This document shows positions 1 through 64,000 of a stretch of DNA of 64,000 nt, piece by piece. The notes below the pieces were generated by a model. The model saw only the letters and a list, made by a program, of their open reading frames with translations, made no database searches and was not told the DNA's origin. Origin of the DNA: Coriobacteriaceae bacterium (lineage in GTDB: Bacteria; Actinomycetota; Coriobacteriia; Coriobacteriales; Atopobiaceae); the NCBI GenBank assembly GCA_003862195.1, contig QOUO01000007.1:1-64000 (forward strand). The letters run 5' to 3'. Each line of letters starts with the position of its first letter. Within the stretch, counting starts at the first letter, position 1. The translations under genes and the position numbers were made by a program.

Positions 1-1167
1 GCGCCGCTGGCGGCCATCCGCCTCGCGGCATCCGCTCGCGAGGAGCTGCCCCGCGAGCGTGCGGGCCTTTCCGCCACGGCGACGGACCAGGTCGCCGGCG
101 CGGCCGAGCTGGGCCAGCTGGGTGCGGAAGACATCTGGCAGAACGAGCTGCTCGCGCACGCCCAGGGGGTGCGCAGGGCGGCCGCGCGCGTGCGGCGCAA
201 CAACGCCGTGGGCTCCGCGCTCGTGCTGCTGGTGTGTGTGGACGCGCTCGTGCTTGCACATGCCTGCCTGGCGGGTGCCGTGTCCGGAGGCCTCGCCACG
301 GCCACGGCGACCTGGCTCCTGGCGCTCTTTGGCTGCTCGCTTCTGCCCGTGGTCGCGCTCGCGCGGGCGAGCATGGAGTCCAGCCGGACCTCCGCGTCCG
401 CGCGCGTGGTGCTCGACCTCATGGCGCGCGAGCGCGAGGTGGACGTGCCCGACGCCGCGAACGCGGACGCGGACGGCGAGCCTCCCGCCCCGGAGGACGC
501 GAGCCTCGCGCTCAGGAACGTGTCGCTTTCCGTTGGGGACCGCAACATCCTGGCGGGCGTGACGCTGGAGGTTCCGGCGCGCCACCTCGCAACCGTGTGG
601 GGTGGGGACGACGCGGAGCTTGCCGCGGTGTGCGCGCTCGCCATGCGCTTCTGCCAGCCGGATGCGGGCCGCGTGGCGCTGGGCGGCGTGCGGATGGACA
701 CGCTCGACCCGGCCCTCACTTCCCGCTGGCTGGCGTACGTGGGTCCGGACTGCGTCCTCGCAAGCGGCACCATCCGCCAGAACCTTGAGCTTGGCTGCCG
801 CGGTACGGCTGCCTGCGACCAGCCTGCAGCCGAGCTAACCTCCCCGGAGGAGGCCCTGCGCCTGGCGCGTGCGACGGACCTGGTCGAGTCCCTGGGCGGC
901 TTGGACACCCGCACGGACCAGTTGCCGCGCCGGCTCACGGCGGGGGAGCGGCAGCGCCTGGGCCTCGCGCGGGCGCTCGCGACGGGCGCGCGGGTCATCG
1001 TGCTGCTCGAGCCCACGGAGGGCCTGGGTGCCCTCGAGCGCGGGGAGTTCCTGCAGGCGGTGGACGGCCTGCGCGGAAGGCGCACCGTCCTCCTTGCCAC
1101 CCGCCGGCACGACGAGGCCCTGCTGGGCGACGTGTTGTGCAGGCTCGATGGCAGTGGGGTAGACTAG
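1..1167 (+). CDS. CydC-like ABC exporter subunit, 3' part, degenerate ATPase domain
   Basis: The reading frame is open from the first base and ends at TAG 1165-1167, so the 5' end lies outside the window. The visible part has the end of a membrane domain (two hydrophobic stretches at about nt 208-360) followed by an ABC ATPase domain, as in the CydC half of the CydDC thiol exporter family or a related exporter half. The ATPase is degenerate. The Walker A place reads WGGDDAELAAV without Lys-Ser/Thr, the Q-loop reads YVGPD, Walker B ends VIVLLEPT without the Asp, and the H-loop place reads ATRRH. The signature LTAGERQR is kept. The family call is moderate; the degeneration is read directly. Confidence 0.65.
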   Translation, partial: APLAAIRLAASAREELPRERAGLSATATDQVAGAAELGQLGAEDIWQNELLAHAQGVRRAAARVRRNNAVGSALVLLVCVDALVLAHACLAGAVSGGLATATATWLLALFGCSLLPVVALARASMESSRTSASARVVLDLMAREREVDVPDAANADADGEPPAPEDASLALRNVSLSVGDRNILAGVTLEVPARHLATVWGGDDAELAAVCALAMRFCQPDAGRVALGGVRMDTLDPALTSRWLAYVGPDCVLASGTIRQNLELGCRGTAACDQPAAELTSPEEALRLARATDLVESLGGLDTRTDQLPRRLTAGERQRLGLARALATGARVIVLLEPTEGLGALERGEFLQAVDGLRGRRTVLLATRRHDEALLGDVLCRLDGSGVD

Positions 1168-1236
1168 CCCCGTATGCCCATGTGGGTGGGTGGTAGGTTG
1201 CGCGCCGGTGGCGCGCGTTCGCGGATGGAGGCCGTT

Positions 1237-2010
1237 GTGAGCAGAGAGGGTTGCGTCGGCGTGTTCGATTCCGGCGTCGGCGGGATCAGCGTCCTTAAGA
1301 GCCTGGTCGCGGAGCTTCCGCACGAGGACTTCGTGTTCTTTGGCGACTCCGCAAACGCCCCCTACGGCGAGAAGACCGAGGACGAGGTGCTCGAGCTCTC
1401 GCGCGCAAACGTTGAGCGGCTGCTGGCCGATGGCGCCAAGGCCATCGTGATCGCGTGCAACACCGCGACGAGCGTGGCCGCGGCGACCCTGCGCCGCGAG
1501 TACCCGGACCTCCCCATCGTGGGCGTGGAGCCCGCGCTCAAGCCCGCGACGCTCGCCCCCAAGCACGACAACATCCTCGTCATGGCGACGCCCATCACGC
1601 TCAAGCTCGACAAGTTCCACAAGCTGGCCGAGGAGTGGGGCTCGGACTCCACCATCATCCCGGTGCCGTGCGTCGGCCTCGCGGCCCGCATCGAGCATGG
1701 CAACCTGGACGCCCCCGACCTGCACGACCTGCTTGAGCGCCTGGTGGGGCAGTACCGCGGCAAGGTCGACTCCGTGGTGCTGGGCTGCACGCACTATCCC
1801 TTTGTGGCGCGCCAGATTCGCGACGTCCTGGGCGACGTGCCGTTCTTCGACGGCGCGCACGGCACGGCTAAGCGCCTGCGCAGCCTGCTCGAGGCCGGCG
1901 ACCTCCTCAAGCCGGAGGACGAGGATGGCTCCGTCACGTTCACGACGAGCCTCCACGAGCCGGGCGAGCTCGACCTGTACGACTGGTTCTTCCACCAGCC
2001 CACGGACTAG
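1237..2010 (+). CDS. murI: Glutamate racemase
   Basis: Converts L-glutamate to D-glutamate for peptidoglycan, in the cytoplasm. The protein begins MSREGCVGVFDSGVGG and carries both catalytic cysteines, in ACNTATS (about residue 74) and GCTHYP (about residue 184). At 257 aa it has the usual length. The start chosen is GTG 1237, because GGAGG at 1227-1231 sits about 5 nt upstream; an in-frame ATG at 1225 would add four residues. It follows the ABC gene by about 70 nt and may be co-transcribed with it. High confidence. Confidence 0.95.
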   Translation: MSREGCVGVFDSGVGGISVLKSLVAELPHEDFVFFGDSANAPYGEKTEDEVLELSRANVERLLADGAKAIVIACNTATSVAAATLRREYPDLPIVGVEPALKPATLAPKHDNILVMATPITLKLDKFHKLAEEWGSDSTIIPVPCVGLAARIEHGNLDAPDLHDLLERLVGQYRGKVDSVVLGCTHYPFVARQIRDVLGDVPFFDGAHGTAKRLRSLLEAGDLLKPEDEDGSVTFTTSLHEPGELDLYDWFFHQPTD

Positions 2011-2040
2011 CCGTCGGGGCGCGCATCGGCTGGCCGCGCA

Positions 2041-2055
2041 GTCCTTCTCGCCCGC
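2041..2055 (-). repeat. Dispersed motif copy (GAGAAGGAC type)
   Basis: Reads GTCCTTCTCGCCCGC on the plus strand, 30 nt after the murI stop. It is one of the best matches to the window-wide consensus GGGCGAGAAGRACG (see findings). No gene start or hairpin is attached to this copy. Confidence 0.8.
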
Positions 2056-2209
2056 GTGGCTTTCCAATTTGGTCTGGTTTATGCCGAGTTCGAAGTATCT
2101 TCACAAACTCCTGATATGCCACCTCATCTGTGAGCGGTAGAATTATCTCCGTAAGCGTTGGGTTACCTGAAGGGGCAGGACCCAGCAATCCCAGGCTAAA
2201 GGAGATGCA

Positions 2210-2941
2210 ATGCCGTACAACCTTTTGGCGGAGTTTGGCTCGACCGCACTCATGATCGTGTTTGGCGTCGGCGTCCACTGCGACACCGTGCTCAAGGGCA
2301 CCAAGTACCACGGCTCCGGCCACATGTTCGCCATCACCACCTGGTCGTTTGGCATCTCCGTGGCGCTGTTCATCTTTGGCGGCGCCGTCTGCATGAACCC
2401 CGCCATGGTCCTGGCGCAGTGCATCGTGGGCCTCGTGCCCTGGGCAAACTTCGTGCCCTACGTGATCGCGGACATGCTCGGCGGCTTTGCGGGCGCCGTG
2501 ATCGCGTGGTTCATGTACGCCGACGACTTCAAGGCGTCCGAGGACGACCCCGAGATCACCGCCGTCGCCAAGCGCAACATCTTCAGCACCAACCCCGTGG
2601 TCCAGAACCTCCCGCGCGACTTCTTCTGCGAGGCGCTCTGCACCTTCGTCTTCATCTCCGCGATCCTGGCCGCCGCCTCCCGCGCCGGCAAGAACGTCCT
2701 CCTGCTCGCCATCGCCGTCGGCATCATCGTGTGGGCCGTCGGCATGGGCATGGGCGGCATCACCGGCTTCGCCATGAACCAGGCCCGCGACCTTGGTCCC
2801 CGCCTCGCCTACCAGCTGCTCCCCATCAAGGGCAAGTGCGACAACAACTGGAAGTACGGCCTGCTCGTCCCCGGCATCGCCCCCTTCGTGGGCGCCACGC
2901 TGGCAGCGTTCTTCGTGCACGGCTTCCTCGGCATGTTCTAA
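2210..2941 (+). CDS. glpF: MIP-family channel, glycerol facilitator-like
   Basis: Membrane channel of the aquaporin/glyceroporin family, 243 aa with six membrane segments and two half-helices. The first signature is intact (CMNPAMVLA, Asn about residue 63). The second reads MNQARDLGPR at about 190, so NPA has become NQA, while the following RDxGPR is glyceroporin-like. ATG 2210 is preceded by AAAGGAG with good spacing. The 200-nt leader contains the motif copy at 2041 and no clear promoter. No glycerol kinase or dehydrogenase is adjacent, so glycerol as substrate is inferred from the family. A strong terminator follows. Confidence 0.85.
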   Translation: MPYNLLAEFGSTALMIVFGVGVHCDTVLKGTKYHGSGHMFAITTWSFGISVALFIFGGAVCMNPAMVLAQCIVGLVPWANFVPYVIADMLGGFAGAVIAWFMYADDFKASEDDPEITAVAKRNIFSTNPVVQNLPRDFFCEALCTFVFISAILAAASRAGKNVLLLAIAVGIIVWAVGMGMGGITGFAMNQARDLGPRLAYQLLPIKGKCDNNWKYGLLVPGIAPFVGATLAAFFVHGFLGMF

Positions 2942-2957
2942 GCTTCGCATCACATAA

Positions 2958-2971
2958 GGGTGAGAAGAACG
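2958..2971 (+). repeat. Dispersed motif copy (GAGAAGAAC type)
   Basis: GGGTGAGAAGAACG, 17 nt after the stop of the MIP channel gene and abutting the terminator stem. A second copy in opposite orientation lies at 3029-3043, on the other side of the terminator. Confidence 0.7.
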
Positions 2972-3002
2972 AGGCGCCTCCGTTGGGGGGCGCCTCTCTT
3001 TT
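2971..3002 (+). terminator. Intrinsic terminator after the MIP channel gene
   Basis: GAGGCGCC (2971-2978) pairs with GGCGCCTC (2989-2996) and is followed by TCTTTT. Confidence 0.85.
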
Positions 3003-3028
3003 GCGTGTATGTTGCTGGTTGGCGGGCA

Positions 3029-3043
3029 GTCCTTCTCGCCCGC
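3029..3043 (-). repeat. Dispersed motif copy
   Basis: GTCCTTCTCGCCCGC between the terminator of the upstream gene and the stop codon (3051) of the convergent glycosidase gene. Confidence 0.8.
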
Positions 3044-3050
3044 GACTGGT

Positions 3051-4628
<1,578 letters not shown>

Positions 4629-5633
4629 CTACTTGGTCAGGGCCTCCTCGACGGCGACGGCGCAGGCGACGGTCGCACCGACCATGGGGTTGTTGCCCAT
4701 GCCGATGAGGCCCATCATGTCGACGTGCGCAGGCACGGAGGAGGAGCCGGCGAACTGGGCGTCGGAGTGCATACGGCCCATGGTGTCGGTCATGCCGTAG
4801 GAGGCGGGGCCGGCAGCCATGTTGTCCGGGTGCAGCGTACGGCCGGTGCCGCCACCAGAGGCGACGGAGAAGTACTTCTTGCCGGCGGCCAGGCGCTCCT
4901 TCTTGTAGGTGCCAGCCACGGGGTGCTGGAAGCGCGTCGGGTTGGTGGAGTTGCCGGTGATCGAGATGTCGACGTTCTCGTGCCACATGATGGCAACGCC
5001 CTCGCGGACGTCGTCGGCGCCGTAGCACTTGACGGCCGCACGAGCGCCGGTGGAGTAGGGAACCTCACGGACGATCTCGAGCTCGCTCGTGTAGTAGTCG
5101 AACTTGGTCTGGACGTAGGTGAAGCCGTTGATGCGGCTGATGATCTGGGCGGCGTCCTTGCCAAGGCCGTTCAGGATGACGCGGAGCGGCTTCTTGCGGG
5201 CCTTGTTGGCGTTGTTGGCGATGCCGATTGCGCCCTCGGCAGCCGCGAAGGACTCGTGGCCGGCCAGGAAGCAGAAGCACTCGGTGTCCTCGCCCAGCAG
5301 CATGGCGCCCAGGTTGCCGTGGCCCAGGCCGACCTTGCGCTCCTCGGCGACGGAGCCGGGCACGCAGAACGCCTGCAGGCCGATGCCGATGGCGGCGGCA
5401 GCCTCGGAGGCGGTCTTCACGCCCTTCTTGACTGCGATGGCGCAGCCCAGGACGTATGCCCACTTGGCGTTCTCGAATGCGATGGACTGAATGCCCTCGG
5501 TGATCTTGTAGGGGTCGAAGCCGAGGTCGGTGCAGATCTTGCGAGCTTCCTCAAGGTCAGCAATGCCGTACTCAGCGCAGGTCTTGTTGATCTTGTCGAT
5601 GCGGCGCTCGTAGCCTTCGAACGTGATTGCCAT
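4629..5633 (-). CDS. GGGtGRT protein
   Basis: 334-aa protein of the family named for its GGGTGRT motif (about residues 260-266 here), followed by a highly patterned region containing LHPDNMAAGPASYGMTDTMG. The family is typical of anaerobes and is commonly found beside a NifU-like scaffold gene, as here. Its biochemical role is not established to my knowledge. No signal peptide or membrane segment is visible. ATG 5633 has GGGAG 8-12 nt upstream, and 18 nt separate it from the upstream partner gene, so the two are probably one operon ending at the hairpin at 4570-4597. Confidence 0.9.
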   Translation of the reverse strand: MAITFEGYERRIDKINKTCAEYGIADLEEARKICTDLGFDPYKITEGIQSIAFENAKWAYVLGCAIAVKKGVKTASEAAAAIGIGLQAFCVPGSVAEERKVGLGHGNLGAMLLGEDTECFCFLAGHESFAAAEGAIGIANNANKARKKPLRVILNGLGKDAAQIISRINGFTYVQTKFDYYTSELEIVREVPYSTGARAAVKCYGADDVREGVAIMWHENVDISITGNSTNPTRFQHPVAGTYKKERLAAGKKYFSVASGGGTGRTLHPDNMAAGPASYGMTDTMGRMHSDAQFAGSSSVPAHVDMMGLIGMGNNPMVGATVACAVAVEEALTK

Positions 5634-5651
5634 GTGTATTCAGCTCCCTTC

Positions 5652-6344
5652 CTACTCTTTGCGCGGATCGATGACCTTGGCGGGGTTGTCCCACTGGCCG
5701 AAGCGGCCCATGGCGCCCTCGACGGCCTCCTTGGGATCGGTGCCGGCCTTGATGGCGTCCGTGAACTTGCCAAGGTTGAGGAACTCGAAGCCGATGATCT
5801 CGTCGTCGGCGTTGAGCGCCATCTTGGTGATGTAGCCCTGGGTCAGCTCGAGGTAGCGAGCGCCCTTGGCCTTGGTGCCGTACGTGGTGCCGACCATGGA
5901 GCGAAGGCCCTTGCCAAGGTCGTCGAGGCCGGTGCCGACGGGCAGGCCGCCCTCGGAGAACGCGGTCTGGGTGCGGCCGTAGACGATCTGCAGGAAGAGC
6001 TCGCGCATGGCGACGTTGATGGCGTCGCACACGAGGTCGGTGTTGAGGGCCTCGAGGATGGTCTTGCCGGGAAGGATCTCGGCGGCCATGGCTGCGGAGT
6101 GGGTCATGCCGGAGCAGCCGATCGTCTCGATCAGGCACTCCTCGATGACACCCTCCTTGACGTTCAGGCTGAGCTTGCAGGCACCCTGCTGAGGTGCGCA
6201 CCAGCCTACACCGTGCGTGTAACCAGAGATGTCAGAGATCTGTTTGGCCTGGACCCACTTGCCCTCCTCGGGAATGGGCGCAGGACCGTGGTATGCGCCC
6301 TTGGCGACAGTGCACATACGCTCCACTTCTGCGGAATACTGCAT
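5652..6344 (-). CDS. Fe-S cluster assembly scaffold-like (NifU-N related) protein
   Basis: 230-aa protein related to the NifU N-terminal/IscU-like scaffold domain. Conserved cysteines occur in GVGWCAPQQGACK and ETIGCSGMTHS, in the pattern expected for a cluster-binding scaffold. The start is ATG 6344 (MQYSAEVERMCTVAKG) with GGAGAGGAG upstream. It is the first gene of the pair with the GGGtGRT gene. No cysteine desulfurase is nearby, so a classical ISC/SUF role is not supported; a dedicated maturation role with GGGtGRT is inference. Confidence 0.85.
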   Translation of the reverse strand: MQYSAEVERMCTVAKGAYHGPAPIPEEGKWVQAKQISDISGYTHGVGWCAPQQGACKLSLNVKEGVIEECLIETIGCSGMTHSAAMAAEILPGKTILEALNTDLVCDAINVAMRELFLQIVYGRTQTAFSEGGLPVGTGLDDLGKGLRSMVGTTYGTKAKGARYLELTQGYITKMALNADDEIIGFEFLNLGKFTDAIKAGTDPKEAVEGAMGRFGQWDNPAKVIDPRKE

Positions 6345-6407
6345 GGTTCTCCTCTCCACCACATCAAGCGCGTCGGGCCTTGTCCCGCGCGCCACTGTCC
6401 GGTGTGC

Positions 6408-6428
6408 GATTGGCCCATGCGGCCAATC
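6408..6428. promoter_or_regulatory. Perfect inverted repeat, candidate operator
   Basis: GATTGGCC-CATGC-GGCCAATC, 8-bp arms, about 64 nt upstream of the scaffold gene start. On the minus strand it lies just downstream of a TAAAAT (6433-6438) that could be a -10 element, so it could be a repressor site. No T-run follows, which argues against a terminator. Confidence 0.55.
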
Positions 6429-6532
6429 AAGCCCATTTTATGCCACGCGGCGGATGAGCGACCACAATACCTTCAACTTCGTCCGAAAATATCGCCGAGC
6501 AAGCGGTTGTTTCGGATACGTGGTCATTTTGT

Positions 6533-6545
6533 GGCGAGAAGGACG
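6533..6545 (+). repeat. Dispersed motif copy
   Basis: GGCGAGAAGGACG in the spacer between divergent genes, about 50 nt upstream of the first DMT transporter gene. Confidence 0.8.
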
Positions 6546-6578
6546 CGCCCCCTCGGCCGGTGGCGCCCTCGGGTCCCG

Positions 6579-6591
6579 TATAATCGGCTGG
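6579..6591 (+). promoter_or_regulatory. TATAAT -10 element of a probably leaderless transcript
   Basis: A perfect TATAAT at 6579-6584 is followed by seven bases and then ATG 6592. The expected transcription start therefore falls on or beside the start codon, and no SD sequence is present. A recognisable -35 was not seen. Confidence 0.6.
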
Positions 6592-7521
6592 ATGAGGCTT
6601 CCGAGGAACATACCGTCCTGGGCGTACGCCGTGGCCGTCGTGCTCACGACCGTGGCGTACGGTTCGTCCTACGTGGTGATGAAGGACGTCCTGCGCCGCA
6701 TGCCCACGTCGTGGTTCCTGGCGCTCCGCTTTGCGCTCGCGGCCGTGGTGCTTGCACTTCTCTTCCGCAAGAGGATCGCGCGCTGCCTGGACGCCTCGCA
6801 CGTGGTGGCGGGCGCCTGTGTGGGCGTGCCAGAGTCGCCGGGGTTCCTCCTGCAGAACCTGGGCCTCACGGGCACCACGCCCGGCCGCAACGCCTTCCTC
6901 ACGGCCACGTACTGCGTGATGGTGCCGTTTCTGGCCTGGGCCGTGGAGCGCAGGCGCCCCGGCGCCAACAACGTCGTGGCGGCCCTGTTGTGCCTCGCGG
7001 GCGTGGGGCTGCTCTCGCTCGGGGGCACGCTGGGCCCGAGCCTTGGGACGGGCGACCTCCTGACCCTGCTCTCCGCGCTGGCGTTCGCGACCAACATGGT
7101 GGCCGTGGGTAGGCTCGGCCGCGCGCACGACGCCGTGACGCTCACCTTCGTGATGTTCATAGTTTCTGCGCTCGTGTGCCTGGCGTGGGCGCTCCCGACG
7201 GAGCCCCTGCCCGCGCCCGCGGCGCTCGGGCCGGCGTTTTGGCTCGAGGCCCTGTACGTCACGCTCCTCTGCACCGTGTTCGGGCTCCTGGTGCAGAACG
7301 TCGTCCAGGCGCACCTGCCCTCGTCCGAGGTGGCGCTCCTGCTCTCGTTCGAGAGCGTCTTCGCCACGCTGTTCTCGGTCCTGTTCTACGGCGAGGCGCT
7401 CACGGCCACGCTGCTGGCGGGCTTCGCGCTCATCTTTGGCTCCGTTCTCGTGAGCCAGTTCGCGGGCGGCCGGCGCCAGAGGTTCGAGCTCGAGGAGGAG
7501 GTTCGCGATGGAAGGCTCTAG
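6592..7521 (+). CDS. EamA/DMT-superfamily transporter, first of tandem pair
   Basis: 309-aa inner-membrane protein with about ten hydrophobic segments in two EamA repeats, typical of drug/metabolite exporters; the substrate is unknown. ATG 6592 (MRLPRNIPSWAY) was chosen because a TATAAT ends 7 nt upstream and the upstream reading frame has no protein-like character. The gene overlaps the next start by 14 nt. Residues encoded by 6871-7007 are identical to the corresponding part of the neighbour while the flanks differ, which suggests gene conversion. Confidence 0.88.
   Translation: MRLPRNIPSWAYAVAVVLTTVAYGSSYVVMKDVLRRMPTSWFLALRFALAAVVLALLFRKRIARCLDASHVVAGACVGVPESPGFLLQNLGLTGTTPGRNAFLTATYCVMVPFLAWAVERRRPGANNVVAALLCLAGVGLLSLGGTLGPSLGTGDLLTLLSALAFATNMVAVGRLGRAHDAVTLTFVMFIVSALVCLAWALPTEPLPAPAALGPAFWLEALYVTLLCTVFGLLVQNVVQAHLPSSEVALLLSFESVFATLFSVLFYGEALTATLLAGFALIFGSVLVSQFAGGRRQRFELEEEVRDGRL
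6871..7007 (+). repeat. 137-nt tract identical to 7820-7956
   Basis: Base-for-base identity with the tract in the next gene, including all third codon positions; similarity falls abruptly on both sides. Encodes GTTPGRNAFLTATY through AALLCLAGVG. Confidence 0.9.
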
Positions 7522-8452
7522 CACGGCGCGCGCCGGCGCGGCGGAGGGCAAGCGGGGCACGCCCGTCTGGGTGTTCGAGCTGGGGCTCCTGCTCACAGCC
7601 ATCATCTGGGGCGGGTCCTTCGTGGTGCTCAAGGACACGCTCGACGCGATGACGCCCATCTGGATCATCGCGTTGCGCTTTGGCCTGGCCACCGTCGCCA
7701 TGGTCATCGTGTTCCACCGGCGGCTGGCGTGCTACCTCGACCTCTCGCACGTGGTCGCGGGTGTGGCCATCGGCCTGCCCGAGGGGCTTGGCTTCCTCAT
7801 CCAGAACGTTGGCCTCGCCGGCACCACGCCCGGCCGCAACGCCTTCCTCACGGCCACGTACTGCGTGATGGTGCCGTTTCTGGCCTGGGCCGTGGAGCGC
7901 AGGCGCCCCGGCGCCAACAACGTCGTGGCGGCCCTGTTGTGCCTCGCGGGCGTGGGCTTTTTGGCGCTTTCGGGCGAGAAGGGCTTCGGCCTCGGCGTGG
8001 GCGACCTTCTCACCCTGCTATCCGCGTTCTTCTTCGCGCTCAACATCGTGGCCGTGGGGCGCTTTGGGTCCGCGCACGATACCATGGTCATCACGACGGT
8101 CATGTTCGCCGTGAGCTTTGTGGTGTGCCTGGGCGCGGCGCTCGCGCTCGAGCCCGTGCCCGACTTCGCGGCGCTGCCGGGAAGCTTCTGGTGGTCCATG
8201 GCCTACGTGGTGGGCTGCTCCACCATGCTGGGGCTCATCCTGCAGAACGTGGGCCAGCGGCACGTGCCGCCCGCGCAGGCCGCGCTGCTGATGTCGCTCG
8301 AGAGCGTGTTTGCCGTGCTCTTCTCCATCGTGTTCTACGGGGAGCGGCTCACGCCGGCGCTGCTCGCGGGCTTCGTGCTCATCTTCCTGGCGGTCACCGT
8401 GAGCCAGTTTGGCCCGGCGATGTGGGAGCGCCTGCGGATTGGGCGAAAATGA
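7508..8452 (+). CDS. EamA/DMT-superfamily transporter, second of tandem pair
   Basis: 314-aa paralogue of the preceding transporter, with two EamA repeats and about ten membrane segments. ATG 7508 has GAGGAGG at 7494-7500, inside the end of the upstream gene, so translation is probably coupled. It shares a 46-residue block with its neighbour without any nucleotide difference. Elsewhere the two are clearly diverged (for example GLGFLIQNVGLA against SPGFLLQNLGLT). The pair could act as separate exporters or as a heterodimer; the substrate is not predictable. Confidence 0.88.
   Translation: MEGSSTARAGAAEGKRGTPVWVFELGLLLTAIIWGGSFVVLKDTLDAMTPIWIIALRFGLATVAMVIVFHRRLACYLDLSHVVAGVAIGLPEGLGFLIQNVGLAGTTPGRNAFLTATYCVMVPFLAWAVERRRPGANNVVAALLCLAGVGFLALSGEKGFGLGVGDLLTLLSAFFFALNIVAVGRFGSAHDTMVITTVMFAVSFVVCLGAALALEPVPDFAALPGSFWWSMAYVVGCSTMLGLILQNVGQRHVPPAQAALLMSLESVFAVLFSIVFYGERLTPALLAGFVLIFLAVTVSQFGPAMWERLRIGRK
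7820..7956 (+). repeat. 137-nt tract identical to 6871-7007
   Basis: Second copy of the identical tract, spaced 949 nt from the first. Confidence 0.9.
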
Positions 8453-8524
8453 CCGTGCCCGCGCGGCCCGGACACGCTACGCTAGAGAGATGCGGAACGG
8501 CAGCCTATTTCTTGCACAGTTGGC

Positions 8525-8544
8525 CCCAATGTCCCCATATTGGG
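8525..8544. repeat. Short inverted repeat upstream of the SNF2 gene
   Basis: CCCAAT-GTCCCCAT-ATTGGG in the 185-nt spacer. It could be an operator; no convincing promoter was found around it. Confidence 0.35.
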
Positions 8545-8637
8545 TACCAATGTCTGAAAACGGCTTGAAACGAACTCGCGGGACCCTAGCGCGGGGAGTG
8601 GCCGTCGCGCACGCGGCAGCACGGGGAGGTTCGCTGG

Positions 8638-11600
8638 TTGATATCCGAGAAGGCACTTTCCAAGGCATGCAGGCCCGCCATCCTGGGGCGCGCGAGGATC
8701 ATCGCGCGGCGCCAGGACGGCATCTGGAAGCGTAGCTGCAGCTACGAGGACACGCTTACCAGGATAGAGGCGTGCGTGGAGAGTAGCTCCGGCTACCAGG
8801 ACCACTACGACGCGAGCATCACCGTGGACGAGGCGGCGGACCGCGTGGTGGCCTACGACTGCAACTGCCCCGCGGCGCGCACCTACAAGGGCCCCTGCAA
8901 GCACAGCATCGCCCTCGCGCTCGACTTCAACCGCAACGCGGCCGAGTACGCGGGCTACAGCGAGCTCGAGCACGCCAACACCACGACCGTGCTGGGCGAG
9001 TACCTGGACAAGGCGTCCGCGCCGGCCATGCCGCACGTGGGCGCGCTCACGGACCAGCTGCCCGGCAGCGTGCGGCTCGAGACCACGCTCAGCCGCGGGC
9101 GCGACACGTACGTGCACTTCAGGGTGGTGGGCTCCTCCGGCTCCTACATCGTGCGCGACATCGGCACGCTCGAGCAGGACCTGCTGCAGGGCGCCTACCA
9201 CGCCTACGGCAAGAAGCTCGCCTTCGTGCACGAGCCGCAGATGTTCGACGAGCTGTCGCGCCAGGTGGGGGAGTTCGTGGCGCGCGCCGTGCAGAACCGC
9301 AAGTCCTTCTCCGCGCACCGCGTGGCCGCCCGCGTGTACGGCATGTCCTCCGCCCAGCCGGAGCTCGGCCGCGACCTCAGGCTCACGCCGCCCGAGCTGG
9401 ACGAGCTCGTGGGCATATTCATGGGCCACGAGCTGGAGGTCGAGTTCCTCTCGCCCGAGACGGGGCGCGTCAGCGTGCCGGCCCGCAGGGTGGCCGTGGC
9501 GGAGGGCGACCCGGACGTGTCCATGCGGCTGGTGGGCGCGGGCGACAACGCCTTCGAGCTCGAGCGCGGCGAGGACGTGGACTTCTTCGGCACGCCAGAG
9601 CACCTCTACGCCGTCACGGGGGACAAGCTCCTACGCTGCTCTGATCGGCTCTTTGGCATCGCGCCGTTCCTCACCACGGTCTACTCCAGCCCCGACCAGC
9701 GCATCATCCTGGGTCAGCGCGACGTGCCGCGATTTGCGGCCACGGTGCTCCCAAAGGTGGGCAAGGCCATGCGCGTGGACGTTCCCTCGCAGGTGAGCGC
9801 CCAGCTGCCCGACCCGCTGCGCGTCGAGTTCGAGCTCGACCACACCCGTGCCGGCGTCACGTGCCGCGCGAGCGCGGTCTACGGCGAGAAGAGCTACCCC
9901 CTGCTCGCGCGCGAGGTCGGTCCCGTGCGCGACCTCGGTCGCGACCTCGCGGGCGAGGCCGCGGCGCGCCAGGTCGTGGGGTCGTACTTCTCGCTCGGGA
10001 CGGGGGCCTCGTCCGGCATCGCCACCATCCCGGAGCGCGACGGCTCGGCCATCGCGCGCCTCGTGTTCGAGGGCGTGGACAGCCTGCGCAGGGTGGGGAC
10101 CGTGCGCACCACCAAGGCGTTCGACGGCCTGGTGCGGCGCGAGGCCCCGCGCGTGCAGGTGGCGCTCACCGTGCGCGCCAACCTCATCAACCTCAAGGTG
10201 AGCGCGGACGACCTGCCGCTTTCCGAGCTGTACTCCCTGCTCGAGGGCTACCGCCGCCACGAGCGCTTCCACCGGCTGCGCGACGGCTCGTTTGTGGACC
10301 TCTCCGGCGCGGACCTCTCCGAGGCCGCGCGCCTGGCGGACGAGCTCAACCTCACGGCGCGGGAGCTTTCCAGCGGCAACGTGCAGATTCCCAGCTACAA
10401 GGCGTTCCTGCTCGACCACATCATGACGGATGACGAGAAGGACGAGTCCTTCCGCTCCTACGTCGACAACTTCCGCTCCGTCGACCCCACCCGCTACGAG
10501 CCGCCCGCGACCATCGCGCCGCGGCTGCGCCCGTACCAGGTGGCCGGCTTCCAGTGGCTGTGCGCCCTGGCTGACATGGGCTTTGGCGGCATCCTCGCGG
10601 ACGAGATGGGCCTGGGCAAGTCCGTCCAGATGATATCGTTCCTGCTCGCGCACCGCGGCAGGGGCACCACGCTCGTGGTGTGCCCGGCGTCGCTCGTGTA
10701 CAACTGGGCGGCGGAGTTCGAGAAGTTCGCGCCCCAGATGGACGTGGCCGTGGTGGTGGGGACGGCGCCGGAGCGCGCCCGCATCCGCCGCGAGCGCGGC
10801 CACGAGGTGCTCATCACGAGCTACGACCTGGTGCGGCGCGACATCGAGTCCTACGCCAACATGGACTTCTGGTGCGAGGTTCTGGACGAGGCGCAGTACA
10901 TAAAGAACCACGAGACGCTGGCCGCCCGCGCGGTCAAGGCCGTGCCGGCCCGCCACCGCTTCGCGCTCACGGGCACGCCGATCGAGAACCGCCTGTCCGA
11001 GCTCTGGAGCATTTTCGACTACCTCATGCCCGGCCTGCTAGGCGGCTACGAGCGCTTCCGCGAGCGCTACGAGGAGCCCATCCTCGCGGGCGACACGGAG
11101 TGCGCGGAGCGCCTGCGCGACGCCATCGGCCCCTTCGTGCTCAGGCGTCTCAAGCGCGACGTCCTGCACGACCTGCCCGAAAAGCTCGAGCAGGTGGTCT
11201 ACGCGCACCTGGAGGGCGAGCAGCGCCGCCTGTACCAGGCGCACGAGCAGGCGCTGCGCCTCTCCATCACCTCCAAGAGCGACTCGGAGCTCCGCCGCGG
11301 CAAGATCCAGGTGCTGGCCGAGCTCATGCGCCTGCGCCAGATCTGCTGCGACCCGCGGCTCGTCTACGCGGACTACACGGGCCCCTCGGCCAAGCTCGAC
11401 ACGATCTGCTCGCTCGTGGACCGCGTGGTGGACGCACAGGAGAAGATGCTCGTGTTCTCGCAGTTCACGAGCTACCTCGACCTCATCGCGGACCGGCTCG
11501 ACGCCGAGGGCGTGGAGTACTACACGCTCACGGGGTCGACCCCCAAGCAGCGCCGCGTCGAGCTCGTGGACGAGTTCAACAAGAACGACGTCCCCGTGTT

Positions 11601-11901
11601 TCTCATCTCCCTCAAGGCGGGTGGTACGGGCCTCAACCTCATCGGCGCCTCCGTCGTCGTGCACGCCGACCCCTGGTGGAACGCGGCGGCGCAGGACCAG
11701 GCCACGGACCGCGCGCACCGCATCGGTCAGACCAAGGACGTGACGGTCTACAAGGTCATCGCGCGCGACACGGTGGAGGACCGCATCATGGCGCTGCAGG
11801 AGGCCAAGAGCGAGCTGGCCGACCAGGTCGTGGGCGAGGGTGGCGGCATGTCGCTCGGGTCGCTGCGCAAGGACGACCTCGTGGAGCTCCTGGGGGTGTA
11901 G
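8638..11901 (+). CDS. SWIM zinc-finger SNF2/RapA-type DNA-dependent ATPase
   Basis: 1,087-aa protein. An N-terminal SWIM finger (DCNCPAARTYKGPCKH, CxCx9CxH at about 75-89) is followed by a long linker region and a C-terminal SNF2 motor. Motor motifs seen are DEMGLGKS (Walker A, about 655), LDEAQ (motif II, about 750), ALTGTPIENR, and RAHRIGQTKDV in the helicase C half. Such bacterial SNF2 proteins are thought to remodel nucleic acid-protein complexes; the exact target is unknown. The start is TTG 8638 with GGGGAGG 9 nt upstream. It stands alone, with an 85-nt gap to the DUF554 gene. Confidence 0.9.
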   Translation: MISEKALSKACRPAILGRARIIARRQDGIWKRSCSYEDTLTRIEACVESSSGYQDHYDASITVDEAADRVVAYDCNCPAARTYKGPCKHSIALALDFNRNAAEYAGYSELEHANTTTVLGEYLDKASAPAMPHVGALTDQLPGSVRLETTLSRGRDTYVHFRVVGSSGSYIVRDIGTLEQDLLQGAYHAYGKKLAFVHEPQMFDELSRQVGEFVARAVQNRKSFSAHRVAARVYGMSSAQPELGRDLRLTPPELDELVGIFMGHELEVEFLSPETGRVSVPARRVAVAEGDPDVSMRLVGAGDNAFELERGEDVDFFGTPEHLYAVTGDKLLRCSDRLFGIAPFLTTVYSSPDQRIILGQRDVPRFAATVLPKVGKAMRVDVPSQVSAQLPDPLRVEFELDHTRAGVTCRASAVYGEKSYPLLAREVGPVRDLGRDLAGEAAARQVVGSYFSLGTGASSGIATIPERDGSAIARLVFEGVDSLRRVGTVRTTKAFDGLVRREAPRVQVALTVRANLINLKVSADDLPLSELYSLLEGYRRHERFHRLRDGSFVDLSGADLSEAARLADELNLTARELSSGNVQIPSYKAFLLDHIMTDDEKDESFRSYVDNFRSVDPTRYEPPATIAPRLRPYQVAGFQWLCALADMGFGGILADEMGLGKSVQMISFLLAHRGRGTTLVVCPASLVYNWAAEFEKFAPQMDVAVVVGTAPERARIRRERGHEVLITSYDLVRRDIESYANMDFWCEVLDEAQYIKNHETLAARAVKAVPARHRFALTGTPIENRLSELWSIFDYLMPGLLGGYERFRERYEEPILAGDTECAERLRDAIGPFVLRRLKRDVLHDLPEKLEQVVYAHLEGEQRRLYQAHEQALRLSITSKSDSELRRGKIQVLAELMRLRQICCDPRLVYADYTGPSAKLDTICSLVDRVVDAQEKMLVFSQFTSYLDLIADRLDAEGVEYYTLTGSTPKQRRVELVDEFNKNDVPVFLISLKAGGTGLNLIGASVVVHADPWWNAAAQDQATDRAHRIGQTKDVTVYKVIARDTVEDRIMALQEAKSELADQVVGEGGGMSLGSLRKDDLVELLGV

Positions 11902-11986
11902 GGCGCCCCCGCCGCGCTTGGTGTACCATTCTCCCCGCATGTCGTTTCCGCAGGCCATGGGCCCTGCGCAATGGGGGGAGAAGAAC

Positions 11987-12709
11987 GTGGTCCTTTTTGG
12001 TGCGCTCATGAACGGTCTCGAGGCGTTCGTGGGCGGTGTGCTCGGGCTGCTGTTCAAGCGCCACGTCTCGGACGAGCTGGGCGACTTCCTCCTCAAGGGC
12101 CAGGGCCTCTGCGTGGTGCTCGTGGCCGTCCAGGGCATGGTCGCCAAGGGCGGCTCCATCGCCGTGGTCACCATGTCCGTCGCGCTCGGCTCGCTCATCG
12201 GCTACGCCCTCGACATCGACGGCTGGGTCAAGCGCCTGGGCGACTGGGCGCAGGAGCGTCTCAACCGCCTGTTCAGCGGGAGCGAGCGCATGGGCAGCTT
12301 CAGCGAGGGCTTCGTGGCGTCCACCCTGTTCTGCTGCACCGGTGCCATGGCCATCCTCGGCTCCATATCGGCCGGCATCCAGCTCGACCCGTCCACGCTC
12401 ATCGCCAAGGGCGTGATCGACCTCGTGGTGTGCCTGCCGCTCGCGGCGACCCTGGGCATCGGCGTGCCGTTCTGCGGCATCAGCCTCGTCGTGTACGAGG
12501 GCGTCCTCAGCATCCTCGCGAGCCTCGTGGGGCCGCTCCTGAGCTCGGCCGCCATCGTGCAGATGGGCGTCACGGGCTCCGTGCTCCTGCTCGCCGTCGG
12601 CACCAACCTCATGGGCCTCACCAACATAAAGGTCGCCAACATCCTGCCCGCCGCGTTTCTCCCCATCGCCTTCGTGCCGCTCGCGAGCCTCGTCACCTCC
12701 ATCCTGTAG
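11987..12709 (+). CDS. DUF554 (YdfK-like) membrane protein
   Basis: About 240-aa multi-pass membrane protein of the DUF554 family, function unknown. The start proposed is GTG 11987, giving MVLFGALMNGLEAFVGG, which fits the usual N-terminus of the family. It is preceded by GGGGGGAG in the string GGGGGGAGAAGAACGTG, a copy of the dispersed motif. An ATG at 11940 would add 16 residues of non-family sequence. Conserved membrane segments include LGSLIGYALDIDGW and VKGVIDL-like stretches. Confidence 0.85.
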   Translation: MVLFGALMNGLEAFVGGVLGLLFKRHVSDELGDFLLKGQGLCVVLVAVQGMVAKGGSIAVVTMSVALGSLIGYALDIDGWVKRLGDWAQERLNRLFSGSERMGSFSEGFVASTLFCCTGAMAILGSISAGIQLDPSTLIAKGVIDLVVCLPLAATLGIGVPFCGISLVVYEGVLSILASLVGPLLSSAAIVQMGVTGSVLLLAVGTNLMGLTNIKVANILPAAFLPIAFVPLASLVTSIL

Positions 12710-12789
12710 CGGAGGGCCGCCCGCCCTGGCATACAATGGTCACGTACCATGCGGGACGCACGAAAAGGCAGAGCGAGAGGGGAAGTCAT

Positions 12790-13173
12790 ATGGCAGACGA
12801 GAAGAGCGAGGACCCGTGCAAGAAGTTCGGCATGTACCTGGCGCACGTGGGCGTGAACGCCGAGAGTGACGAGGACGTCGAGAAGATCGTCGGCGACTTC
12901 CACCGCCTCATGGGCCTCGCGAGGCTCGAGTACGCCCCCGCGTCCGTCTTTGCCAGCGACTTCATCGAGGTCATGAAGCCGGGCAAGGGCCGTGGCACCA
13001 AGGGCCACCTGGGATTCCACGTGGACGACATCGACGCTGCGGAGAAATGGTTCGAGGACCGCGGCTTCAAGATCAACGAGTCCTCCCGCGTCCTGCGCGA
13101 CGGCAAGACCTACCTCGTGTACTTCCAGGAGGAGATCGCGGGCTTCGCTATCCACCTCACCGTCCAGAAGTAG
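12790..13173 (+). CDS. Small VOC-superfamily protein, like the domain fused to KDPG aldolase
   Basis: 127-aa protein with a single vicinal-oxygen-chelate/glyoxalase-like fold signature (AHVGVNAESDEDVEKIVGDF; later GTKGHLGFHVDDIDAAEKW and IAGFAIHLTVQK). From memory it resembles the C-terminal domain that some bacteria fuse to KDPG/KHG aldolase; here it is a stand-alone gene with no aldolase nearby. ATG 12790 follows GAGAGGGGAAG. A possible -10, TACAAT, lies at 12732-12737. The enzymatic role is not assignable. Confidence 0.75.
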   Translation: MADEKSEDPCKKFGMYLAHVGVNAESDEDVEKIVGDFHRLMGLARLEYAPASVFASDFIEVMKPGKGRGTKGHLGFHVDDIDAAEKWFEDRGFKINESSRVLRDGKTYLVYFQEEIAGFAIHLTVQK

Positions 13174-13210
13174 CGAACCACCTGGCACCGGGCTGGGGCG
13201 GGGAGGCCGC

Positions 13211-13224
13211 GTCCTTCTCGCCCG
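13211..13224 (-). repeat. Dispersed motif copy
   Basis: GTCCTTCTCGCCCG, 37 nt after the VOC gene stop and shortly before a strong hairpin. Confidence 0.75.
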
Positions 13225-13249
13225 TAAGATATTGATGGCGTAACGCAGC

Positions 13250-13281
13250 GAGGCGCCGCACCAGCTTCGGTGCGGCGCCTC
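13250..13281. terminator. Strong hairpin between convergent genes
   Basis: A 13-bp perfect stem (GAGGCGCCGCACC and its complement) with loop AGCTTC, and only a short CTT tail. It probably ends transcription from either side. Confidence 0.65.
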
Positions 13282-13359
13282 TTGCAAGCGGGCCCACTTG
13301 GGGACGGATGAGCATGGCGGGAGCCATGTGGGAGGGCGGGCCGCTCTTGCCCTAGGGAA

Positions 13360-14211
13360 TCAGACCTCCTGGCCAAACCACTTGATCTCGAGCTTCTTCA
13401 TGGTGCCGTCCTTCTTCATGGCCTTGAGCGCCTTGTTGATGGCCTTGGTGAGGTTGGGGTTCTTCTTGCTCACGACGATGCCGTACTGCTCGCCGGTCGC
13501 GATCTCGCCCCCCTCGGGGATCTCGAGGTCGGAGTACGCCTGCTTGATCTCATAGGAGGTCACGGGGAGGTCGGCCACGCAGGCGTTGTAGAGCCCGGAC
13601 TGCACGCCGGTCAGGGCCTGGATGATGTCGTCCAGGGGGACGGTCGTGGCCTTGGGCAGGTTCTCCTTGGCCCACGACTCGCCGGTGGTGCCAGACTGGA
13701 CGGCGATCTGCATGCCCTTGGCGTTGAGCTGGTCGGAGGTGGTGGCGGTGGCGCCCTTCTTCACGACGATGGACTGGTTGGAGTCCAGGTACGGCGTGCT
13801 GAAGTCGATCTCCTTCTTGCGGTCGTCCGTGATGGTGATGGCGCCGATGGAGACGTCCGCCTTGCCGCCCTGCTTGATGGTCGGGACGATGGTGTCGAAC
13901 TGGACGGAGGGCAGGATGCGCGCCTTGAGCTTGAGGCGGCTGCAGATCTCCTTGTAGACGTCGACGTCGAAGCCCTCGAAGTCGCCCGTCTTGTCGTCCA
14001 TCGATACGAAGGGCGGGAAGTAGAAGTTCGATATCATCGTGAGGCTGCCCTTTTTGACCAGCGTGTAGCCGGAGCCGCTGGAGCCCGAGCTGGAGCTGGA
14101 GTCGGAGCCCGAGCCGCCGCAGCCCGCGAGCACGCTGCCGAGCCCGAGGCCGACGGCGCTCAGCCCGCACATCTGGAAGAAGTCGCGACGGGTGAAGTTT
14201 GCCTGGTTCAT
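13360..14211 (-). CDS. Amino-acid-type ABC substrate-binding lipoprotein (Tat signal)
   Basis: 283-aa extracytoplasmic solute-binding protein of family 3 (polar amino acids/opines). The N-terminus has a twin-arginine motif (FTRRDFFQMCG) followed by a lipobox ending LAGC, then a Ser/Gly linker. Binding-domain motifs include GFDVDVYKEICSRL and ITDDRKKEIDFSTPYLDS. ATG 14211 has GAGGGG upstream. No permease or ATPase gene is adjacent; the only neighbour of this kind is the paralogue immediately upstream. The ligand is unknown. Confidence 0.9.
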   Translation of the reverse strand: MNQANFTRRDFFQMCGLSAVGLGLGSVLAGCGGSGSDSSSSSGSSGSGYTLVKKGSLTMISNFYFPPFVSMDDKTGDFEGFDVDVYKEICSRLKLKARILPSVQFDTIVPTIKQGGKADVSIGAITITDDRKKEIDFSTPYLDSNQSIVVKKGATATTSDQLNAKGMQIAVQSGTTGESWAKENLPKATTVPLDDIIQALTGVQSGLYNACVADLPVTSYEIKQAYSDLEIPEGGEIATGEQYGIVVSKKNPNLTKAINKALKAMKKDGTMKKLEIKWFGQEV

Positions 14212-14267
14212 GCTTGGTTTCCCCTCTGGAGTCTGGTGTCAGGTCGTGCCGCTTCTTTAGGTACGCT

Positions 14268-14280
14268 GGGCGAGAAGGAC
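14268..14280 (+). repeat. Dispersed motif copy
   Basis: GGGCGAGAAGGAC, touching the stop codon of the upstream binding-protein gene and lying between the two paralogues. Confidence 0.8.
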
Positions 14281-15176
14281 TACAGCGTGGTGCCGAACCA
14301 CTTCTTCTGGAGCGTGTCCATGGTGCCGTCCTTCTTGATGGCCTCGATCGCGCTGTTGAGGTCCTTGAGCAGCTTGGTGTTCTTCTTGCTGACGACGATG
14401 CCGTACTGCTCGCCCGTGGCGATCTGGATGTCGACCTGCAGGTCCGTGTAGGACTTGGTGCAGAGGTACGACGCGACGGGGAGGTCGAGCACGGCTGCGT
14501 TGTACAGGCCGGACTGGACGCCGGTCATGGCCTGGATGGCGTCGTCCAGCGGGACGCAGGTCGCCTTGGAGAGGTTCTCCTTGACCCAGGACTCGCCGGT
14601 GGTGCCGGACTGGACGGCGATCTGCTTGCCCTTGGCGTTGAGCTGGTCCTCGCTCACCTTGCCGTCGGCCTTGCGGTTGACGAGGCCCTGGTTGGAGTTG
14701 AGGTAGGGCTTGGTGAAGTTGATCTCCTTCTTGCGGTCGTCCGTGATGGTGAAGGCCGAGACGCCCACGTCCGCCTTGCCGCCCTGCTTGATGAGCGGGA
14801 TGATCGTGTCGAACTTGGTGGCGGGCAGCCACTCCATCTCGAGGTCGAGCTTGGCAGCCAGGGCGTCCATCATGTCGATCTCGAAGCCCTCGGGCTTGGT
14901 GGAGCCGTCCGGGATGGACTCGAGCGGCGGGTAGGCCATGTCGGAGACGCCGATCAGCTTTCCCTTCTTGACGAGGATGTACTCCTTCGCGCCCTTGGAG
15001 GAGGATGACGAGGACGAGCCGCTCGAACTCGAGTCAGAACTGGAGCCTCCGCAGCCGGCGAGCAGGGTCGCGGCCCCCATTCCAACGATGCTCAGCCCGC
15101 AGGCGTTGACGAACTGTCGCCTGGACATGCCGGTCTCGACGAGGTCCCTGATGTGGCTCTGCTTCTTGTTCTGCAT
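14280..15176 (-). CDS. Amino-acid-type ABC substrate-binding lipoprotein (Tat signal), paralogue
   Basis: 298-aa family 3 binding lipoprotein, clearly paralogous to the next gene downstream (shared DDRKKEI, VQSGTTGESWVKENL and EQYGIVVSKKN). The signal has MSRRQFVNACG, a Tat-type motif, then LLAGC, then a long Ser-rich linker. The start ATG 15176 (MQNKKQSH) was chosen for GGAG 6-9 nt upstream. The transporter components it serves are elsewhere. Probably co-transcribed with its paralogue; an operon of two binding proteins and no channel is unusual. Confidence 0.88.
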   Translation of the reverse strand: MQNKKQSHIRDLVETGMSRRQFVNACGLSIVGMGAATLLAGCGGSSSDSSSSGSSSSSSSKGAKEYILVKKGKLIGVSDMAYPPLESIPDGSTKPEGFEIDMMDALAAKLDLEMEWLPATKFDTIIPLIKQGGKADVGVSAFTITDDRKKEINFTKPYLNSNQGLVNRKADGKVSEDQLNAKGKQIAVQSGTTGESWVKENLSKATCVPLDDAIQAMTGVQSGLYNAAVLDLPVASYLCTKSYTDLQVDIQIATGEQYGIVVSKKNTKLLKDLNSAIEAIKKDGTMDTLQKKWFGTTL

Positions 15177-15535
15177 GATTGCTCCGTCCCTATTTGCTTG
15201 CACGGCAGTCATCTTTGTTGCCGCGCTGTTCACGCCCGGGGGTTGCTCCGTGCGTTGTTGGGGAGTATCGACTTTTGTGCATCGTAGGTTGACGCAATCT
15301 GAAGATTCGTAACATAACGGCTATAAATAAGATGCAAATTTGCAAGCTAATGCGTTGGAAGTGACTTGCGAAACAACTGCATGCATACAGGCGAAATGTA
15401 TGAGAAACGCTTCCGTCCATTTGCTGTGCCCGTTGCGTGAGAGCGGAAGAAAGGTCCGCCGTTCTTCTCAGATTGTGCAATACTTCCCATGTTGTGTAGT
15501 ACTGCTCGACGTGAGCATGAGTGGGAGGCGTGTTG
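15177..15535. other. Divergent intergenic region, AT-richer than its surroundings
   Basis: No gene seen in 359 nt. Notable elements are a 10-bp palindrome GCAAATTTGC (15334-15343), TATAAA at 15322-15327, TTGACG at 15289-15294 and a partial dispersed motif (CCGTTCTTCTC, 15459-15469). It should hold the promoters of the binding-protein pair (minus) and of the TetR-like/activase pair (plus). None of the promoter boxes has convincing spacing. Confidence 0.4.
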
Positions 15536-16273
15536 ATGAGCGAGACCGCTGTGCGCACCAAGGCGCAGCAGGTGGGACGGCGCGCACCGGCGCGGCCGCA
15601 GGCGTTGGACCGGAGGTCGGTCCGCACGCGCTGCGCGCTGAGGGACGCCCTGGCCGCCGAGATCCAGGCGACGGGGGACCTCTCCAAGGTGACCGTGACC
15701 GCCGTGACCGAGCGTGCCGACGTGACGCGTCGCACGTTCTACCTGCACTTTCGTGACATCCAGGACCTGGTGAGCCAGACGGAGGAGGAGACCATCGAGG
15801 ACCTGCGGGGCCTGGTGGGAAACCTCTCGAGGGTGAACCTGGAGGAGCTGGAGGGCGCGCTCGACGACATGGAGCCGTGCCCCGGCTCGCGCGAGCTGCT
15901 GGAGTACTTCAAGCAGCGCGGCAGCTACCTGGGCGCCCTCCTGGGCAAGGGCGGGGACCCCGCGTTTGCCCAGCACATCAAGGACATGGTGCGCGAGGTC
16001 GTCGCCAGCCGCGCGCTCGACGGGCTGGACGCCCGCGCCATGGGATCGTTTTTTGACTACTACCTCACGTTTGCCGTGAGCGCCGAGGTCGGCGTCCTGG
16101 TGGAGTGGCTCACCGGCGGCATGCGCGAGAGCGTGGACGTGATGGCCCGCCTCATGACGGCCCTCATGTTCGTGCGGCCCGGAGACCTGTACGGCCGCCC
16201 GATCGACTTCAACGTACCCAGGTTCGCCATGGGCCTTGGGCTTCTTAACCTTAAGGAGAAGAACGATGACTAA
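15536..16273 (+). CDS. TetR-like transcriptional regulator
   Basis: 245-aa regulator. Residues about 30-75 form a TetR-type helix-turn-helix (VTVTAVTERADVTRRTFYLHFRD), followed by an all-helical C-terminal domain of the kind common in Firmicutes/Coriobacteria TetR proteins. ATG 15536 has GGGAGG 7 nt upstream. Its last codons overlap the activase start by 8 nt (ATG 16266, stop TAA 16271-16273), so the two are translationally coupled and the regulator probably controls the activase operon. The inducer is unknown. Confidence 0.85.
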   Translation: MSETAVRTKAQQVGRRAPARPQALDRRSVRTRCALRDALAAEIQATGDLSKVTVTAVTERADVTRRTFYLHFRDIQDLVSQTEEETIEDLRGLVGNLSRVNLEELEGALDDMEPCPGSRELLEYFKQRGSYLGALLGKGGDPAFAQHIKDMVREVVASRALDGLDARAMGSFFDYYLTFAVSAEVGVLVEWLTGGMRESVDVMARLMTALMFVRPGDLYGRPIDFNVPRFAMGLGLLNLKEKNDD

Positions 16274-19200
16274 CACCGCAGCGTCCAACGCCCGCCAGGC
16301 GGCCTCCAAGCCGGCCGTCGAGCTCAAGCAGAACGGCGCCGAGCTCAGCCCCAAGAACCCGATCGACCTGTCCCACGCGCACCTGCGCCTGGGCATCGAC
16401 GTGGGCTCCACCACGGTGAAGCTCGCCGTCATCGACGAGAACGACAACCTGATCTACGCGAACTACGAGCGTCACCACACCGACGTGAAGGCGACCGCCA
16501 AGGAGGTCTTCCGCAAGGCGCAGAAGGCCCTGGGTGACGTGCCCATGCGCGTCTCCATCACCGGCTCGGGCGGCATGCTGCTCGCACAGTGGCTGAACGT
16601 GGAGTTCGTGCAGGAGGTCATCGCGTCGAAGCACGCCGTCGAGGCGCTCATCCCGCAGACGGACTGCGCCATCGAGCTCGGCGGCGAGGACGCGAAGATC
16701 ATCTACTTCGACAACGGCATCGAGCAGCGCATGAACGGCACCTGCGCCGGCGGCACGGGAGCATTCATCGACCAGATGGCCTCCCTCATGGAGACCGACG
16801 CCGGCGGCCTGAACGAGCTCGCCAAGGGCGCGAAGCACATCTATCCCATCGCGAGCCGCTGCGGTGTGTTCGCCAAGTCCGACGTGCAGCCCCTGCTGAA
16901 CGAGGGCGCGGCGCGCGAGGACGTGGCCGCATCCATCTTCCAGGCGGTCGCGAACCAGACCGTGTCCGGCCTCGCGTGCGGCCACCCCATCCGTGGGTAC
17001 GTGGCGTTTCTCGGCGGCCCGCTGCAGTACCTGTCCGAGCTGAGGAAGCGCTTCTACGTCACGCTGAAGCTCGACGAGGAGCACCGCATCGTCCCCAAGA
17101 ACGCGCACCTCTTCGTGGCGACGGGCGCGGCGCTCGCGGGCGAGACCGACAAGGTCGTCACGTTCCAGAAGGTCATCAGCGACCTGGACAACCTGGGCGA
17201 CACGCAGGGCACCGAGGTCGCGCGCCTCGACCCGCTCTTCGCTACCGAGGACGACTACCGCGAGTTCAAGGAGCGCCACGACAAGCAGGTCGTCCCCAAG
17301 GGCAACCTGGCCGACTACCACGGCCGCGTGTTCATCGGCCTCGACGCCGGCTCCACCACCATGAAGGCGGCCGTCGTGGGCGAGGACGGCGAGCTGCTGT
17401 ACACCTGGTACGACAACAACAACGGTGACGTCCTGGGTACCGCCCGCAAGATCATGGACGACATCTACGACCACCTGAACGACGACTGCACGATCGGCCA
17501 CGTCACGACGACCGGCTACGGCGAGGGCATCCTGATCGAGGCCCTGGGCGCGGACTCCGGCGAGATCGAGACGGTCGCGCACCTGCGCGGCGCCAAGGCC
17601 TTCGTGCCCGACGTGAACTTCATCCTGGACATCGGCGGCCAGGACATGAAGTGCCTGCAGGTGAGGGGCGGCATCATCGAGCACATCAGCCTGAACGAGG
17701 CGTGCTCGAGCGGCTGCGGCAGCTTCGTGGCGAACTTCGCGGACTCCATGGGCATGACCGTGCAGGAGTTCGCGGCGGCGGCCGTGAAGGGCAAGCACCC
17801 CGTTGACCTGGGCAGCCGCTGCACCGTGTTCATGAACTCGCGTGTGAAGCAGGCCCAGAAGGAGGGCGCGACCATCGGCGACGTGGCCGCGGGCCTTTCC
17901 TACTCCGTCATCAAGAACGCGCTCTTCAAGGTCATCAAGCTGCGCGACTACGACGAGATCGGCAAGTACGTGGTCGTGCAGGGCGGCACGTTCATGAGCG
18001 ACGCGACGCTGCGCGCGTTCGAGCTGCTCACGGGCCGCGAGGTGATCAGGCCGGACATCGCGGGCACGATGGGAGCCTATGGCGCCGCACTTCTCGCCCG
18101 CGACCGTGCCGGCGCGGCGGGGACCTCGGGCCTGCTCTCGCGCGAGGAGATCGACAACCTCAAGGTCAAGCACACCAACGCGCACTGCGGGCGCTGCTCC
18201 AACAACTGCCTGCTGACCATCAACAGCTTTGGCAACGGCCGCCGCTTCATCACGGGCAACCGCTGCGAGAAGGGCTCGGGCAAGCCCAAGAGCGAGCAGT
18301 CCAAGGCGCCGAACCTCTTCGAGTTCAAGAACCGCCTGCTGTTCGACCGCAAGAGCCTGCCCGCCGACGAGGCCCCGCGCGGCACCGTGGGCATCCCGCG
18401 CGCGCTCAACATGTACGAGAACTACCCGTTCTGGCACACGTTCTTCACCAAGCTGGGCTTCAGCGTGATCCTGAGCGACAAGACCACCCGCAAGACGTAC
18501 GAGGCGGGCACGGAGTCCATGCCGTCCGAGTCCGTGTGCTACCCGGCCAAGCTCAGCCACGGCCATATCATGAACCTTCTGGAGAAGGACCCCGACTTCA
18601 TCTGGATGCCGTGCATCCGCTGGGAGCGCCAGGAGGACGACACCGCGACGAACCACTACAACTGCCCGATCGTGATGAGCTACCCGCAGGCGCTGGGCCT
18701 CAACGTGGACGAGCTCTCTGCCCCCAATGTGGAGTACCTGGACCCGTTCATCCCGTATGACAACAAGAACGAGCTGAAGCGCCGCCTGTACGAGATCCTG
18801 CAGGTGGAGCGCAAGGAGGACGCCGAGGCGGGCAAGGGCCGCTTCAGGGGCCCGGACATGACGCGCGCCGAGGTGGACGAGGCCGTCAACGCCGCCTGGG
18901 AGGAGGACCTCGCGTTCAAGGACGCGATGCACCGCAAGGGCGACGAGACCCTCAAGTGGATCGAGGACAACGATGCCCACGGCATCGTGCTGGCGGGCCG
19001 TCCGTACCACAACGATGGCGAGATCAACCACGGCATCCCCGAGATGCTGCACGGCTTTGGCTTTGCGGTGCTGACCGAGGACTCCGTGGCGCACAAGATG
19101 AAGCCCGAGAGGCCCATCCGCGTGGTGGACCAGTGGATGTACCACAGCCGCCTGTACCGCGCCGCGCGCTTTGTGGCGACGCGCAACGACCTTGACATGA

Positions 19201-21059
19201 TCCAGCTGCAGAGCTTTGGCTGCGGCCTCGACGCGCTCACGACCGACGAGGTGCAGGAGATCCTGGAGGCCTCGGGCAAGATCTACACCGTGCTCAAGAT
19301 CGACGAGGTCAGCAACCTGGGCGCCGCGCGCATCCGCGTGCGCTCGCTCATGGCGGCCCTCAAGGAGGAGCGTGCCGAACTGGAGCGCAAGACCGCCGCG
19401 GGCCAGGTCGTGGAGGAGGCCCCCGTGGGCGTCCACATGGCCGACGGCCGCCTGGAGCAGGCGCGCCAGACCGACCTCTCGCGCCGCACGCCGGTGTACC
19501 GCAAGGCCAAGAGCGCCGCGTTCAAGAAGGTGCGCTACACCAAGGACATGCAGGCCGAGGGCTACACGATCCTCGCCCCGCAGATGAGCCCCATCCACTT
19601 CGAGATCTGCGAGCAGCTGCTGAGGTCCGAGGGGTATAACCTCGTTCTTCTCCCCTCCGTCGACCACAAGGCTGTCGACACGGGCCTGAAGTACGTGAAT
19701 AACGACATCTGCTACCCGTCCATCCTGGTCACGGGCCAGATCATGGAGGCGGTGCTCTCTGGCAAGTACGACCTGAGCCGCACGGCCGTGCTCATCAGCC
19801 AGACTGGCGGCGGCTGCCGCGCCACCAACTACATCGCGCTCATCCGCAAGGCCCTGAAGGACTCCGGACACGCCGACATCCCCGTGATCTCGCTTTCCGT
19901 CGCGGGCGGCCTGGACGAGAACAACCCCGGCTGGAACATCCTCAAGCCGGGCCTGCTCAAGCGCGCCGTGTACGCGCTGCTGTACGGCGACCTCCTCATG
20001 AAGTGCCTGTATCGCACGCGTCCGTACGAGGCCGAGAAGGGCGCGGCGGACCGCGAGTACGAGTTCTACATGAGCCGCGTCAAGTCCATGATCGGAAGCA
20101 TGGACAAGCGCGACTTCTATAACCTGTGCGAGGACACCATCCGCACCTTTGACAGGCTGCCGCTGGTGAACGACCGCAGCAAGCCGCGCGTGGGCGTGGT
20201 TGGCGAGATCCTGGTCAAGTTCCACCCGACGGCCAACAACCAGGTCGTGAAGGTGATCGAGAACGAGGGCTGCGAGGCCGACGTGCCGGGCCTGGTCGAC
20301 TTCTTCCTGTTTGGCGTGTCCAACCAGGTGAACATGAACCGCGAGCTGGGCACCAAGCTCTCGAGCCGCGTGACCCACAAACTGGGCATCGACTTCCTGG
20401 AGGGCATGCGCGAGCCCATCAACAAGATGCTCGAGAAGTCCGAGCGCTTCGAGCCGTACGGCAGCATCTTCGACCTGGCCGCCAAGGCCTCCGAGGTCCT
20501 CTCGCTCTGCAACACGATGGGCGAGGGCTGGCTCCTCACGGCAGAGATGTGCGACCTCATCGAGAGCGGCACGCCCAACATCATCGTGTGCTCGCCGTTC
20601 GCGTGCCTGCCCAACCACGTCGTGGGCAAGTCCGTCATCAAGCGCCTGCGCCAGATGCACCACGAGAGCAACATCGTGGCCGTCGACTACGACCCCGGCG
20701 CCTCCGAGGTCAACCAGCTCAACCGCATCAAGCTGATGATCAGCGTGGCCAAGGAGAACCAGCGCCAGGCCCAGGCCGCGGGCGACGCGGACGCGTCGTT
20801 CACGCTCCACAACGACGACGACCCCACGAACCGCGTCATCCCCAACTTCGAGGAGTACGGCCACCTGCGCCGCAAGGGCGAGCTCGAGGACCACATCGTG
20901 AACGAGGGCGCCCCCGTGAGCGGCGGCTACGCCGCCTACGGCACCAAGGTGGACGACGACGGCGGCATCACCGTCGGCAGGGGAGAAGGACGCATCCACC
21001 TTACCCGCGAGCAGCTCGACGAGATCGAGGACGCCAAGCGCCGCGCCGGCGTGAGGTAG
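16266..21059 (+). CDS. Fused 2-hydroxyacyl-CoA dehydratase activase-like protein (BcrAD/BadFG type)
   Basis: 1,597-aa protein with two ASKHA ATPase domains in series (LGIDVGSTTVKLAV at about 37; FIGLDAGSTTMKAAVV at about 355). Each has the two cysteines that hold the shared [4Fe-4S] cluster in archerases (NGTCAGGTGAF with SRCGVFAKSDV; NEACSSGCGSF with GSRCTVFMNSRV). A CGRCSNNC cluster near 640 precedes long DUF2229/HgdB-like C-terminal regions. Archerases inject an ATP-activated electron into 2-hydroxyacyl-CoA dehydratases or benzoyl-CoA reductases. No dehydratase subunits follow, so the partner is unknown. The SD is AAGGAG in a motif copy (AAGGAGAAGAACGATG). Confidence 0.88.
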   Translation: MTNTAASNARQAASKPAVELKQNGAELSPKNPIDLSHAHLRLGIDVGSTTVKLAVIDENDNLIYANYERHHTDVKATAKEVFRKAQKALGDVPMRVSITGSGGMLLAQWLNVEFVQEVIASKHAVEALIPQTDCAIELGGEDAKIIYFDNGIEQRMNGTCAGGTGAFIDQMASLMETDAGGLNELAKGAKHIYPIASRCGVFAKSDVQPLLNEGAAREDVAASIFQAVANQTVSGLACGHPIRGYVAFLGGPLQYLSELRKRFYVTLKLDEEHRIVPKNAHLFVATGAALAGETDKVVTFQKVISDLDNLGDTQGTEVARLDPLFATEDDYREFKERHDKQVVPKGNLADYHGRVFIGLDAGSTTMKAAVVGEDGELLYTWYDNNNGDVLGTARKIMDDIYDHLNDDCTIGHVTTTGYGEGILIEALGADSGEIETVAHLRGAKAFVPDVNFILDIGGQDMKCLQVRGGIIEHISLNEACSSGCGSFVANFADSMGMTVQEFAAAAVKGKHPVDLGSRCTVFMNSRVKQAQKEGATIGDVAAGLSYSVIKNALFKVIKLRDYDEIGKYVVVQGGTFMSDATLRAFELLTGREVIRPDIAGTMGAYGAALLARDRAGAAGTSGLLSREEIDNLKVKHTNAHCGRCSNNCLLTINSFGNGRRFITGNRCEKGSGKPKSEQSKAPNLFEFKNRLLFDRKSLPADEAPRGTVGIPRALNMYENYPFWHTFFTKLGFSVILSDKTTRKTYEAGTESMPSESVCYPAKLSHGHIMNLLEKDPDFIWMPCIRWERQEDDTATNHYNCPIVMSYPQALGLNVDELSAPNVEYLDPFIPYDNKNELKRRLYEILQVERKEDAEAGKGRFRGPDMTRAEVDEAVNAAWEEDLAFKDAMHRKGDETLKWIEDNDAHGIVLAGRPYHNDGEINHGIPEMLHGFGFAVLTEDSVAHKMKPERPIRVVDQWMYHSRLYRAARFVATRNDLDMIQLQSFGCGLDALTTDEVQEILEASGKIYTVLKIDEVSNLGAARIRVRSLMAALKEERAELERKTAAGQVVEEAPVGVHMADGRLEQARQTDLSRRTPVYRKAKSAAFKKVRYTKDMQAEGYTILAPQMSPIHFEICEQLLRSEGYNLVLLPSVDHKAVDTGLKYVNNDICYPSILVTGQIMEAVLSGKYDLSRTAVLISQTGGGCRATNYIALIRKALKDSGHADIPVISLSVAGGLDENNPGWNILKPGLLKRAVYALLYGDLLMKCLYRTRPYEAEKGAADREYEFYMSRVKSMIGSMDKRDFYNLCEDTIRTFDRLPLVNDRSKPRVGVVGEILVKFHPTANNQVVKVIENEGCEADVPGLVDFFLFGVSNQVNMNRELGTKLSSRVTHKLGIDFLEGMREPINKMLEKSERFEPYGSIFDLAAKASEVLSLCNTMGEGWLLTAEMCDLIESGTPNIIVCSPFACLPNHVVGKSVIKRLRQMHHESNIVAVDYDPGASEVNQLNRIKLMISVAKENQRQAQAAGDADASFTLHNDDDPTNRVIPNFEEYGHLRRKGELEDHIVNEGAPVSGGYAAYGTKVDDDGGITVGRGEGRIHLTREQLDEIEDAKRRAGVR

Positions 21060-21106
21060 GCGTCAGTTACAAGAGACCTGGCGGCTATGGCTGCTGCCGG
21101 TTGAAG

Positions 21107-21141
21107 GAGGCGGCGTCGGGCATCGTGTCCGGCGCCGCCTC
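21107..21141 (+). terminator. Hairpin after the activase gene
   Basis: GAGGCGGCG (21107-21115) pairs with CGCCGCCTC (21133-21141), with inner pairs extending the stem; a short TTG follows. Confidence 0.65.
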
Positions 21142-21188
21142 TTGTGTGGGAGAATGGTTGTCGTCAGGAGATATGGGCGGAGGTTTGG

Positions 21189-21968
21189 ATGAACTGGCTC
21201 GTCGAGGTCTTGCGGGACCAAAGGGGGAGGCACGTCGACGGCAACGTCTACAAGGCGTGCCAGTGCGACTTTGCCTACAACTCGAACCACATGGAGGGCT
21301 CCACGCTCACGCACGACCAGACCGTCCAGGTGTTTGACCGCGGCACCTTTGCCGGGACCGCGAAGGTGGATGACATCGTGGAGGCGAGGAACCACTTCAA
21401 CGCCTTCGACCACGTTGTCGACACGTTCGACGAGCCGCTTACCGGCGCCTACCTCAAGGGCCTGCATGGGATTTTGAAGCGAGGCACCTCGGACGACGCC
21501 AACCCGATCATGGCCGTGGGCGATTACAAGCGCGCGAGCAACGCGATCGTGGGCGCCGTACCATCCACGAGGGCCGCGAGCCCAAATGACGTGCCGCGAC
21601 TGATGTCGGAGCTCTTCTCGGCCTACGAGCGATCTGCAAGGGACCTTCGCGACATACTCGACTTCCACGTGAGGATGGAGCGCATCCACCCGTTCTCGGA
21701 CGGGAACGGCAGGGTCGGGCGCCTTGTCATGTTCAAGGAGTGCCTGAGGTCCGGCCTGACGCCCTTCATCATCACGGACGACCTGCGCGAGTTCTACCTG
21801 CGCGGCATACGCGAGTGGGGCAAGGTCGATGGCTACCTGTCCGACACGTGCGAGCATGCGCAGGACGTGTTTGCGGCAGAGTACCTGCCGCTCGCGCGCG
21901 AGTGGTGGGGGCTCATGCAGGAGGAGCGGCCGGAGGGCCAGCCCAACGGCTCCGAGGCCGGGGCCTAG
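21189..21968 (+). CDS. Fic-domain AMP-transferase with N-terminal inhibitory helix
   Basis: 259-aa Fic protein that probably transfers AMP (or another phosphate-linked group) from a nucleotide to a target protein. The catalytic loop HPFSDGNGRVGR is complete, with His, Asp and Asn-Gly-Arg. The inhibitory motif (S/T)xxxE(G/N) is present near the N-terminus as SNHMEG, so this is a class II, auto-inhibited form. ATG 21189 has GGAGG about 5 nt upstream. No antitoxin gene is needed in this class and none is seen. The stop overlaps that of the convergent gene. Confidence 0.92.
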   Translation: MNWLVEVLRDQRGRHVDGNVYKACQCDFAYNSNHMEGSTLTHDQTVQVFDRGTFAGTAKVDDIVEARNHFNAFDHVVDTFDEPLTGAYLKGLHGILKRGTSDDANPIMAVGDYKRASNAIVGAVPSTRAASPNDVPRLMSELFSAYERSARDLRDILDFHVRMERIHPFSDGNGRVGRLVMFKECLRSGLTPFIITDDLREFYLRGIREWGKVDGYLSDTCEHAQDVFAAEYLPLAREWWGLMQEERPEGQPNGSEAGA

Positions 21969-22915
21969 GGCTTCTCCGCAGGAGCGCCGGCGACGCCGGG
22001 GCGGATGCCGGGGAAGAGGTAGACGGCCACCAGGACCCACACGGCCGCGCCGATGGTCGCCTCAACAAAGTAGGTCCACGGGCCCGGCCACGGTGCCAGG
22101 AACGCGAGCAGCATGAGGGCGCCCGCCGGCGGCATCCACACGTGCAGGCGGTCCCACACGAGGACGAGCGCCGCAAACGCGAAGATCGCGACCAGCCATG
22201 CGGGGGCGTGCAGGTACTCGACGGCATTGCGGGCGGCACAGCCCACGAGCGCTGCGAGCGCTAGCGTGCACCACGTGCGGCGCGGACGGAGGCGCAGCGT
22301 CATGTCCGGGCGCGTGAGCTCCGTGTAGGCGACCAGCAGCGGCGGCACGGCCAGGTAGGCGTTGCCGGTGGCAAAGGCAGGGCAGGCCAGCACGCAGAAC
22401 ACCAGGAGACGACGCCCCCACGCCACAAAGGCCTCGCGCGGCGCCAGGCGGAAGGTGCGGTAGTCGATCTTCTCGCGCAGGCCAAGCCGCTCGAGCTTGA
22501 CCTGGCCCAGGCACACCAGGCACACGATGGTGGTGACGGCCACGGGGTAGGCCCACTCCCTGGTGCCGAGCACCATGGGCAGGATCGCCGCGGAGAGCAT
22601 GGGCGTCATGTCCGCGCCGACGACGTTCATCGCGACCGCGCAAAACAGGTATCCCAAAGGCGCGCGCAGCCACAGCGGCCACGGGAGCAGCAGGTTGACG
22701 GCGAGCCCGAAGACGGAGCCCGCGCACATGAGGCCGATCATGCGGCGGCGGTCGACGTTCCAGGCCTGGGAGGGCTGGATCCAGGCGCCGCAGAGGATTG
22801 CGGCCGTCTCGGGGAAGAGGACCTCGGGGCAGCGCAGGATGCCGGAAAGGGCGACCATCGCCACGACGAAGACGCCTGCGAGCAGGATGGGCAGCCAGCG
22901 ACGGCGTAGGGACAT
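21965..22915 (-). CDS. Multi-pass membrane protein, possibly HPP-related
   Basis: 316-aa membrane protein with about nine hydrophobic segments and Pro-rich turns (FPETAAILCGAWIQP; WMPPAGALMLLAFLAPWPGP). The arrangement recalls the HPP family or related small-molecule transporters, but I cannot assign it firmly. ATG 22915 (MSLRRRWLPILLAG) has AGAGAGG upstream; an upstream in-frame extension looks non-coding. It converges on the Fic gene, the two stop codons sharing bases, and diverges from pepT. Confidence 0.6.
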   Translation of the reverse strand: MSLRRRWLPILLAGVFVVAMVALSGILRCPEVLFPETAAILCGAWIQPSQAWNVDRRRMIGLMCAGSVFGLAVNLLLPWPLWLRAPLGYLFCAVAMNVVGADMTPMLSAAILPMVLGTREWAYPVAVTTIVCLVCLGQVKLERLGLREKIDYRTFRLAPREAFVAWGRRLLVFCVLACPAFATGNAYLAVPPLLVAYTELTRPDMTLRLRPRRTWCTLALAALVGCAARNAVEYLHAPAWLVAIFAFAALVLVWDRLHVWMPPAGALMLLAFLAPWPGPWTYFVEATIGAAVWVLVAVYLFPGIRPGVAGAPAEKP

Positions 22916-23101
22916 GGAAAACCTCTCTGTAGGGTGGATTTGCCGTGCGCCGTCGCAATGGGGCAGGTCGCGACACACGCACCAATCCAGCCTATCACTT
23001 TGTTCAGGTGGCCTCAAAGGCGTCGAGGGAGGGTGGGGTATCATGCTGTTGGACATTGGACGGAAACTCTGACATCAAAAGACATAGCAAGGGAGAAGAA
23101 C

Positions 23102-24337
23102 GTGACATACCAACCTACGCCCTCCGACGTGCTCGAGCGCTTCATGCGCTACGTGCAGATCGACTCGCAGTCCGACCCCAACAACGAGGAGGTCACACCC
23201 TCGACCCCCACGCAGCACAAGATGGCTGCCTACCTGGGCGACGAGCTGCGCGCCCTGGGCCTGGACGACGTGCGCGTGGACGAGCACGCCTACGTGACGG
23301 CGAGCCTGCCCGCCTCCGCGGGGGCCGAGGGCCTGCCCGCGCTGGGGCTCTGCTCGCACATCGACACCTCGTTCGACGCGCCGGCGTCTGGCGTCAAGCC
23401 GCACGTGGTGCACTACGAGGGCGGCAACCTCGTCCACGGCGTCGTGGACGGGCGCGAGGTCGTGACCACGCCCGCACAGGTGCCCGACCTGGCGCAGTTC
23501 GTGGGCCAGGACATCGTCTGCAGCGACGGCAAGGCCGGCGTGGCCGAGATCATGGCGCTCCTGGCCAGGCTGACGCAGCACCCTGAGCTTCCGCACCCCA
23601 CGCTCAAGGTGGCCTTTGTGCCGGACGAGGAGATCGGCCACGGCGCGCGCCTGCTCGACATACCGCGCTTTGGCGCAAAGTGGTGCTACACCGTGGACGG
23701 CGAGGCGCTGGGCGAGTTCAACTACGAGTGCTTCAGCGCGGCGGAGGCGACGGTCACCGTGCGCGGCGTGATGGTGCATCCGGGCAGCGCCAAGGACATC
23801 ATGGTCAACGCCATCACCGTGGCGAGCGAGTTCCAGCAGATGGTGCCCGCGGCCGAGCGCCCGGAGCACACGGAGGGCCGCGAGGGCTTCTATCACCCCA
23901 TCAGCATCTCCGGCACGGCGAGCGAGGTCAGGCTCGGCTACATCCTGCGCGACTTCGACGCGGACTCCTTCGCGAACCGCGAGGCCACGCTGCGCAGGAT
24001 CGCTGCCTTCCTGAACGACCGCTACGGCGAGGGCACCGTGACCGTGGACGTGCGCCAGCAGTACCGCAACATGGCGGAGAAGTTCGAGGACTGCCGCTTC
24101 CTGATCGACCATGCGCTGGAGGCCAACCGCGAGGTGGGGCTCGACCCCAAGGTCGTGGCCGTGCGCGGCGGTACCGACGGCGCGGAGCTCAGCTTCCGCG
24201 GGCTGCCGTGCCCCAACATCGCCACGGGCGGCTACTCCTGCCACTCCGTGCGCGAGTTCGTGCCGGTGCGGAGCCTCGAGCTCACGGTCGACCTGCTCGA
24301 GCGGCTCGTGGCCAAGTTCGCGGTGCCGCAGGCCTAA
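23102..24337 (+). CDS. pepT: Peptidase T (tripeptide aminopeptidase)
   Basis: 411-aa M20B metallopeptidase that removes N-terminal residues from tripeptides in the cytoplasm. Di-zinc ligands and catalytic residues are recognisable: CSHIDTS (His about 86), SDGKAG (Asp about 142), PDEEIG (Glu pair about 176), YTVDGE (Asp about 199) and YSCHSVREF (His about 381). The start is GTG 23102 (MTYQPTPSDVLERFM), directly after GGGAGAAGAAC, which supplies the SD and is a copy of the dispersed motif. Single gene, divergent from the membrane protein gene. Confidence 0.94.
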   Translation: MTYQPTPSDVLERFMRYVQIDSQSDPNNEEVTPSTPTQHKMAAYLGDELRALGLDDVRVDEHAYVTASLPASAGAEGLPALGLCSHIDTSFDAPASGVKPHVVHYEGGNLVHGVVDGREVVTTPAQVPDLAQFVGQDIVCSDGKAGVAEIMALLARLTQHPELPHPTLKVAFVPDEEIGHGARLLDIPRFGAKWCYTVDGEALGEFNYECFSAAEATVTVRGVMVHPGSAKDIMVNAITVASEFQQMVPAAERPEHTEGREGFYHPISISGTASEVRLGYILRDFDADSFANREATLRRIAAFLNDRYGEGTVTVDVRQQYRNMAEKFEDCRFLIDHALEANREVGLDPKVVAVRGGTDGAELSFRGLPCPNIATGGYSCHSVREFVPVRSLELTVDLLERLVAKFAVPQA

Positions 24338-24366
24338 CGGGATCGCGGCGGGCGCGCCGTTCGGAG

Positions 24367-24395
24367 GTCCCGCGGACGGCGCCGCTCGCGGGACC
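24367..24395. repeat. Inverted repeat downstream of pepT
   Basis: GGTCCCGCG (24367-24375) and CGCGGGACC (24387-24395). No T-run follows directly; a run of six T lies at 24475-24480 after a weak GC stem. The 245-nt spacer 24338-24582 holds nothing else recognisable. Confidence 0.45.
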
Positions 24396-24582
24396 CATCG
24401 CGCCGTTGGGCAGACGGGCTCGCCGCAGACGGCCCCCAGCCGCCCGAACGCCAGAGCAAGGCTCCGCCGCGGGCTTTTTTCAGGCTAATCTATTGGTGGA
24501 AACTCGGGACAAGAGGTAGCGCAATGGGAACAGACAGCACGATCACATGCGCGTGCGGCCAGATGGCCCAGGGGGCGTCGCG

Positions 24583-25143
24583 ATGATGCGGCTCGTGTCC
24601 CTCGCGCTCATGATCGTGCTTCCCGTGCTTGCGGCGACCGGGCAGCACCTGGCCGATAGGGGCCTCTCCGAGCGCCACCACCGCCACCACGACACCTACG
24701 TCGCGGCGTCCGTCCTCACGCGGACGCTCATTGTCGTGATGGTGTTCATGGCGGTGCTGGGCCTTGCGCTCACCTGGCTGTGCTCGCTCGGCGTGTTCGA
24801 GGCGAGCACGGTCGTGCTGGGCTCGTTCTTCTCGTCCTTCGTGGTGACCATGTTCCTGCTCTGGCTGCTCATGCGCCGCTACTCCGTGGTCACCTACGAC
24901 GACCGCATGGTCGTCACTCCCATCCTGGGGCGCCAGCGCACCATCGCGTACCGCGACATCACGAGCATGGAGTGGCACCGCGCCCTGCTGGGCGGCCGCC
25001 AGGACGTGCGCGTCTTCAGCAAGGGGCAGCGCCGCCCCAGCACCATCCGCGGCATCCTGGACGTGCAGCAGATCCTGATGCGCATCAACCGCTTTGACGT
25101 GCTGTCCGCCTCGCCCTCCGCAGATGAGCGCGAGCGCGGCTAG
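24583..25143 (+). CDS. Membrane protein with bacterial PH-like domain
   Basis: About 186-aa protein with an N-terminal hydrophobic helix, two further helices around residues 40-95, and a C-terminal PH-like strand pattern (YSVVTYDDRMVVTPILG; RQRTIAYRDITSMEW; LMRINRF). PH-like membrane proteins of this shape occur widely in Actinobacteria without an assigned role. The start is uncertain: ATG 24583/24586 gives a clean signal anchor, while ATG 24547 adds a Gly/Pro-rich tail; no strong SD decides. Its stop overlaps that of the convergent plsY-like gene. Confidence 0.7.
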   Translation: MMRLVSLALMIVLPVLAATGQHLADRGLSERHHRHHDTYVAASVLTRTLIVVMVFMAVLGLALTWLCSLGVFEASTVVLGSFFSSFVVTMFLLWLLMRRYSVVTYDDRMVVTPILGRQRTIAYRDITSMEWHRALLGGRQDVRVFSKGQRRPSTIRGILDVQQILMRINRFDVLSASPSADERERG

Positions 25144-25769
25144 CGCTCGCGGCGGATGGCCTTCCAGAACTTTTCCGAAATGCTGGCACGGCGCATGGTG
25201 CCGGCCGCGGCCTCGCGCAGGGCGCTCCCGTGTGCGATGAACATGAGCACGCACAGCAGGGCAGCGCACACAGTATAGGGGCTGAGCAGGCCAAACATGA
25301 GGGCGCAGCCCACCAGGAAGCAGACCGTGATCGTGACGGCGCCTACGCAGAGGTAGCCCCAGACCAGCACCACCACGAGGCCCGCGGCGGCGCTCGCCAT
25401 GCCCAGCGCCGGCACCGCCAGGATGATGGCGGAGCAGGTGGTGGTCACGCCCTTGCCGCCGCGAAAGCGGTGCCAGAACGGAAAGTTGTGTCCCAGCGTG
25501 GCGCCCGTGGTGGCCAGGAAGCCGCACACGCCCGCGTCAGCGGGAAAGATCGCCCGCACCACGAGCCACGCCACGAGCGTCTTGGCGATGTCTCCCGCCA
25601 GCACAACGGCCGCGGCGCGCGTGCCCAGCTCATGCCCCACGTTTGCCATGCCGGGGTTGCCCACGCCCACGTCAAAGGCAGACTTGCCCACCATGCGGCG
25701 GCACACCACGTCCGCCGTGAGGAAGCAGCCAAACAGGTAGCCTATCAAGGCCGAAACCACCCAGCGCAT
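25140..25769 (-). CDS. plsY: PlsY-like acyl-phosphate glycerol-3-phosphate acyltransferase
   Basis: 209-aa membrane protein with about five hydrophobic segments. The PlsY signature LGHNFPFWHRFRGGKGVTT is intact. The usual GSGNPGATN loop reads VGNPGMANVG, a mild departure. PlsY makes lysophosphatidate from acyl-phosphate and glycerol-3-phosphate at the membrane. The ATG at 25769 overlaps the stop of the helicase gene (TGATG), so translation is coupled. The departure in the first loop leaves some doubt whether this is the main PlsY or a paralogue. Confidence 0.82.
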   Translation of the reverse strand: MRWVVSALIGYLFGCFLTADVVCRRMVGKSAFDVGVGNPGMANVGHELGTRAAAVVLAGDIAKTLVAWLVVRAIFPADAGVCGFLATTGATLGHNFPFWHRFRGGKGVTTTCSAIILAVPALGMASAAAGLVVVLVWGYLCVGAVTITVCFLVGCALMFGLLSPYTVCAALLCVLMFIAHGSALREAAAGTMRRASISEKFWKAIRRER

Positions 25770-27961
25770 CACGCCTCGCCTCCCGCGGCCTCCGCCATGG
25801 CATCTGCGAGCAGGGGAGAAATGCGGCCCTGCGACACGAGGTCCACCTCGTGCATGGCGCGCGATATCGCGGTGTAGAGCCGGCGGCGCGCAAGCGGCGT
25901 GTCCGGGTAGACGTCGGCCTGCGCGTCGGGCACGATCACGTGGTCAAACTCCAGGCCCTTGGCGAGCGCCAGGTCCATCAGCACCACGCCCCTGGCGGGG
26001 AGCGGCTCGTCGCCCTTGAGGGTCTTCACCAGGGGACGGGCCTCGGCCGGTGCGTCCGCGTCCGAGGGGAGCGTGAGCCTTTGGGCCAGCTGCTTGGAGA
26101 GCCAGCTCACGCGGCGCCGGTCCGCCGCCACGATCGCCGTGAGGCCCTCGCCGTGCGAGGCGTCCTCCACCACCTGGCACAGGGTCTGGAGGTAGGCTTC
26201 CGCGTTGGCTTGGCCGTCCGCCACCTCGTGGAAGCGCGGCGGCACGCCCTCGCGCTGCACGGACGAGAGCTGCACGCGCTCGTCCGCATCCATCAGGCCC
26301 GCAAAGAGGTGCGTTATCTCCGGGCTGGAGCGGTAGCTCGTGAGCAGGCGGCACTCCTCCACGCTGCCGTGCGTGCGCGTGAAGATGTCGCGTATCTGCT
26401 CGAAGGTGGCCGTACCCTCGTGGATGGCCTGGTTGCGGTCACCCAGCAGCAGGAAGTGCGCGCGGCCAAAGTAGCGCGCGAGCACGATGAGCTGCGTGGG
26501 CGTGTAGTCCTGCACCTCGTCGATCATCACGTAGCGCGTGTCGTCCGCGCCGTGGCCGGTTATGAGGAGCCGCAGGAACATCCACTCGGCCGCGCTGACG
26601 TTTGTCTTGCCCAGCAGGCGGCAGCCGATGCGGTCGAGGCGAAGCCACGCGAGGGACTCGATCTGGTCGTGCGCGGGGGCGTAGCGCTTGGCGAGCAGCT
26701 TTTTGGCGTAGGCGTAGGTCTCGTCGTCGTTGGCGGGGGATATGACCTCGCCAAACGCCTCGATCTGCTCGTCCACGTCCATGCCGAGCATCGCCTCCTG
26801 CACGTCCTCGTCGTGCGCGAGCGAGGCGATGCGGCGGTCCAGGCGGTCGTGCAGCTCGTCCTTCACGAGGGCGATCATGCGCGGGCCCAGGCCAAAGCGC
26901 TCGAACTTCTGCACGGCGCCGCGGACGGAGGACGCCTTGAGGAGCACCACGTCGTCCTGGCGGATGTCGCGCAGGTCGGCCTCCTCAAGCGTCGCGTGCT
27001 CCACGGCCGCCTCCAGCCGCTCGAGCGACTCCGGGCTGTCCTCGGCGCCGGTGGCGCGGTCGGCCAGGCCCAGGCTTGCCAGGAAGTCGCGCCACGTGAA
27101 CGTCTGGGGGTTGGACTCGCCCAGGGTGGGGAGCACGGTGTCTATGTACTTCTCGAACACGTTGTTGGGCGTGAAGAGGAAGACCTGGTCGGGGCTGAGC
27201 GTGGAGCGCTCGCGGTAGAACAGGAAAGCGATGCGCTGCAGCAGCACGGACGTCTTGCCGGAGCCCGCGATGCCGTCCACCAGCAGGACCGGCACGTCGT
27301 CGTGGCGCACGACCTGGTTCTGCTCGCGCTGGATGGTCGCCGTGATGGCCTGCAGCTTCTCCGTGTGGTGGCGCTTGAGCGCGTTCAGCAGGAGCGAGTC
27401 CTCAATGGCCACGGTGGTGTCGAAGTAGGCGTTCAGGTGGTTGCGCGTGATGTCAAACTGGCGGCGCAGCTCCAGGTTGACGGTGCGCACGCGACCGTCA
27501 ACCTTGTAGGAGGTGGGGCCCATCTGCTGGTTGTAGTAGGTCTCGGCCACGGGGTTGCGCCAGTCCACCACCAGCGGCATGCGGTTGCGGTCCGTCATGC
27601 CGGCCGAGCCAATGTAGACGTCGCGCGCGGGGCGGCCGGGGCGCATCTGCAGGCGCACCTTTGCAAAGTAGGGCTGGCGCAGCAGCATCATGCAGCGCCC
27701 GAGCTTCTCGACCTCAAAGTCGTGCTGCTGGTTGTACGTGTCGATCACGGAGTTGAGGGTCTCGATGGCGGCAAGGGTCTCCATCGTCTCGTCCGCGCCG
27801 CCAAAGTCGATGCGGACCTCCTCCGAGAGGTCCTTCAGGTCCTTGGCGGCCTCCTTGTGCTTGACCTCGAGCTCCTCGGTCAGGATGTCGCGCACCCTCT
27901 CGAGCTCGGCGTATATCGCGTCGAGGTGCTCCTGCTCCTCCGCAAACGTCTTGTCGTCCAT
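25769..27961 (-). CDS. HelD-like UvrD-family helicase (RNA polymerase-associated)
   Basis: 730-aa superfamily 1 helicase. An N-terminal coiled-coil-rich segment (residues 1-110), the hallmark of HelD proteins, precedes the motor. Motor motifs include VDGIAGSGKTSVLLQ (Walker A), YVMIDEVQDYTPTQL (motif II) and LLGDRNQAIHEG (motif III). HelD proteins release RNA polymerase from stalled complexes. ATG 27961 (MDDKTFAEEQEHLD) has GGGAG upstream; a longer frame upstream is Cys-rich and unlikely. Forms a two-gene unit with plsY. Confidence 0.88.
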   Translation of the reverse strand: MDDKTFAEEQEHLDAIYAELERVRDILTEELEVKHKEAAKDLKDLSEEVRIDFGGADETMETLAAIETLNSVIDTYNQQHDFEVEKLGRCMMLLRQPYFAKVRLQMRPGRPARDVYIGSAGMTDRNRMPLVVDWRNPVAETYYNQQMGPTSYKVDGRVRTVNLELRRQFDITRNHLNAYFDTTVAIEDSLLLNALKRHHTEKLQAITATIQREQNQVVRHDDVPVLLVDGIAGSGKTSVLLQRIAFLFYRERSTLSPDQVFLFTPNNVFEKYIDTVLPTLGESNPQTFTWRDFLASLGLADRATGAEDSPESLERLEAAVEHATLEEADLRDIRQDDVVLLKASSVRGAVQKFERFGLGPRMIALVKDELHDRLDRRIASLAHDEDVQEAMLGMDVDEQIEAFGEVISPANDDETYAYAKKLLAKRYAPAHDQIESLAWLRLDRIGCRLLGKTNVSAAEWMFLRLLITGHGADDTRYVMIDEVQDYTPTQLIVLARYFGRAHFLLLGDRNQAIHEGTATFEQIRDIFTRTHGSVEECRLLTSYRSSPEITHLFAGLMDADERVQLSSVQREGVPPRFHEVADGQANAEAYLQTLCQVVEDASHGEGLTAIVAADRRRVSWLSKQLAQRLTLPSDADAPAEARPLVKTLKGDEPLPARGVVLMDLALAKGLEFDHVIVPDAQADVYPDTPLARRRLYTAISRAMHEVDLVSQGRISPLLADAMAEAAGGEA

Positions 27962-28024
27962 CGTGCTCCCATGCGTGAGTCTGCCCCTGAATGAATCCTT
28001 CCCATTATCGCACGGGCATGTCCC

Positions 28025-28040
28025 GCGGGCGAGAAGGACG
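28025..28040 (+). repeat. Dispersed motif copy
   Basis: GCGGGCGAGAAGGACG, a full consensus match, in the spacer between the helicase gene and the tRNA. Confidence 0.85.
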
Positions 28041-28127
28041 GCGGCCTTGCATGTTGATGATGCGGACAACGAGTGAGGGGGCTGCGGCTGCGATTTGTGG
28101 AGACGTCTTCACAAACGGAAGTATTTC

Positions 28128-28156
28128 TTTACAGACGGCTACCTTGTCCCTATATT
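28128..28156 (+). promoter_or_regulatory. Promoter of the initiator tRNA gene
   Basis: TTTACA (28128-28133), a 17-bp spacer and TATATT (28151-28156), about 31 nt before the tRNA. It is the best sigma-70-type promoter in the window. Confidence 0.8.
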
Positions 28157-28187
28157 TATTACTTGCGCACAGGGTGCGCCCAGACAT

Positions 28188-28264
28188 TGCGGGGTGGAGC
28201 AGTCTGGTAGCTCGCCGGGCTCATAACCCGGAGGTCGTAGGTTCAAATCCTGCCCCCGCGACCA
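28188..28264 (+). tRNA. Initiator tRNA-fMet (CAT anticodon)
   Basis: A 77-nt cloverleaf with encoded CCA. The anticodon stem-loop CCGGG-CTCATAA-CCCGG has the three G:C pairs specific to initiators, and the D stem GAGC/GCTC contains A11:T24. The T arm has GTTCAAATC. The first acceptor pair is a weak T1:G72, comparable to the C1xA72 mismatch that marks initiators elsewhere. A clear promoter lies upstream and a terminator downstream, so it is a single-gene transcript. Confidence 0.95.
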
Positions 28265-28273
28265 AATTCGCAG

Positions 28274-28305
28274 TCCCTCATCTGGTTGCCGGGTGGGGGA
28301 TTTTT
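28274..28305 (+). terminator. Intrinsic terminator of the tRNA gene
   Basis: A 12-bp stem (TCCCTCATCTGG with CCGGGTGGGGGA, some G-U pairs), loop TTG, then TTTTT. Confidence 0.85.
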
Positions 28306-28306
28306 C

Positions 28307-29167
28307 TTACCGTGCTTCTTTGTTCAACCTTTCGAGTATGGACCGAACGATCTTCTCGTCCTCAATCCGCGCAATCCCAAAGGTCTTTTTCCAGCGTCCT
28401 TGAGCGACGCCCCGACCAGATACGCCTCAGTCCCGTCCAGTATGAGGAACCGGTCGTGAAATGTATCTGTATGGCGAACTTCGAGCTTTGGGTACTGCGC
28501 GTTGAAGGTATCGACGTCCCGTTGCGTGAGGCGCGTCTTAGGGTGGGTCCAGATGGTGACCCTGACGTCCGAATGCTTCTTCGCGAGTACATTGAGGGTG
28601 CCTGTATCGACGTAGCCGTCCACGAGCACGATTTCACGTTTTGCGCGCAGCACGAAGGACGTGAGGAGCTCGAAGGCATCCCAGACCTGGCCGTCGAAAA
28701 AGACTCTCTGGATTGGTTCCTCGTGGGCGTCCATATAGTCGAAGATACGCTCGAAACGTTCATCGGTGCATTTCTGGTATTCAAGCTGCCTAAGCTCTAT
28801 GGTACTTATGCGTTCGAGCATCTGAGCATTGTCCGCAATGAAGCGGCGCATCTCGACAAATGCGTCCATAATGCGGATGCTCACCTCGATGGCCGTGTCA
28901 CTGCGTAGCACGGCGGAAAGCATCGAGACCCCCTGCTCGGTGAAGACTCGGGGCAGACTTCTCCTCCTGCCACCCCATCCATCTGCACTTGAAATCACAA
29001 ACTGTGATTTCAAGTCATCAGCCTCGTCCTTAGTCAGCCTGAAGCAGAATCTTTCTGGAAAGCGATCCGCGCACCATATAGATCATGTTGCGGATTTGAA
29101 CGTTGGGGACCTGGACTACCTCGGTATGCTTTTCGATGGCGCGCGCCTGAATACGTTCATCTGTCAT
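28307..29167 (-). pseudogene. Broken ORF6N-domain/PLD-like protein gene
   Basis: Related to phage-type ORF6N regulators fused to a C-terminal phospholipase D-like domain. ATG 29167 has GGGAGG upstream and starts MTDERIQARAIEKHTEVVQV, running to IYMVRG at about 29072. It then loses frame: the expected stretch of roughly 25-30 residues is missing, and the protein resumes in another frame as DRFPERFCFRLTKDEADD. A second lesion is in the five-A run (minus strand) at 28386-28390. Restoring one A would continue GKKTFGIARIEDEKIV to a stop at 28307-28309 instead of an unrelated tail. The middle (FTEQGVSMLSAV; TFHDRFLILD) is intact. With two lesions, a functional product is unlikely. Confidence 0.85.
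28988..29014. repeat. Palindrome 1 of the ORF6N locus
   Basis: CTTGAAATCACA-AAC-TGTGATTTCAAG, 12-bp perfect arms, inside the ORF6N coding part (encodes LKSQFVIS). Nearly the same as palindrome 3. Confidence 0.85.
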
Positions 29168-29182
29168 GGAACCCTCCCGCCT

Positions 29183-29211
29183 CCCAAACATCACGAAATG
29201 TGATGTTTGGG
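29183..29211. repeat. Palindrome 2 of the ORF6N locus
   Basis: CCCAAACATCAC-GAAAT-GTGATGTTTGGG, 12-bp perfect arms, 16 nt upstream of the ORF6N start codon: an operator or attenuator position. Confidence 0.85.
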
Positions 29212-29242
29212 AATTGTATCAACGATTGCCGGGCGTCTGCCG

Positions 29243-29269
29243 TTTGAAGTCACAAACTGTGACTTCAAA
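29243..29269. repeat. Palindrome 3 of the ORF6N locus
   Basis: TTTGAAGTCACA-AAC-TGTGACTTCAAA. It differs from palindrome 1 at two stem positions, each compensated on the other arm, with an identical loop. Confidence 0.85.
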
Positions 29270-29393
29270 GCTCTCCCCGATTGAATCACGGGCCTCTGAC
29301 CTGTCTAGATGCTAGATTGGCACCTAGGTTGGAGACCCCTTGAGGTTCCAAAATGGAATCTCGAGTCAGGTGGCCTGCCGAGCGGCAATCGAA

Positions 29394-29410
29394 CGTTCTT
29401 CTCGCCCGCG
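29394..29410 (-). repeat. Dispersed motif copy
   Basis: CGTTCTTCTCGCCCGCG, 120 nt upstream of hslO; another copy overlaps the hslO start. Confidence 0.8.
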
Positions 29411-29529
29411 TAGGCACGTGGCGTATGTGTGACGTGTGAGGCCTCAATATCAGCCAAAGGTGCGTGCCGCCGTTGGGGTATCACTCAAGCCATTGGATGC
29501 GAGCGCGACGGCGCGGAAGGCGAGGCGGC

Positions 29530-30456
29530 ATGGGCGAGAAGAACACGGACGAGAAGGTCATCAACCTCGGGGAGGCGCGACTCCGCGCCCACGACCACAT
29601 CGTGCGCGGCACGGCGGCCGACGGCCAGCTGCGCGCGTTTGCCATGAGCGGACGCGAGACGGTGCAGGAGATGCGCGACCGCCACCACACGAGCAACGTG
29701 GTCACGGCAGCGCTGGGGCGCCTCATGATGGCGGGCCAGATGATGGGCGCCATGTCCAAGGTGGACGACGAGCTCATCACGCTCGAGGTCCGCGGAGACG
29801 GTCCCGTGGGCGGGCTCACCGTGACCGCCAACAACCAGGGGCAGGTCAAGGGCTTCGCGTACCATCCCAACGCCTGGCTGCCGCTGCGCCCGGACAGCCA
29901 CCTGGACGTGGGCGGCGCCGTGGGCGCGGGCACGCTCACCGTGATCCACGACATCGCGCACATGGAGCCGTACTCGAGCACGATTGGCCTCGTGTCTGGC
30001 GAGATCGGGGACGACCTGACCTACTACTTTGCGGAGAGCGAGCAGATTCCCACGTCGCTTGGCGTGGGCGTCCTCGTGGACGTGGACTACACCGTGCGCC
30101 AGGCGGGCGGCTTTGTGATCCAGGCGATGCCGGGCTGCGAGGACTACGTTCTTGACCAGCTGGAGCGGAACCTCGCGGGCGTGCGCTCCGTCACGCAGAT
30201 GCTGGAGGATGGCATGGGCCCCTCGGACATGCTGGCGCACCTGCTGCGCGGCATGGACTACCAGGAGCTGGACGCGATGCCGGCGCAGTTCCACTGCGGC
30301 TGCGACAAGGACCGCGCCGCCCGCTGCGTGCTGGCGCTGGGCGAGCGCGAGATGCGCGACATGATAGAGAAGGGCGAGTCTGCGGACGTGCACTGCCACT
30401 TCTGCGGCGCGAGCTACCGCTTTGCGCCGGAGGAGCTCGAGGCGCTACTCGGTTAG
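29530..30456 (+). CDS. hslO: Redox-regulated chaperone Hsp33
   Basis: 308-aa holdase chaperone activated by oxidation. The C-terminal zinc site is complete: HCGCDKD (CxC) and CHFCG (CxxC). The central domain has the expected GDGPVGGLTVTANNQG. ATG 29530 gives MGEKNTDEKVINLGEAR; the codons for GEKN are themselves a copy of the dispersed motif. The SD (GAGGCGG) is weak. Single gene; its downstream neighbour is convergent. Confidence 0.93.
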   Translation: MGEKNTDEKVINLGEARLRAHDHIVRGTAADGQLRAFAMSGRETVQEMRDRHHTSNVVTAALGRLMMAGQMMGAMSKVDDELITLEVRGDGPVGGLTVTANNQGQVKGFAYHPNAWLPLRPDSHLDVGGAVGAGTLTVIHDIAHMEPYSSTIGLVSGEIGDDLTYYFAESEQIPTSLGVGVLVDVDYTVRQAGGFVIQAMPGCEDYVLDQLERNLAGVRSVTQMLEDGMGPSDMLAHLLRGMDYQELDAMPAQFHCGCDKDRAARCVLALGEREMRDMIEKGESADVHCHFCGASYRFAPEELEALLG

Positions 30457-30505
30457 GCGTTGCTGGTGGGGGCGGGTGCGACTGAGCGCGGCCGGACCGT
30501 GCGGC

Positions 30506-31009
30506 CTAGCGCTCCGGCGCCACGAGCTCGTACGCCAGGCGAGGGGAGTGGTCGCGCACGTAGACGATGCCGCGGTACGTAAAGCCCTCGCGCTGGGCAG
30601 CCGCCTGCATCGGCCTGTTGTCGCGATGCGTGTCCACGCGCAGGTGGCGGCAGCGCTCGAGCGCGAGGCCAACCGCCAGGTGGAACACGCCATGCACCTG
30701 GCCGTCGCTCGCGACCTGGTGCAGCGTCACGTACGGGGCGTCTGACTCCCACGTGCCGCCCTCGATGTGCGCATAGGACGCGTCCCGGCCGGGCACGAGG
30801 GCAAACGCCGCGTGTATGGCACCTTCCCGCGTGACCACGTACAGCTCCCCGCGCCCGATGCGGCCCTCGATAAGCTCGCGCGGCGGAAAGCCGTCGCCCC
30901 ACTGGCCGGGGTTGCCGGACCGCCTCATGAACTCGCGCGCCGCGGCGTACACGGCCATCACCTGGTCAAGGTCCGCCCGCGTTGCCTGCCGCACCGTGAT
31001 GTCCCGCAT
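30506..31009 (-). CDS. GNAT-family N-acetyltransferase
   Basis: 167-aa acetyl-CoA-dependent acetyltransferase fold. It has MRDITVRQATRADLDQVMAVY at the N-terminus, a short central strand region and CRHLRVDTHRDNRPMQAAAQREGF, the typical C-terminal GNAT helix-strand pattern. ATG 31009 has GGAGG upstream. The substrate cannot be predicted. It lies between convergent hslO and the motif hairpin at 31080-31118. Confidence 0.85.
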   Translation of the reverse strand: MRDITVRQATRADLDQVMAVYAAAREFMRRSGNPGQWGDGFPPRELIEGRIGRGELYVVTREGAIHAAFALVPGRDASYAHIEGGTWESDAPYVTLHQVASDGQVHGVFHLAVGLALERCRHLRVDTHRDNRPMQAAAQREGFTYRGIVYVRDHSPRLAYELVAPER

Positions 31010-31079
31010 GACGCCTCCGCCTTCCGCCCCGTCAGACGCGTCCCATTGTGGCACGCTTGCGACGCAACGGTGCCCGCAT

Positions 31080-31118
31080 GGGCGAGAAGGACCCGAGCCC
31101 ATGGTCCAGGTCCTTCTC
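31080..31118. repeat. Inverted pair of the dispersed motif forming a hairpin
   Basis: GGGCGAGAAGGAC at 31080-31092 and its inverse GTCCTTCTC at 31110-31118. GAGAAGGACC (31084-31093) pairs perfectly with GGTCCTTCTC (31109-31118) around a 15-nt loop. It lies between two minus-strand genes, a position that fits a terminator, though no T-run is present. Confidence 0.8.
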
Positions 31119-31166
31119 TTGGGAGTGCCCGCATGCGGGGTTGCGGGCGTGGGGTGGTTCGTCCTG

Positions 31167-31180
31167 CTCTTCTCGCCCGC
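31167..31180 (-). repeat. Dispersed motif copy, imperfect
   Basis: CTCTTCTCGCCCGC, immediately before the stop of the membrane protein gene at 31183. Confidence 0.6.
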
Positions 31181-31182
31181 CG

Positions 31183-31749
31183 CTACGCGAGCGCGCCGCT
31201 GGCCGTGCTGGCGCCGTTGCCGGACGCGTTACGGGAGCCCGTGGCGTCCTCGCCCTCGTGGGCCTGGGCCCAGGGCTCGCTCTGGATCACGGCCTCTCGC
31301 ACGAGCAGCGCGAGCCTGAGCGCGAGTGGCTCCACCAGCGGGGCGAGCGCAAACGTGAGGAGCGCCTTGGCCGAGGGGAGCGCACCCGCAAACGCGAGGC
31401 GCGCCGCGGCGTCGCCGGCGCAGACCACCAGGAAGGCGATCAGCGTCGCGGGCACAATCATCATGGCGTTGCTGACGCGCATGGACTCGCGGCCCATGTG
31501 CCAGGTGAGGAACACGGCGCACACCCACGCGACGACGGCGGGGGTCAGGCATGCCAGGGCGGCAAGGCGGGCCGCAAGGCTTCCGCCAAAGAGGGCGTCG
31601 GCCGCGCCCAGGGGGCTCAGCACGGCAATCGCAACGGCAGCCTCGCCAAGGGCAAGCGCCGCCACGCACGCCTTGCGCCTGGTGGAAGTGGCCACCATCC
31701 TGCGAAGGCACGTTCCTGCATCGCACGCGTGGGACAGGTCGTCCGTCAT
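31183..31749 (-). CDS. Small membrane protein, unknown family
   Basis: 188-aa protein with four hydrophobic segments (about residues 28-48, 58-82, 95-115, 120-145) and a hydrophilic C-terminal tail ending ASTASGALA. I do not recognise the family. ATG 31749 has AGGAGG at good spacing. It stands between motif copies and has no obvious functional partner; upstream is the DUF3006 gene. Confidence 0.65.
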   Translation of the reverse strand: MTDDLSHACDAGTCLRRMVATSTRRKACVAALALGEAAVAIAVLSPLGAADALFGGSLAARLAALACLTPAVVAWVCAVFLTWHMGRESMRVSNAMMIVPATLIAFLVVCAGDAAARLAFAGALPSAKALLTFALAPLVEPLALRLALLVREAVIQSEPWAQAHEGEDATGSRNASGNGASTASGALA

Positions 31750-31914
31750 GGCAACATCCTCCTTTGCGGGCCGGCTTCCATCGCGCCCTCGCGCGACCGA
31801 CCCTCGAATCAGTCATACGACGTTGCCAACTATGGTCGCTCACGCCGGTCGCGTGCGTGTTAGCTGCGTTTAAGGAATCGGTACGCCTTGTGACGTTGCC
31901 CGTAACGCCCGTGC

Positions 31915-31928
31915 GGGGGAGAAGAACG
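31915..31928 (+). repeat. Dispersed motif copy
   Basis: GGGGGAGAAGAACG, 3 nt from the stop of the DUF3006 gene. A further copy lies inside that gene (about 31984-31995, encoding GEKN). Confidence 0.75.
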
Positions 31929-31931
31929 TCC

Positions 31932-32147
31932 CTAGTGCTTGAAGAGCCTGCTCATGAGGTCGGCGTTATGCGCGAGGCGGCGGTTCTTCTCGCCCTCGTT
32001 GGCGTGCCAGTTGCCCGGCTCGCCGTCGAGGACGTCTCCCTGGCGGGTGCCTTCCGGCAGCTCCGAGAGCGGCACGTCCGCAAAGCGGGTCCCGTCCAGC
32101 TCGAGCACAGCCACGTCGCCCTCGATCCTGTCCACGATTGCACGCAT
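31932..32147 (-). CDS. DUF3006 protein
   Basis: 71-aa protein with the DUF3006 pattern (MRAIVDRIEGDVAVLELDG, then a small beta-rich core). Function unknown. Such genes commonly follow secreted ComEC-like metallo-beta-lactamase genes, exactly as here: the lactamase gene ends 25 nt upstream. ATG 32147 has a GGGACGG-type SD. The segment NEGEKNRR is encoded by a dispersed motif copy. Confidence 0.85.
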   Translation of the reverse strand: MRAIVDRIEGDVAVLELDGTRFADVPLSELPEGTRQGDVLDGEPGNWHANEGEKNRRLAHNADLMSRLFKH

Positions 32148-32172
32148 GTCACGCCGTCCCTTCCGCGGGGCC

Positions 32173-33492
32173 CTAGCCGCCGCACACCTGGCAGGCGGTG
32201 TAGCCCTCGGCCTCTGCCTGCGACCTTGTCATGCTCGTCACGTTCTTGCTGCGCGAGAGCGTGCGGCAGCCCTGCGCATGGTACTTCTTGCCCGTGGGTG
32301 CCACGTAGACCGTCTGGTCCTGACCCGCCGTCGCGCCGCTGGAGGGTTGTGCCTGCGGGGCGGCTACCTGCGCGTTTGTTGACGCACCGCTTCCACCATG
32401 CCCGCCGCCGTCAAGGGTCGAGGAGCCCGCGCCCGCATCCTGGCTCTGCGCCACGACGGTGCCCTGGTGTGCCGTGGAGACGGACACGTTGGTTCCGTCG
32501 GACGTGACCGTGATCGTCCCCTGCGCACCCGTGCCATAGATGGTGGCTCCCACGGCGGAGAGCGCGTCCATCACGGTCTGGGCGGGATGGCCGTAGGAGT
32601 TGTCCAGGCCATAGCTTAGGATTGCGACCTTGGGCGTGAGCTTCTGGGCCACGGCCGCGTTCGTGCCCGACGCGGATCCGTGGTGCGACGCCTTCAGCAC
32701 GTCAACGTAGCCGACAGAGCACTGCTCGAGCGCCTCGGCCGGCGCGTCGCCCGTGAAGAGGAACGTGTTCTGCCCGTAGGTCACGAGGATCACGACGCTG
32801 TAGCCGTTCGAGTCGTCGTAGCTTGCGCCTGCCTGCGGCCACAGGATGTCGATGCGGTAGCCGTTCTGCGCGGCGATTTGCTTGCCGGCAGTCGCCTCGT
32901 CGATCTGGAGGCCCTTGGCCGCGACCGCCTCGAGGAAGCGCGTATAGGTCTCGGTCGAGTGGTTGCAGTTGGGTGCCCAGACGGAGCCGATCTCGTTTGC
33001 TCCGATCACCGTGGGGAGCCCGCCGATGTGGTCGGCGTCGGGGTGCGTCGCCACGAGCCAGTCGATGCGGCTCCGCTTGTCCGCCGCGAGCGCGGAGTCG
33101 ACGGTCGAGCCACCCTCCCTGCCGGCGTCGATCACCATGGTCTTGCCGTCCGGGAACTCGATGATGGCGGCGTCCCCCTGTCCCACGTCCAGGAACCTCA
33201 CGACCAGCTTCTGGCCTTTGGTGGCATCGCTTGCGGAAGGCTTGGCCGCCTGCGCCGCGGATGATGCCGTCGCGTCGGTCTGGACAGGATCCTTCTGTTT
33301 CGATTCCGCCTCCGTGCCGCTATCGGATGCGCTGATGCTCGTGTCCGTCTGCTGCTGGGCATTGCTGCTGGAGTGCGAGTCTGCAGTCGAGCCCGCGCAT
33401 GCCAGGACCGTGCTCAGCAGGGCAATGAGGACGAAGCCGAGGAACCCCCAGAGACAGCCCTTTACGCATCCTCCGTTGTCGCCCCTTGTCAT
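32173..33492 (-). CDS. Secreted ComEC/Rec2-like metallo-beta-lactamase-fold protein
   Basis: 439-aa exported protein. An N-terminal hydrophobic segment ends in VLACAGS, a possible lipobox, followed by a Ser/Gln-rich linker to about residue 92. The hydrolase core carries VRFLDVGQGDAAII, THPDADHIGG (metal-binding), FTGDA and KASHHGS, as in the C-terminal domain of ComEC. A C-terminal Cys/His module (KYHAQGCRT through YTACQVC) resembles one found on bacterial secreted nucleases. The substrate may be nucleic acid or a nucleotide; it is not the membrane channel ComEC itself. ATG 33492; operon with DUF3006 and probably DUF1304. Confidence 0.85.
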   Translation of the reverse strand: MTRGDNGGCVKGCLWGFLGFVLIALLSTVLACAGSTADSHSSSNAQQQTDTSISASDSGTEAESKQKDPVQTDATASSAAQAAKPSASDATKGQKLVVRFLDVGQGDAAIIEFPDGKTMVIDAGREGGSTVDSALAADKRSRIDWLVATHPDADHIGGLPTVIGANEIGSVWAPNCNHSTETYTRFLEAVAAKGLQIDEATAGKQIAAQNGYRIDILWPQAGASYDDSNGYSVVILVTYGQNTFLFTGDAPAEALEQCSVGYVDVLKASHHGSASGTNAAVAQKLTPKVAILSYGLDNSYGHPAQTVMDALSAVGATIYGTGAQGTITVTSDGTNVSVSTAHQGTVVAQSQDAGAGSSTLDGGGHGGSGASTNAQVAAPQAQPSSGATAGQDQTVYVAPTGKKYHAQGCRTLSRSKNVTSMTRSQAEAEGYTACQVCGG

Positions 33493-33502
33493 GGCACGCC
33501 CC

Positions 33503-33859
33503 CTAGAGCAGACAGGACAGGAGCGCGAGTATGGCGAGGCCGCCCTGGGTGAGGATGATCTTGGGGTTGCTGGTCACGCTGCCGTACGCCGCGACCGCGA
33601 CGACGTAGAGCATGAGCGCCACCACGGCAGGCTTGCTCGCGAAGCCAAAGACCGCGACGAGCACCAGCACGGCGATGAGGCCGTTGTACACGCCCTGATT
33701 CTTGAAGAGGGTCCTTACGGAAGGACGGTTGAGCTCGGCGGTCGTCATCCCGAACACCTTTGCCGTACGGTCCGAGGTGGTCGCGATGGTCTCGAGGTAG
33801 AGGATGAAGAAGAACTCGGCTGCGACCAGCGTCGCGAGGATTGTGGTGACAATGCTCAT
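33503..33859 (-). CDS. DUF1304 membrane protein
   Basis: 118-aa membrane protein with four hydrophobic segments and the DUF1304 signature (DRTAKVFGM; LFKNQGVYNGLIAV). Function unknown. ATG 33859 (MSIVTTILATLVAAEFFF) has GGAGGGAG upstream. It ends 11 nt before the lactamase-fold gene start, suggesting a shared transcript. Confidence 0.88.
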   Translation of the reverse strand: MSIVTTILATLVAAEFFFILYLETIATTSDRTAKVFGMTTAELNRPSVRTLFKNQGVYNGLIAVLVLVAVFGFASKPAVVALMLYVVAVAAYGSVTSNPKIILTQGGLAILALLSCLL

Positions 33860-33964
33860 GAGGCTCCCTCCGTGCATCTTGCTTGTATGGTGGAAAGTTT
33901 AGCTGAAGGGAAGCCAAGCGTACGCAACGGAGCGCATGCCGAAACGCGTGCGTTCAAAAAGTAA

Positions 33965-33999
33965 GGCCGCGCCCCCGCACCGGAGCAGAGAGCGCGGCC
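33965..33999 (-). terminator. Terminator of the lysA-dapA-dapB-dapH operon
   Basis: GGCCGCGC (33965-33972) pairs with GCGCGGCC (33992-33999); on the minus strand the stem is followed by TTACTTTTTG. It is 60 nt after the dapH stop. Confidence 0.75.
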
Positions 34000-34058
34000 A
34001 AAGCAAGGCGAAAGATTCGTACTCGCGTTGTGGTTTGGGTCCTGGTTATCCCGGGTCG

Positions 34059-34769
34059 CTAGAGGGACCTCAGTGCATCGATGAGTGCGGTCTTGGCGGT
34101 GGTCTTCTCGTCCTTCATCTTGATGACCTTGGCAGGACATCCCGCGACGACAGCACCTGCGGGCACGTCCTGCGTGACAACGGCGCCGGCGGCGACGACG
34201 GCCCCCTTGCCAACGCGGCAGCCCTCGATCACGACGGCGTTCGCGCCGAGCATCACGTCGTCCTCGATCACGACGGGGGTGGCGCTTGCGGGCTCGACGA
34301 CGCCCGCGAGGACGGTCCCGGCACCCACGTGGCAGTGCTTGCCCACGATGGCGCGGCCGCCCAGGATGGCGCCCATGTCGATCATGGTGCCCTCGCCGAT
34401 GACGGCGCCGATGTTGATGATCGCGCCCATCATGATGACGGCGTTGTCCCCGATGGTGACCTTCTCGCGGATGATGGCGCCGGGCTCGATGCGCGCGTTG
34501 ACGTTGCGCACGTCGAGCATGGGGACGCCGGAGTTCCTGCGGTCGCACTCCACGACGACGTCCTCGATCTGGGAGGCATGCTCGGAGAGGGCGGGGCCGA
34601 CCTGGGACCAGTCGCCGAACACGACCTTGCTGCCCGTGCCGAAGACGTGGGAGTCGGGTCCGTAGTCGATGTCCGCGCCCGGCGCCTCGCGAACGAAGAC
34701 GCGGACGGGCGTCTTCTTGGGTGCGTTGGCGATGTAGTTGATGATTTCCTGTGCGTCCAAGTGTTGCAT
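34059..34769 (-). CDS. dapH: Tetrahydrodipicolinate N-acetyltransferase
   Basis: 236-aa left-handed beta-helix acyltransferase of the acetylated DAP branch. An N-terminal domain ([21 protein letters not shown]) precedes hexapeptide repeats ([51 protein letters not shown]). The signature [11 protein letters not shown] is typical of DapH and not of the succinyl enzyme DapD. It acetylates tetrahydrodipicolinate using acetyl-CoA. Last gene of the operon, 4 nt after dapB. Confidence 0.93.
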
Positions 34770-34773
34770 CCCC

Positions 34774-35526
34774 TTATCGATTGAGCGGCTCGTCGCCGAA
34801 CATGAGCTGGTCGAAGGTGTAGAAGCCGGGGCCCTTGGTGACGAGGCGCCTTGCCGCGGCGACGGCTCCGTTCACGAAGATCTGACGGCTCGTGGCGCGG
34901 TGGGTGAGGCAGAGTTCCTCGTCCGTGCCGAAGAAGTGGACCTCGTGCGTGCCCGCCACGGTGCCGCCGCGGAGGCTGTGTATCCCGATCTGTCCCTGAG
35001 GCCGTGCGCCGACCATGCCTTCGCGACCGTAGACGACATCCGCCTCGTGGCCGGGGTCGACGGCGTCGAGCAGCATGTTCGCGGTGCCCGAGGGGGCGTC
35101 GGCCTTCTGGTTGTGGTGCGTCTCGACGATCTCCACGTCCCAGCCCGCGAGCGCGCGAGCCGCCTCGGCGGTGACGCGGCGGAGTACCGCCACGCCCAGA
35201 GAGTAGTTTGCGGAGTGGATGACCGCGCTCTTCTCGCCCAGCGCCCTGATCTGCGCGAGCTCCTCGTCGGAGTAGCCGGTGGTACCAGAGAGAAGCGCGC
35301 ATCCCGTGCGGCGGACGTAGGCCAGCGTGTGGGGCAGGGCCGCACGGTTGCTGAAGTCGATGGCAAGGTCCGCCGTGGGGGCGTCGACATCGAGCTGAGA
35401 GGCGCTGTCCACGTCGTACGTGCCCGTCACCGCGAAGCTGCCGTCCGCCTCGAGTGCCTGGGCGATGAGCGTGCCCATGCGGCCCGCGCCGATGAGCGTG
35501 ACGGTGTACGCGTTGCCGCTAGTCAA
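34774..35526 (-). CDS. dapB: 4-hydroxy-tetrahydrodipicolinate reductase
   Basis: 250-aa NAD(P)H-dependent reductase. The N-terminal Rossmann motif is IGAGRMG and the catalytic motif [16 protein letters not shown] (His-His, Lys). Start: the longest frame begins at TTG 35526, overlapping the dapA end by 8 nt with GAGG upstream; a GTG seven codons further in (before TLIGAGRMG) is an alternative closer to the family norm. Third gene of the operon. Confidence 0.92.
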
Positions 35527-36409
35527 TCAGACCGACCTCCCTCATGGCAGCGTAGAGGCGCTCGCGCGCGGGGTCGGACATAGGCCAGAGCGGGCTGCGG
35601 TAGCTCTCCGTCAGCATGCCCATCTTGGCGAGCGCCGCCTTGACGGGGATGGGGTTGACCTCGCAGAAGAGCGAGTGGATGAGCTCGAGGTAGTCGAGCT
35701 GCGTGCGGAGGGCTGCCTTGGTGTCTCCCGCGAACCAGTTGGCGCACATGTCATGAACCACCTGCGGGCAGACGTCGGCCCAGACGCTGATGACGCCGGA
35801 GCCACCGAGCGAGAGGATGGGGACGACCATGTCGTCGTTGCCGGAGAGCATGCGGAAGTCGTCGGAGAGGTAGCGGGCGGCCATCGTGGCGTAGGAGATG
35901 TTGCCGGAGGCTTCCTTGATGCCCCACGCGTTGGGGTGCTTGCTCAGGCGTGCGATGTTGTGCTCCGAGATGGAGCAGCCGGTGCGGCCGGGGATGTTGT
36001 ACAGGATGCACGGGACGTCGACCGCGTCGAGCACCGTCTTGAAGTGGTGGTAGATGCCGTCCTCGTTCGACTTGTTGTAGTAGGGGGTGATGAGCAGGAG
36101 CCCGTCGATCCCGAGCTTCTGCAGGCCGAGGCTCTTGTTGAGGCTCTCCGCCGTGGCATTGGAGCCGGAGCCGCCGATGACGGGAACGCGTCCCGCGACG
36201 CGGTCGATCACGCACTTGGCGACCGCGAAGTCCTCCTCGTCCGTCATGGTCGAAGACTCGCCCGTGGTGCCGAGCACCAGGATGCCGTCGGTACCGTTGG
36301 CGAGGTGGAAGTCCACGAGGCGCTCGAGCGCGTCGAAGTCGACGCTTTTGTCCTCCTTGAACGGGGTGACGAGTGCGACGATGGATCCGCGAAGGTTGGT
36401 CATGTCCAT
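35519..36409 (-). CDS. dapA: 4-hydroxy-tetrahydrodipicolinate synthase
   Basis: 296-aa TIM-barrel lyase that condenses pyruvate with aspartate semialdehyde. The Schiff-base lysine is in WGIKEASGN and the catalytic tyrosine in YNIPGRTG; GTTGESSTMT binds the substrate carboxylate. ATG 36409 has AAGGAG 8 nt upstream; a second ATG follows two codons later. About 105 nt separate it from lysA, with no clear promoter or terminator, so the riboswitch probably acts on the whole unit. Confidence 0.95.
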   Translation of the reverse strand: MDMTNLRGSIVALVTPFKEDKSVDFDALERLVDFHLANGTDGILVLGTTGESSTMTDEEDFAVAKCVIDRVAGRVPVIGGSGSNATAESLNKSLGLQKLGIDGLLLITPYYNKSNEDGIYHHFKTVLDAVDVPCILYNIPGRTGCSISEHNIARLSKHPNAWGIKEASGNISYATMAARYLSDDFRMLSGNDDMVVPILSLGGSGVISVWADVCPQVVHDMCANWFAGDTKAALRTQLDYLELIHSLFCEVNPIPVKAALAKMGMLTESYRSPLWPMSDPARERLYAAMREVGLID

Positions 36410-36514
36410 AGCTGTTGCTCCTTATTTGGGGACGGGGCATTGGCCCACGTCCATTGTGTCGAGAAGATTTTGAGCCAGCCAGTCGCGTCGGCGACCGCGT
36501 CAGCCCGGCGCCCC

Positions 36515-37819
36515 TTAAGGACGCGCGGTCTTGGGCTTGGACGCCCCTGCCTCGACGGGCACATCCCATCCCTCGAGCACGTCGAGCGTCGCGAAGTAGT
36601 CGCTGGGGGTCTCGGCACGACGGATGAGCCTCACGTCGCCGTCGGGCTCGAGCAGGAGCTCGGCATGCCTCAGACGACCGTTGTAGTTGTAGCCCATGCA
36701 GTGGCCGTGGGCCCCTACGTCGTGGACGTAGAGCAGGTCGCCCGGGTGGCACTCGGGGAGTGCGCGGTCGTTCGCAAGGCGGTCGGAGTTCTCGCACAGG
36801 GCGCCCGTCACGTCGTAGGTGTGGTCGCAGGGCTCGTCCTCGCGGCCCATGACGGTGATGTGGTGGTAGGCGCCATAGAGCATCGGCCTCATAAGGTCCG
36901 CCGCGCACGCGTCGACGCCGAGGTAGTCATGGTAGATGTGCTTCTCGTGTATGACTCGGGTCACGAGGGCGCCGTAGGGGCCCGTGATGAACCTGCCCAT
37001 CTCCGTGAAGATCGCGACGTCGCCCATGCCGGCAGGAACGAGCTCCTCCTCATAGGCGCGGCGCACGCCCTCGGCGATCTTGAAGATGTCGTTGGGGCGC
37101 TCCTCCGGGCGGTAGTCGATCCCCACGCCGCCGGAAAGGTTCACGAACGCGACCTTCGCCCCCAGCTCGTCGTTGAGCCTGCGAGCCGCTGCGAACAGCG
37201 TGCGCGCGAGCGTGGGGTAGTAGTCGTCCGTCACGGTGTTGGAGGCGAGAAGCGCGTGGATGCCGAAGCGCTTGACGCCAAGCGACATGAGCCGGCGCGT
37301 CGCCTCGAGCATCTGGTCCATGGTCATCCCGAACTTTGCCTCCGCGGGCTTCCCGAAGATGCCGTTCGCGAAGGGGAACTCGCCGGGGTTGAGGCGCATG
37401 CTCATGACCTCGGGGAACGAGCCGACGGCCTCCTGGTAGGAGTCGATGTGCGTGATGTCGTCCAGGTTCACGGTCGCTCCGAGGCGCGCGGCGTGGGCGA
37501 ACTCCTCCAGGGGGGTGTCGTTCGAGGAGAACATGATCCTCTCGCCCGAGACGCCCATGCGCTCGGCCATGATGAGCTCGCACTCAGAGGAGACGTCGAG
37601 ACCGAAGCCCATGTCGAGTAGGATCTGGATGATTGCGGGGTTGGGGCAAGCCTTGACCGCGAAGTACTCGCGAAAGCCTGGGTTCCATGAGAACGCGTCC
37701 AGCACCGACTGCGCGGTCTTGCGGATGCCCTTCTCGTCATACAGATAAAAGGGTGTGGGGAATCGCGAGGCGATGTCCTCGAGCTGGCTCGCTGTCACAA
37801 AGGGCGTCTTGCGTCCCAT
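36515..37819 (-). CDS. lysA: Diaminopimelate decarboxylase
   Basis: 434-aa PLP enzyme (alanine racemase-fold group IV) catalysing meso-DAP to L-lysine. The PLP lysine is in YFAVKACPNP. The glycine-rich phosphate loop is LSGGVGIDY, and ALCENSDRLANDR supplies the active-site Cys from the partner subunit. ATG 37819 is preceded by GGGAGG. That SD is part of a 9-bp stem with the end of the lysine riboswitch, so translation is likely shut off by lysine. First gene of the operon. Confidence 0.95.
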   Translation of the reverse strand: MGRKTPFVTASQLEDIASRFPTPFYLYDEKGIRKTAQSVLDAFSWNPGFREYFAVKACPNPAIIQILLDMGFGLDVSSECELIMAERMGVSGERIMFSSNDTPLEEFAHAARLGATVNLDDITHIDSYQEAVGSFPEVMSMRLNPGEFPFANGIFGKPAEAKFGMTMDQMLEATRRLMSLGVKRFGIHALLASNTVTDDYYPTLARTLFAAARRLNDELGAKVAFVNLSGGVGIDYRPEERPNDIFKIAEGVRRAYEEELVPAGMGDVAIFTEMGRFITGPYGALVTRVIHEKHIYHDYLGVDACAADLMRPMLYGAYHHITVMGREDEPCDHTYDVTGALCENSDRLANDRALPECHPGDLLYVHDVGAHGHCMGYNYNGRLRHAELLLEPDGDVRLIRRAETPSDYFATLDVLEGWDVPVEAGASKPKTARP

Positions 37820-37826
37820 CGTTCCT

Positions 37827-37875
37827 CCCTACGCGCCCATCCTTTGCGGTGGCCTTTTGCCACGGTCGCGTAGGG
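37827..37875 (-). promoter_or_regulatory. Riboswitch expression platform, SD-sequestering stem
   Basis: On the minus strand CCCTACGCG (37875-37867) is complementary to CGCGTAGGG (37835-37827). The second arm runs into the lysA SD (GGGAGG), and no T-run follows, indicating translational rather than transcriptional control. Confidence 0.75.
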
Positions 37876-38032
37876 ATAGCGCACCTGACGTGTGTCAGAC
37901 AGTTCCAAGGGGTGTTCCCCCAAGGTCCCACCCTGCCTTCGTGCCCGTTGGCAGGATTCGGCGGATTTGGCCTCCCCGTGGGATCGCAGCCTGCCGGCTA
38001 GCCCACGGATTATCGTGTCCGCGCCTCTATCG
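37875..38032 (-). ncRNA. Lysine riboswitch (L box)
   Basis: Recognised by its conserved strings in order on the minus strand: GATAGAGGCGCGGAC at the 5' end, GGGGAGGCC with CGCCGAATC in the middle, AACTGTCTGACA, then GTGCGCTATC closing P1 against GATAG. The layout matches the aptamer upstream of Bacillus lysC. About 158 nt, ending 55 nt before the lysA start. It binds lysine and should reduce expression of lysA and the dap genes. Confidence 0.92.
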
Positions 38033-38041
38033 TTGGGGGGC

Positions 38042-38047
38042 AGTGTA
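38042..38047 (-). promoter_or_regulatory. Candidate -10 element of the lysA operon
   Basis: TACACT on the minus strand, placing the transcription start 7-8 nt further on, within a few bases of the riboswitch 5' end. The -35 is weak (TTACGT with a 16-nt spacer). Confidence 0.5.
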
Positions 38048-38263
38048 GCCTTAGTCCGTCGGAACGTAATTGTTCGAAGCACTTTCGCCACACGTCGTTA
38101 ACAATCGGGCAGACGCGACGGTGGGGAAACTGGTGGCTGGGGCTCGCGGGGGACTATGGTTGTGACAAGTCATGTGCTCTTCCCGTCCCCTTGGCATGAT
38201 GGGCCGTACAATGCGGCAGACGAATCGCAACGGGTAATTGTGCGAGGCAACGAGGAGGCGTCC

Positions 38264-39463
38264 ATGGAGCGGGAGAACGATAGGGTCGCGGAACCGGGGA
38301 ACGTGACGGTGGACGCGCCTGACGACGTGTTGCGCTTGGTGCCCAGGCTGCGCGGGTGGAGGCGCGAACTCCACCAGATCCCCGAATGCGACTTCGACCT
38401 GCCAGAGACCATCGCGTACCTGCGCGCGCAGCTCGAGCCCATGGGGGAGCGCTGCGACTGCCTCAGGCTCTTCTCGCCCGCGTCGTCTACCCTGTGCGCG
38501 CTGTTCGACCGCGGGACGGGGGCGGCGACCGCCTTGAGGGCGGACATGGACGCCCTTCCCGTGACGGAGGAGACGGGTGTTCCCTTTGCCTCCAGGCACC
38601 AGGGACGTATGCACGCATGTGGGCATGACGGTCACATGGCGATGGCCCTGGGGGCGTGCGCGTGGATGTCCGAGCATGTCGACCTCCTTCCGCGCAGCGT
38701 GCTCGTGGTGTTCCAGCCCGCGGAGGAGACCACGGGCGGGGCGCGCAAGGTGTGCGAGAGCGGCGTGTTCGAGCGCCTTGGCGTGGACAGGATCTTTGGC
38801 TTCCACCTTTGGCCCGACCTTCCCGTGGCGCAGGTGGCGACCCGTGCCAGCGCACTCCTGGCTGCGAGCAACGAGACAACGGTCGAGTTCCAGGGGCGGG
38901 CCTCCCACATCGCCAAGGCGTCCCAGGGGAGAGACGCGCTTCTGGCTGCGTGTCGCTTTGTGCCCGAGGCATACCGCTACATGGACGAGCGTGCCCTCGA
39001 GGAGCCGTGCCTGCTCAAGTTCGGGCACATGGAGGCGGGCGAGGTCCGCAACCAGATTGCCGCAGGCGCCCGCGTGGAGGGAAGCCTGCGGACGTTCTCG
39101 GTCCAGATGGGCAAGCGCTGCAGGGAGGAGCTGCCGGGCATAGCCGAGCGAGTGGCCTCCGACCTCGGCTGCACCGTACGAACGCACTTTAGCGAGGGCT
39201 ACCCTCCTGTGGTAAACGACCATGAGGTCACCTCCTGGGCAACGGGGGTGCTGCGGGACCAGGGCATTTCGGTCGAACAGGTGCCGGAGCCCCTGCTCAT
39301 AGCAGAGGACTTCGCCTGGTACCAGCAATGGCTGCCTGGCACATTCTTCCTTTTGGGGACTGGTACGGGGATACCGCTTCACGCGAGCACGTTCGACTTT
39401 GACGAGACGATCCTGGCGCGTGGCGTCGACGTGTACCGCAGCCTCGTGACGGCGACGGTCTAA
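38264..39463 (+). CDS. M20D amidohydrolase, probable N-acetyl-diaminopimelate deacetylase
   Basis: 399-aa metallo-hydrolase. Metal-binding motifs are HACGHDGHMAM and QPAEETTGGA. The central lid domain (RASHIAKASQGRDALLAA) is of the M20D type, which includes hippurate hydrolases and N-acetyl-DAP deacetylases. The assignment to DAP rests on its place beside dapH, dapA, dapB and lysA. ATG 38264 has GAGGAGG 5-6 nt upstream. Divergent from lysA; its stop overlaps that of the aminotransferase pseudogene. A broader amidohydrolase is possible. Confidence 0.85.
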   Translation: MERENDRVAEPGNVTVDAPDDVLRLVPRLRGWRRELHQIPECDFDLPETIAYLRAQLEPMGERCDCLRLFSPASSTLCALFDRGTGAATALRADMDALPVTEETGVPFASRHQGRMHACGHDGHMAMALGACAWMSEHVDLLPRSVLVVFQPAEETTGGARKVCESGVFERLGVDRIFGFHLWPDLPVAQVATRASALLAASNETTVEFQGRASHIAKASQGRDALLAACRFVPEAYRYMDERALEEPCLLKFGHMEAGEVRNQIAAGARVEGSLRTFSVQMGKRCREELPGIAERVASDLGCTVRTHFSEGYPPVVNDHEVTSWATGVLRDQGISVEQVPEPLLIAEDFAWYQQWLPGTFFLLGTGTGIPLHASTFDFDETILARGVDVYRSLVTATV

Positions 39464-40523
39464 CCGCGCAGGCTGCGCACGAAGCCCGCGAGGCGGGAGA
39501 GTCCCTCCTTGAGCGAGGCGTCGTCCGTCGCGTAGCTGATGCGCACGTGGCCCGGGCAGCCGAAGACCGACCCAGGGACCACGGCGACGCCGGCCTCGCG
39601 AATCGCCCGCTCGCAGAAATCCTCGTCGCTGGCACAGAAGCCTTCGATGCTGGGGAACGCGTAGAAGGCGCCCTTGGGCTCGACGCAGGGGAGTCCCATC
39701 TGCCCGAGCGCGTCGAGCGTGATGGCGCGACGCGCGCGGTAGCGCTCCCGCATGGGCGTGGTATCCGTGGCCAGCGCCGTTACCGCCGCGTCCTGCGTGA
39801 AGGAGACCTCGCATGAGACGGCGTACTGGTGCACCTTGGCGACCTGGGTCACGACCTCGGGAGCGGTGGTGAGCCAGCCGAGTCGCCAGCCCGTCATGGC
39901 CCAGGGCTTGGAGAGGCTGTTCACTACGATGGTGCGGTCCGCGAGCTCGGGATGGAGCCTCGCGAAGCCGCGACCGCGTCCAGGCTCTTCTCGTCCAGAA
40001 CGCAGCCGGTCGGGTTGTTTGGCGAGGTGAGGACGATGGCCTTTGTATGCGGCGTCACGACAGACGCGAGCCTTTCCGCATCGATCTGGAAGCCGTCCGC
40101 GGAGGTGTCCAGCGTGACCGCCCGCGCGCGGGCGAGGAGCGTTATCGACTGGTAGAGCACGAAGGCGGGGGTGGGGATGATGACCTCGTCCCCGGGGTTA
40201 AGGAGTGCCGTGAGGGTGCTGTAGAGCGCCTCCGTCGCGCCGTTTGTCACGATGACCTGCTGCGCGTCGACCGGGAGCCCCGTGTTGGTGCAGCGTGTCG
40301 CGATTGCCTCGCGGAGCGCGGTGGTGCCGTTGTTGGGCGGATAGTGGGTCTTGCCCTCGCAAAGGCTCTGGGTGACGCGCTCGCGGATGTGGGCCGGCGT
40401 GACCTCGCCCGGCTCGCCGAGCGTGAGGGAGACGCAGCCGGGGGTCTGCGCGGCGAGTGCGGAGAAGCGCCTGATTGCCGAGGGCTTGAGCTCCCTGAGA
40501 GCGCTGTTGAGTTCTAGCGACAT
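39460..40523 (-). pseudogene. Class I aminotransferase, internal deletion with frameshift
   Basis: Related to N-acetyl-DAP aminotransferases (PatA type). ATG 40523 has GGGAGG upstream. The first frame runs from MSLELNSALRELKPS through SPNNPTG to SLDAVAA and hits a stop at about 39922. The second frame resumes as RLHPELADRTIVVNSLSK (PLP lysine kept), MTGWRLGW and on to 39460. At the junction, near 39955-39975, the roughly 25 residues expected between these blocks are absent. These would carry the Asp/Glu-x-Tyr motif that contacts the PLP ring nitrogen. Neither half can be a working enzyme. A cluster position beside dapH suggests it once served the acetylated DAP pathway. Confidence 0.82.
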
Positions 40524-40634
40524 GCCCTGCCTCCCTCCGGGCGCGACCCCTGGTGCGGCGCGCCTGCCATGAATGCGAACGCGTGTTCTATATGTGACAT
40601 TATGGGGCCTGGCGCGCCCGCTGTCCAGAGAATT

Positions 40635-41354
40635 TTACGCCCAGGCGATGGGCCTTTCGCCATGCGCCTGGAGGAAGGCGTTCGCCTGCGAGAAGGGCCT
40701 GGACCCCATGAACGGGACGAGGCCTCCGCCCGCGCGGTTTGCCGAGAGCGGGGAGGGGTGCGTGGAGGTGAGCACGAGCTTCTCGCCCGCGAGGGTTCCC
40801 GTGGCGCGCGCGTCGTCCACCGCCGTGGTGACGAGGCTTGCGGCATGGCGGCCCCACGCGAGGTAGCAGATGGGCTGTGGCAGCTCTACCGTGCGCCTGA
40901 CCAGGTAGTTTGTGAGGACCTGCCAGCCGAGCCGCGCATGCGAGTTCGCGGCGTGCTCGCGCACCGTGAGCGTGGTGTTGAGGAGAAGGACACCCTGCCG
41001 TGCCCAGCCGGTGAGGTCGCCCGTGGCTGGTGGCTCGCAGCCGAGGTCCGCCGCGAGCTCCTTGTAGACGTTGCGCAGGCTGGGCGGGAGGCGCTGGCCG
41101 GCGGGCACGGAGAACGAGAGACCCATGGCCTGGCCGGGCTCGTGGTAGGGGTCCTGCCCCAGGATCACCACGCGCACGGCGTCGGGCGGCGTGAGCTCGA
41201 GCGCGCGCAGGATCGCGTCCTGGGCGGGGTAGATGGTCTGCTCCGTGCGGAGGTCCCGCACGCGAGCGAGGAGCTCCTCCGTCTTGGTAGATACCTCCGC
41301 CGGCGCGTCCTTTAGCCACAGGTCCACGTTGGCCTTGCCCCGTGCGTCGCCCAT
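40635..41354 (-). CDS. ung: Uracil-DNA glycosylase
   Basis: 239-aa family 1 enzyme that excises uracil from DNA. The catalytic Asp is in GQDPYHEPGQAMGLSFSVP, and the DNA-intercalation/His motif is HPSPLSA. ATG 41354 gives MGDARGKANVDLWLKDAP, a normal N-terminus. Two stretches (LAGEKL and the region at about 40982-40992) carry partial copies of the dispersed motif. Confidence 0.95.
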   Translation of the reverse strand: MGDARGKANVDLWLKDAPAEVSTKTEELLARVRDLRTEQTIYPAQDAILRALELTPPDAVRVVILGQDPYHEPGQAMGLSFSVPAGQRLPPSLRNVYKELAADLGCEPPATGDLTGWARQGVLLLNTTLTVREHAANSHARLGWQVLTNYLVRRTVELPQPICYLAWGRHAASLVTTAVDDARATGTLAGEKLVLTSTHPSPLSANRAGGGLVPFMGSRPFSQANAFLQAHGERPIAWA

Positions 41355-41649
41355 GTATGCCTCGCAATCCGTCGCGTTGTAGATCCAGCTGACGGTAGCA
41401 GGAAGCGGCGGCGGGGTAAAGTCCGTGCAGGCTGGTGTCTGGTACCAGTGACCACCTGCGGAGAACGTACCGCCCGCAAACTGGCACGCGGCGCACGGCC
41501 TGTGGCGTCTGGCTTTTCTCGCCCGTGGGACCTACAGTCTTTTTTGCGTACCCTTAATTTTCTGTCAGGTTTGGCGGGACCGCTCGTGTTATATATGCGT
41601 GCGCCGAGCGCGCCGCGCGGCCGCCGCCGCGTCGTCGGAAGGAGCCATC
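41355..41649. other. Divergent spacer between ung and the bile salt hydrolase gene
   Basis: 295 nt without a gene. It contains a motif copy (41513-41525), a run of six T (41540-41545) and TATATA (41590-41595) that could be the -10 of the hydrolase gene; no matching -35 at 16-18 nt was found. An AT-rich stretch starts at 41530. Confidence 0.45.
41513..41525 (-). repeat. Dispersed motif copy, imperfect
   Basis: CTTTTCTCGCCCG, about 125 nt upstream of the bile salt hydrolase start. Confidence 0.65.
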
Positions 41650-42597
41650 ATGTGCACGGGCGTCAGGTTCACGGACGACAAGGGCAACATGTACTTTGGC
41701 CGCAACCTCGACTGGAGCTGCTCGTACGGGGAGCGCGTCGTCATCACGCCGCGCGGGTACCGCACGGAGTCGCCGTTCGGGGCCGTCAAGCCGTCGGACA
41801 TGGCCATCATCGGCATGGGCATCGTGGAGGGCACGACGCCGCTCTACTTTGACTGCGCAAACGAGAAGGGCCTCGCCGTGGCGGGACTCAACTTCCCGGG
41901 TTATGCGTCCTACGCGGCCGGCCCGCGCGAGGGCGCCACGAACGTGGCCGCCTACGAGTTCCCACTCTGGGTCGTGGCGGGCCACACGACGGTGGACGAG
42001 GTCGAGGCGGACCTCGCGGACGTCGTGATTGTGGACAGGCCCGTGAGCCCCAAGTTCCCCTCGTCCATGCTGCACTGGATCATTGGCGACGCCAAGCGCT
42101 CAATCGTGGTGGAGCAGACCGAGGCGGGGCTGCAGGTCTTCCACGACGACGTGGACGTCCTCACCAACCAGCCCGGCTTTGCGTGGCATCAGGAGAACCT
42201 GCGCAACTACATGAACGTCACGAGCGACGTGCCCGGGCCGCTCAGCTGGCGCGGCCAGGAGCTGACGGCGTTTGGCTCCGGCGGCGGCATGCGCGGGCTT
42301 CCCGGCGACTACTACTCCACCTCCCGCTTCGTTCGCGAGGCGTACCTCAACGCGAACTACCCCACGCAGGAGGGCGAGGACGCCAACGTGAGCAAGATGT
42401 TCCACCTGCTGGGCGGCGTCTCCATGATCGACGGCGCGGCACGCATGACCAACGGCGAGTTCGAGCGGACCGTCTATACCGGCGGAATCTCCACGCGCAC
42501 GATGACGTACTACTGGTCCACGTACGCCGACCCGGCCATCCGCTCCGAGGCGCTGTTCGACCACGACGTGGACGGCAAGTACCTGCAGGTGGATTAA
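41650..42597 (+). CDS. Bile salt hydrolase / choloylglycine hydrolase
   Basis: 315-aa Ntn-hydrolase that deconjugates glycine or taurine bile acids. The nucleophile Cys2 follows the initiator Met directly, as required after Met removal. Other active-site residues are in place: Arg18 and Asp21 (GRNLDWS), Asn81 (NFPGY), Asn173 (NQPGF) and Arg226 (STSRFVR). ATG 41650 has GGAAGGAG upstream. Penicillin V acylase is the alternative in the same family; the pattern favours a bile salt enzyme. It implies a gut-associated lifestyle. Confidence 0.92.
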   Translation: MCTGVRFTDDKGNMYFGRNLDWSCSYGERVVITPRGYRTESPFGAVKPSDMAIIGMGIVEGTTPLYFDCANEKGLAVAGLNFPGYASYAAGPREGATNVAAYEFPLWVVAGHTTVDEVEADLADVVIVDRPVSPKFPSSMLHWIIGDAKRSIVVEQTEAGLQVFHDDVDVLTNQPGFAWHQENLRNYMNVTSDVPGPLSWRGQELTAFGSGGGMRGLPGDYYSTSRFVREAYLNANYPTQEGEDANVSKMFHLLGGVSMIDGAARMTNGEFERTVYTGGISTRTMTYYWSTYADPAIRSEALFDHDVDGKYLQVD

Positions 42598-42664
42598 AGA
42601 GACCCTGCCCCCGCGACCGGACGCCGCGGCGGGCGCACGACCGACCCCCAGATGGGAGCACGTC

Positions 42665-44230
42665 ATGGCTAAGAAGCCTTTTGGCACGATAGGCAAGGGC
42701 AAGGGCAAGGAGGACGCGGACGAGGCCGGCAAGGCATCGCCTGCGGGCGAGAAGGACGCAGCCTCCAGGGACGCGGACGCCACGCAGCGCGTGACGCCTC
42801 CCGTGCCCGTGACGCCCGAGCGCCACGCGACGAGCGCGCTCGACGCGCCTGAGGGCGTGACGAGGACCCTGCCCACCGCCGCGGCGCAGGACGCGCAGGC
42901 CGAGGAGGACGCGGAGGGCATGCTCGCCTACCAGAGCCTCGAGCGGCACCGCAAGGAGAAGAGGCGCAAGCGCCGCGTCAAGATCGTGGTGGGCGTGTGC
43001 GCGGCCGCCGTGGTCGCGGCGCTCATAATCGTGCCGCGCGTGCTGACGCCCGAGGACAGCGGGTCGTCCGCCCCCGCGACGTCCGAGGTCACCCGTGGCG
43101 ACCTCACGTCGAGCGTGAGCGTGACGGGTGCGGCCCAGCCCGCGTCGAGCGTGTACGTGACGCCCGAGGTGGGCGGCATCGTGCAGGACGTCCGCGTGAG
43201 CGAGGGCGACACCGTCAACAAGGGCGACGTGCTCTTCTCGCTCAAGAACGACTCGCTCGACAAGGCGGTGTCCGACGCCCAGCGCCAGGTCTCCGACGCG
43301 CAGGCGCAGGTCAACACCGCGCAGCGCGGCGCCGACAACGCCAACGCCGCGTACCAGAAGGCGCTCGCGGAGTGGAACGCCGCGCCCGACGCGGAGACCC
43401 AGTCCGGCCTCACGGACCCGGACAGCCTCTACGGCGACGTGCAGACCGCAAACGACAGCCTGAGCAGCGCAAAGTCCGCACTCGACTCCGCCAACGAGGC
43501 GCTCGCGGACGCCAAGGCCCAGGCGGCCAAGCGCACCGTCGTCGCGCCAAGCTCGGGCAGCGTCGTGGCGGTCAACGCCAAGAACGGCGCCGCGTACGGC
43601 GACGCCACGACGGGCTCCACCACGAGCGACGGCACGGGCCAGTCGTCGTCGCAGTCGTCCTCTGGCTGGGCGGTGCAGATTGCGGACCTCTCCAAGATGC
43701 GCGTCGCGACCCAGGTCAACGAGGTCGACGTATCGGGCGTGAAGGTGGGGCAGACCGCGGACGTGACCTTCTCGGCCATACCGGGGCTCGAGTGCAAGGC
43801 CACGGTGGAGAAGATCGCGACCGTGGCCACGGGCTCGGACTCCGGCTCGACGGGCGGCGACGGCAGCGTGGTCACCTACGAGGTGGACCTCCTGATTGAC
43901 CAGCCCGACTCGCGCATCAAGCCGGGTATGACCGCCAACGCGACCATCGAGACCCAGAGCGTGAAGGACGTGCTCATGGTGCCCGTGGCGGCGCTCCAGA
44001 ACTACGACGAGGGCTCCGGCGACGCGACGGTGACCGTGGTCACGCTCGACAAGGACGGCAACGTCAAGAAGTCGCGCGACGTGGACGTCAAGGTGGGCGA
44101 GAAGAACAGCTCCGACGCCGCGGTCACGGGCCTCAAGGAGGGCCAGACCGTGAAGCTGACGGACGACGACTCCAGCTCGGGCTCCGGCGACGCCGACGCT
44201 GACGCGTCCGGCGGCATGACCGCGGACTAG
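42665..44230 (+). CDS. Membrane-fusion (MacA/HlyD-like) subunit of an ABC exporter
   Basis: 521-aa protein. A 100-residue charged, presumably disordered N-terminus precedes one membrane helix (VKIVVGVCAAAVVAALIIV). Then come a lipoyl-like half (VTPEVGGIVQDVRVSEGDTV), a helical hairpin (AQRQVSDAQAQVNTAQRG), the second lipoyl half (RTVVAPSSGSVVAVNAKNG) and beta-barrel domains. It couples the MacB-like pair that follows to export of an unknown substrate. ATG 42665 has GGGAG upstream. The linker encodes AGEKDA and a C-terminal loop VGEKNSS, both exact dispersed-motif copies. Confidence 0.88.
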   Translation: MAKKPFGTIGKGKGKEDADEAGKASPAGEKDAASRDADATQRVTPPVPVTPERHATSALDAPEGVTRTLPTAAAQDAQAEEDAEGMLAYQSLERHRKEKRRKRRVKIVVGVCAAAVVAALIIVPRVLTPEDSGSSAPATSEVTRGDLTSSVSVTGAAQPASSVYVTPEVGGIVQDVRVSEGDTVNKGDVLFSLKNDSLDKAVSDAQRQVSDAQAQVNTAQRGADNANAAYQKALAEWNAAPDAETQSGLTDPDSLYGDVQTANDSLSSAKSALDSANEALADAKAQAAKRTVVAPSSGSVVAVNAKNGAAYGDATTGSTTSDGTGQSSSQSSSGWAVQIADLSKMRVATQVNEVDVSGVKVGQTADVTFSAIPGLECKATVEKIATVATGSDSGSTGGDGSVVTYEVDLLIDQPDSRIKPGMTANATIETQSVKDVLMVPVAALQNYDEGSGDATVTVVTLDKDGNVKKSRDVDVKVGEKNSSDAAVTGLKEGQTVKLTDDDSSSGSGDADADASGGMTAD

Positions 44231-44237
44231 TGATGCC

Positions 44238-44965
<728 letters not shown>

Positions 44966-44969
<4 letters not shown>

Positions 44970-46186
44970 GGCTGAGGGACCTTTGGGCCGAGACCTGGGA
45001 GGCGCTTGACGCCAACCGGGGCCGGTCGCTCCTCACGGTGCTCGGCATCGTCATAGGCATCAGCGCCGTGATCGCGATGACGGCGCTCATCGGCGGCGTG
45101 CGCCAGGGACTCATGACGCAGATGGGCCTCGACCGCTCGCGCGTGGTCAACATGGCCGTGTACGGCAGCCAGCAGATCAAGGTGGAGGACCTCGACAAGC
45201 TCCAGAAGGGCATGCCCGAGTACGAGTACATCACGGGAAGCGCGATGGGCTCGGGCAAGGTCGCGAGCGAGACCAAGAGCTCAGACGGCTCGATCACCGG
45301 CGTCGCGAGCCACTACTTCGACGTCACGGGCCAGAAGCTCGTCAAGGGCAGGCTCTTCACCACCGGCGAGGACGACTCCGCCTCCACGGTCGTGATACTC
45401 GACCAGTCGAGCGCACGCAACCTCTTTGGCAAGGGCAAGGCCCTGGGGGAGAAGGTCCGCATCCAGGGCATCGAGTACACCGTGGTGGGCATCCTCGAGG
45501 ACGGCCAGATGAGCGACCCCAAGAGCGTGAACGCCTACGTGCCGCTCCACACCTGCGTCCAGAGGGTGACCGGCTACGACAACGTGGACACCGTGGCGGG
45601 CATGGTGCGCGAGGGCGAGGACATCGACTCCGCGGTCCGGCAGACCAAGGAGTACCTCACCTCGTACTACCACCTCACGGGGGAGGACGCGGACAACCTC
45701 TACGTATCGTCCACCAAGTCCCTGATCGACAGCTTCAACACCGTCATGTTCGGCTTCCAGCTGCTCATGACCTCCGTCGCGTCGATATCGCTCGTGGTGG
45801 GCGGCATCGGCATCATGAACATGATGCTCACCAACGTGACGGAGCGCATCCGCGAGATCGGCCTGCGCAAGGCCCTGGGCGCGAGGCGGTCGGACATCAC
45901 GCGGCAGTTCCTGCTCGAGTCCGTCTTCCTCACGCTCGCGGGCGGCGCCATCGGCATCGTGCTGGGCTACGTGGGCGCGTTCGCGCTCGCCGGTGTGGCC
46001 ACGAGTGTGCTGTCCTCCGCCGGCGGAAGCGACGGCGGGCTCTCGCTCACGATCACGCCCGTGATCGAGCCCATGGCCGTGCTCGTGGCGACGGGCATCT
46101 GCGTGCTCATCGGCGTCGTGTTTGGCTACTACCCCGCGCGCCGCGCCGCGCGGCTCGACCCGGTTGAGTCGCTGCACTACCAGTAG
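44966..46186 (+). CDS. MacB-type ABC exporter permease (FtsX-like)
   Basis: 406-aa membrane protein with the classical MacB plan: one N-terminal helix (LLTVLGIVIGISAVIAM), a large extracellular MacB periplasmic-core domain, then three C-terminal helices in an FtsX domain (MTSVASISLVVGGIGIMNMM; REIGLRKALGARRSDI). Substrates of such exporters include peptides and antibiotics; here unknown. The start overlaps the ATPase stop. A motif-pair hairpin lies 49 nt downstream. Confidence 0.92.
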
Positions 46187-46234
46187 GCGCGCCCGCGGGA
46201 GGACGTCGCGACAACATAAAGAACGCGACTAAAG

Positions 46235-46268
46235 GAGAAGGACGCGGCCACGTGGTCGCGTCCTTCTC
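46235..46268. repeat. Near-perfect palindrome built from two inverted dispersed motifs
   Basis: GAGAAGGACGCG (46235-46246) and CGCGTCCTTCTC (46257-46268) flank GCCACGTGGT. The whole 34 nt is self-complementary apart from one G-T type pair. It sits between the convergent permease and nagB genes, where a terminator is expected, but has no T-run. Confidence 0.88.
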
Positions 46269-46297
46269 GTCTGCGTACGCGTTGTTTAGCTGCGGCG

Positions 46298-47032
46298 CTA
46301 GTCCCTGGGGCACTTGGAGAGTGCCGCCTCGTCCGCGATGACCGTGCAGTTGGTGTGCAGCTGCAGGATGGACGCGGGGCACTGCGGGTCTACGGGGCCG
46401 TAGCACATGCGATAGACGGCGTCGGCCTTCTCCTCGCCGTTGGCCACCACGAGGATGGAGCGCGCGTACATGATGGTCTGCACGCCCATGGTGTAGGCCT
46501 GGCGCGGCACCTGGTCCTCGCTGTCGAAGAGGCGGCTGTTCGCCTTGATCGTGCTCTCGGTCAGGTTGACCATGTGCGTGCCCTTGCTGAAGTAGGGGCC
46601 AGGCTCGTTGAAGCCGATGTGGCCGTTGCGGCCGATGCCCAGGAGCTGCAGGTCGGGGTAGCCGGCCTCCGCCACGATGCGGTCGTAGTCCCTGCACGCG
46701 GCCTCGGCGTCGGGGTTGGAGCCGTCGGGAACGTGGGTGTTCGCGAGGTTGATGTTGATGTGGTCGAAGAAGTTGGTGCGCATGAAGTAGTGGTAGCTCT
46801 GGACGTCCTCGTGGCTGAGGCCGCGGTACTCGTCCAGGTTGTACGTGGACACCTGGCTAAAGTCCACGTCGCCCTTGGCGCACCACGCCGCGAGCTGCTT
46901 GTACGTGCCGATGGGCGTGGTGCCCGTGGCGAGCCCGAGCACGGACGTGGGCTTGAGGATCACCTGCGCAGAAATGACGTTGGCGGCCTTGCGGCTCATG
47001 TCCTGGTAGTCCACCGTGCGAATGATCCTCAT
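46298..47032 (-). CDS. nagB: Glucosamine-6-phosphate deaminase
   Basis: 244-aa cytoplasmic enzyme converting glucosamine-6-phosphate to fructose-6-phosphate and ammonia. Motifs: LGLATGTTPIGTYK (phosphate loop), YNLDEYRGL (catalytic Asp) and GIGRNGHIGFNEP (His with the Asn form found in Firmicutes-type enzymes). ATG 47032 (MRIIRTVDYQDMS) has AAGGGA upstream. Divergent from a NagR-type regulator with an operator between them, indicating control by amino-sugar phosphate. Confidence 0.94.
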   Translation of the reverse strand: MRIIRTVDYQDMSRKAANVISAQVILKPTSVLGLATGTTPIGTYKQLAAWCAKGDVDFSQVSTYNLDEYRGLSHEDVQSYHYFMRTNFFDHININLANTHVPDGSNPDAEAACRDYDRIVAEAGYPDLQLLGIGRNGHIGFNEPGPYFSKGTHMVNLTESTIKANSRLFDSEDQVPRQAYTMGVQTIMYARSILVVANGEEKADAVYRMCYGPVDPQCPASILQLHTNCTVIADEAALSKCPRD

Positions 47033-47158
47033 GTCTGGTCCCTTCCGTTTGCTTGCCATGTGGTGCTGAAAACTAATACCAGTTGGCGTTGCGAGCCTGC
47101 GGTCTGAGCGCTCCCTCCCAGCTTTCGCGCGGCGTTCGCGCGTGGCGCGCATTGTGGC

Positions 47159-47173
47159 GCGGGTGAGAAGAAC
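47159..47173 (+). repeat. Dispersed motif copy
   Basis: GCGGGTGAGAAGAAC in the 299-nt divergent nagB/regulator spacer. Confidence 0.7.
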
Positions 47174-47283
47174 AAGCCAACCAGCTGCGGCTTTGCAACA
47201 GCCTGTACCGCAAATGTAGCGGAGCCCAACGCTAAAGGCAAGTCATTTTCCAAAGTGCACACGAGCGCTACGTGAGGTAGAAT

Positions 47284-47302
47284 TGGTATGAGGTACATAC
47301 CA
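47284..47302. promoter_or_regulatory. NagR-type operator
   Basis: TGGTATG-AGGTA-CATACCA, perfect 7-bp arms, one base after a TAGAAT that could be the regulator's -10 (47278-47283). A half site (CTAATACCA) lies near the nagB start at about 47074. The form matches HutC/NagR operators. Confidence 0.75.
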
Positions 47303-47331
47303 GTAAACCGGGACGAGAGGCAGGACGTGGC

Positions 47332-48060
47332 ATGGCAAGCATGCAGCGGAGGAACTCCCTCCACAACCAGCTGTGCGACATGCTGAGGGAGAAGATCAGA
47401 AGCGACATGGCGCCGGGCGACGCCCTGCCCTCGGAGCGGCAGCTGTCCGAAAGGTACGGCCTGTCGCGCACGACGGTGCGGCTCGCGCTGGCGCAGCTGG
47501 AAGCCGCTGGCCTGGTGGTGCGCCGGCACGGCAAGGGCACCTTCGTGAGCGACTCGGCCCAGGGCGCGGCGGACCTCGCGCTCTGCTACAGCTTCACGGA
47601 CGAGATGCGCGCCATGGGCAAGGTTCCGCAGACGCGGATCGTGTCGTTTGGCGTGATCGACGCGACCAAGGTGGTGAGCGCGGCCCTGGGCGTGACGCTG
47701 GGGACGCCGGTGTACGACGTCTTCAGGCTGCGCAGCGCGGACGACGTGCCCATGCTCCTGGGCCACAGCTACCTGCCCGTGGCGACGTTTCCCAACCTCA
47801 CGAGCGAGGAGGTTGCCACGCGCTCGATGTACGAGATAATCGAGGGCGGCTATGGGCAGCGCATCGCCTCCGCCGTGGAGGAGGTGCGCGCCGGCACCGC
47901 GCGCGCGAGCGACGCGCGGATGCTCGGCATAGCCGATGGCGCCGCGGTGCTCGAGATCGCCCGCGTCAGCACGAGCACGCAGGGACAGAAGATCGAGTAC
48001 ACGTCCTCCATAGCGCGGGCGGACAAGTTCAAGTACCGTATGGTTCACCACAGGGCGTGA
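47332..48060 (+). CDS. GntR/HutC-family regulator, NagR-like
   Basis: 242-aa repressor with an N-terminal winged helix (PSERQLSERYGLSRTTVRLALAQLE; RRHGKGTFV) and a C-terminal UTRA effector domain (RIVSFGVIDATK; VFRLRSADDVPMLLGHSYLP). It is divergent from nagB with an operator of the right form between them, so it probably responds to N-acetylglucosamine or glucosamine phosphate. ATG 47332 has GAGAGG upstream. It may be co-transcribed with the hydrolase gene 17 nt downstream. Confidence 0.9.
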   Translation: MASMQRRNSLHNQLCDMLREKIRSDMAPGDALPSERQLSERYGLSRTTVRLALAQLEAAGLVVRRHGKGTFVSDSAQGAADLALCYSFTDEMRAMGKVPQTRIVSFGVIDATKVVSAALGVTLGTPVYDVFRLRSADDVPMLLGHSYLPVATFPNLTSEEVATRSMYEIIEGGYGQRIASAVEEVRAGTARASDARMLGIADGAAVLEIARVSTSTQGQKIEYTSSIARADKFKYRMVHHRA

Positions 48061-48077
48061 CGGGAGGACGCGAGCGG

Positions 48078-48755
48078 ATGACGGGCAGGACGCACATGGC
48101 GGTTGGGGCAGCGGCGGCGCTTCTGGCGGCGCCGCTCGCGTCGCGGCTCACGGGCGCGCCGGTCACGGGTGTGGCACCCGTGCTGCAGGCGCTGCTCGGC
48201 GGCATGGTGGGCGGCATGCTCCCGGACACGGACGTTGCCACCAGCACGGGCTCCAAGGAGCTGCGCCGCGCCTGGGCGGCGCTCGCCGTGCTCGTGGCGT
48301 GCGGGCTCGCATACGACCACCTGCATGGGAGCGACCTCCTCGTGGACGTTGCCTCGCACTTCTCGTACGAGCAGATAGCGGGCGCCGCGGTCCTGGTCGC
48401 CACGTGCGCCGTGGGAAGGGCCTCCGGCCACCGCGGCTTCTCGCACTCGATCCCGGCGCTCGTGTTCGCGACGTTTGGCATGTGGATGCTGTGCAAGCCG
48501 CTCGCGGCCGCCTTTGGCGTGGGGTACCTCTCGCACCTGGTGCTGGACGTCCTCAATAAGAAGGGCATCCGCCTGCTGTGGCCCATGCGCGTGAGCGCGC
48601 GGCTGGGGCTCTTCGAGTCCGGTGGCGTAGCCGACTGGCTGCTGCTCGTGGCGGGCATCGCGACCTGCGCCATCGTCGCGGCGGCACGGCTCGACGCGCT
48701 GCCCGCGTGGGTCGCGGGGCTGCCCGCCACCGTGAGGGGCGCGCTGCCCTGGTAG
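48078..48755 (+). CDS. YdjM/DUF457-type membrane-bound metal-dependent hydrolase
   Basis: 225-aa membrane protein with about five hydrophobic segments. Motifs typical of the family are GRTHMAVG near the start, GGMLPDTDV, HRGFSHSIPAL and LSHLVLDVLNKKGIRLLWP, which supply histidines and aspartates for a metal. Biological role unknown. ATG 48078 has GGGAGG about 10 nt upstream. It follows the NagR-type gene closely. Confidence 0.85.
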   Translation: MTGRTHMAVGAAAALLAAPLASRLTGAPVTGVAPVLQALLGGMVGGMLPDTDVATSTGSKELRRAWAALAVLVACGLAYDHLHGSDLLVDVASHFSYEQIAGAAVLVATCAVGRASGHRGFSHSIPALVFATFGMWMLCKPLAAAFGVGYLSHLVLDVLNKKGIRLLWPMRVSARLGLFESGGVADWLLLVAGIATCAIVAAARLDALPAWVAGLPATVRGALPW

Positions 48756-48760
48756 CAAAG

Positions 48761-48789
48761 CGCCCGCGTGGCCTGAGGCCGCGCGGGCG
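48761..48789. terminator. Bidirectional hairpin between convergent genes
   Basis: A 13-bp stem beginning CGCCCGCG, loop TGA. No T-run. Confidence 0.7.
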
Positions 48790-48798
48790 ACATTGGCT

Positions 48799-49491
48799 CT
48801 ACTTCTTGCGGAAGCGCTTGAGCGGGTGCCTTGCCCGCTCCGCCATCTGACGCTGCTTGAGCTCCGTGGCGTCGCGCCACTCCTCCGTGGCCTCCGGGTG
48901 CTCCGCCGTCGCGCGCGAGCAGAGCACGTACATCAGGATGCCCAGGCCAAAGCTCACGACGGACACCACGACCTCGCCCACGGCGCTCGCGCCGAGGGAG
49001 GTGCCCGGCACCATCATGAGGACGACGTCCACAAACGAGAAGAGCAGGGGCACGCCCGCCCAGCCGCGCACCACCTGCGGCAGCTGGCTCACGTCCACGG
49101 CGGCCCTGATGGTGAGGCCGCACGCCACGAGCATCGCGCCGAGGCGGATGACGGCCATGAGGAGGTCGTGCTGGTAGAGGCCCATGAGGTCGATGGCGCC
49201 GATGCCCCCCTCGAAGAAGGCGACGGACCAGACGGCCACGACGAGGGAGCACGCTATAAGCCCGTTCTGGGCGGCGGTGCGGGGCGCTCCCAGCTGCGTG
49301 CGGAAGCGTGCCGCGCTCGCCCGGAAGCCGGTGCCGGAGGCCGCCTGGTCCTGGCGCAGCTCGCGCGCCACGCGGCCGGCCGCCGTGGACGGGGCCTCGT
49401 CCTTCTCGCCCGCGGACGCCTGTGCCGCGCGCTCGTGCTCGTACGCGCGCTTCCTGCGCTCGCGTTCCTGCTTGCTGGTCCTCTTGGACAT
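48799..49491 (-). CDS. Membrane protein of unknown family
   Basis: 230-aa protein. A charged N-terminal 75 residues (MSKRTSKQERERRKRAYEHE) precede four hydrophobic segments (about 77-95, 107-127, 140-160, 170-190) and a basic C-terminal tail. I do not recognise a family. ATG 49491 has AGGAAGGGA upstream. The N-terminal linker ASAGEKDEAP is encoded by an exact dispersed motif copy (49399-49413). Confidence 0.65.
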   Translation of the reverse strand: MSKRTSKQERERRKRAYEHERAAQASAGEKDEAPSTAAGRVARELRQDQAASGTGFRASAARFRTQLGAPRTAAQNGLIACSLVVAVWSVAFFEGGIGAIDLMGLYQHDLLMAVIRLGAMLVACGLTIRAAVDVSQLPQVVRGWAGVPLLFSFVDVVLMMVPGTSLGASAVGEVVVSVVSFGLGILMYVLCSRATAEHPEATEEWRDATELKQRQMAERARHPLKRFRKK

Positions 49492-49543
49492 GGCGTCCCT
49501 TCCTGTTTGCTTTGGTGATGCGTCGCCGGTCTTGCGGCGTGGG

Positions 49544-50542
49544 TCAGATCTTGGCCACGGAGTCGCGAATCACGAAGTCCGAGGATATGTGCGTGACGCA
49601 GGTGTAGTGGTGGGGGTTGCGCACCTGGTCGAGCAGCTTGTGCACGGCCATCGCGCCGATGTCGTGCTTGTGGATGTGGATGGTGGTGAGGGCCGGGAGC
49701 GTGAGCGTGGCGAGCGGCAGGTCGTCAAAGCCCACGAACGAGACCTCATCGGGCACCTTGATGCCACGCTCGATGCAGGCGCGCATCGTGCTCGTGGCGA
49801 TGACGTCGTTGTCCGCGTAGAACGCGGTGGGGAGTTCGGGCGACGTCTCGAGCCACGCCTTGGCGTCCTGGTAGGCGGTGGAGAGGGTCGTGCCGATCTT
49901 GATCACGTACCTCTCGTCAAGCTCGAGGCCCGCCTCCCTCAGCGCGCGCTCGTAGCCGCGGCGCCTGAGCGGGAAGTTCTGGATGTCTGCCTTGCCGGAG
50001 AGGTAGCCGATCCTGCGATGCCCCATTGAGATGAGGTAGCGGACGGCGGCGTAGGAGGAGGTCTCGTTGGAGAGGACGATGGACTCCATGGCGTGGTGGT
50101 AGCACGAGCCGTCCACCACGACCAGCGGCGCCTTGCAGTTATAGAAGGGCTCGTAGTCCTGCTCGTGCAGCTCCGTGCCAAGGAGGATGATCCCGCCCGT
50201 CGGGTCGTCGCACAGCTCCTTGATCTGCGCTGCTGCGGTGGGGGAGGTCATGTCTACGGTAATGTAGCGGGTGGGCAGCCCCTCGCGGCGCGCGGTGCGC
50301 TCGACGCCGTCCATCACGGCGGGGTGGAACTCGCCCTCGTCCAGGATCGCGCCCGTCTTGCGCGCGACCACAAAGCGGATGCCCCTCAGTCGGTTCTTGG
50401 GCGCATAGCCAAGCTCGTCCGCCACGCGCTTGATCTGCGCGGCCGTCTTGGCGGACACGCCGGGCTTGTGGTTGAGCGCATTGGATACCGTGGCAGGGGA
50501 GTAGCCCGTTGCCTGGCTGATGTCTCGTACGCTTACCTTCAT
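49544..50542 (-). CDS. LacI-family sugar-responsive regulator
   Basis: 332-aa repressor with a LacI helix-turn-helix (VSVRDISQATGYSPATVSNALNHKPGVS) and a periplasmic-binding-protein-like effector domain (GIILLGTEL; FYADNDVIATS; EVSFVGFDDLPLATL). Its gene diverges from the sugar operon beginning at 51104, so it is the likely regulator. TATACT (minus strand, 50632-50627) may be its own -10, adjacent to a palindrome at 50634-50657, which suggests autoregulation. The inducer is unknown. Confidence 0.9.
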   Translation of the reverse strand: MKVSVRDISQATGYSPATVSNALNHKPGVSAKTAAQIKRVADELGYAPKNRLRGIRFVVARKTGAILDEGEFHPAVMDGVERTARREGLPTRYITVDMTSPTAAAQIKELCDDPTGGIILLGTELHEQDYEPFYNCKAPLVVVDGSCYHHAMESIVLSNETSSYAAVRYLISMGHRRIGYLSGKADIQNFPLRRRGYERALREAGLELDERYVIKIGTTLSTAYQDAKAWLETSPELPTAFYADNDVIATSTMRACIERGIKVPDEVSFVGFDDLPLATLTLPALTTIHIHKHDIGAMAVHKLLDQVRNPHHYTCVTHISSDFVIRDSVAKI

Positions 50543-50633
50543 GTTGCATGCACCCGATTCGACTGACGAATCCGCCGCGCGCTGGCCCGAGGCGCTTCCT
50601 TGGGCGTGGCCGCGTCCTTCTCCTCCAGTATAG

Positions 50634-50657
50634 CTAAACAGAATGCCTAATGTTTAG
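50634..50657. promoter_or_regulatory. Palindromic CTAAACA operator
   Basis: CTAAACA (50634-50640), 10-nt spacer, TGTTTAG (50651-50657), next to the probable -10 of the LacI gene. Confidence 0.65.
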
Positions 50658-50944
50658 AAAAGATTTATTTGGTTGCTGAATGTTGCGATTTGGTTACAGA
50701 GTAGCAATCTTAAGAAGCTCTGAGGACTGCAAACGTTCACGGAGACATCAATCTGCATCATTTGTCAAAATATTGCGATTGAAATGCATATTATGCAAAA
50801 GTGCTCGAACTTTGGTACCACGCGATTCAAATTGGAAAATCTTAAGAATAGGAGGTGCGGGCGAGAAGTGCAAGCAAAAATTCCCGGGAACAGCTCGCTA
50901 ACGAAAACCTACCGTTCAAGTTTTAGCCCTGTTGTTTTGTAAAT

Positions 50945-51026
50945 CTAAACAGTACAGTGAGGATGTCCTGAGCGAGGCAAGCTCTGTACTGGCAAAACGT
51001 AGCCTAACTAAACAAATCACTAAACA
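50945..51026 (+). promoter_or_regulatory. Direct CTAAACA repeats upstream of the sugar operon
   Basis: CTAAACA at 50945-50951, 51008-51014 and 51020-51026. The last two are spaced 12 nt start to start. Same heptamer as the palindrome at 50634-50657. Confidence 0.6.
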
Positions 51027-51103
51027 GACGAAACGATGGTCTTCAGCAAGTAAAAGAACGGAAGGCCGACACCAACGTCCACAAGCGTCAGAAAGGCAGT
51101 GCC

Positions 51104-52540
51104 ATGGGAGAGGGATACAAGAAGGTAAAGATCGGCATGGCCCCCACGAGGAGGAGCATCTTCAGCGCCCCGGACGCGGTCAAGTACGCCAACCTCACGC
51201 GCAAGAAGCTCGACGAGCTTGGCGTTAACTACGTCGACATCACGGACATCAACGAGGAGGGCCTCCTCTACGACGACGAGGACCGCAAGAAGATCGCCCA
51301 GAAGTTCAAGGACGAGAAGATCGACGGCCTCTTCCTCCCGCACGGCAACTTCGGCACCGAGTACGAGTGCGCCCGCCTCGCCAAGGAGCTGAACGTCCCC
51401 GTCCTGCTGTGGGGTCCGCGTGACGAGGCGCCGCTCGAGAACGGCATCCGCCTTCGCGACACGCAGTGCGGCCTGTTCGCGACGGGCAAGGTGCTCCGCC
51501 GCTTCGACGTGCCGTTCACCTACATGACCAACTGCCGCCTGGACGACCCGGAGTTCAAGCGCGGCCTGTTCGACTTCCTGGCCGTCTGCAACGTCGTCAA
51601 GAAGTTCCGCAGCATGCGCATCCTGCAGATCGGCCCGCGTCCCTACGACTTCTGGTCGACCATGTGCAACGAGGGCGAGCTGCTCGAGAAGTTCAACATC
51701 CAGCTGGCCCCCATCCCGCTGCCCGAGCTCACGGACGCCATGAAGGCGGCCGAGAAGGACGAGCCCAACGTGGTCGACGACGTCGTCCGCTACTGCCACG
51801 AGAACATGACCTGCGACATCTCGGAGGACCTGCTCCGCAACGTCGCGTCGCTCAAGGTGGCCATGCGCAACCTCGCCACCAAGTACGGCGCCTCCGCGAT
51901 CGTCATCCAGTGCTGGAACGCCCTGCAGGGCGAGATCGGCATCATGCCCTGCGCCGCGAACTCGCTGCTCAACGAGGAGGGCCTGCCGGTCGTCTGCGAG
52001 ACCGACGTCCACGGCGCCATCTCCCAGGTCCTGGCCGAGGCCGCGACCTTTGGCGACGACCACGCGATGTTCGCGGACTGGACGGTCCGCCACCCCACGA
52101 ACGACAACGGCGAGCTGCTGCAGCACTGCGGCCCCTGGCCCATCTCCGTGGCGCGCGAGAAGCCCACGATCTGCGTCCCCGTCGCGTTCAAGCACAACGG
52201 CGCCGTGTCCGCCGAGGCCAAGCACGGCAAGCTCACGGTCATGCGCGTCGACGGCGACCACGGCGAGTACTCCATGCTCCTGGGCCACGCCAAGGGAATC
52301 GACGGCCCGTTCACCAAGGGCACCTACCTCTGGATCGAGGTCAACAACCTCAAGAGGCTCGAGGCCAAGGTCGTGGAGGGCCCCTACATCCACCACTGCG
52401 TCGCCATCCACTCCGACATCGTCCCCATCCTGTACGAGGCCTGCAAGTACATCGGCGTCAAGCCGGACCTCTACGACCCGATCGAGGACAAGGTCAAGGC
52501 GTACCTGCACGGCGAGGACGTCACGTTCGACGAGGTGTAG
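51104..52540 (+). CDS. FucI/AraA-like sugar isomerase family protein
   Basis: 478-aa protein of the L-fucose/L-arabinose isomerase superfamily (COG2407 type). Supporting features are an N-terminal Rossmann-like half (KIGMAPTRRSIFSAPD) and a metal-site region with IVIQCWNALQGEIG, GLPVVCETDVHGAI (Glu and Asp ligands) and a C-terminal IHHCVAIH. It should interconvert an aldose and a ketose in the cytoplasm using a divalent metal. ATG 51104 follows AGAAAGGCAG. First gene of the operon, directly before the split transketolase; its substrate defines the pathway but cannot be read off. Confidence 0.82.
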   Translation: MGEGYKKVKIGMAPTRRSIFSAPDAVKYANLTRKKLDELGVNYVDITDINEEGLLYDDEDRKKIAQKFKDEKIDGLFLPHGNFGTEYECARLAKELNVPVLLWGPRDEAPLENGIRLRDTQCGLFATGKVLRRFDVPFTYMTNCRLDDPEFKRGLFDFLAVCNVVKKFRSMRILQIGPRPYDFWSTMCNEGELLEKFNIQLAPIPLPELTDAMKAAEKDEPNVVDDVVRYCHENMTCDISEDLLRNVASLKVAMRNLATKYGASAIVIQCWNALQGEIGIMPCAANSLLNEEGLPVVCETDVHGAISQVLAEAATFGDDHAMFADWTVRHPTNDNGELLQHCGPWPISVAREKPTICVPVAFKHNGAVSAEAKHGKLTVMRVDGDHGEYSMLLGHAKGIDGPFTKGTYLWIEVNNLKRLEAKVVEGPYIHHCVAIHSDIVPILYEACKYIGVKPDLYDPIEDKVKAYLHGEDVTFDEV

Positions 52541-52585
52541 GCACTCGTTTCCATACGTTGCACGAGCACGAAGGGAGAGTTGACC

Positions 52586-53419
52586 GTGAACTACAAGGCA
52601 TTGGCATATGACCTGCGCAAGGACACGCTCGACATCATCATGGCAGGCGGAGGCGGCCACATCGGTGGCGACATGAGCGAGATGGAGATCCTCGTCGCGC
52701 TCTACCTCGCCGGCGGGATGAACGTGTCGCCCAAGAACATGGACGACCCGGATAGGGATCGCTTCATCCTCTCCAAGGGACACTCGGTCGAGGCCTACTA
52801 CGCGGTTCTCGCCAAGGCGGGCTTCCTCGACCTGGAGGACGTCAAGAAGCGCTTCTCCAAGTTTGGCTCGCCCTACATCGGACACCCCAACAACAAGCTC
52901 AACGGCATCGAGATGAACTCCGGCTCCCTCGGCCACGGCCTTCCCGTGAGCGTGGGCATGGCGCTGGCCGGCAAGATGGACGAGCGCGACTACCGCGTGT
53001 ACGTCCTGCTGGGCGACGGCGAGCTCGCCGAGGGCTCCAACTGGGAGGCCTTCGAGTCCGGCGCCATGTACAAGCTGGACAACCTCTGCGCGATCATCGA
53101 CCGCAACCACCTGCAGATCTCGGGCAACACCGAGGACGTCATGGCGCACGAGAACCTCAAGGCCAAGGTCGAGGCATTCAACTGGAACGTCATCGACGTC
53201 GAGGACGCAAACGACCTCGACCAGGTGACTGCCGCCCTCGAGCAGGCCAAGGCCTGCAAGGGCAAGCCGACCTTCATCATCGCCAACACCGTCAAGGGCT
53301 GCGGCTCCCCGATCATGGAGAACAAGGCCAGCTGGCACCACCACCTGCCCAACGCAGAGGAGTGCGAGCAGATCAAGAAGGACCTGGAGTCGAGGAAGGA
53401 GGCGCTTGAGAATGCCTAA
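52586..53419 (+). CDS. Transketolase, N-terminal (thiamine diphosphate-binding) subunit
   Basis: 277-aa half-transketolase. The thiamine diphosphate motif GDGELAEGSNWEA and the GHIGGDMS and SKGHSVEAYYAVL regions are present. It must pair with the C-terminal subunit encoded next. Start GTG 52586 was chosen, as AAGGGAGAG lies 6 nt before it; a TTG two codons upstream is too close to that SD. The stop overlaps the next start by 8 nt. Split transketolases are common in anaerobes, but here the pair is inside a sugar operon, suggesting a dedicated substrate. Confidence 0.92.
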   Translation: MNYKALAYDLRKDTLDIIMAGGGGHIGGDMSEMEILVALYLAGGMNVSPKNMDDPDRDRFILSKGHSVEAYYAVLAKAGFLDLEDVKKRFSKFGSPYIGHPNNKLNGIEMNSGSLGHGLPVSVGMALAGKMDERDYRVYVLLGDGELAEGSNWEAFESGAMYKLDNLCAIIDRNHLQISGNTEDVMAHENLKAKVEAFNWNVIDVEDANDLDQVTAALEQAKACKGKPTFIIANTVKGCGSPIMENKASWHHHLPNAEECEQIKKDLESRKEALENA

Positions 53420-54350
53420 CAAGATCGCGAACAAGAAGGTCATCTGCGAGGTGCTCTCCGAGCACGCCAGGGTTGACAAGGACGTCGTCGTGCTGTGCAG
53501 CGACTCGCGCGGCTCGGCCTCCCTCACCCCCTTCTTCGAGGAGTTCCCCAAGCAGTCCGTCGAGGTCGGCATCGCGGAGCAGGACCTCGTGGGCATCGCG
53601 GCGGGCCTGGCGGCCTGCGGCAAGAAGTCGTTCGCGGTGTCCCCGGCGTCGTTCCTCTCCACCCGCTCCTACGAGCAGTGCAAGATCGACTGCGCCTACT
53701 CCGACACCAACGTCAAGCTCATCGGCATCTCCGGCGGCGTCTCGTACGGCGCGCTCGGCATGAGCCACCACAGCGCCCAGGACATCGCCGCGATGTCCGC
53801 CATCCCCAACATGAGGGTGTACCTCCCCAGCGACCGCTTCCAGACCAGGAAGCTCGTCGAGGCGCTCCTCCAGGACGACAAGTGCGCCTACGTGCGCGTC
53901 GGCCGCAACGCCGTCGAGGACGTGTACACGGAGGACGACTGCCCGTTCGAGATGGACAAGGCGACGCTCGTGCGTGACGGAAGCGACGTCCTCCTCGTCG
54001 CCTGCGGCGAGATGGTCAGGCCGGCCGTCGACGCGGCCGAGCTGCTCGAGAAGGACGGCGTCTCCGCGGCGGTGCTCGACATGTACTGCGTCAAGCCGCT
54101 CGACCGCGAGGCCATCGTCAGGCAGGCGCGCAAGGCCAAGGCCGTCGTCTCCATCGAGGAGCACGCGCCGTTTGGCGGCCTCGGCTCCATGGTCGCCCAG
54201 GTCGTGGGCGAGGAGTGCCCGCGCACGTGCGTGACCATGTCGCTGCCCGACGCGCCGGTCATCACGGGCACGTCCCGCGAGGTGTTCGACTACTACGGCC
54301 TGAACGGCGAGGGGATCGCAAGGCGCGCCAAGGAGGCGCTCGGAAAGTAG
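53412..54350 (+). CDS. Transketolase, C-terminal subunit
   Basis: 312-aa partner of the preceding half. The pyrimidine-binding domain has the catalytic glutamate in VGIAEQDLVGIAAG, and the C-terminal domain begins near residue 185. ATG 53412 has GGAGG 9 nt upstream, inside the previous gene. Transfers a two-carbon ketol unit between sugar phosphates. The stop is followed after 64 nt by the binding-protein gene. Confidence 0.92.
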   Translation: MPNKIANKKVICEVLSEHARVDKDVVVLCSDSRGSASLTPFFEEFPKQSVEVGIAEQDLVGIAAGLAACGKKSFAVSPASFLSTRSYEQCKIDCAYSDTNVKLIGISGGVSYGALGMSHHSAQDIAAMSAIPNMRVYLPSDRFQTRKLVEALLQDDKCAYVRVGRNAVEDVYTEDDCPFEMDKATLVRDGSDVLLVACGEMVRPAVDAAELLEKDGVSAAVLDMYCVKPLDREAIVRQARKAKAVVSIEEHAPFGGLGSMVAQVVGEECPRTCVTMSLPDAPVITGTSREVFDYYGLNGEGIARRAKEALGK

Positions 54351-54414
54351 GGACGTCCGCAGGTCCAAGGCCTGCTACGTATTGCAAGGTAGGGTTTCGA
54401 GGAAAGGGAAGACA

Positions 54415-55446
54415 ATGGCAATCACTAGGCGTTCGTTCTTGGAGATGTCCGCACTGGCGGGAACCACCGCTGCCCTGAGCGCGTGCGGCGGAAGCTCGAG
54501 CGACAAGACCGGCTCCGACTCCAGCAAGTCGAGCTCCAGCAAGTCCAGCAGCAAGAAGACCAAGGTCCTCAAGGGCGGCGGCTCCAAGATCATGTACGTC
54601 ATCACCCCCTCCGTCTCCAACCCCGCGTTCAAGGCTGAGGCCAACGGCGCTTCCGACGAGGCCAAGAAGCTGGGCTACGAGGTCAAGGCCAACTCGCACG
54701 ACGACGACGCCAACAAGCAGTCCGAGCTGTTCGACTCCGCCATCGCCGACAAGGCCGCGGCTATCATCTGCGACAACGCCGGCGCCGACGCCACGGTCGA
54801 GGCCGTCAAGAAGGCCGCCAAGGCTGGCATCCCCACGTTCCTGATCGATCGTGAGATCACCACCACCGGCGACGCCATCGCGCAGATCATCGCCGACAAC
54901 AACCAGGGCGCCTCCGACGTCGCCCAGACGTTCGTCGACGCAATGGGCGAGAAGGGCAACTACGTTGAGCTCCTGGGCAAGGAGTCCGACACCAACGCCT
55001 CCGTCCGCACCAAGGGCTTCCACTCGGTCATCGACCAGTACAAGGACATGAAGATGCTCGAGCAGCAGACGGCCAACTGGGAGCAGACCGAGGCCTACGA
55101 CAAGATGGAGACCCTGATCCAGACCTACGGCGACAAGATCCAGGGCGTCGTCTCCGGCAACGACACGATGCTCCAGGGCGCCTGCGCGGCCCTGACCGCC
55201 CACAACATGACCGTCCCCGTCATCGGCGTCGACGGCTCCGACGAGGCACGCGACCTCATCAAGCAGGGCAAGGCCACCGCGACGGCACTGCAGCAGTTCG
55301 ACGTCATCGCCCGCACGGCGGTCCAAGAGGCCGACAAGTACCTGAAGGACGGCTCGACCGGCGAGAAGGAGAAGCAGCTCATCCCCTGCATCGTCATCAC
55401 GAAGGACAACGCGGACAAGCTCAACGGCTTCGTCTACACCGAGTAG
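54415..55446 (+). CDS. RbsB-type sugar-binding lipoprotein (Tat signal)
   Basis: 343-aa periplasmic-binding-protein-like lipoprotein for a pentose or hexose importer. A twin-arginine motif (ITRRSFLEMSAL) and lipobox LSAC precede a Ser/Lys linker. The binding domain starts KIMYVITPSVSNPAFKAEANGA and contains PTFLIDREI and VVSGNDTMLQGA, as in RbsB/XylF-type proteins. ATG 54415 follows GAGGAAAGGGAAG. A 13-bp hairpin 45 nt downstream may stabilise this message over the distal genes. Confidence 0.92.
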   Translation: MAITRRSFLEMSALAGTTAALSACGGSSSDKTGSDSSKSSSSKSSSKKTKVLKGGGSKIMYVITPSVSNPAFKAEANGASDEAKKLGYEVKANSHDDDANKQSELFDSAIADKAAAIICDNAGADATVEAVKKAAKAGIPTFLIDREITTTGDAIAQIIADNNQGASDVAQTFVDAMGEKGNYVELLGKESDTNASVRTKGFHSVIDQYKDMKMLEQQTANWEQTEAYDKMETLIQTYGDKIQGVVSGNDTMLQGACAALTAHNMTVPVIGVDGSDEARDLIKQGKATATALQQFDVIARTAVQEADKYLKDGSTGEKEKQLIPCIVITKDNADKLNGFVYTE

Positions 55447-55491
55447 CGACAGAGGAATAGCGGTTTTCTCGTCAAGTGGCTCTGTTTGATA

Positions 55492-55521
55492 GCGGGGGTA
55501 TGGGGCCGCCCATACCCCCGC
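55492..55521 (+). other. Intra-operon mRNA hairpin after the binding-protein gene
   Basis: GCGGGGGTATGGG (55492-55504), loop GCCG, and its perfect complement (55509-55521). No T-run follows, so it is more likely a 3' stabiliser or attenuator than a full terminator. Confidence 0.7.
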
Positions 55522-55583
55522 GACCGTAAAACGCTCATGGCAGCACGCGTGATCGAGCGCGATGCCTAGATAGGAGGAGAAAG

Positions 55584-56264
55584 ATGAGGAAGGGGTTTCT
55601 CCCGGTGCTGGCAAGCGCACTCGTGGCGGGCGCCGTTGCGCTCTCCGGATGCACGGTCGTGCCGATAGGCCAGGAGGCAAAGTACACGGGCGAGGTCACG
55701 TTTGACGCCAAGGCCCAGTCCAAGAGCCTCTGGAAGAAGGTCGAGAACCAGGTCACGCCGAAGGCGGTCGACATCGGGCAGCTCCTCACGGACGCCGACT
55801 CGACCGGCCTGACCAAGGACATGACCATCAAGAAGTACAACGGCAAGAACATCACGACGTCCAAGTACGCCGCCGGCAACAGCGTTGTCTACGCCGTCAA
55901 GGGCACGGGCACGGTCACCGAGGTCAACGCGAAGGTCGCCAACAAGAGCGCGTCGTCCAAGGGCACGATGACCGTCCAGGTCGACGGCTACGTGGGCAGC
56001 AAGAAGGTCGTCATCAACGTCGGCCCCGTCATGACCGACACGTCGCTTCGCGACTACCTCGACATCAGCCTCAACGACTACAAGGACACGACGCAGTGGA
56101 GCGAGGTCTCGCAGGCCATCAACGAGTACGCCCAGAAGAACGTCATCGACAAGGCCGACATCGCGAGCCTCAAGGGCAAGAAGATCAGCTTCGTCGGCGC
56201 CTTCACCGCCCAGACGGGCATGACCTCCGTGAGCATCACCCCGGTGGAGATCAAGGCTGAGTAA
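55584..56264 (+). CDS. DUF2291 lipoprotein of a ribose-type importer operon
   Basis: 226-aa lipoprotein: signal peptide with lipobox LSGC (about residue 23), then the DUF2291 pattern (FDAKAQSKSLWKKVENQVTPKAVDI through TPVEIKAE). DUF2291 genes usually sit inside RbsABC-like operons, as here, but their role in transport is not known. ATG 55584 has AGGAGGAG upstream. Confidence 0.88.
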   Translation: MRKGFLPVLASALVAGAVALSGCTVVPIGQEAKYTGEVTFDAKAQSKSLWKKVENQVTPKAVDIGQLLTDADSTGLTKDMTIKKYNGKNITTSKYAAGNSVVYAVKGTGTVTEVNAKVANKSASSKGTMTVQVDGYVGSKKVVINVGPVMTDTSLRDYLDISLNDYKDTTQWSEVSQAINEYAQKNVIDKADIASLKGKKISFVGAFTAQTGMTSVSITPVEIKAE

Positions 56265-56290
56265 TCGACTCGACATTAGGAAGGAGATGC

Positions 56291-57856
56291 ATGCACATGG
56301 CAGGATACAGCTGCCCAGATAACGTCTTCCTGCATGCCGAGAAGATCTCGAAGATCTACCCAGGTACCAAGGCGCTCGACGAGGTCTCGTTCGACCTCCT
56401 CAAGGGCAAGGTGAACGTCCTCGTCGGCGAGAACGGCGCAGGCAAGTCGACGCTCATGAAGATGATCGCCGGCATCGAGCAGCCCTCGTCCGGCAAGATG
56501 TACATAGGCGACCAGGAGGTGAGCTTCAAGGACACGACCGAGGCCCGCAAGCACGGCATCGGCATCATCCACCAGGAGCTCAGCCTGTTCCCGAACCTGA
56601 ACGTCTACCAGAACATCTTCATGAACAAGGAGCTCAAGAAGGGCGCCAAGCTCGACAACGAGCAGCACATGGCAAAGGCGAGGGCGGTCCTCGAGAAGCT
56701 CGAGCACCCCATGGACCCCAACACGATCGTGGGAACGCTCCGCGTCGGCCAGCAGCAGATGGTCGAGATCGCGCGCAACCTCGTGGACGACGACCTCAAG
56801 GTCCTCATCATGGACGAGCCGACGTCCTCGCTCTCGCAGCAGGAGGTCCAGGTCCTCTTCAAGATCATGCGCGAGCTCACGGCCGGTGGCCTCTCGATCG
56901 TCTACATCTCGCACCGCCTCGAGGAGATCATGGAGATCGGTGACCACGTCACGATCCTCCGCGACGGCCGCTACGTGGACGACGCGGACGTCAAGGACAT
57001 CAGCATCTCCTGGATCGTCCAGAAGATGACGGGCGGCGAGAAGAACTACCCCAAGCGCGACCGCACCGTCGACTGGTCGAAGCAGCCCAAGGTGCTCGAG
57101 GTCAAGGACCTGTGCCTCCCCAAGCCCGGCGGCGGCTACCTCGTCGACCACGTGAGCTTCGACCTCAAGAAGGGCGAGGTCCTCGGCATCTACGGACTCC
57201 TGGGAGCCGGCCGCTCCGAGGTCTTCGAGTGCATCATGGGACTCCACCCCGAGCACACGGGCGAGGTCGACATCGAGGGCAAGCCCGTCCAGATCAAGAG
57301 CGTGTCGCAGATGATCGACATGGGCGTCTCGCTCATCCCCGAGGACCGTCAGGGTGGCGGCCTCGTCCAGACGCTCGACATCGAGAAGAACGCGTCGCTC
57401 GCCGCACTCAAGCGCTACAAGAAGGGGCCGTTCATCGACTCCGCGCTCGAGGACAAGAAGGTGGACGAGGAGATCGAGGACCTGCACATCAAGGTCGCGG
57501 ACAAGCACCTGCCGATTCTCTCGCTCTCCGGCGGCAACCAGCAGAAGGTCGTCATCGCGAAGGGCCTGCTCACCGAGCCCAAGATCTTCCTGATGGACGA
57601 GCCGAGCCGCGGCATCGACGTCGGCGCAAAGACCGAGGTCTTCGAGATTATCAACAAGTACGCGCAGCAGGGGCTCTCGATCATCGTCATCTCTTCCGAG
57701 CTCGAGGAGATCATGGCAATCTCCGACAGGATCATCGTCCTGTCGAACGGCAAGAAGACCGGCGAGTTCGTCGGAGACGAGATCACAAAGGATGGCCTGG
57801 TCCTGGCCTCGTACAAGGGCCACCACACGGCAAACAACAAGCAGGAGGGTAAGTAA
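56291..57856 (+). CDS. RbsA/MglA-type sugar ABC transporter ATPase (two domains)
   Basis: 521-aa ATPase with two ABC domains. The first has VGENGAGKST, LRVGQQQMVEIARNL and LIMDEPTSSL. The second has the relaxed Walker A YGLLGAGRSE typical of this subfamily, then LSGGNQQKVVIAKGL and LMDEPSRGIDVGAK. It energises import with the permease that follows. AAGGAG at 56281 serves ATG 56291 (4-nt spacer) or ATG 56297 (10 nt); the choice is open and changes only two residues. Confidence 0.93.
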   Translation: MHMAGYSCPDNVFLHAEKISKIYPGTKALDEVSFDLLKGKVNVLVGENGAGKSTLMKMIAGIEQPSSGKMYIGDQEVSFKDTTEARKHGIGIIHQELSLFPNLNVYQNIFMNKELKKGAKLDNEQHMAKARAVLEKLEHPMDPNTIVGTLRVGQQQMVEIARNLVDDDLKVLIMDEPTSSLSQQEVQVLFKIMRELTAGGLSIVYISHRLEEIMEIGDHVTILRDGRYVDDADVKDISISWIVQKMTGGEKNYPKRDRTVDWSKQPKVLEVKDLCLPKPGGGYLVDHVSFDLKKGEVLGIYGLLGAGRSEVFECIMGLHPEHTGEVDIEGKPVQIKSVSQMIDMGVSLIPEDRQGGGLVQTLDIEKNASLAALKRYKKGPFIDSALEDKKVDEEIEDLHIKVADKHLPILSLSGGNQQKVVIAKGLLTEPKIFLMDEPSRGIDVGAKTEVFEIINKYAQQGLSIIVISSELEEIMAISDRIIVLSNGKKTGEFVGDEITKDGLVLASYKGHHTANNKQEGK

Positions 57857-57858
57857 CC

Positions 57859-58944
57859 ATGGCAGCGGATACAAAGAAGGGCTCGGGCGGCAACAACCAG
57901 CTGTTGATGACGCTGCTCAAGGGTCGTACACTCATCGTCCTCGCAATTCTCTTCGTTTTCTTCAGCTGTGCGGCGCCGAACTTCTTCAACGTCAACTCGC
58001 TTCTGTCCGTGGCAAAGCACGTCGCGCTCTTCGGCATCCTCGCCATCGGCATGACCTACGTCATCATCACGGGTGGCATCGACCTTTCCGTCGGCGCGGT
58101 CGTCGGCTTCTGCGGCATGATCGCCGGCGGCTTCCTGCAGGAGGGGCTCACGCTCCCCATGTTCGGGGTCACCATCTACATGTCCGTGCCGGTCGTCGTG
58201 ATTGTCACGCTCCTCATCGGCATCCTGCTCGGCGTCGTCAACGGCCTCATCATCACCAAGCTCGGCGTCACGCCGTTCATCGCCACCCTGGGCACCATGT
58301 ACGTGTGGCGTGGCTTCGCGAACATCCGCTCCAACGGCGCGACGTTCAACGATATTGCCGGCAAGGCCGGTCTCGGCAACCAAGGCTTCACGTTCTTCGG
58401 CTCCAGCCTCGGCATCATCCCGATGGGCGTCATCATCCTCGTCATCTTCGCCATCATCGCGGGCCTCGTGCTCAACAAGACGGCCTTCGGCTGGCACGTG
58501 CTCGCCATCGGCGGCAACACCAACGCGGCGCGCCTCTCTGGCATCAAGGTCGATAAGAGCCTCATCATCGTCTACGCGATCTCCGGCTTCTGCTCCGCAA
58601 TGGTCGGCATCATCACGACCGCTCAGCTCATGGCAGCGCACCCCGCGACCGGTGAGTCCTGGGAGATGAACGCCATCGCGGCATCCGTCCTGGGCGGCAC
58701 GTCGATGGCAGGCGGCGTCGGAACCATCGTCGGCACCATCGAGGGCGCCTTCGTCATCGGCGTCATCAACGACGGCATGACGATGATGGGCGTCACCGAG
58801 TTCTGGCAGCAGGTCATCCGCGGCCTCGTGATCATCATCGCAGTCGTGATCGACCAGGTGCAGCGCAACATCCAGGCGCGCATGGCACTGCAGGCCAGGA
58901 ACGAGTCGAAGAGCGAGGACAAGGCAGCCGCGGCGACGGCCTAG
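57859..58944 (+). CDS. RbsC-type sugar ABC transporter permease
   Basis: 361-aa membrane protein with about ten hydrophobic segments and the BPD_transp_2 signature (GGIDLSVGAVVGFCGMIAGG; AIGGNTNAARLSGI; ASVLGGTSMAGGVGTIVGTI). ATG 57859 starts 3 nt after the ATPase stop, with AGGAGG inside the ATPase end. Completes the importer with the RbsB- and RbsA-type genes. Confidence 0.93.
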   Translation: MAADTKKGSGGNNQLLMTLLKGRTLIVLAILFVFFSCAAPNFFNVNSLLSVAKHVALFGILAIGMTYVIITGGIDLSVGAVVGFCGMIAGGFLQEGLTLPMFGVTIYMSVPVVVIVTLLIGILLGVVNGLIITKLGVTPFIATLGTMYVWRGFANIRSNGATFNDIAGKAGLGNQGFTFFGSSLGIIPMGVIILVIFAIIAGLVLNKTAFGWHVLAIGGNTNAARLSGIKVDKSLIIVYAISGFCSAMVGIITTAQLMAAHPATGESWEMNAIAASVLGGTSMAGGVGTIVGTIEGAFVIGVINDGMTMMGVTEFWQQVIRGLVIIIAVVIDQVQRNIQARMALQARNESKSEDKAAAATA

Positions 58945-58985
58945 CGTCCGGTTCGATCAGACTCGCACCACACAGACTCACGGAC

Positions 58986-59026
58986 GGGGGTGTCGCACGT
59001 CGCCTAGGCGGCCAGGCGGCACCCCC
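58986..59026 (+). other. Intra-operon hairpin before the mutarotase gene
   Basis: GGGGGTGTCGC (58986-58996) pairs with GCGGCACCCCC (59016-59026), enclosing the small palindrome CGCCTAGGCG. No T-run. Confidence 0.6.
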
Positions 59027-59050
59027 GCTTGCTTTGGAAGGAAGCCAACC

Positions 59051-59446
59051 ATGAAGAAGAGCGGAATCATCAACGCGCAGCTCGCGGGCCTGCTCGCAGG
59101 CCTCGGCCACAAGGACACGTACATGATCGCCGACGCGGGCATGCCCATCCCCAAGGGCGTCGAGATCGTTGACCTCGCCGTGGTGGGCGGCGTCCCGACC
59201 TTCAGGCAGGTCATGGACGCCGTCGCGGACGAGTGCGTCTTCGAGCACTACACGCTCGCGGAGGAGATCAAGGAGGCCAACCCGGAGCTGCACGCCTACA
59301 TCCAGGAGCGGCTCGCCGGCGTGGAGCACGACTACGTGCCGCACGTTGACCTCAAGAAGGCCGAGGCCAACTGCAAGTTCGTCATCAGGACGGGTGAGTT
59401 CTCGCCGTACCCGAACGTGCTGCTCACCGCGGCCTGCGCGTTCTAG
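59051..59446 (+). CDS. RbsD/FucU-family sugar mutarotase
   Basis: 131-aa protein of the D-ribose pyranase/fucose mutarotase family (MKKSGIINAQLAGLLAGLGHKD with catalytic His20; IADAGMPIPKGVEIVDLAVVGGVP; C-terminal IRTGEFSPYPNVLL). It speeds interconversion of sugar anomers or ring forms so that downstream enzymes receive the right one. The RbsD pattern (GxGHxD, TGExxPYxN) is clear. ATG 59051 has GGAAGGAAG upstream. Confidence 0.92.
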   Translation: MKKSGIINAQLAGLLAGLGHKDTYMIADAGMPIPKGVEIVDLAVVGGVPTFRQVMDAVADECVFEHYTLAEEIKEANPELHAYIQERLAGVEHDYVPHVDLKKAEANCKFVIRTGEFSPYPNVLLTAACAF

Positions 59447-59455
59447 GGGGCAGGC

Positions 59456-60955
59456 ATGGCGGCATACGTATTGGGCATCGACCAGAGCACGCAGGGGACC
59501 AAGGCGCTGCTCTTTGACGAGAAGGGCGTTCTTCTCGCCCGCGCGGACCGTGCCCACCGGCAGATCGTGAACGACCTGGGCTGGGTCGAGCACGACCCGG
59601 AGGAGATCTACGCGAACGTGGTCGCGAGCGTGGCGGACGTGGTGGAGAAGGCCGGCATCGACCGGGCCGACATCGCGTGCGTGGGCATATCGAACCAGCG
59701 CGAGACCTCGCTCGTGTGGGACGCGGACGGACGGCCCGTGCACAACGCCATCGTGTGGCAGGACGCGCGCGCGACCGACGTGTGCGAGCGCGTGCGCGCG
59801 GCGGGCGCCGCGGACCTCGTGCGCGAGCGGAGCGGCATCAACCTGTCGCCGTACTTCCCGGCGGCGAAGCTCGCGTGGATCCGCGAGAACGTGGACGGCG
59901 TGGCCGAGGGCCTCGCGGGCGGCGGCATGCGGCTGGGTACGGTGGACGCGTACCTTGTGTACCGGCTGACGCACGGCGCGTCGTATAGGACGGACTTCTC
60001 CAACGCGTCGCGCACGCAGCTGTTCGACATCGACAGCCTGCGCTGGGACGAGGACCTGTGCGCCGCCTTTGGCATCCCCGTGGCCGCGCTTCCCGAGGTG
60101 AGCGACTCTGACTCCGACTTTGGCATGACGGACTTCGAGGGCTTCCTGCCGAGGCCCATCCCCATCCACGGCGTGCTGGGCGACTCGCACGGCGCGCTCC
60201 TGGGGCAGGGGTGCCTGCGCCCCGGCATGGTCAAGGCGACGTACGGCACCGGCTCCTCCGTCATGATGAACGTGGGGGAGAAGCGCGTGACCTCTGGGCA
60301 TGGGCTCGTGTCGTCCCTGGCGTGGAAGCTGGGCGGCACCGTGGAGTACGTGCTCGAGGGCAACGTCAACTACTCCGGCGCGGTCATATCGTGGCTCAAG
60401 AACGACCTGCGGCTGATCGACGACCCCGGCGAGACCGACGCCCTGGCGCGCTCCGCGAACGAGGCGGACCGCACCTACGTGGTGCCGGCATTCACGGGGC
60501 TGGGCGCGCCGTACTGGGACTCCGACGCGGTGGGCGTGGTCTACGGCATGACGCGCACGACGCGGCGCGCGGAGCTGGTGCGCGCGGCGCTCGACGGCAT
60601 CGGCTACCAGATAACCGACGTGCTGCGCGCCATGGAGGCGGACTCGGGCGTGCGCCTGGGCGAGCTCCGCGTGGACGGCGGCCCCACGCACAACGGCTAC
60701 CTCATGCAGTTCCAGAGCGACGTGGCCCGCGTGCCGGTGGCCGTGTCCCCCACGGAGGAGCTTTCCGGCATGGGCGCCGCGTACGCCGCGGGCAGCGGCA
60801 TGGGCATCTACGACGTGCCAAGCCTCGTGGCGGGCGTGGAGCGCAAGGTGTACGAGCCCGAGCGCGACGAGGCCTGGGCGCGCACGAAGTATGATGGGTG
60901 GAAGCACGCCGTATCGAAGGCACTGTCGGACGAGGGGACGGGTGATCGCTCGTGA
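59456..60955 (+). CDS. FGGY-family sugar kinase
   Basis: 499-aa ASKHA kinase. The N-terminal half (LGIDQSTQGTKALLFD; NQRETSLVWD; IVWQDAR) looks closer to glycerol kinase than to xylulokinase, and GTGSSVMMNVGEK and VDGGPTHNGYLMQFQSD are the ATP-site motifs. By context it probably phosphorylates the ketose made by the isomerase; an action on glycerol or dihydroxyacetone cannot be excluded. ATG 59456 follows AGGGGGCAGG. Its end overlaps the next start (GTGA). One exact dispersed motif copy is inside (59526-59542, encoding VLLARA). Confidence 0.88.
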   Translation: MAAYVLGIDQSTQGTKALLFDEKGVLLARADRAHRQIVNDLGWVEHDPEEIYANVVASVADVVEKAGIDRADIACVGISNQRETSLVWDADGRPVHNAIVWQDARATDVCERVRAAGAADLVRERSGINLSPYFPAAKLAWIRENVDGVAEGLAGGGMRLGTVDAYLVYRLTHGASYRTDFSNASRTQLFDIDSLRWDEDLCAAFGIPVAALPEVSDSDSDFGMTDFEGFLPRPIPIHGVLGDSHGALLGQGCLRPGMVKATYGTGSSVMMNVGEKRVTSGHGLVSSLAWKLGGTVEYVLEGNVNYSGAVISWLKNDLRLIDDPGETDALARSANEADRTYVVPAFTGLGAPYWDSDAVGVVYGMTRTTRRAELVRAALDGIGYQITDVLRAMEADSGVRLGELRVDGGPTHNGYLMQFQSDVARVPVAVSPTEELSGMGAAYAAGSGMGIYDVPSLVAGVERKVYEPERDEAWARTKYDGWKHAVSKALSDEGTGDRS

Positions 60956-61839
60956 GGATCCTGGACTTTGGCTCGCTCAACATCGACTACGTGTACCAGG
61001 TGGACCACATGGTTCGCCCCGGCGAGACGCTGGCCGCGGGGCGGCGCGACGTCTTTCCGGGCGGCAAGGGCCTGAACCAGGCCGTGGCCTGCGCCCGCGC
61101 GGGTGCGGAGGTGTGGCAGGCGGGCATGGTCGGCCCCGAGGGCGACCTGCTGCTGGACGTCTGCAAGAAGGCCGGCGTCAACACGGACCTGGTTGCCAGG
61201 ACGGACGTGGCGACCGGCCACACCGTGATCCAGGTCGATAGGGGCGGCCAGAACTGCATCCTGCTGTACGGCGGCGCAAACCGCCAGATCGACGAGGCCT
61301 ATGCCGACGACGTGCTCGCGCACTTCTCGCCCGGCGACTACGTGATCCTGCAGAACGAGATATCGTGCCTGCCGCACATCGTGGACGAGGCGGCACGCCG
61401 CGGGCTCAAGGTGATCCTGAACCCGTCGCCCTACAACGACGCGCTCGACGCCGTGGACATGTCCAAGGTGTCGCTCTTCCTGCTGAACGAGGTCGAGGGC
61501 GCGCAGGTCTCCGGCGGCTCGACCGACCCCGACGAGATCCTCGCGCGCCTGGGCGAGAAGTACCCGGACAGCGCGGTCGTGCTCACGCTCGGGTCGGCGG
61601 GCTCGCGCTACCAGAAGGGTGCGGAGCGCCACGAGCAGGGCATCTACCACGTGAAGGCCGTGGACACCACGGCCGCCGGCGACACGTTTACCGGCTACTT
61701 CGTGTGGGCCATGAGCGTGGGCAAGCCCGTGCCGGAGGCGCTCGACCTCGCGGCGCGCGCCTCGGCCATCGCCGTCACGCGCGCGGGCGCCGTGCCCTCC
61801 ATCCCCACGATGGACGAGGTGCTTGCCGCCAAGCTGTAG
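60952..61839 (+). CDS. PfkB-family carbohydrate kinase, ribokinase-like
   Basis: 295-aa kinase with the PfkB signatures PGGKGLNQAVACARAG (substrate end) and VDTTAAGDTFTGYFV (anion hole and catalytic Asp). The length and the N-terminal GSLNIDYVYQVDHMVRPGET fit ribokinase. The start is GTG 60952, overlapping the FGGY gene stop. It is the last gene of the operon. Two kinases in one operon imply either two sugars or successive phosphorylation of different intermediates. Confidence 0.9.
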   Translation: MRILDFGSLNIDYVYQVDHMVRPGETLAAGRRDVFPGGKGLNQAVACARAGAEVWQAGMVGPEGDLLLDVCKKAGVNTDLVARTDVATGHTVIQVDRGGQNCILLYGGANRQIDEAYADDVLAHFSPGDYVILQNEISCLPHIVDEAARRGLKVILNPSPYNDALDAVDMSKVSLFLLNEVEGAQVSGGSTDPDEILARLGEKYPDSAVVLTLGSAGSRYQKGAERHEQGIYHVKAVDTTAAGDTFTGYFVWAMSVGKPVPEALDLAARASAIAVTRAGAVPSIPTMDEVLAAKL

Positions 61840-62735
61840 CCGCACGCCCTGGCCGCACCAACAGGTCCTCCCGCCGCGCGCCGCCTCCCATGGCGCGCGG
61901 CGAAACCCTCATAGCGCTCGCCCAGCCTCTCGTCCTCAGCGACGAGCTGGGCGAGCGTTCGTGCGACGCCCGACTCCGTGTTGGACCACGCGCACACGTG
62001 TGTGGCGGCGCGCTTGACGGCGTCCTCCGCGTGCGGCATCACGTAGGACTGGCCCACGGCGCCCAGCATGTCCAGGTCGTTGGGGCCGTCGCCAAAGGCC
62101 ACGGCGTCGGCGGGGTCCACGCCAAAGTGCCGGCACAGCAGCCTCACGGCGTGGCTCTTGCTCACGCCCTTGGCCATGACCTCGCACAGGATGGGGCTGC
62201 TGCGCACGACGGTGAGGTTGGGGTAGCGCGCGGACACGGTGGCCTCTGCGGAAAGGATCGCGTCCGGCTCGCCCATGAGCAGGAACTTGTGGATGCCGCG
62301 CTCGCCAAAGGTGCCCGCCAGGTCGCGACTCTGGGTGGCCTGGACCTCCACGAAGTACTCCTCCTGCGTGACGGCGGGGTCGCTTGCGTCGTCCACGATC
62401 CACTTGTCGAACCCGTACGTGCCCGTCACTACGCCGGGCAGGTCGTGCTCGAGGTACGCCTTGACCTCGAGCGCGACGTCGAGCGGGATGGTCTTGCTGT
62501 AGAGCTCGTCGCCCTTCTCGTCCAGCACGTACGCGCCCGAGAACGCGGCGATGGGGCCCGTGATGCCCAGGTCGCGCTGCAGGGCGCGGATGCCCCCGGG
62601 CAGGCGGCCGGACACCAGGCAGAGGGGGATGTGCTGCGTCACGCACTGCAGGATGGGCGCGTCGCTGGGGATGGCGTGGTGCTCGTCGTCCGTGATGGTC
62701 AGGTCCACGTCGCTAAAGGCGATCTTGATGCTCAT
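61695..62735 (-). CDS. Cof-type HAD phosphatase, apparently lacking its normal stop
   Basis: HAD-superfamily sugar-phosphate phosphatase, cap class IIB. Motif I is FSDVDLTITDD, motif II CLVSGR, Lys in KGVSKSHAV and motif IV GDGPNDLDML. ATG 62735 (MSIKIAFSD) has GGAAGGAG upstream. The family-like sequence ends near LVAEDERLGE, about nt 61920, yet the frame stays open to 61695. It passes through a strong hairpin and 145 nt antisense to the ribokinase gene, adding roughly 75 residues of unlikely sequence. A single-base shift at CTATGAGG (about 61910) would give an immediate TGA. Confidence 0.82.
   Translation of the reverse strand: MSIKIAFSDVDLTITDDEHHAIPSDAPILQCVTQHIPLCLVSGRLPGGIRALQRDLGITGPIAAFSGAYVLDEKGDELYSKTIPLDVALEVKAYLEHDLPGVVTGTYGFDKWIVDDASDPAVTQEEYFVEVQATQSRDLAGTFGERGIHKFLLMGEPDAILSAEATVSARYPNLTVVRSSPILCEVMAKGVSKSHAVRLLCRHFGVDPADAVAFGDGPNDLDMLGAVGQSYVMPHAEDAVKRAATHVCAWSNTESGVARTLAQLVAEDERLGERYEGFAARHGRRRAAGGPVGAARACGYSLAASTSSIVGMEGTAPARVTAMAEARAARSSASGTGLPTLMAHTK
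61873..61901. terminator. Hairpin between the ribokinase gene and the HAD gene
   Basis: GCCGCGCGCC (61873-61882) and GGCGCGCGGC (61892-61901), perfect 10-bp stem, 9-nt loop, no T-run. Placed where a bidirectional terminator is expected. Confidence 0.65.
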
Positions 62736-62817
62736 GGGTGCTCCTTCCGCTCGCCCTGTCTGGCCACAGCATGGCACGACGCGGCCCGCGCGCGCCGTAC
62801 GTCGCGAATTTGCCCCA

Positions 62818-62841
62818 AATGTATGGTAGGTATGATACATT
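62818..62841. promoter_or_regulatory. Palindrome over the -10 of the GntR gene
   Basis: AATGTAT (62818-62824), 10 nt, ATACATT (62835-62841). TATGAT (62831-62836) inside it is a possible -10, so the regulator may repress itself. Confidence 0.6.
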
Positions 62842-62901
62842 AAGGACACACGCGGCGGCATCGGTCGGCGCGTGGCAAGGGGCAAGACGGGGGAGAAGAA
62901 C

Positions 62902-63684
62902 GTGGACCCACTCAGGACCATCTGTGCGGAGCCGCTGGACCAGGCGTCCGGCGTGCCCCTGTACCAGCAGCTCAAGCTCAGGATCATGGGACTCATCGCG
63001 TCGCACTCGATCGACGAGGCCACGCCGCTGCCGCCGGAGTCGCGAATCTGCGAGGAGCTGGGCCTCTCGCGCTCCACGGTCAGGCGCTGCTTCCAGGACC
63101 TGGTGGAGGAGGGTCGCGTGGTCAGGCGCCGCGGCAAGGGCACGTTCGTCGCGCGCTACCAGCTGGGTGCCACGAGTGACGTCGCCATGAACTTCTCCGC
63201 ACGCGTGGAGGCGCTCGGGAAGGTGCCCACGTCCAAGATCCTCTCGTTTAGGCAGGTGCCTGCCACCGGCACGCTGCGCGAGCGTCTGCGTCTGGCGGAG
63301 GGCGAGCCGGTGTGGGAGGTGCGGCGCCTGCGCCTGGCGGACGGCGTGCCCATGGAGACCAACAAGGCCTGCGTGCCCGTGCGCTTCTGCCCCGGGCTCA
63401 CGCGGGAGCGGCTCTCGCGCTCGCTTTACTCCAGCATCGCGGAGGACTCGGGGCTCCTTCCCGCCTACGAGGACGCCTACGTGGACGCTATCGTGCTCGA
63501 CTCGGCCGAGGCCAAGGCCCTGGGCCAGCGCCGCGGCGCGCCGGCCATGCGCGTGGTCCGCACCACGTTCGACGCGCAGATGGTCCCGTTCGAGGTCGCG
63601 GTGCTCGTGCGCAGGGCGGACGCCAACCGCCTGCACCTGCGCCTGGGGCCGGAGGGCTCTACGGTGGCGCTCGAGAACAGCTGA
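62902..63684 (+). CDS. GntR/HutC-family regulator with UTRA domain
   Basis: 260-aa repressor with a winged helix (PPESRICEELGLSRSTVRRCFQDLVEEGRVVRRRGKGTFV) and a UTRA domain (ILSFRQVPATGTLRERLRL; VWEVRRLRLADGVPMETNK). The start proposed is GTG 62902 after GGGGGAGAAGAAC, giving MDPLRTICAEPLDQASG. An upstream GTG in the same frame would add a short basic tail. Divergent from the HAD phosphatase, which may be its target together with genes elsewhere. Confidence 0.88.
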   Translation: MDPLRTICAEPLDQASGVPLYQQLKLRIMGLIASHSIDEATPLPPESRICEELGLSRSTVRRCFQDLVEEGRVVRRRGKGTFVARYQLGATSDVAMNFSARVEALGKVPTSKILSFRQVPATGTLRERLRLAEGEPVWEVRRLRLADGVPMETNKACVPVRFCPGLTRERLSRSLYSSIAEDSGLLPAYEDAYVDAIVLDSAEAKALGQRRGAPAMRVVRTTFDAQMVPFEVAVLVRRADANRLHLRLGPEGSTVALENS

Positions 63685-63713
63685 GCCCACGGCGCGCCGG
63701 CGGGCGAGGCGGC

Positions 63714-63730
63714 CGTCCTTCTCGCCCGCG
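63714..63730 (-). repeat. Dispersed motif copy
   Basis: CGTCCTTCTCGCCCGCG, 30 nt after the GntR gene stop. Confidence 0.85.
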
Positions 63731-63757
63731 TACACTAGATAGAGTCCGCAATACGAA

Positions 63758-63792
63758 GGGACCCCTCCCGCTGCGTGAGCGGAAGGGGTCCC
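63758..63792. terminator. Strong hairpin between convergent genes
   Basis: GGGACCCCTCCCGCT (63758-63772) pairs with AGCGGAAGGGGTCCC (63778-63792) with one mismatch, loop GCGTG. It lies between the GntR gene and the pflB 3' end. Confidence 0.75.
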
Positions 63793-63838
63793 GGTCGCTA
63801 GAGCATGTCCAGGCATGCGCCTGGCTGCGCCGCACTGC

Positions 63839-64000
63839 TTACATGTGATCGTGGCAGGTGCGCGCGATGACGTCGAGCTGCTGCTCGCGGGTCAGGTCGA
63901 TGAACTTGACCGCGTAGCCAGAGACGCGGATCGTGAAGTTGGCGTACTCGGGCTTCTCGGGGTGCTCCATGGCGTCCTTGAGCTTCTCCACGCCAAAGAC
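63839..64000 (-). CDS. pflB: Pyruvate formate-lyase, C-terminal end (partial)
   Basis: The last 53 codons of a minus-strand gene running off the window. They read [20 protein letters not shown], then [20 protein letters not shown], then [12 protein letters not shown] and TAA (63841-63839). RVSGYAV is the glycyl-radical site; the Gly is the radical carrier installed by the activating enzyme. This is the core anaerobic route from pyruvate to acetyl-CoA and formate. Confidence 0.95.

Follow-up and report, generated by a model that had tools for sequence, protein, structure and literature searches.

The window, a 64-kb stretch of DNA from the draft genome of a gut-type bacterium (155 contigs, 2.42 Mb, 99.25% complete), carries two transporter genes arranged head to tail on the forward strand. 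Gene 1 (6592-7521, 309 aa) is an open frame that begins with the ATG at 6592, and gene 2 (7508-8452, 314 aa) is an open frame whose first 14 nt lie within the end of gene 1. Two EamA stretches were recognized in each gene, and the matches to PF00892 (E 3.3e-34 for gene 1 and 2.2e-33 for gene 2) scored 118.5 and 115.8 bits against a curated cut-off of 28.2. The NCBIfam matches of the transporter genes were all under the NCBIfam cut-offs. The predicted model of the gene 2 product (pLDDT 88.5, pTM 0.85) contains ten long helices, and a Foldseek comparison of this model gave E values of 6.6e-08 to SLC35B1 and 6.9e-06 to LicB. A search for solved structures related to the transporter by sequence gave no matches; the predicted fold nevertheless resembles those of the solved DMT-fold transporters, namely SLC35B1, the triose-phosphate translocator and LicB. 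Based on the profile matches and the model, both genes are assigned to the EamA (PF00892) DMT transporters with a putative ten-helix DMT fold, and transport is their predicted function.

Our collection included three genomes of the genus, which were the genome of the window and two relatives. One relative, G001, was judged to be Parafannyhessea umbonata strain 105184, and the genome of the other, G002, is a single contig. Both relatives possess the tandem pair, flanked by the same neighbours as in the window. In all three genomes these are an IscU-like protein and a protein that we take to be of the GGGtGRT type on the upstream side, and an SNF2 helicase on the downstream side. The IscU-like neighbour had only weak NifU/IscU matches in NCBIfam, and the GGGtGRT-type neighbour had no NCBIfam match. 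A transporter match at E <= 1e-50 was present in 100 of the 140 family genomes. Two adjacent matches occurred only in the three genus genomes; one other genome of the family (G023) had three matches, none of them adjacent. The same neighbours enclosed just one transporter gene in each of the six outgroup loci that were checked (L009-L013, L019). Slackia isoflavoniconvertens also has two neighbouring genes of this family (L030:1829-3867), with 38% and 48% identity to gene 2 of the window. In addition, a fragment of about 88 nt in a further locus (L075:2231-2318) matched gene 2 of the window from 8065 on at 84 of 88 positions, compared with 62 of 88 for each of the two relatives. This fragment lies inside a sensor-kinase gene, with the reading frame shifted, on a contig of an unrelated low-coverage MAG, and stems either from chimeric assembly or from an ectopic insertion.

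The two transporter genes of the window share a stretch of 137 nt in which all 137 sites are identical. The gene 1 copy is located at 6871-7007 (residues 94-139) and the gene 2 copy at 7820-7956 (residues 105-150), both on the forward strand, with an offset of 949, and the tract is in frame in both genes. In the predicted gene 2 model, helix 4 and most of helix 5 fall within residues 105-150, together with the intervening loop at 131-135, which holds part of ERRRPGANN. This is in keeping with an earlier note on this DNA, which had placed the tract over transmembrane segments and the ERRRPGANN loop and had suggested that this region may be part of the transport path. A mismatch occurs immediately beyond each tract end, on both sides. 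Elsewhere, the two genes match at 477 of the 763 aligned sites (about 63%), with 166/270 matches in the codon-aligned left flank and 311/493 in the right one. The third codon positions are alike at 45/45 in the tract versus 145/255 outside. The perfect identity extending to third positions, the diverged flanks and the sharp borders that the earlier note had described were thus all confirmed. The second-longest exact run in the aligned pair was only 12 nt. One 24-nt match was the sole similarity to the tract elsewhere in the window's genome, and beyond this match no third copy was found there.

Among direct repeats of at least 30 nt, the 64-kb window contained the tract and one other, an exact run of 32 nt (13807 / 14721). 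This run and several shorter ones are common to two tandem paralogous genes at 13360-15233, whose products look from their sequences like ABC-transporter substrate-binding proteins. This second gene pair is a possible further case of conversion.

The identity in the transporter pair greatly exceeded what chance would produce. A GENECONV-like permutation was performed on 443 polymorphic sites in 879 columns. The longest agreeing run of the window pair covered 42 polymorphic sites, compared with a permuted maximum of 14 over 10,000 shuffles. When the relatives' own identity was used as the expected level, full identity had a probability of 10^-12.5 to 10^-14.2 for all sites, and of 10^-7.3 to 10^-8.6 for third positions. 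A fitted substitution model gave a probability of about 10^-25. The empirical values are safer, because the relatives' pairs are more alike than the fitted model predicts.

Part of the likeness between the two genes is to be expected here, since the tract stretch is the best-conserved part of the protein, with many invariant or near-invariant columns at residues 108-127. The relatives' pairs are 79-81% alike in this stretch versus 63-66% outside, where the counts for pairs involving G002 gene 2 include up to about 21 stray columns that leave the tract counts unaffected. However, the identical tract is absent from both orthologous pairs. In the two relatives, the paired genes agree at 111/137 and 108/137 sites (26 and 29 differences), and at 31/45 and 29/45 third positions. 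The same pattern was seen in codons whose amino acid is shared by the two copies. None of 45 such codons differed between the copies in the window tract, while 12/38 and 12/37 differed in the relatives' tract stretch and 46/131 in the window pair outside the tract. The earlier note had suggested that orthologous pairs be compared, and had connected an identity shared by them with codon-level constraint. Since the relatives' pairs differ in the tract stretch, such constraint is refuted, and this result supports the recent gene conversion that the note had proposed.

The phylogenetic trees placed this identity in the context of an old gene pair. Outside the tract, the three genomes formed a gene 1 clade and a gene 2 clade, each with 100% ultrafast bootstrap, and a tree pairing gene 1 of the window with gene 2 was rejected (delta lnL 110.8, AU p 3.1e-06). 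Gene 1 clustered with the genes that Olsenella intestinalis and a related MAG carry as single copies. The two paralogues appear to be older than the genus, and one of them may have been acquired horizontally. A duplication inside the genus was also considered and rejected (AU p 0.0011 for DNA and 0.0005 for protein). As the paralogues are old, the identity of the tract is no remnant of a recent duplication. For the tract alone, the topology found outside it was rejected (AU p 0.0043); a looser constraint, which kept each window gene with its own orthologues, was not rejected over these 135 nt (AU p 0.14). This tract-only tree evidence is weak, so the case rests on the exact identity. With zero differences in 137 sites, simple arithmetic puts the divergence at no more than about 2.2% (upper 95% bound). 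In the same stretch the two relatives differ from each other at 9/137 sites in gene 1 and at 14/137 in gene 2, which probably dates the event to a time after these two had diverged.

Taken together, the 137-nt identity is very probably the product of a recent short-patch interlocus gene conversion between old tandem paralogues. The conversion would have taken place on the branch leading to the window's genome, once this had separated from the other two sequenced genomes of the genus.

The tract contains states characteristic of both genes. It matches the relatives' gene 1 at 114 and 113 of 137 sites, and their gene 2 at 114 and 116 of 137. The window pair fitted equally well in the gene 1 clade and in the gene 2 clade of the tract tree (lnL -1375.94 and -1376.09). 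Diagnostic sites, at which the relatives agree within each gene and differ between genes, were polarised with ten outgroups; the window tract was gene-2-like at 10 of these 16 sites and gene-1-like at 6. The GGC at the left tract end (6871-6873) resembles gene 2 and Olsenella porci, and a resemblance to gene 1 is seen at 6934-6935 (Ala codon) and 6946-6947 (Glu codon). Site likelihoods, for segments picked after the sites had been viewed, assigned the first 60 nt to gene 2 (-15.4) and 6931-6950 to gene 1 (+14.1), with equal totals. The clustering of the diagnostic states along the tract was not significant in a runs test (p 0.29), and a two-way mosaic is offered here as a suggestion only. The mixed states might be attributed either to donation by both genes, in two events or in one patchy event, or to changes in the relatives at some of the sites.

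Such a patchwork could also arise if a piece had been copied from another cell, with the DNA of a related strain recombining into the wrong paralogue. Mosaic outcomes of transformation are described for Bacillus subtilis in one report (PMC13344027), and exchange between molecules leaves the same trace as exchange within one. Nonetheless, the exact identity of both copies points most simply to a copying event inside the cell or between sisters, and we consider a donor from another cell unlikely.

An assembly artefact, in which the assembler wrote one version into two differing copies, is far harder to sustain, even though the draft assembly is split into 155 contigs and 137 nt is close to the length of a short read. 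We reasoned that a collapse of variants needs flanking words that are shared, whereas the flanks differ at once at all four borders. By similar reasoning, flank-tract-spacer-tract-flank is the sole linear order for a tandem on one contig. The identical layout of the gene pair in the single-contig genome of G002 also argues against an artefact, which we regard as very improbable.

Purifying selection on the nucleotides themselves, through a hidden signal, an RNA or strict codon usage, can practically be set aside: although the stretch is the most conserved region of the protein and the unconverted pairs are more alike there (79-81%) than elsewhere, 43 of its 45 third positions vary among 16 sequences and 23 vary when just the four copies from the two relatives are compared, gene 1 and gene 2 differ at 14 and 16 of these 45 positions in the relatives, and an Rfam search of 6400-8700 for an RNA or hidden signal found zero families.

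The earlier note had also proposed a search for tracts with different borders in related strains, and one candidate was found. The pair of G002 agrees over 12 polymorphic sites within 24 nt (columns 237-260, equivalent to 6796-6819 of the window), where its gene 2 resembles gene 1. The permutation p value was 0.0004 for this single pair, uncorrected for the 9 pairs tested. We regard this patch as a weaker case, a candidate conversion tract with other borders.

The conversion in the window can be pictured as a non-reciprocal homologous recombination that would have made at least 137 nt identical. RecA, which was found in all three genus genomes, may have mediated pairing of the two copies, within one chromosome or between sister chromosomes. 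Pairing would start in the core coding for TTPGRNAFLTATYCVMVPF. In this core, the unconverted pairs of the relatives remain identical over runs of 26 and 36 nt, and the conserved core is a plausible seed of the exchange. A short heteroduplex would then form and end where homology drops on either side, and the copied strand would subsequently be fixed by replication or repair.

Copies as diverged as these would be expected to have their pairing aborted by mismatch repair, and no protein that would do so was found in the three genus genomes. In the absence of mismatch repair, the pairing of diverged copies is aborted less often, as established for MutS systems. Profile searches with MutS_II, MutS_V, MutL_C and NucS_C gave no match in any of the three genus genomes; in the same searches, the first three profiles each matched 11/14 control genomes and NucS_C matched 7/14. 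At the family level, MutS_II was found in 0/140 genomes. NucS_C had matches in 24/140, of which 7 were above the cut-off; those listed were partial matches that spanned no more than 75 of 124 positions, and it is doubtful that they represent true NucS. The family searches, with no MutS_II and partial NucS_C matches only, agree with a published analysis according to which all Coriobacteriia analysed lack both NucS and MutS-MutL (PMC5290159). The absence of mismatch repair may have eased the exchange between the diverged copies of the window.

Because Coriobacteriia are without known mismatch repair, they may present little barrier to recombination between diverged copies. Neighbours that are about 63% alike could then convert each other in short patches and in both directions, as a general mode of paralogue evolution in the class, a speculative extension that we think improbable at present. 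If it were true, the window tract with its mixed states and the 24-nt candidate of G002 would be two glimpses of this mode. The locus preserves a clean trace of natural short-patch conversion in strongly diverged tandem genes, in a class reported to be without both known mismatch-repair pathways. Tract surveys that compare Coriobacteriia with mismatch-repair-bearing relatives could serve as a natural test of whether recombination becomes less demanding of homology once mismatch repair has been lost.

The tract itself is an ordinary, well-supported event, a conversion of a kind described in bacteria in two reports (PMC4530459, PMC6053082). As presented in the first of these, the conversion between RF1 and RF2 is similar in that a segment of old, diverged bacterial paralogues was overwritten in a region of shared function. 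It was detected there by a conflict between the tree of the segment and that of the rest of the gene, and its direction varied from case to case (PMC4530459). The RF1-RF2 segment, however, corresponds to a domain and the events are ancient (PMC4530459), in contrast to the window tract, which is 137 nt long, exactly identical and located in tandem, overlapping genes. Concerted evolution, as described for tuf, is similar in another respect, since gene conversion there made paralogues closer to each other than to their orthologues, at synonymous sites as well (PMC6053082). In that account the genes are homogenised recurrently (PMC6053082), whereas the pair in the window carries one short patch and has remained diverged over the rest of its length.

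Follow-up and report, generated by a model that had tools for sequence, protein, structure and literature searches.

The Hairpin between the Permease and nagB Genes

In the window, as we call the whole 64,000-nucleotide stretch of DNA analysed here, a gene for a MacB/FtsX-type ABC exporter permease and nagB, the gene for glucosamine-6-phosphate deaminase, converge on a gap of 111 nt that contains a 34-nt near-perfect palindrome (Table 1). Its arms are 17 nt long, 94% complementary and without a gap between them, 16 of the 17 arm positions being paired; the 12-mer GAGAAGGACGCG opens the left arm, and its exact inverse closes the right one beyond a 10-nt centre. The sequence-only reading had claimed that two motif copies form such a palindrome between these convergent genes, and both parts of the claim held. 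It had also taken the 12-mer for the motif itself, which has to be corrected: the 12-mer is a slice, the 3' part of one common form, of a longer motif, GGGCGAGAAGNNC, which extends upstream. At 46235–46268 both arms retain the GAGAAGGAC part of this motif and have lost most of its GGGC (Table 1), and they are therefore regarded as copies that have worn down to the part that forms the hairpin.

The RNA fold of the element gave −30.8 kcal/mol (z −6.5), a value equalled by none of 200 shuffles, and folds that included the flanks gave −40.8 and −35.7 on the respective strands, so that the stability of the hairpin is shown. A GC-rich hairpin soon after the stop codon, as expected of an intrinsic terminator, is found here on both sides (at 48 and 29 nt), whereas the T-run that should directly follow the stem is not: the tails GTCTGCGT and CTTTAGTC hold three and four T per eight bases, by strand. 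The absence of a T-run had been noted before and is confirmed as a weak T run; the accompanying doubt about the stop function stands as well, since sequence alone can show neither a transcription stop nor DNA uptake. A scan for consensus promoters and terminators did not list this hairpin, and a comparison of the element with Rfam returned sub-threshold chance matches only. In our view, the element at 46235–46268 likely consists of two inverted copies of a new uptake-type motif and probably works as a bidirectional terminator, with termination remaining an inference. Elsewhere in the window, two stretches of 1.6 and 1.0 kb (27962–29529 and 61840–62871) contain no called gene, the former with two perfect 13-nt inverted repeats (28987–29015 and 29182–29212).

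Table 1. Hairpin, flanking genes and motif copies, with their positions in the window.
Feature	Position	Strand	Remarks
MacB/FtsX-type ABC exporter permease	44966..46186	+	stop 48 nt upstream of hairpin
Inverted motif pair (hairpin) GAGAAGGACGCGGCCAC-GTGGTCGCGTCCTTCTC	46235..46268	.	probable bidirectional terminator
Left motif arm	46235..46246	+	5' part of motif lost: AAAG replaces GGGC
Right motif arm	46257..46268	-	AGAC replaces GGGC
nagB, glucosamine-6-phosphate deaminase	46298..47026	-	ends 29 nt from hairpin; TIGR00502, 276 bits, over cut-off
Second inverted GAGAAGGAC/GTCCTTCTC pair	31084..31118	.	3' region of minus-strand gene
Single motif copy GGGCGAGAAGGACGCG between convergent genes	13208..13219	-	plus strand reads CGCGTCCTTCTCGCCC, shortly past plus-strand gene end
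Exact GGGCGAGAAGNNC copies, plus strand (24 on both strands), starts	7972 (7972..7984), 14268, 28027, 29532, 31080, 42745, 44095, 50859, 54945, 61551	+	
Exact GGGCGAGAAGNNC copies, minus strand, leftmost positions	2041 (2041..2053), 3029, 13211, 18087, 29395, 31166, 31983, 35227, 38467, 40776, 49399, 59528, 61320, 63715	-	

A Highly Iterated Genome Word

Word statistics were taken from 464 kb sampled regardless of the motif, with expectations from a fourth-order Markov model. The most over-represented 10-mer in this sample was GGGCGAGAAG, with 162 copies against 11.1 expected (z 45), and the remaining top 10-mers were mostly shifts or variants of it. Genome-wide it occurs 800 times (406 on the plus and 394 on the minus strand), compared with 22 copies of the reversed control, while the 2.42-Mb genome has 114 copies of the 12-mer GAGAAGGACGCG and four of its reversed control. 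Hundreds to thousands of copies of one dominant over-represented word are what an uptake sequence should present, and this iteration is shown. Equally well shown is the conservation of a C at +12, two bases past GGGCGAGAAG, in 161 of the 162 copies; as the next base is G in 62% of them, the motif can be written GGGCGAGAAGNNCG, with A or G favoured at both free positions. Its 13-letter form GGGCGAGAAGNNC commonly reads GGGCGAGAAGRRCG. Single changes at motif positions 5–10 are mostly near background, and some are tolerated at positions 2–4. A free motif search by EM was set aside because it drifted towards the periodicity of codons.

Methylation or restriction offers another way to keep a word iterated: a DNA methyltransferase or a restriction system could maintain it, as has been proposed for HIP1, and the asymmetric, gapped form of CGAGAAG-N2-C speaks for this. 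HIPs track methyltransferases (PMC4390886), and cyanobacterial HIP1, like the present motif, is the most over-represented word of its genome and lies in both coding and non-coding DNA. However, HIPs are palindromic 6–8-mers, HIP1 itself being an 8-mer tied to methyltransferases, whereas the present motif is asymmetric, conserved over 13 bp and arranged in oriented pairs at gene ends. A further argument against is that the motif core is common to many genera; restriction specificities usually differ between strains. We regard this explanation as unlikely.

Distribution over Genes, Strands and the Chromosome

The 162 sampled copies comprise 122 in coding DNA (0.30/kb) and 40 between genes (0.73/kb). 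They occur in all six combinations of frame and strand as well as in intergenic DNA, nearly all with the C at +12, and 84 share one frame, which agrees with the pattern expected of an uptake sequence, namely occurrence in and between genes, preference for one frame and intergenic enrichment. Forward coding copies mostly encode Gly-Glu-Lys, and 87 were observed where 47 remained after synonymous shuffling; copies in reverse orientation numbered 35 against 3.1, an 11-fold excess. The amino-acid sequence and codon choice thus explain the forward copies in part and do not explain the reverse ones. Several coding copies of the 12-mer sit within low-complexity linkers, and an origin of the 12-mer in codon usage was rejected as a full explanation, since permutations of the EKDA codons occur 0–3 times in 345 kb against about seven for the motif (sampling-corrected).

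It might be argued that the motif is a terminator family only, in which intrinsic terminators have CGTCCTTCTCGCCC as their tail or stem and codon usage gives rise to the coding copies. In support of this, intergenic copies of the 12-mer lie mainly in the CGTCCTTCTCGCCC orientation within about 120 nt past gene ends, 18 of 19 inverted pairs are found at gene ends, and Gly-Glu-Lys with preferred codons accounts for some of the forward copies in coding DNA (47 of 87). Against it, 75% of the copies are coding, the C at +12 is kept in every frame and on both strands, reverse coding copies exceed their synonymous null as given above, and 11 of the 40 intergenic copies lie in divergent regions. A pure terminator-tail motif is refuted as the whole story by the coding excess and the copies in all frames, and we hold it to be very unlikely.

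Both strands carry the motif in nearly equal numbers (see above), without leading-strand bias here or in a congener (G001), as an uptake sequence requires. By the sign of the GC skew, no replication polarity was seen in the source genome (86:76) or in G001 (56:47); nor was there a positive correlation between motif and GC skew. Spacing was random (CV 0.98–1.00). The spread over both strands and all frames and the lack of replication polarity are shown, and they bear on a further alternative, in which the motif serves chromosome organisation, recombination or segregation as a binding site (Chi-like, KOPS/SRS-like or for a nucleoid protein). The high copy number and genome-wide spread would suit such a site, as would the likeness of the GAGAAGG of the motif to GAGAAGGG, which is the SpoIIIE recognition sequence of B. 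subtilis. KOPS and the B. subtilis SRS share these letters and the genome-wide occurrence with the present motif; they are strongly replichore-polarised, and it is not, so that identity with a polar sequence of this kind was rejected. The random spacing, the asymmetric 13-bp site, the genus-level variants and the +- pairing at gene ends also speak against a chromosome-organising role, which we think improbable.

Inverted Pairs at Gene Ends

Pairs of the form GAGAAGGACN{0,30}GTCCTTCTC occur 19 times in the genome and not at all in the reversed control. With strands placed randomly, 2.3 would be expected (P ~6e-12), an expectation that rests on the single-copy density extrapolated from 464 kb. 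The sequence-only reading would have been refuted by inverted pairs no more frequent than this density predicts; the pairs exceed it, and the refutation fails. Of the 19 exact pairs, 18 fall in 3'-end regions (nine in gaps where genes converge), one lies inside a gene and none between divergent genes; these positions are shown, and they support the likeness, claimed earlier, to the inverted uptake sequences at the terminators of Neisseria and Pasteurellaceae. The 464-kb sample contains eight +- pairs (0.44 expected) and no -+ pair; within 45 nt, +- pairs in regions past gene ends number eight here and nine in G001, while 3'-end regions of both species lack -+ pairs, and divergent regions in this sample and in the congener lack +- pairs. 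Inverted +- pairs as hairpins at gene 3' ends are a further trait of uptake sequences that is met. The same pair pattern was described in Neisseria by Kingsford et al. 2007 (PMC1852404), who argued for paired uptake sequences kept as terminators. The inner stems vary between pairs and are yet mostly complementary, as expected of RNA hairpins rather than of copies of one repeat.

T is only mildly enriched in the tails behind the paired hairpins (about 2.6 in eight bases), and it remains possible that the hairpins do not terminate, and instead protect mRNA 3' ends or are passive relics of two uptake motifs. The weak T tail favours this, as does the point that the missing -+ pairs in 3' regions indicate selection for the pairing without revealing which RNA function is selected. 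Against it stand the enrichment exactly at gene ends, the variable but complementary inner stems and the T-run of a counterpart in Olsenella sp. An270. A separate recurrent tail, consisting of a hairpin and CTTTTGCG, lies upstream of some CGTCCTTCTCGCCC copies past gene ends (window 2942–3050; L028; L046:1682–1780) and is possibly the ordinary terminator type of this genome.

Conservation and Dialect-like Variants in Related Genera

Conservation of the motif between species, and its variation between genera, are shown. GGGCGAGAAG occurs 577 and 589 times in congeners and 387–561 times in one nearby genus; elsewhere in the family several genera show moderate enrichment, and the other families lie mostly close to background. 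The C at +12 is present in 555 of the 577 copies of one congener. Among sites aligned with G001, 11 of 30 were fully conserved compared with 20 of 180 offset control windows (P 0.001), and several differ solely at the two free positions (NN). De novo word counts in further genera of the family yielded variants with the same core and C at +12, namely TGGCGAGAAGNNC (in g15), TGCCGAGAA(G/A)NCC (g24) and NGGCGAGAAGNNC (g4 and g17), and the variants at the level of the family retain CGAGAAG together with this C. The dialects with a shared core that uptake sequences form among related genera are therefore present, with GGG-, TGG-, NGG- and TGC- as 5' parts before the core CGAGAAGNNC. The dialect comparison rests on samples of 60–400 kb per genome, with small counts in several genera, and the partial samples of g18 and g26 gave no clear motif form. 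In another relative (G026, L295–L298), the word counts are dominated by about 31 near-identical repeats that contain TTGACTGGTAATCAAAC and form a CRISPR-like array.

The best named matches of NagB are from Collinsella (82%) and Olsenella sp. An270 (80%), and the NagB matches place the source among the coriobacteria. The 3' end of nagB in An270 carries a pair of full motifs, GGGGCGAGAAG-CGCGGT-CTTCTCGCCCC, with TTTTT behind it, and a second full-motif pair of this type comes from an uncultured Olsenella; in congener G001, no pair was found at the 3' end of nagB, where another reading frame directly adjoins. As An270 has the motif and the Collinsella loci examined do not, the source is inferred to belong to the Olsenella group. 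In G001, a stretch of about 24 kb (165.5–189.1 kb; L151:5499 to L152:9110) is the longest sampled without an exact motif copy, and its genes, encoding shell proteins, a glycyl-radical enzyme and an activase, resemble a microcompartment locus of the choline/ethanolamine (choline-utilisation) type. G001 windows below 62% GC carry fewer copies. Judged informally, the pattern fits recently acquired DNA, and the stretch may be a horizontally acquired island.

Competence Machinery

The genome encodes a ComEA (SLBB + HHH)-ComEC operon, DprA and a Tad/Flp locus, which satisfies the expectation that the bearer of an uptake sequence possesses natural transformation machinery. Many bacteria for which competence is not known have ComEA, ComEC, DprA and Tad genes as well. 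The sole T2SSE ATPase match in the genome lies within the Tad/Flp locus, and no canonical pilus of the type IV or ComG sort, such as bears ComP in Neisseria, was found. An uptake sequence would further be expected to come with a type IV pilus that has a motif-binding minor pilin (ComP/ComN), where this genome offered only the Tad/Flp locus. ComEC and T2SSF are near-universal across the family and the order, motif-poor genera included, so the machinery does not track the motif. The Tad/Flp locus (L313:6501–15502) looks complete, is the only candidate pilus found in the genome and contains a small Flp-like pilin (L313:11562–11765) and further pilin-like genes. In the ComEA-ComEC operon (L314:5633–8732), the linker of ComEA reads AGEKGDSGDSGDS, residues which elsewhere are encoded by motif copies.

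Micrococcus luteus offers a parallel, being an actinobacterium that transforms via ComEA/ComEC and Tad pili without ComG (PMC6370729), but the relevant sections of that paper describe no uptake sequence for it.

A Putative Uptake-Sequence System

Published uptake sequences are those of Neisseriaceae and Pasteurellaceae (PMC5031613). The Neisseria DUS (ATGCCGTCTGAA) resembles the present motif as an asymmetric 10–13-bp word in hundreds of copies on both strands, in coding and non-coding DNA, with +- inverted pairs at terminators and genus variants around a common core (PMC3630211, PMC1852404). In contrast, the present motif is unrelated in sequence, belongs to Actinomycetota and not to Pseudomonadota, has fewer copies, and is found in a genome with Tad/Flp only and no type IV pilus found, where uptake is inferred. 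The Pasteurellaceae USS (AAGTGCGGT) is similar in its hundreds of copies over genes and gaps, its preferred reading-frame orientation (PMC2346458), its copies in terminators and its extended motif, whereas the motif described here is gapped and GC-rich, with a near-invariant C past two free positions and no AT-rich flanks.

The uptake-sequence signature is met on each distributional point that can be tested by sequence, while receptor, uptake and termination have not been shown. We lean towards the view that this member of the Actinomycetota has an uptake-sequence system and uses the inverted copies as terminators, with uptake specificity, receptor and termination all inferred. Under this proposal, GGGCGAGAAGNNC would be a DNA-uptake-sequence-like motif, and the competence machinery (Tad/Flp pilus, ComEA, ComEC) would display a receptor on the cell surface that favours DNA bearing it. 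Recombination of DNA imported from kin would then spread and maintain copies chromosome-wide. With the motif abundant on both strands, two facing copies past a gene would make a GC-rich hairpin, and such +- pairs may have been retained as transcription terminators, the pair at 46235–46268 being one of them, a 15–17-bp hairpin predicted to serve the permease and nagB transcripts. Against the uptake reading count the lack of transformation data and of a known receptor, a number of exact copies (800) below that of Neisseria, and the weak T tails.

Under a bolder version, on which we are evenly divided, an uptake-sequence system evolved independently for a third time, in Gram-positive Actinomycetota of the gut, namely the Olsenella group together with its family; the genus dialects would centre on CGAGAAGNNC, and the receptor would reside on a Tad/Flp-type pilus or ComEA and not on a type IV pilus. 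A search of the open-access literature found no such motif reported for Coriobacteriia/Actinobacteria, Olsenella, Atopobium or Collinsella, and in this literature the recognition of self-DNA by uptake sequences is described solely for two proteobacterial families. If true, such convergence, in monoderm bacteria of the gut, would mean that molecular drive of this kind recurs, and the family would provide a natural experiment on the evolution of dialects. The little-studied gut Coriobacteriia would, moreover, be predicted to be naturally transformable by donor DNA that contains the right word, and their laboratory genetics would thereby become practicable.
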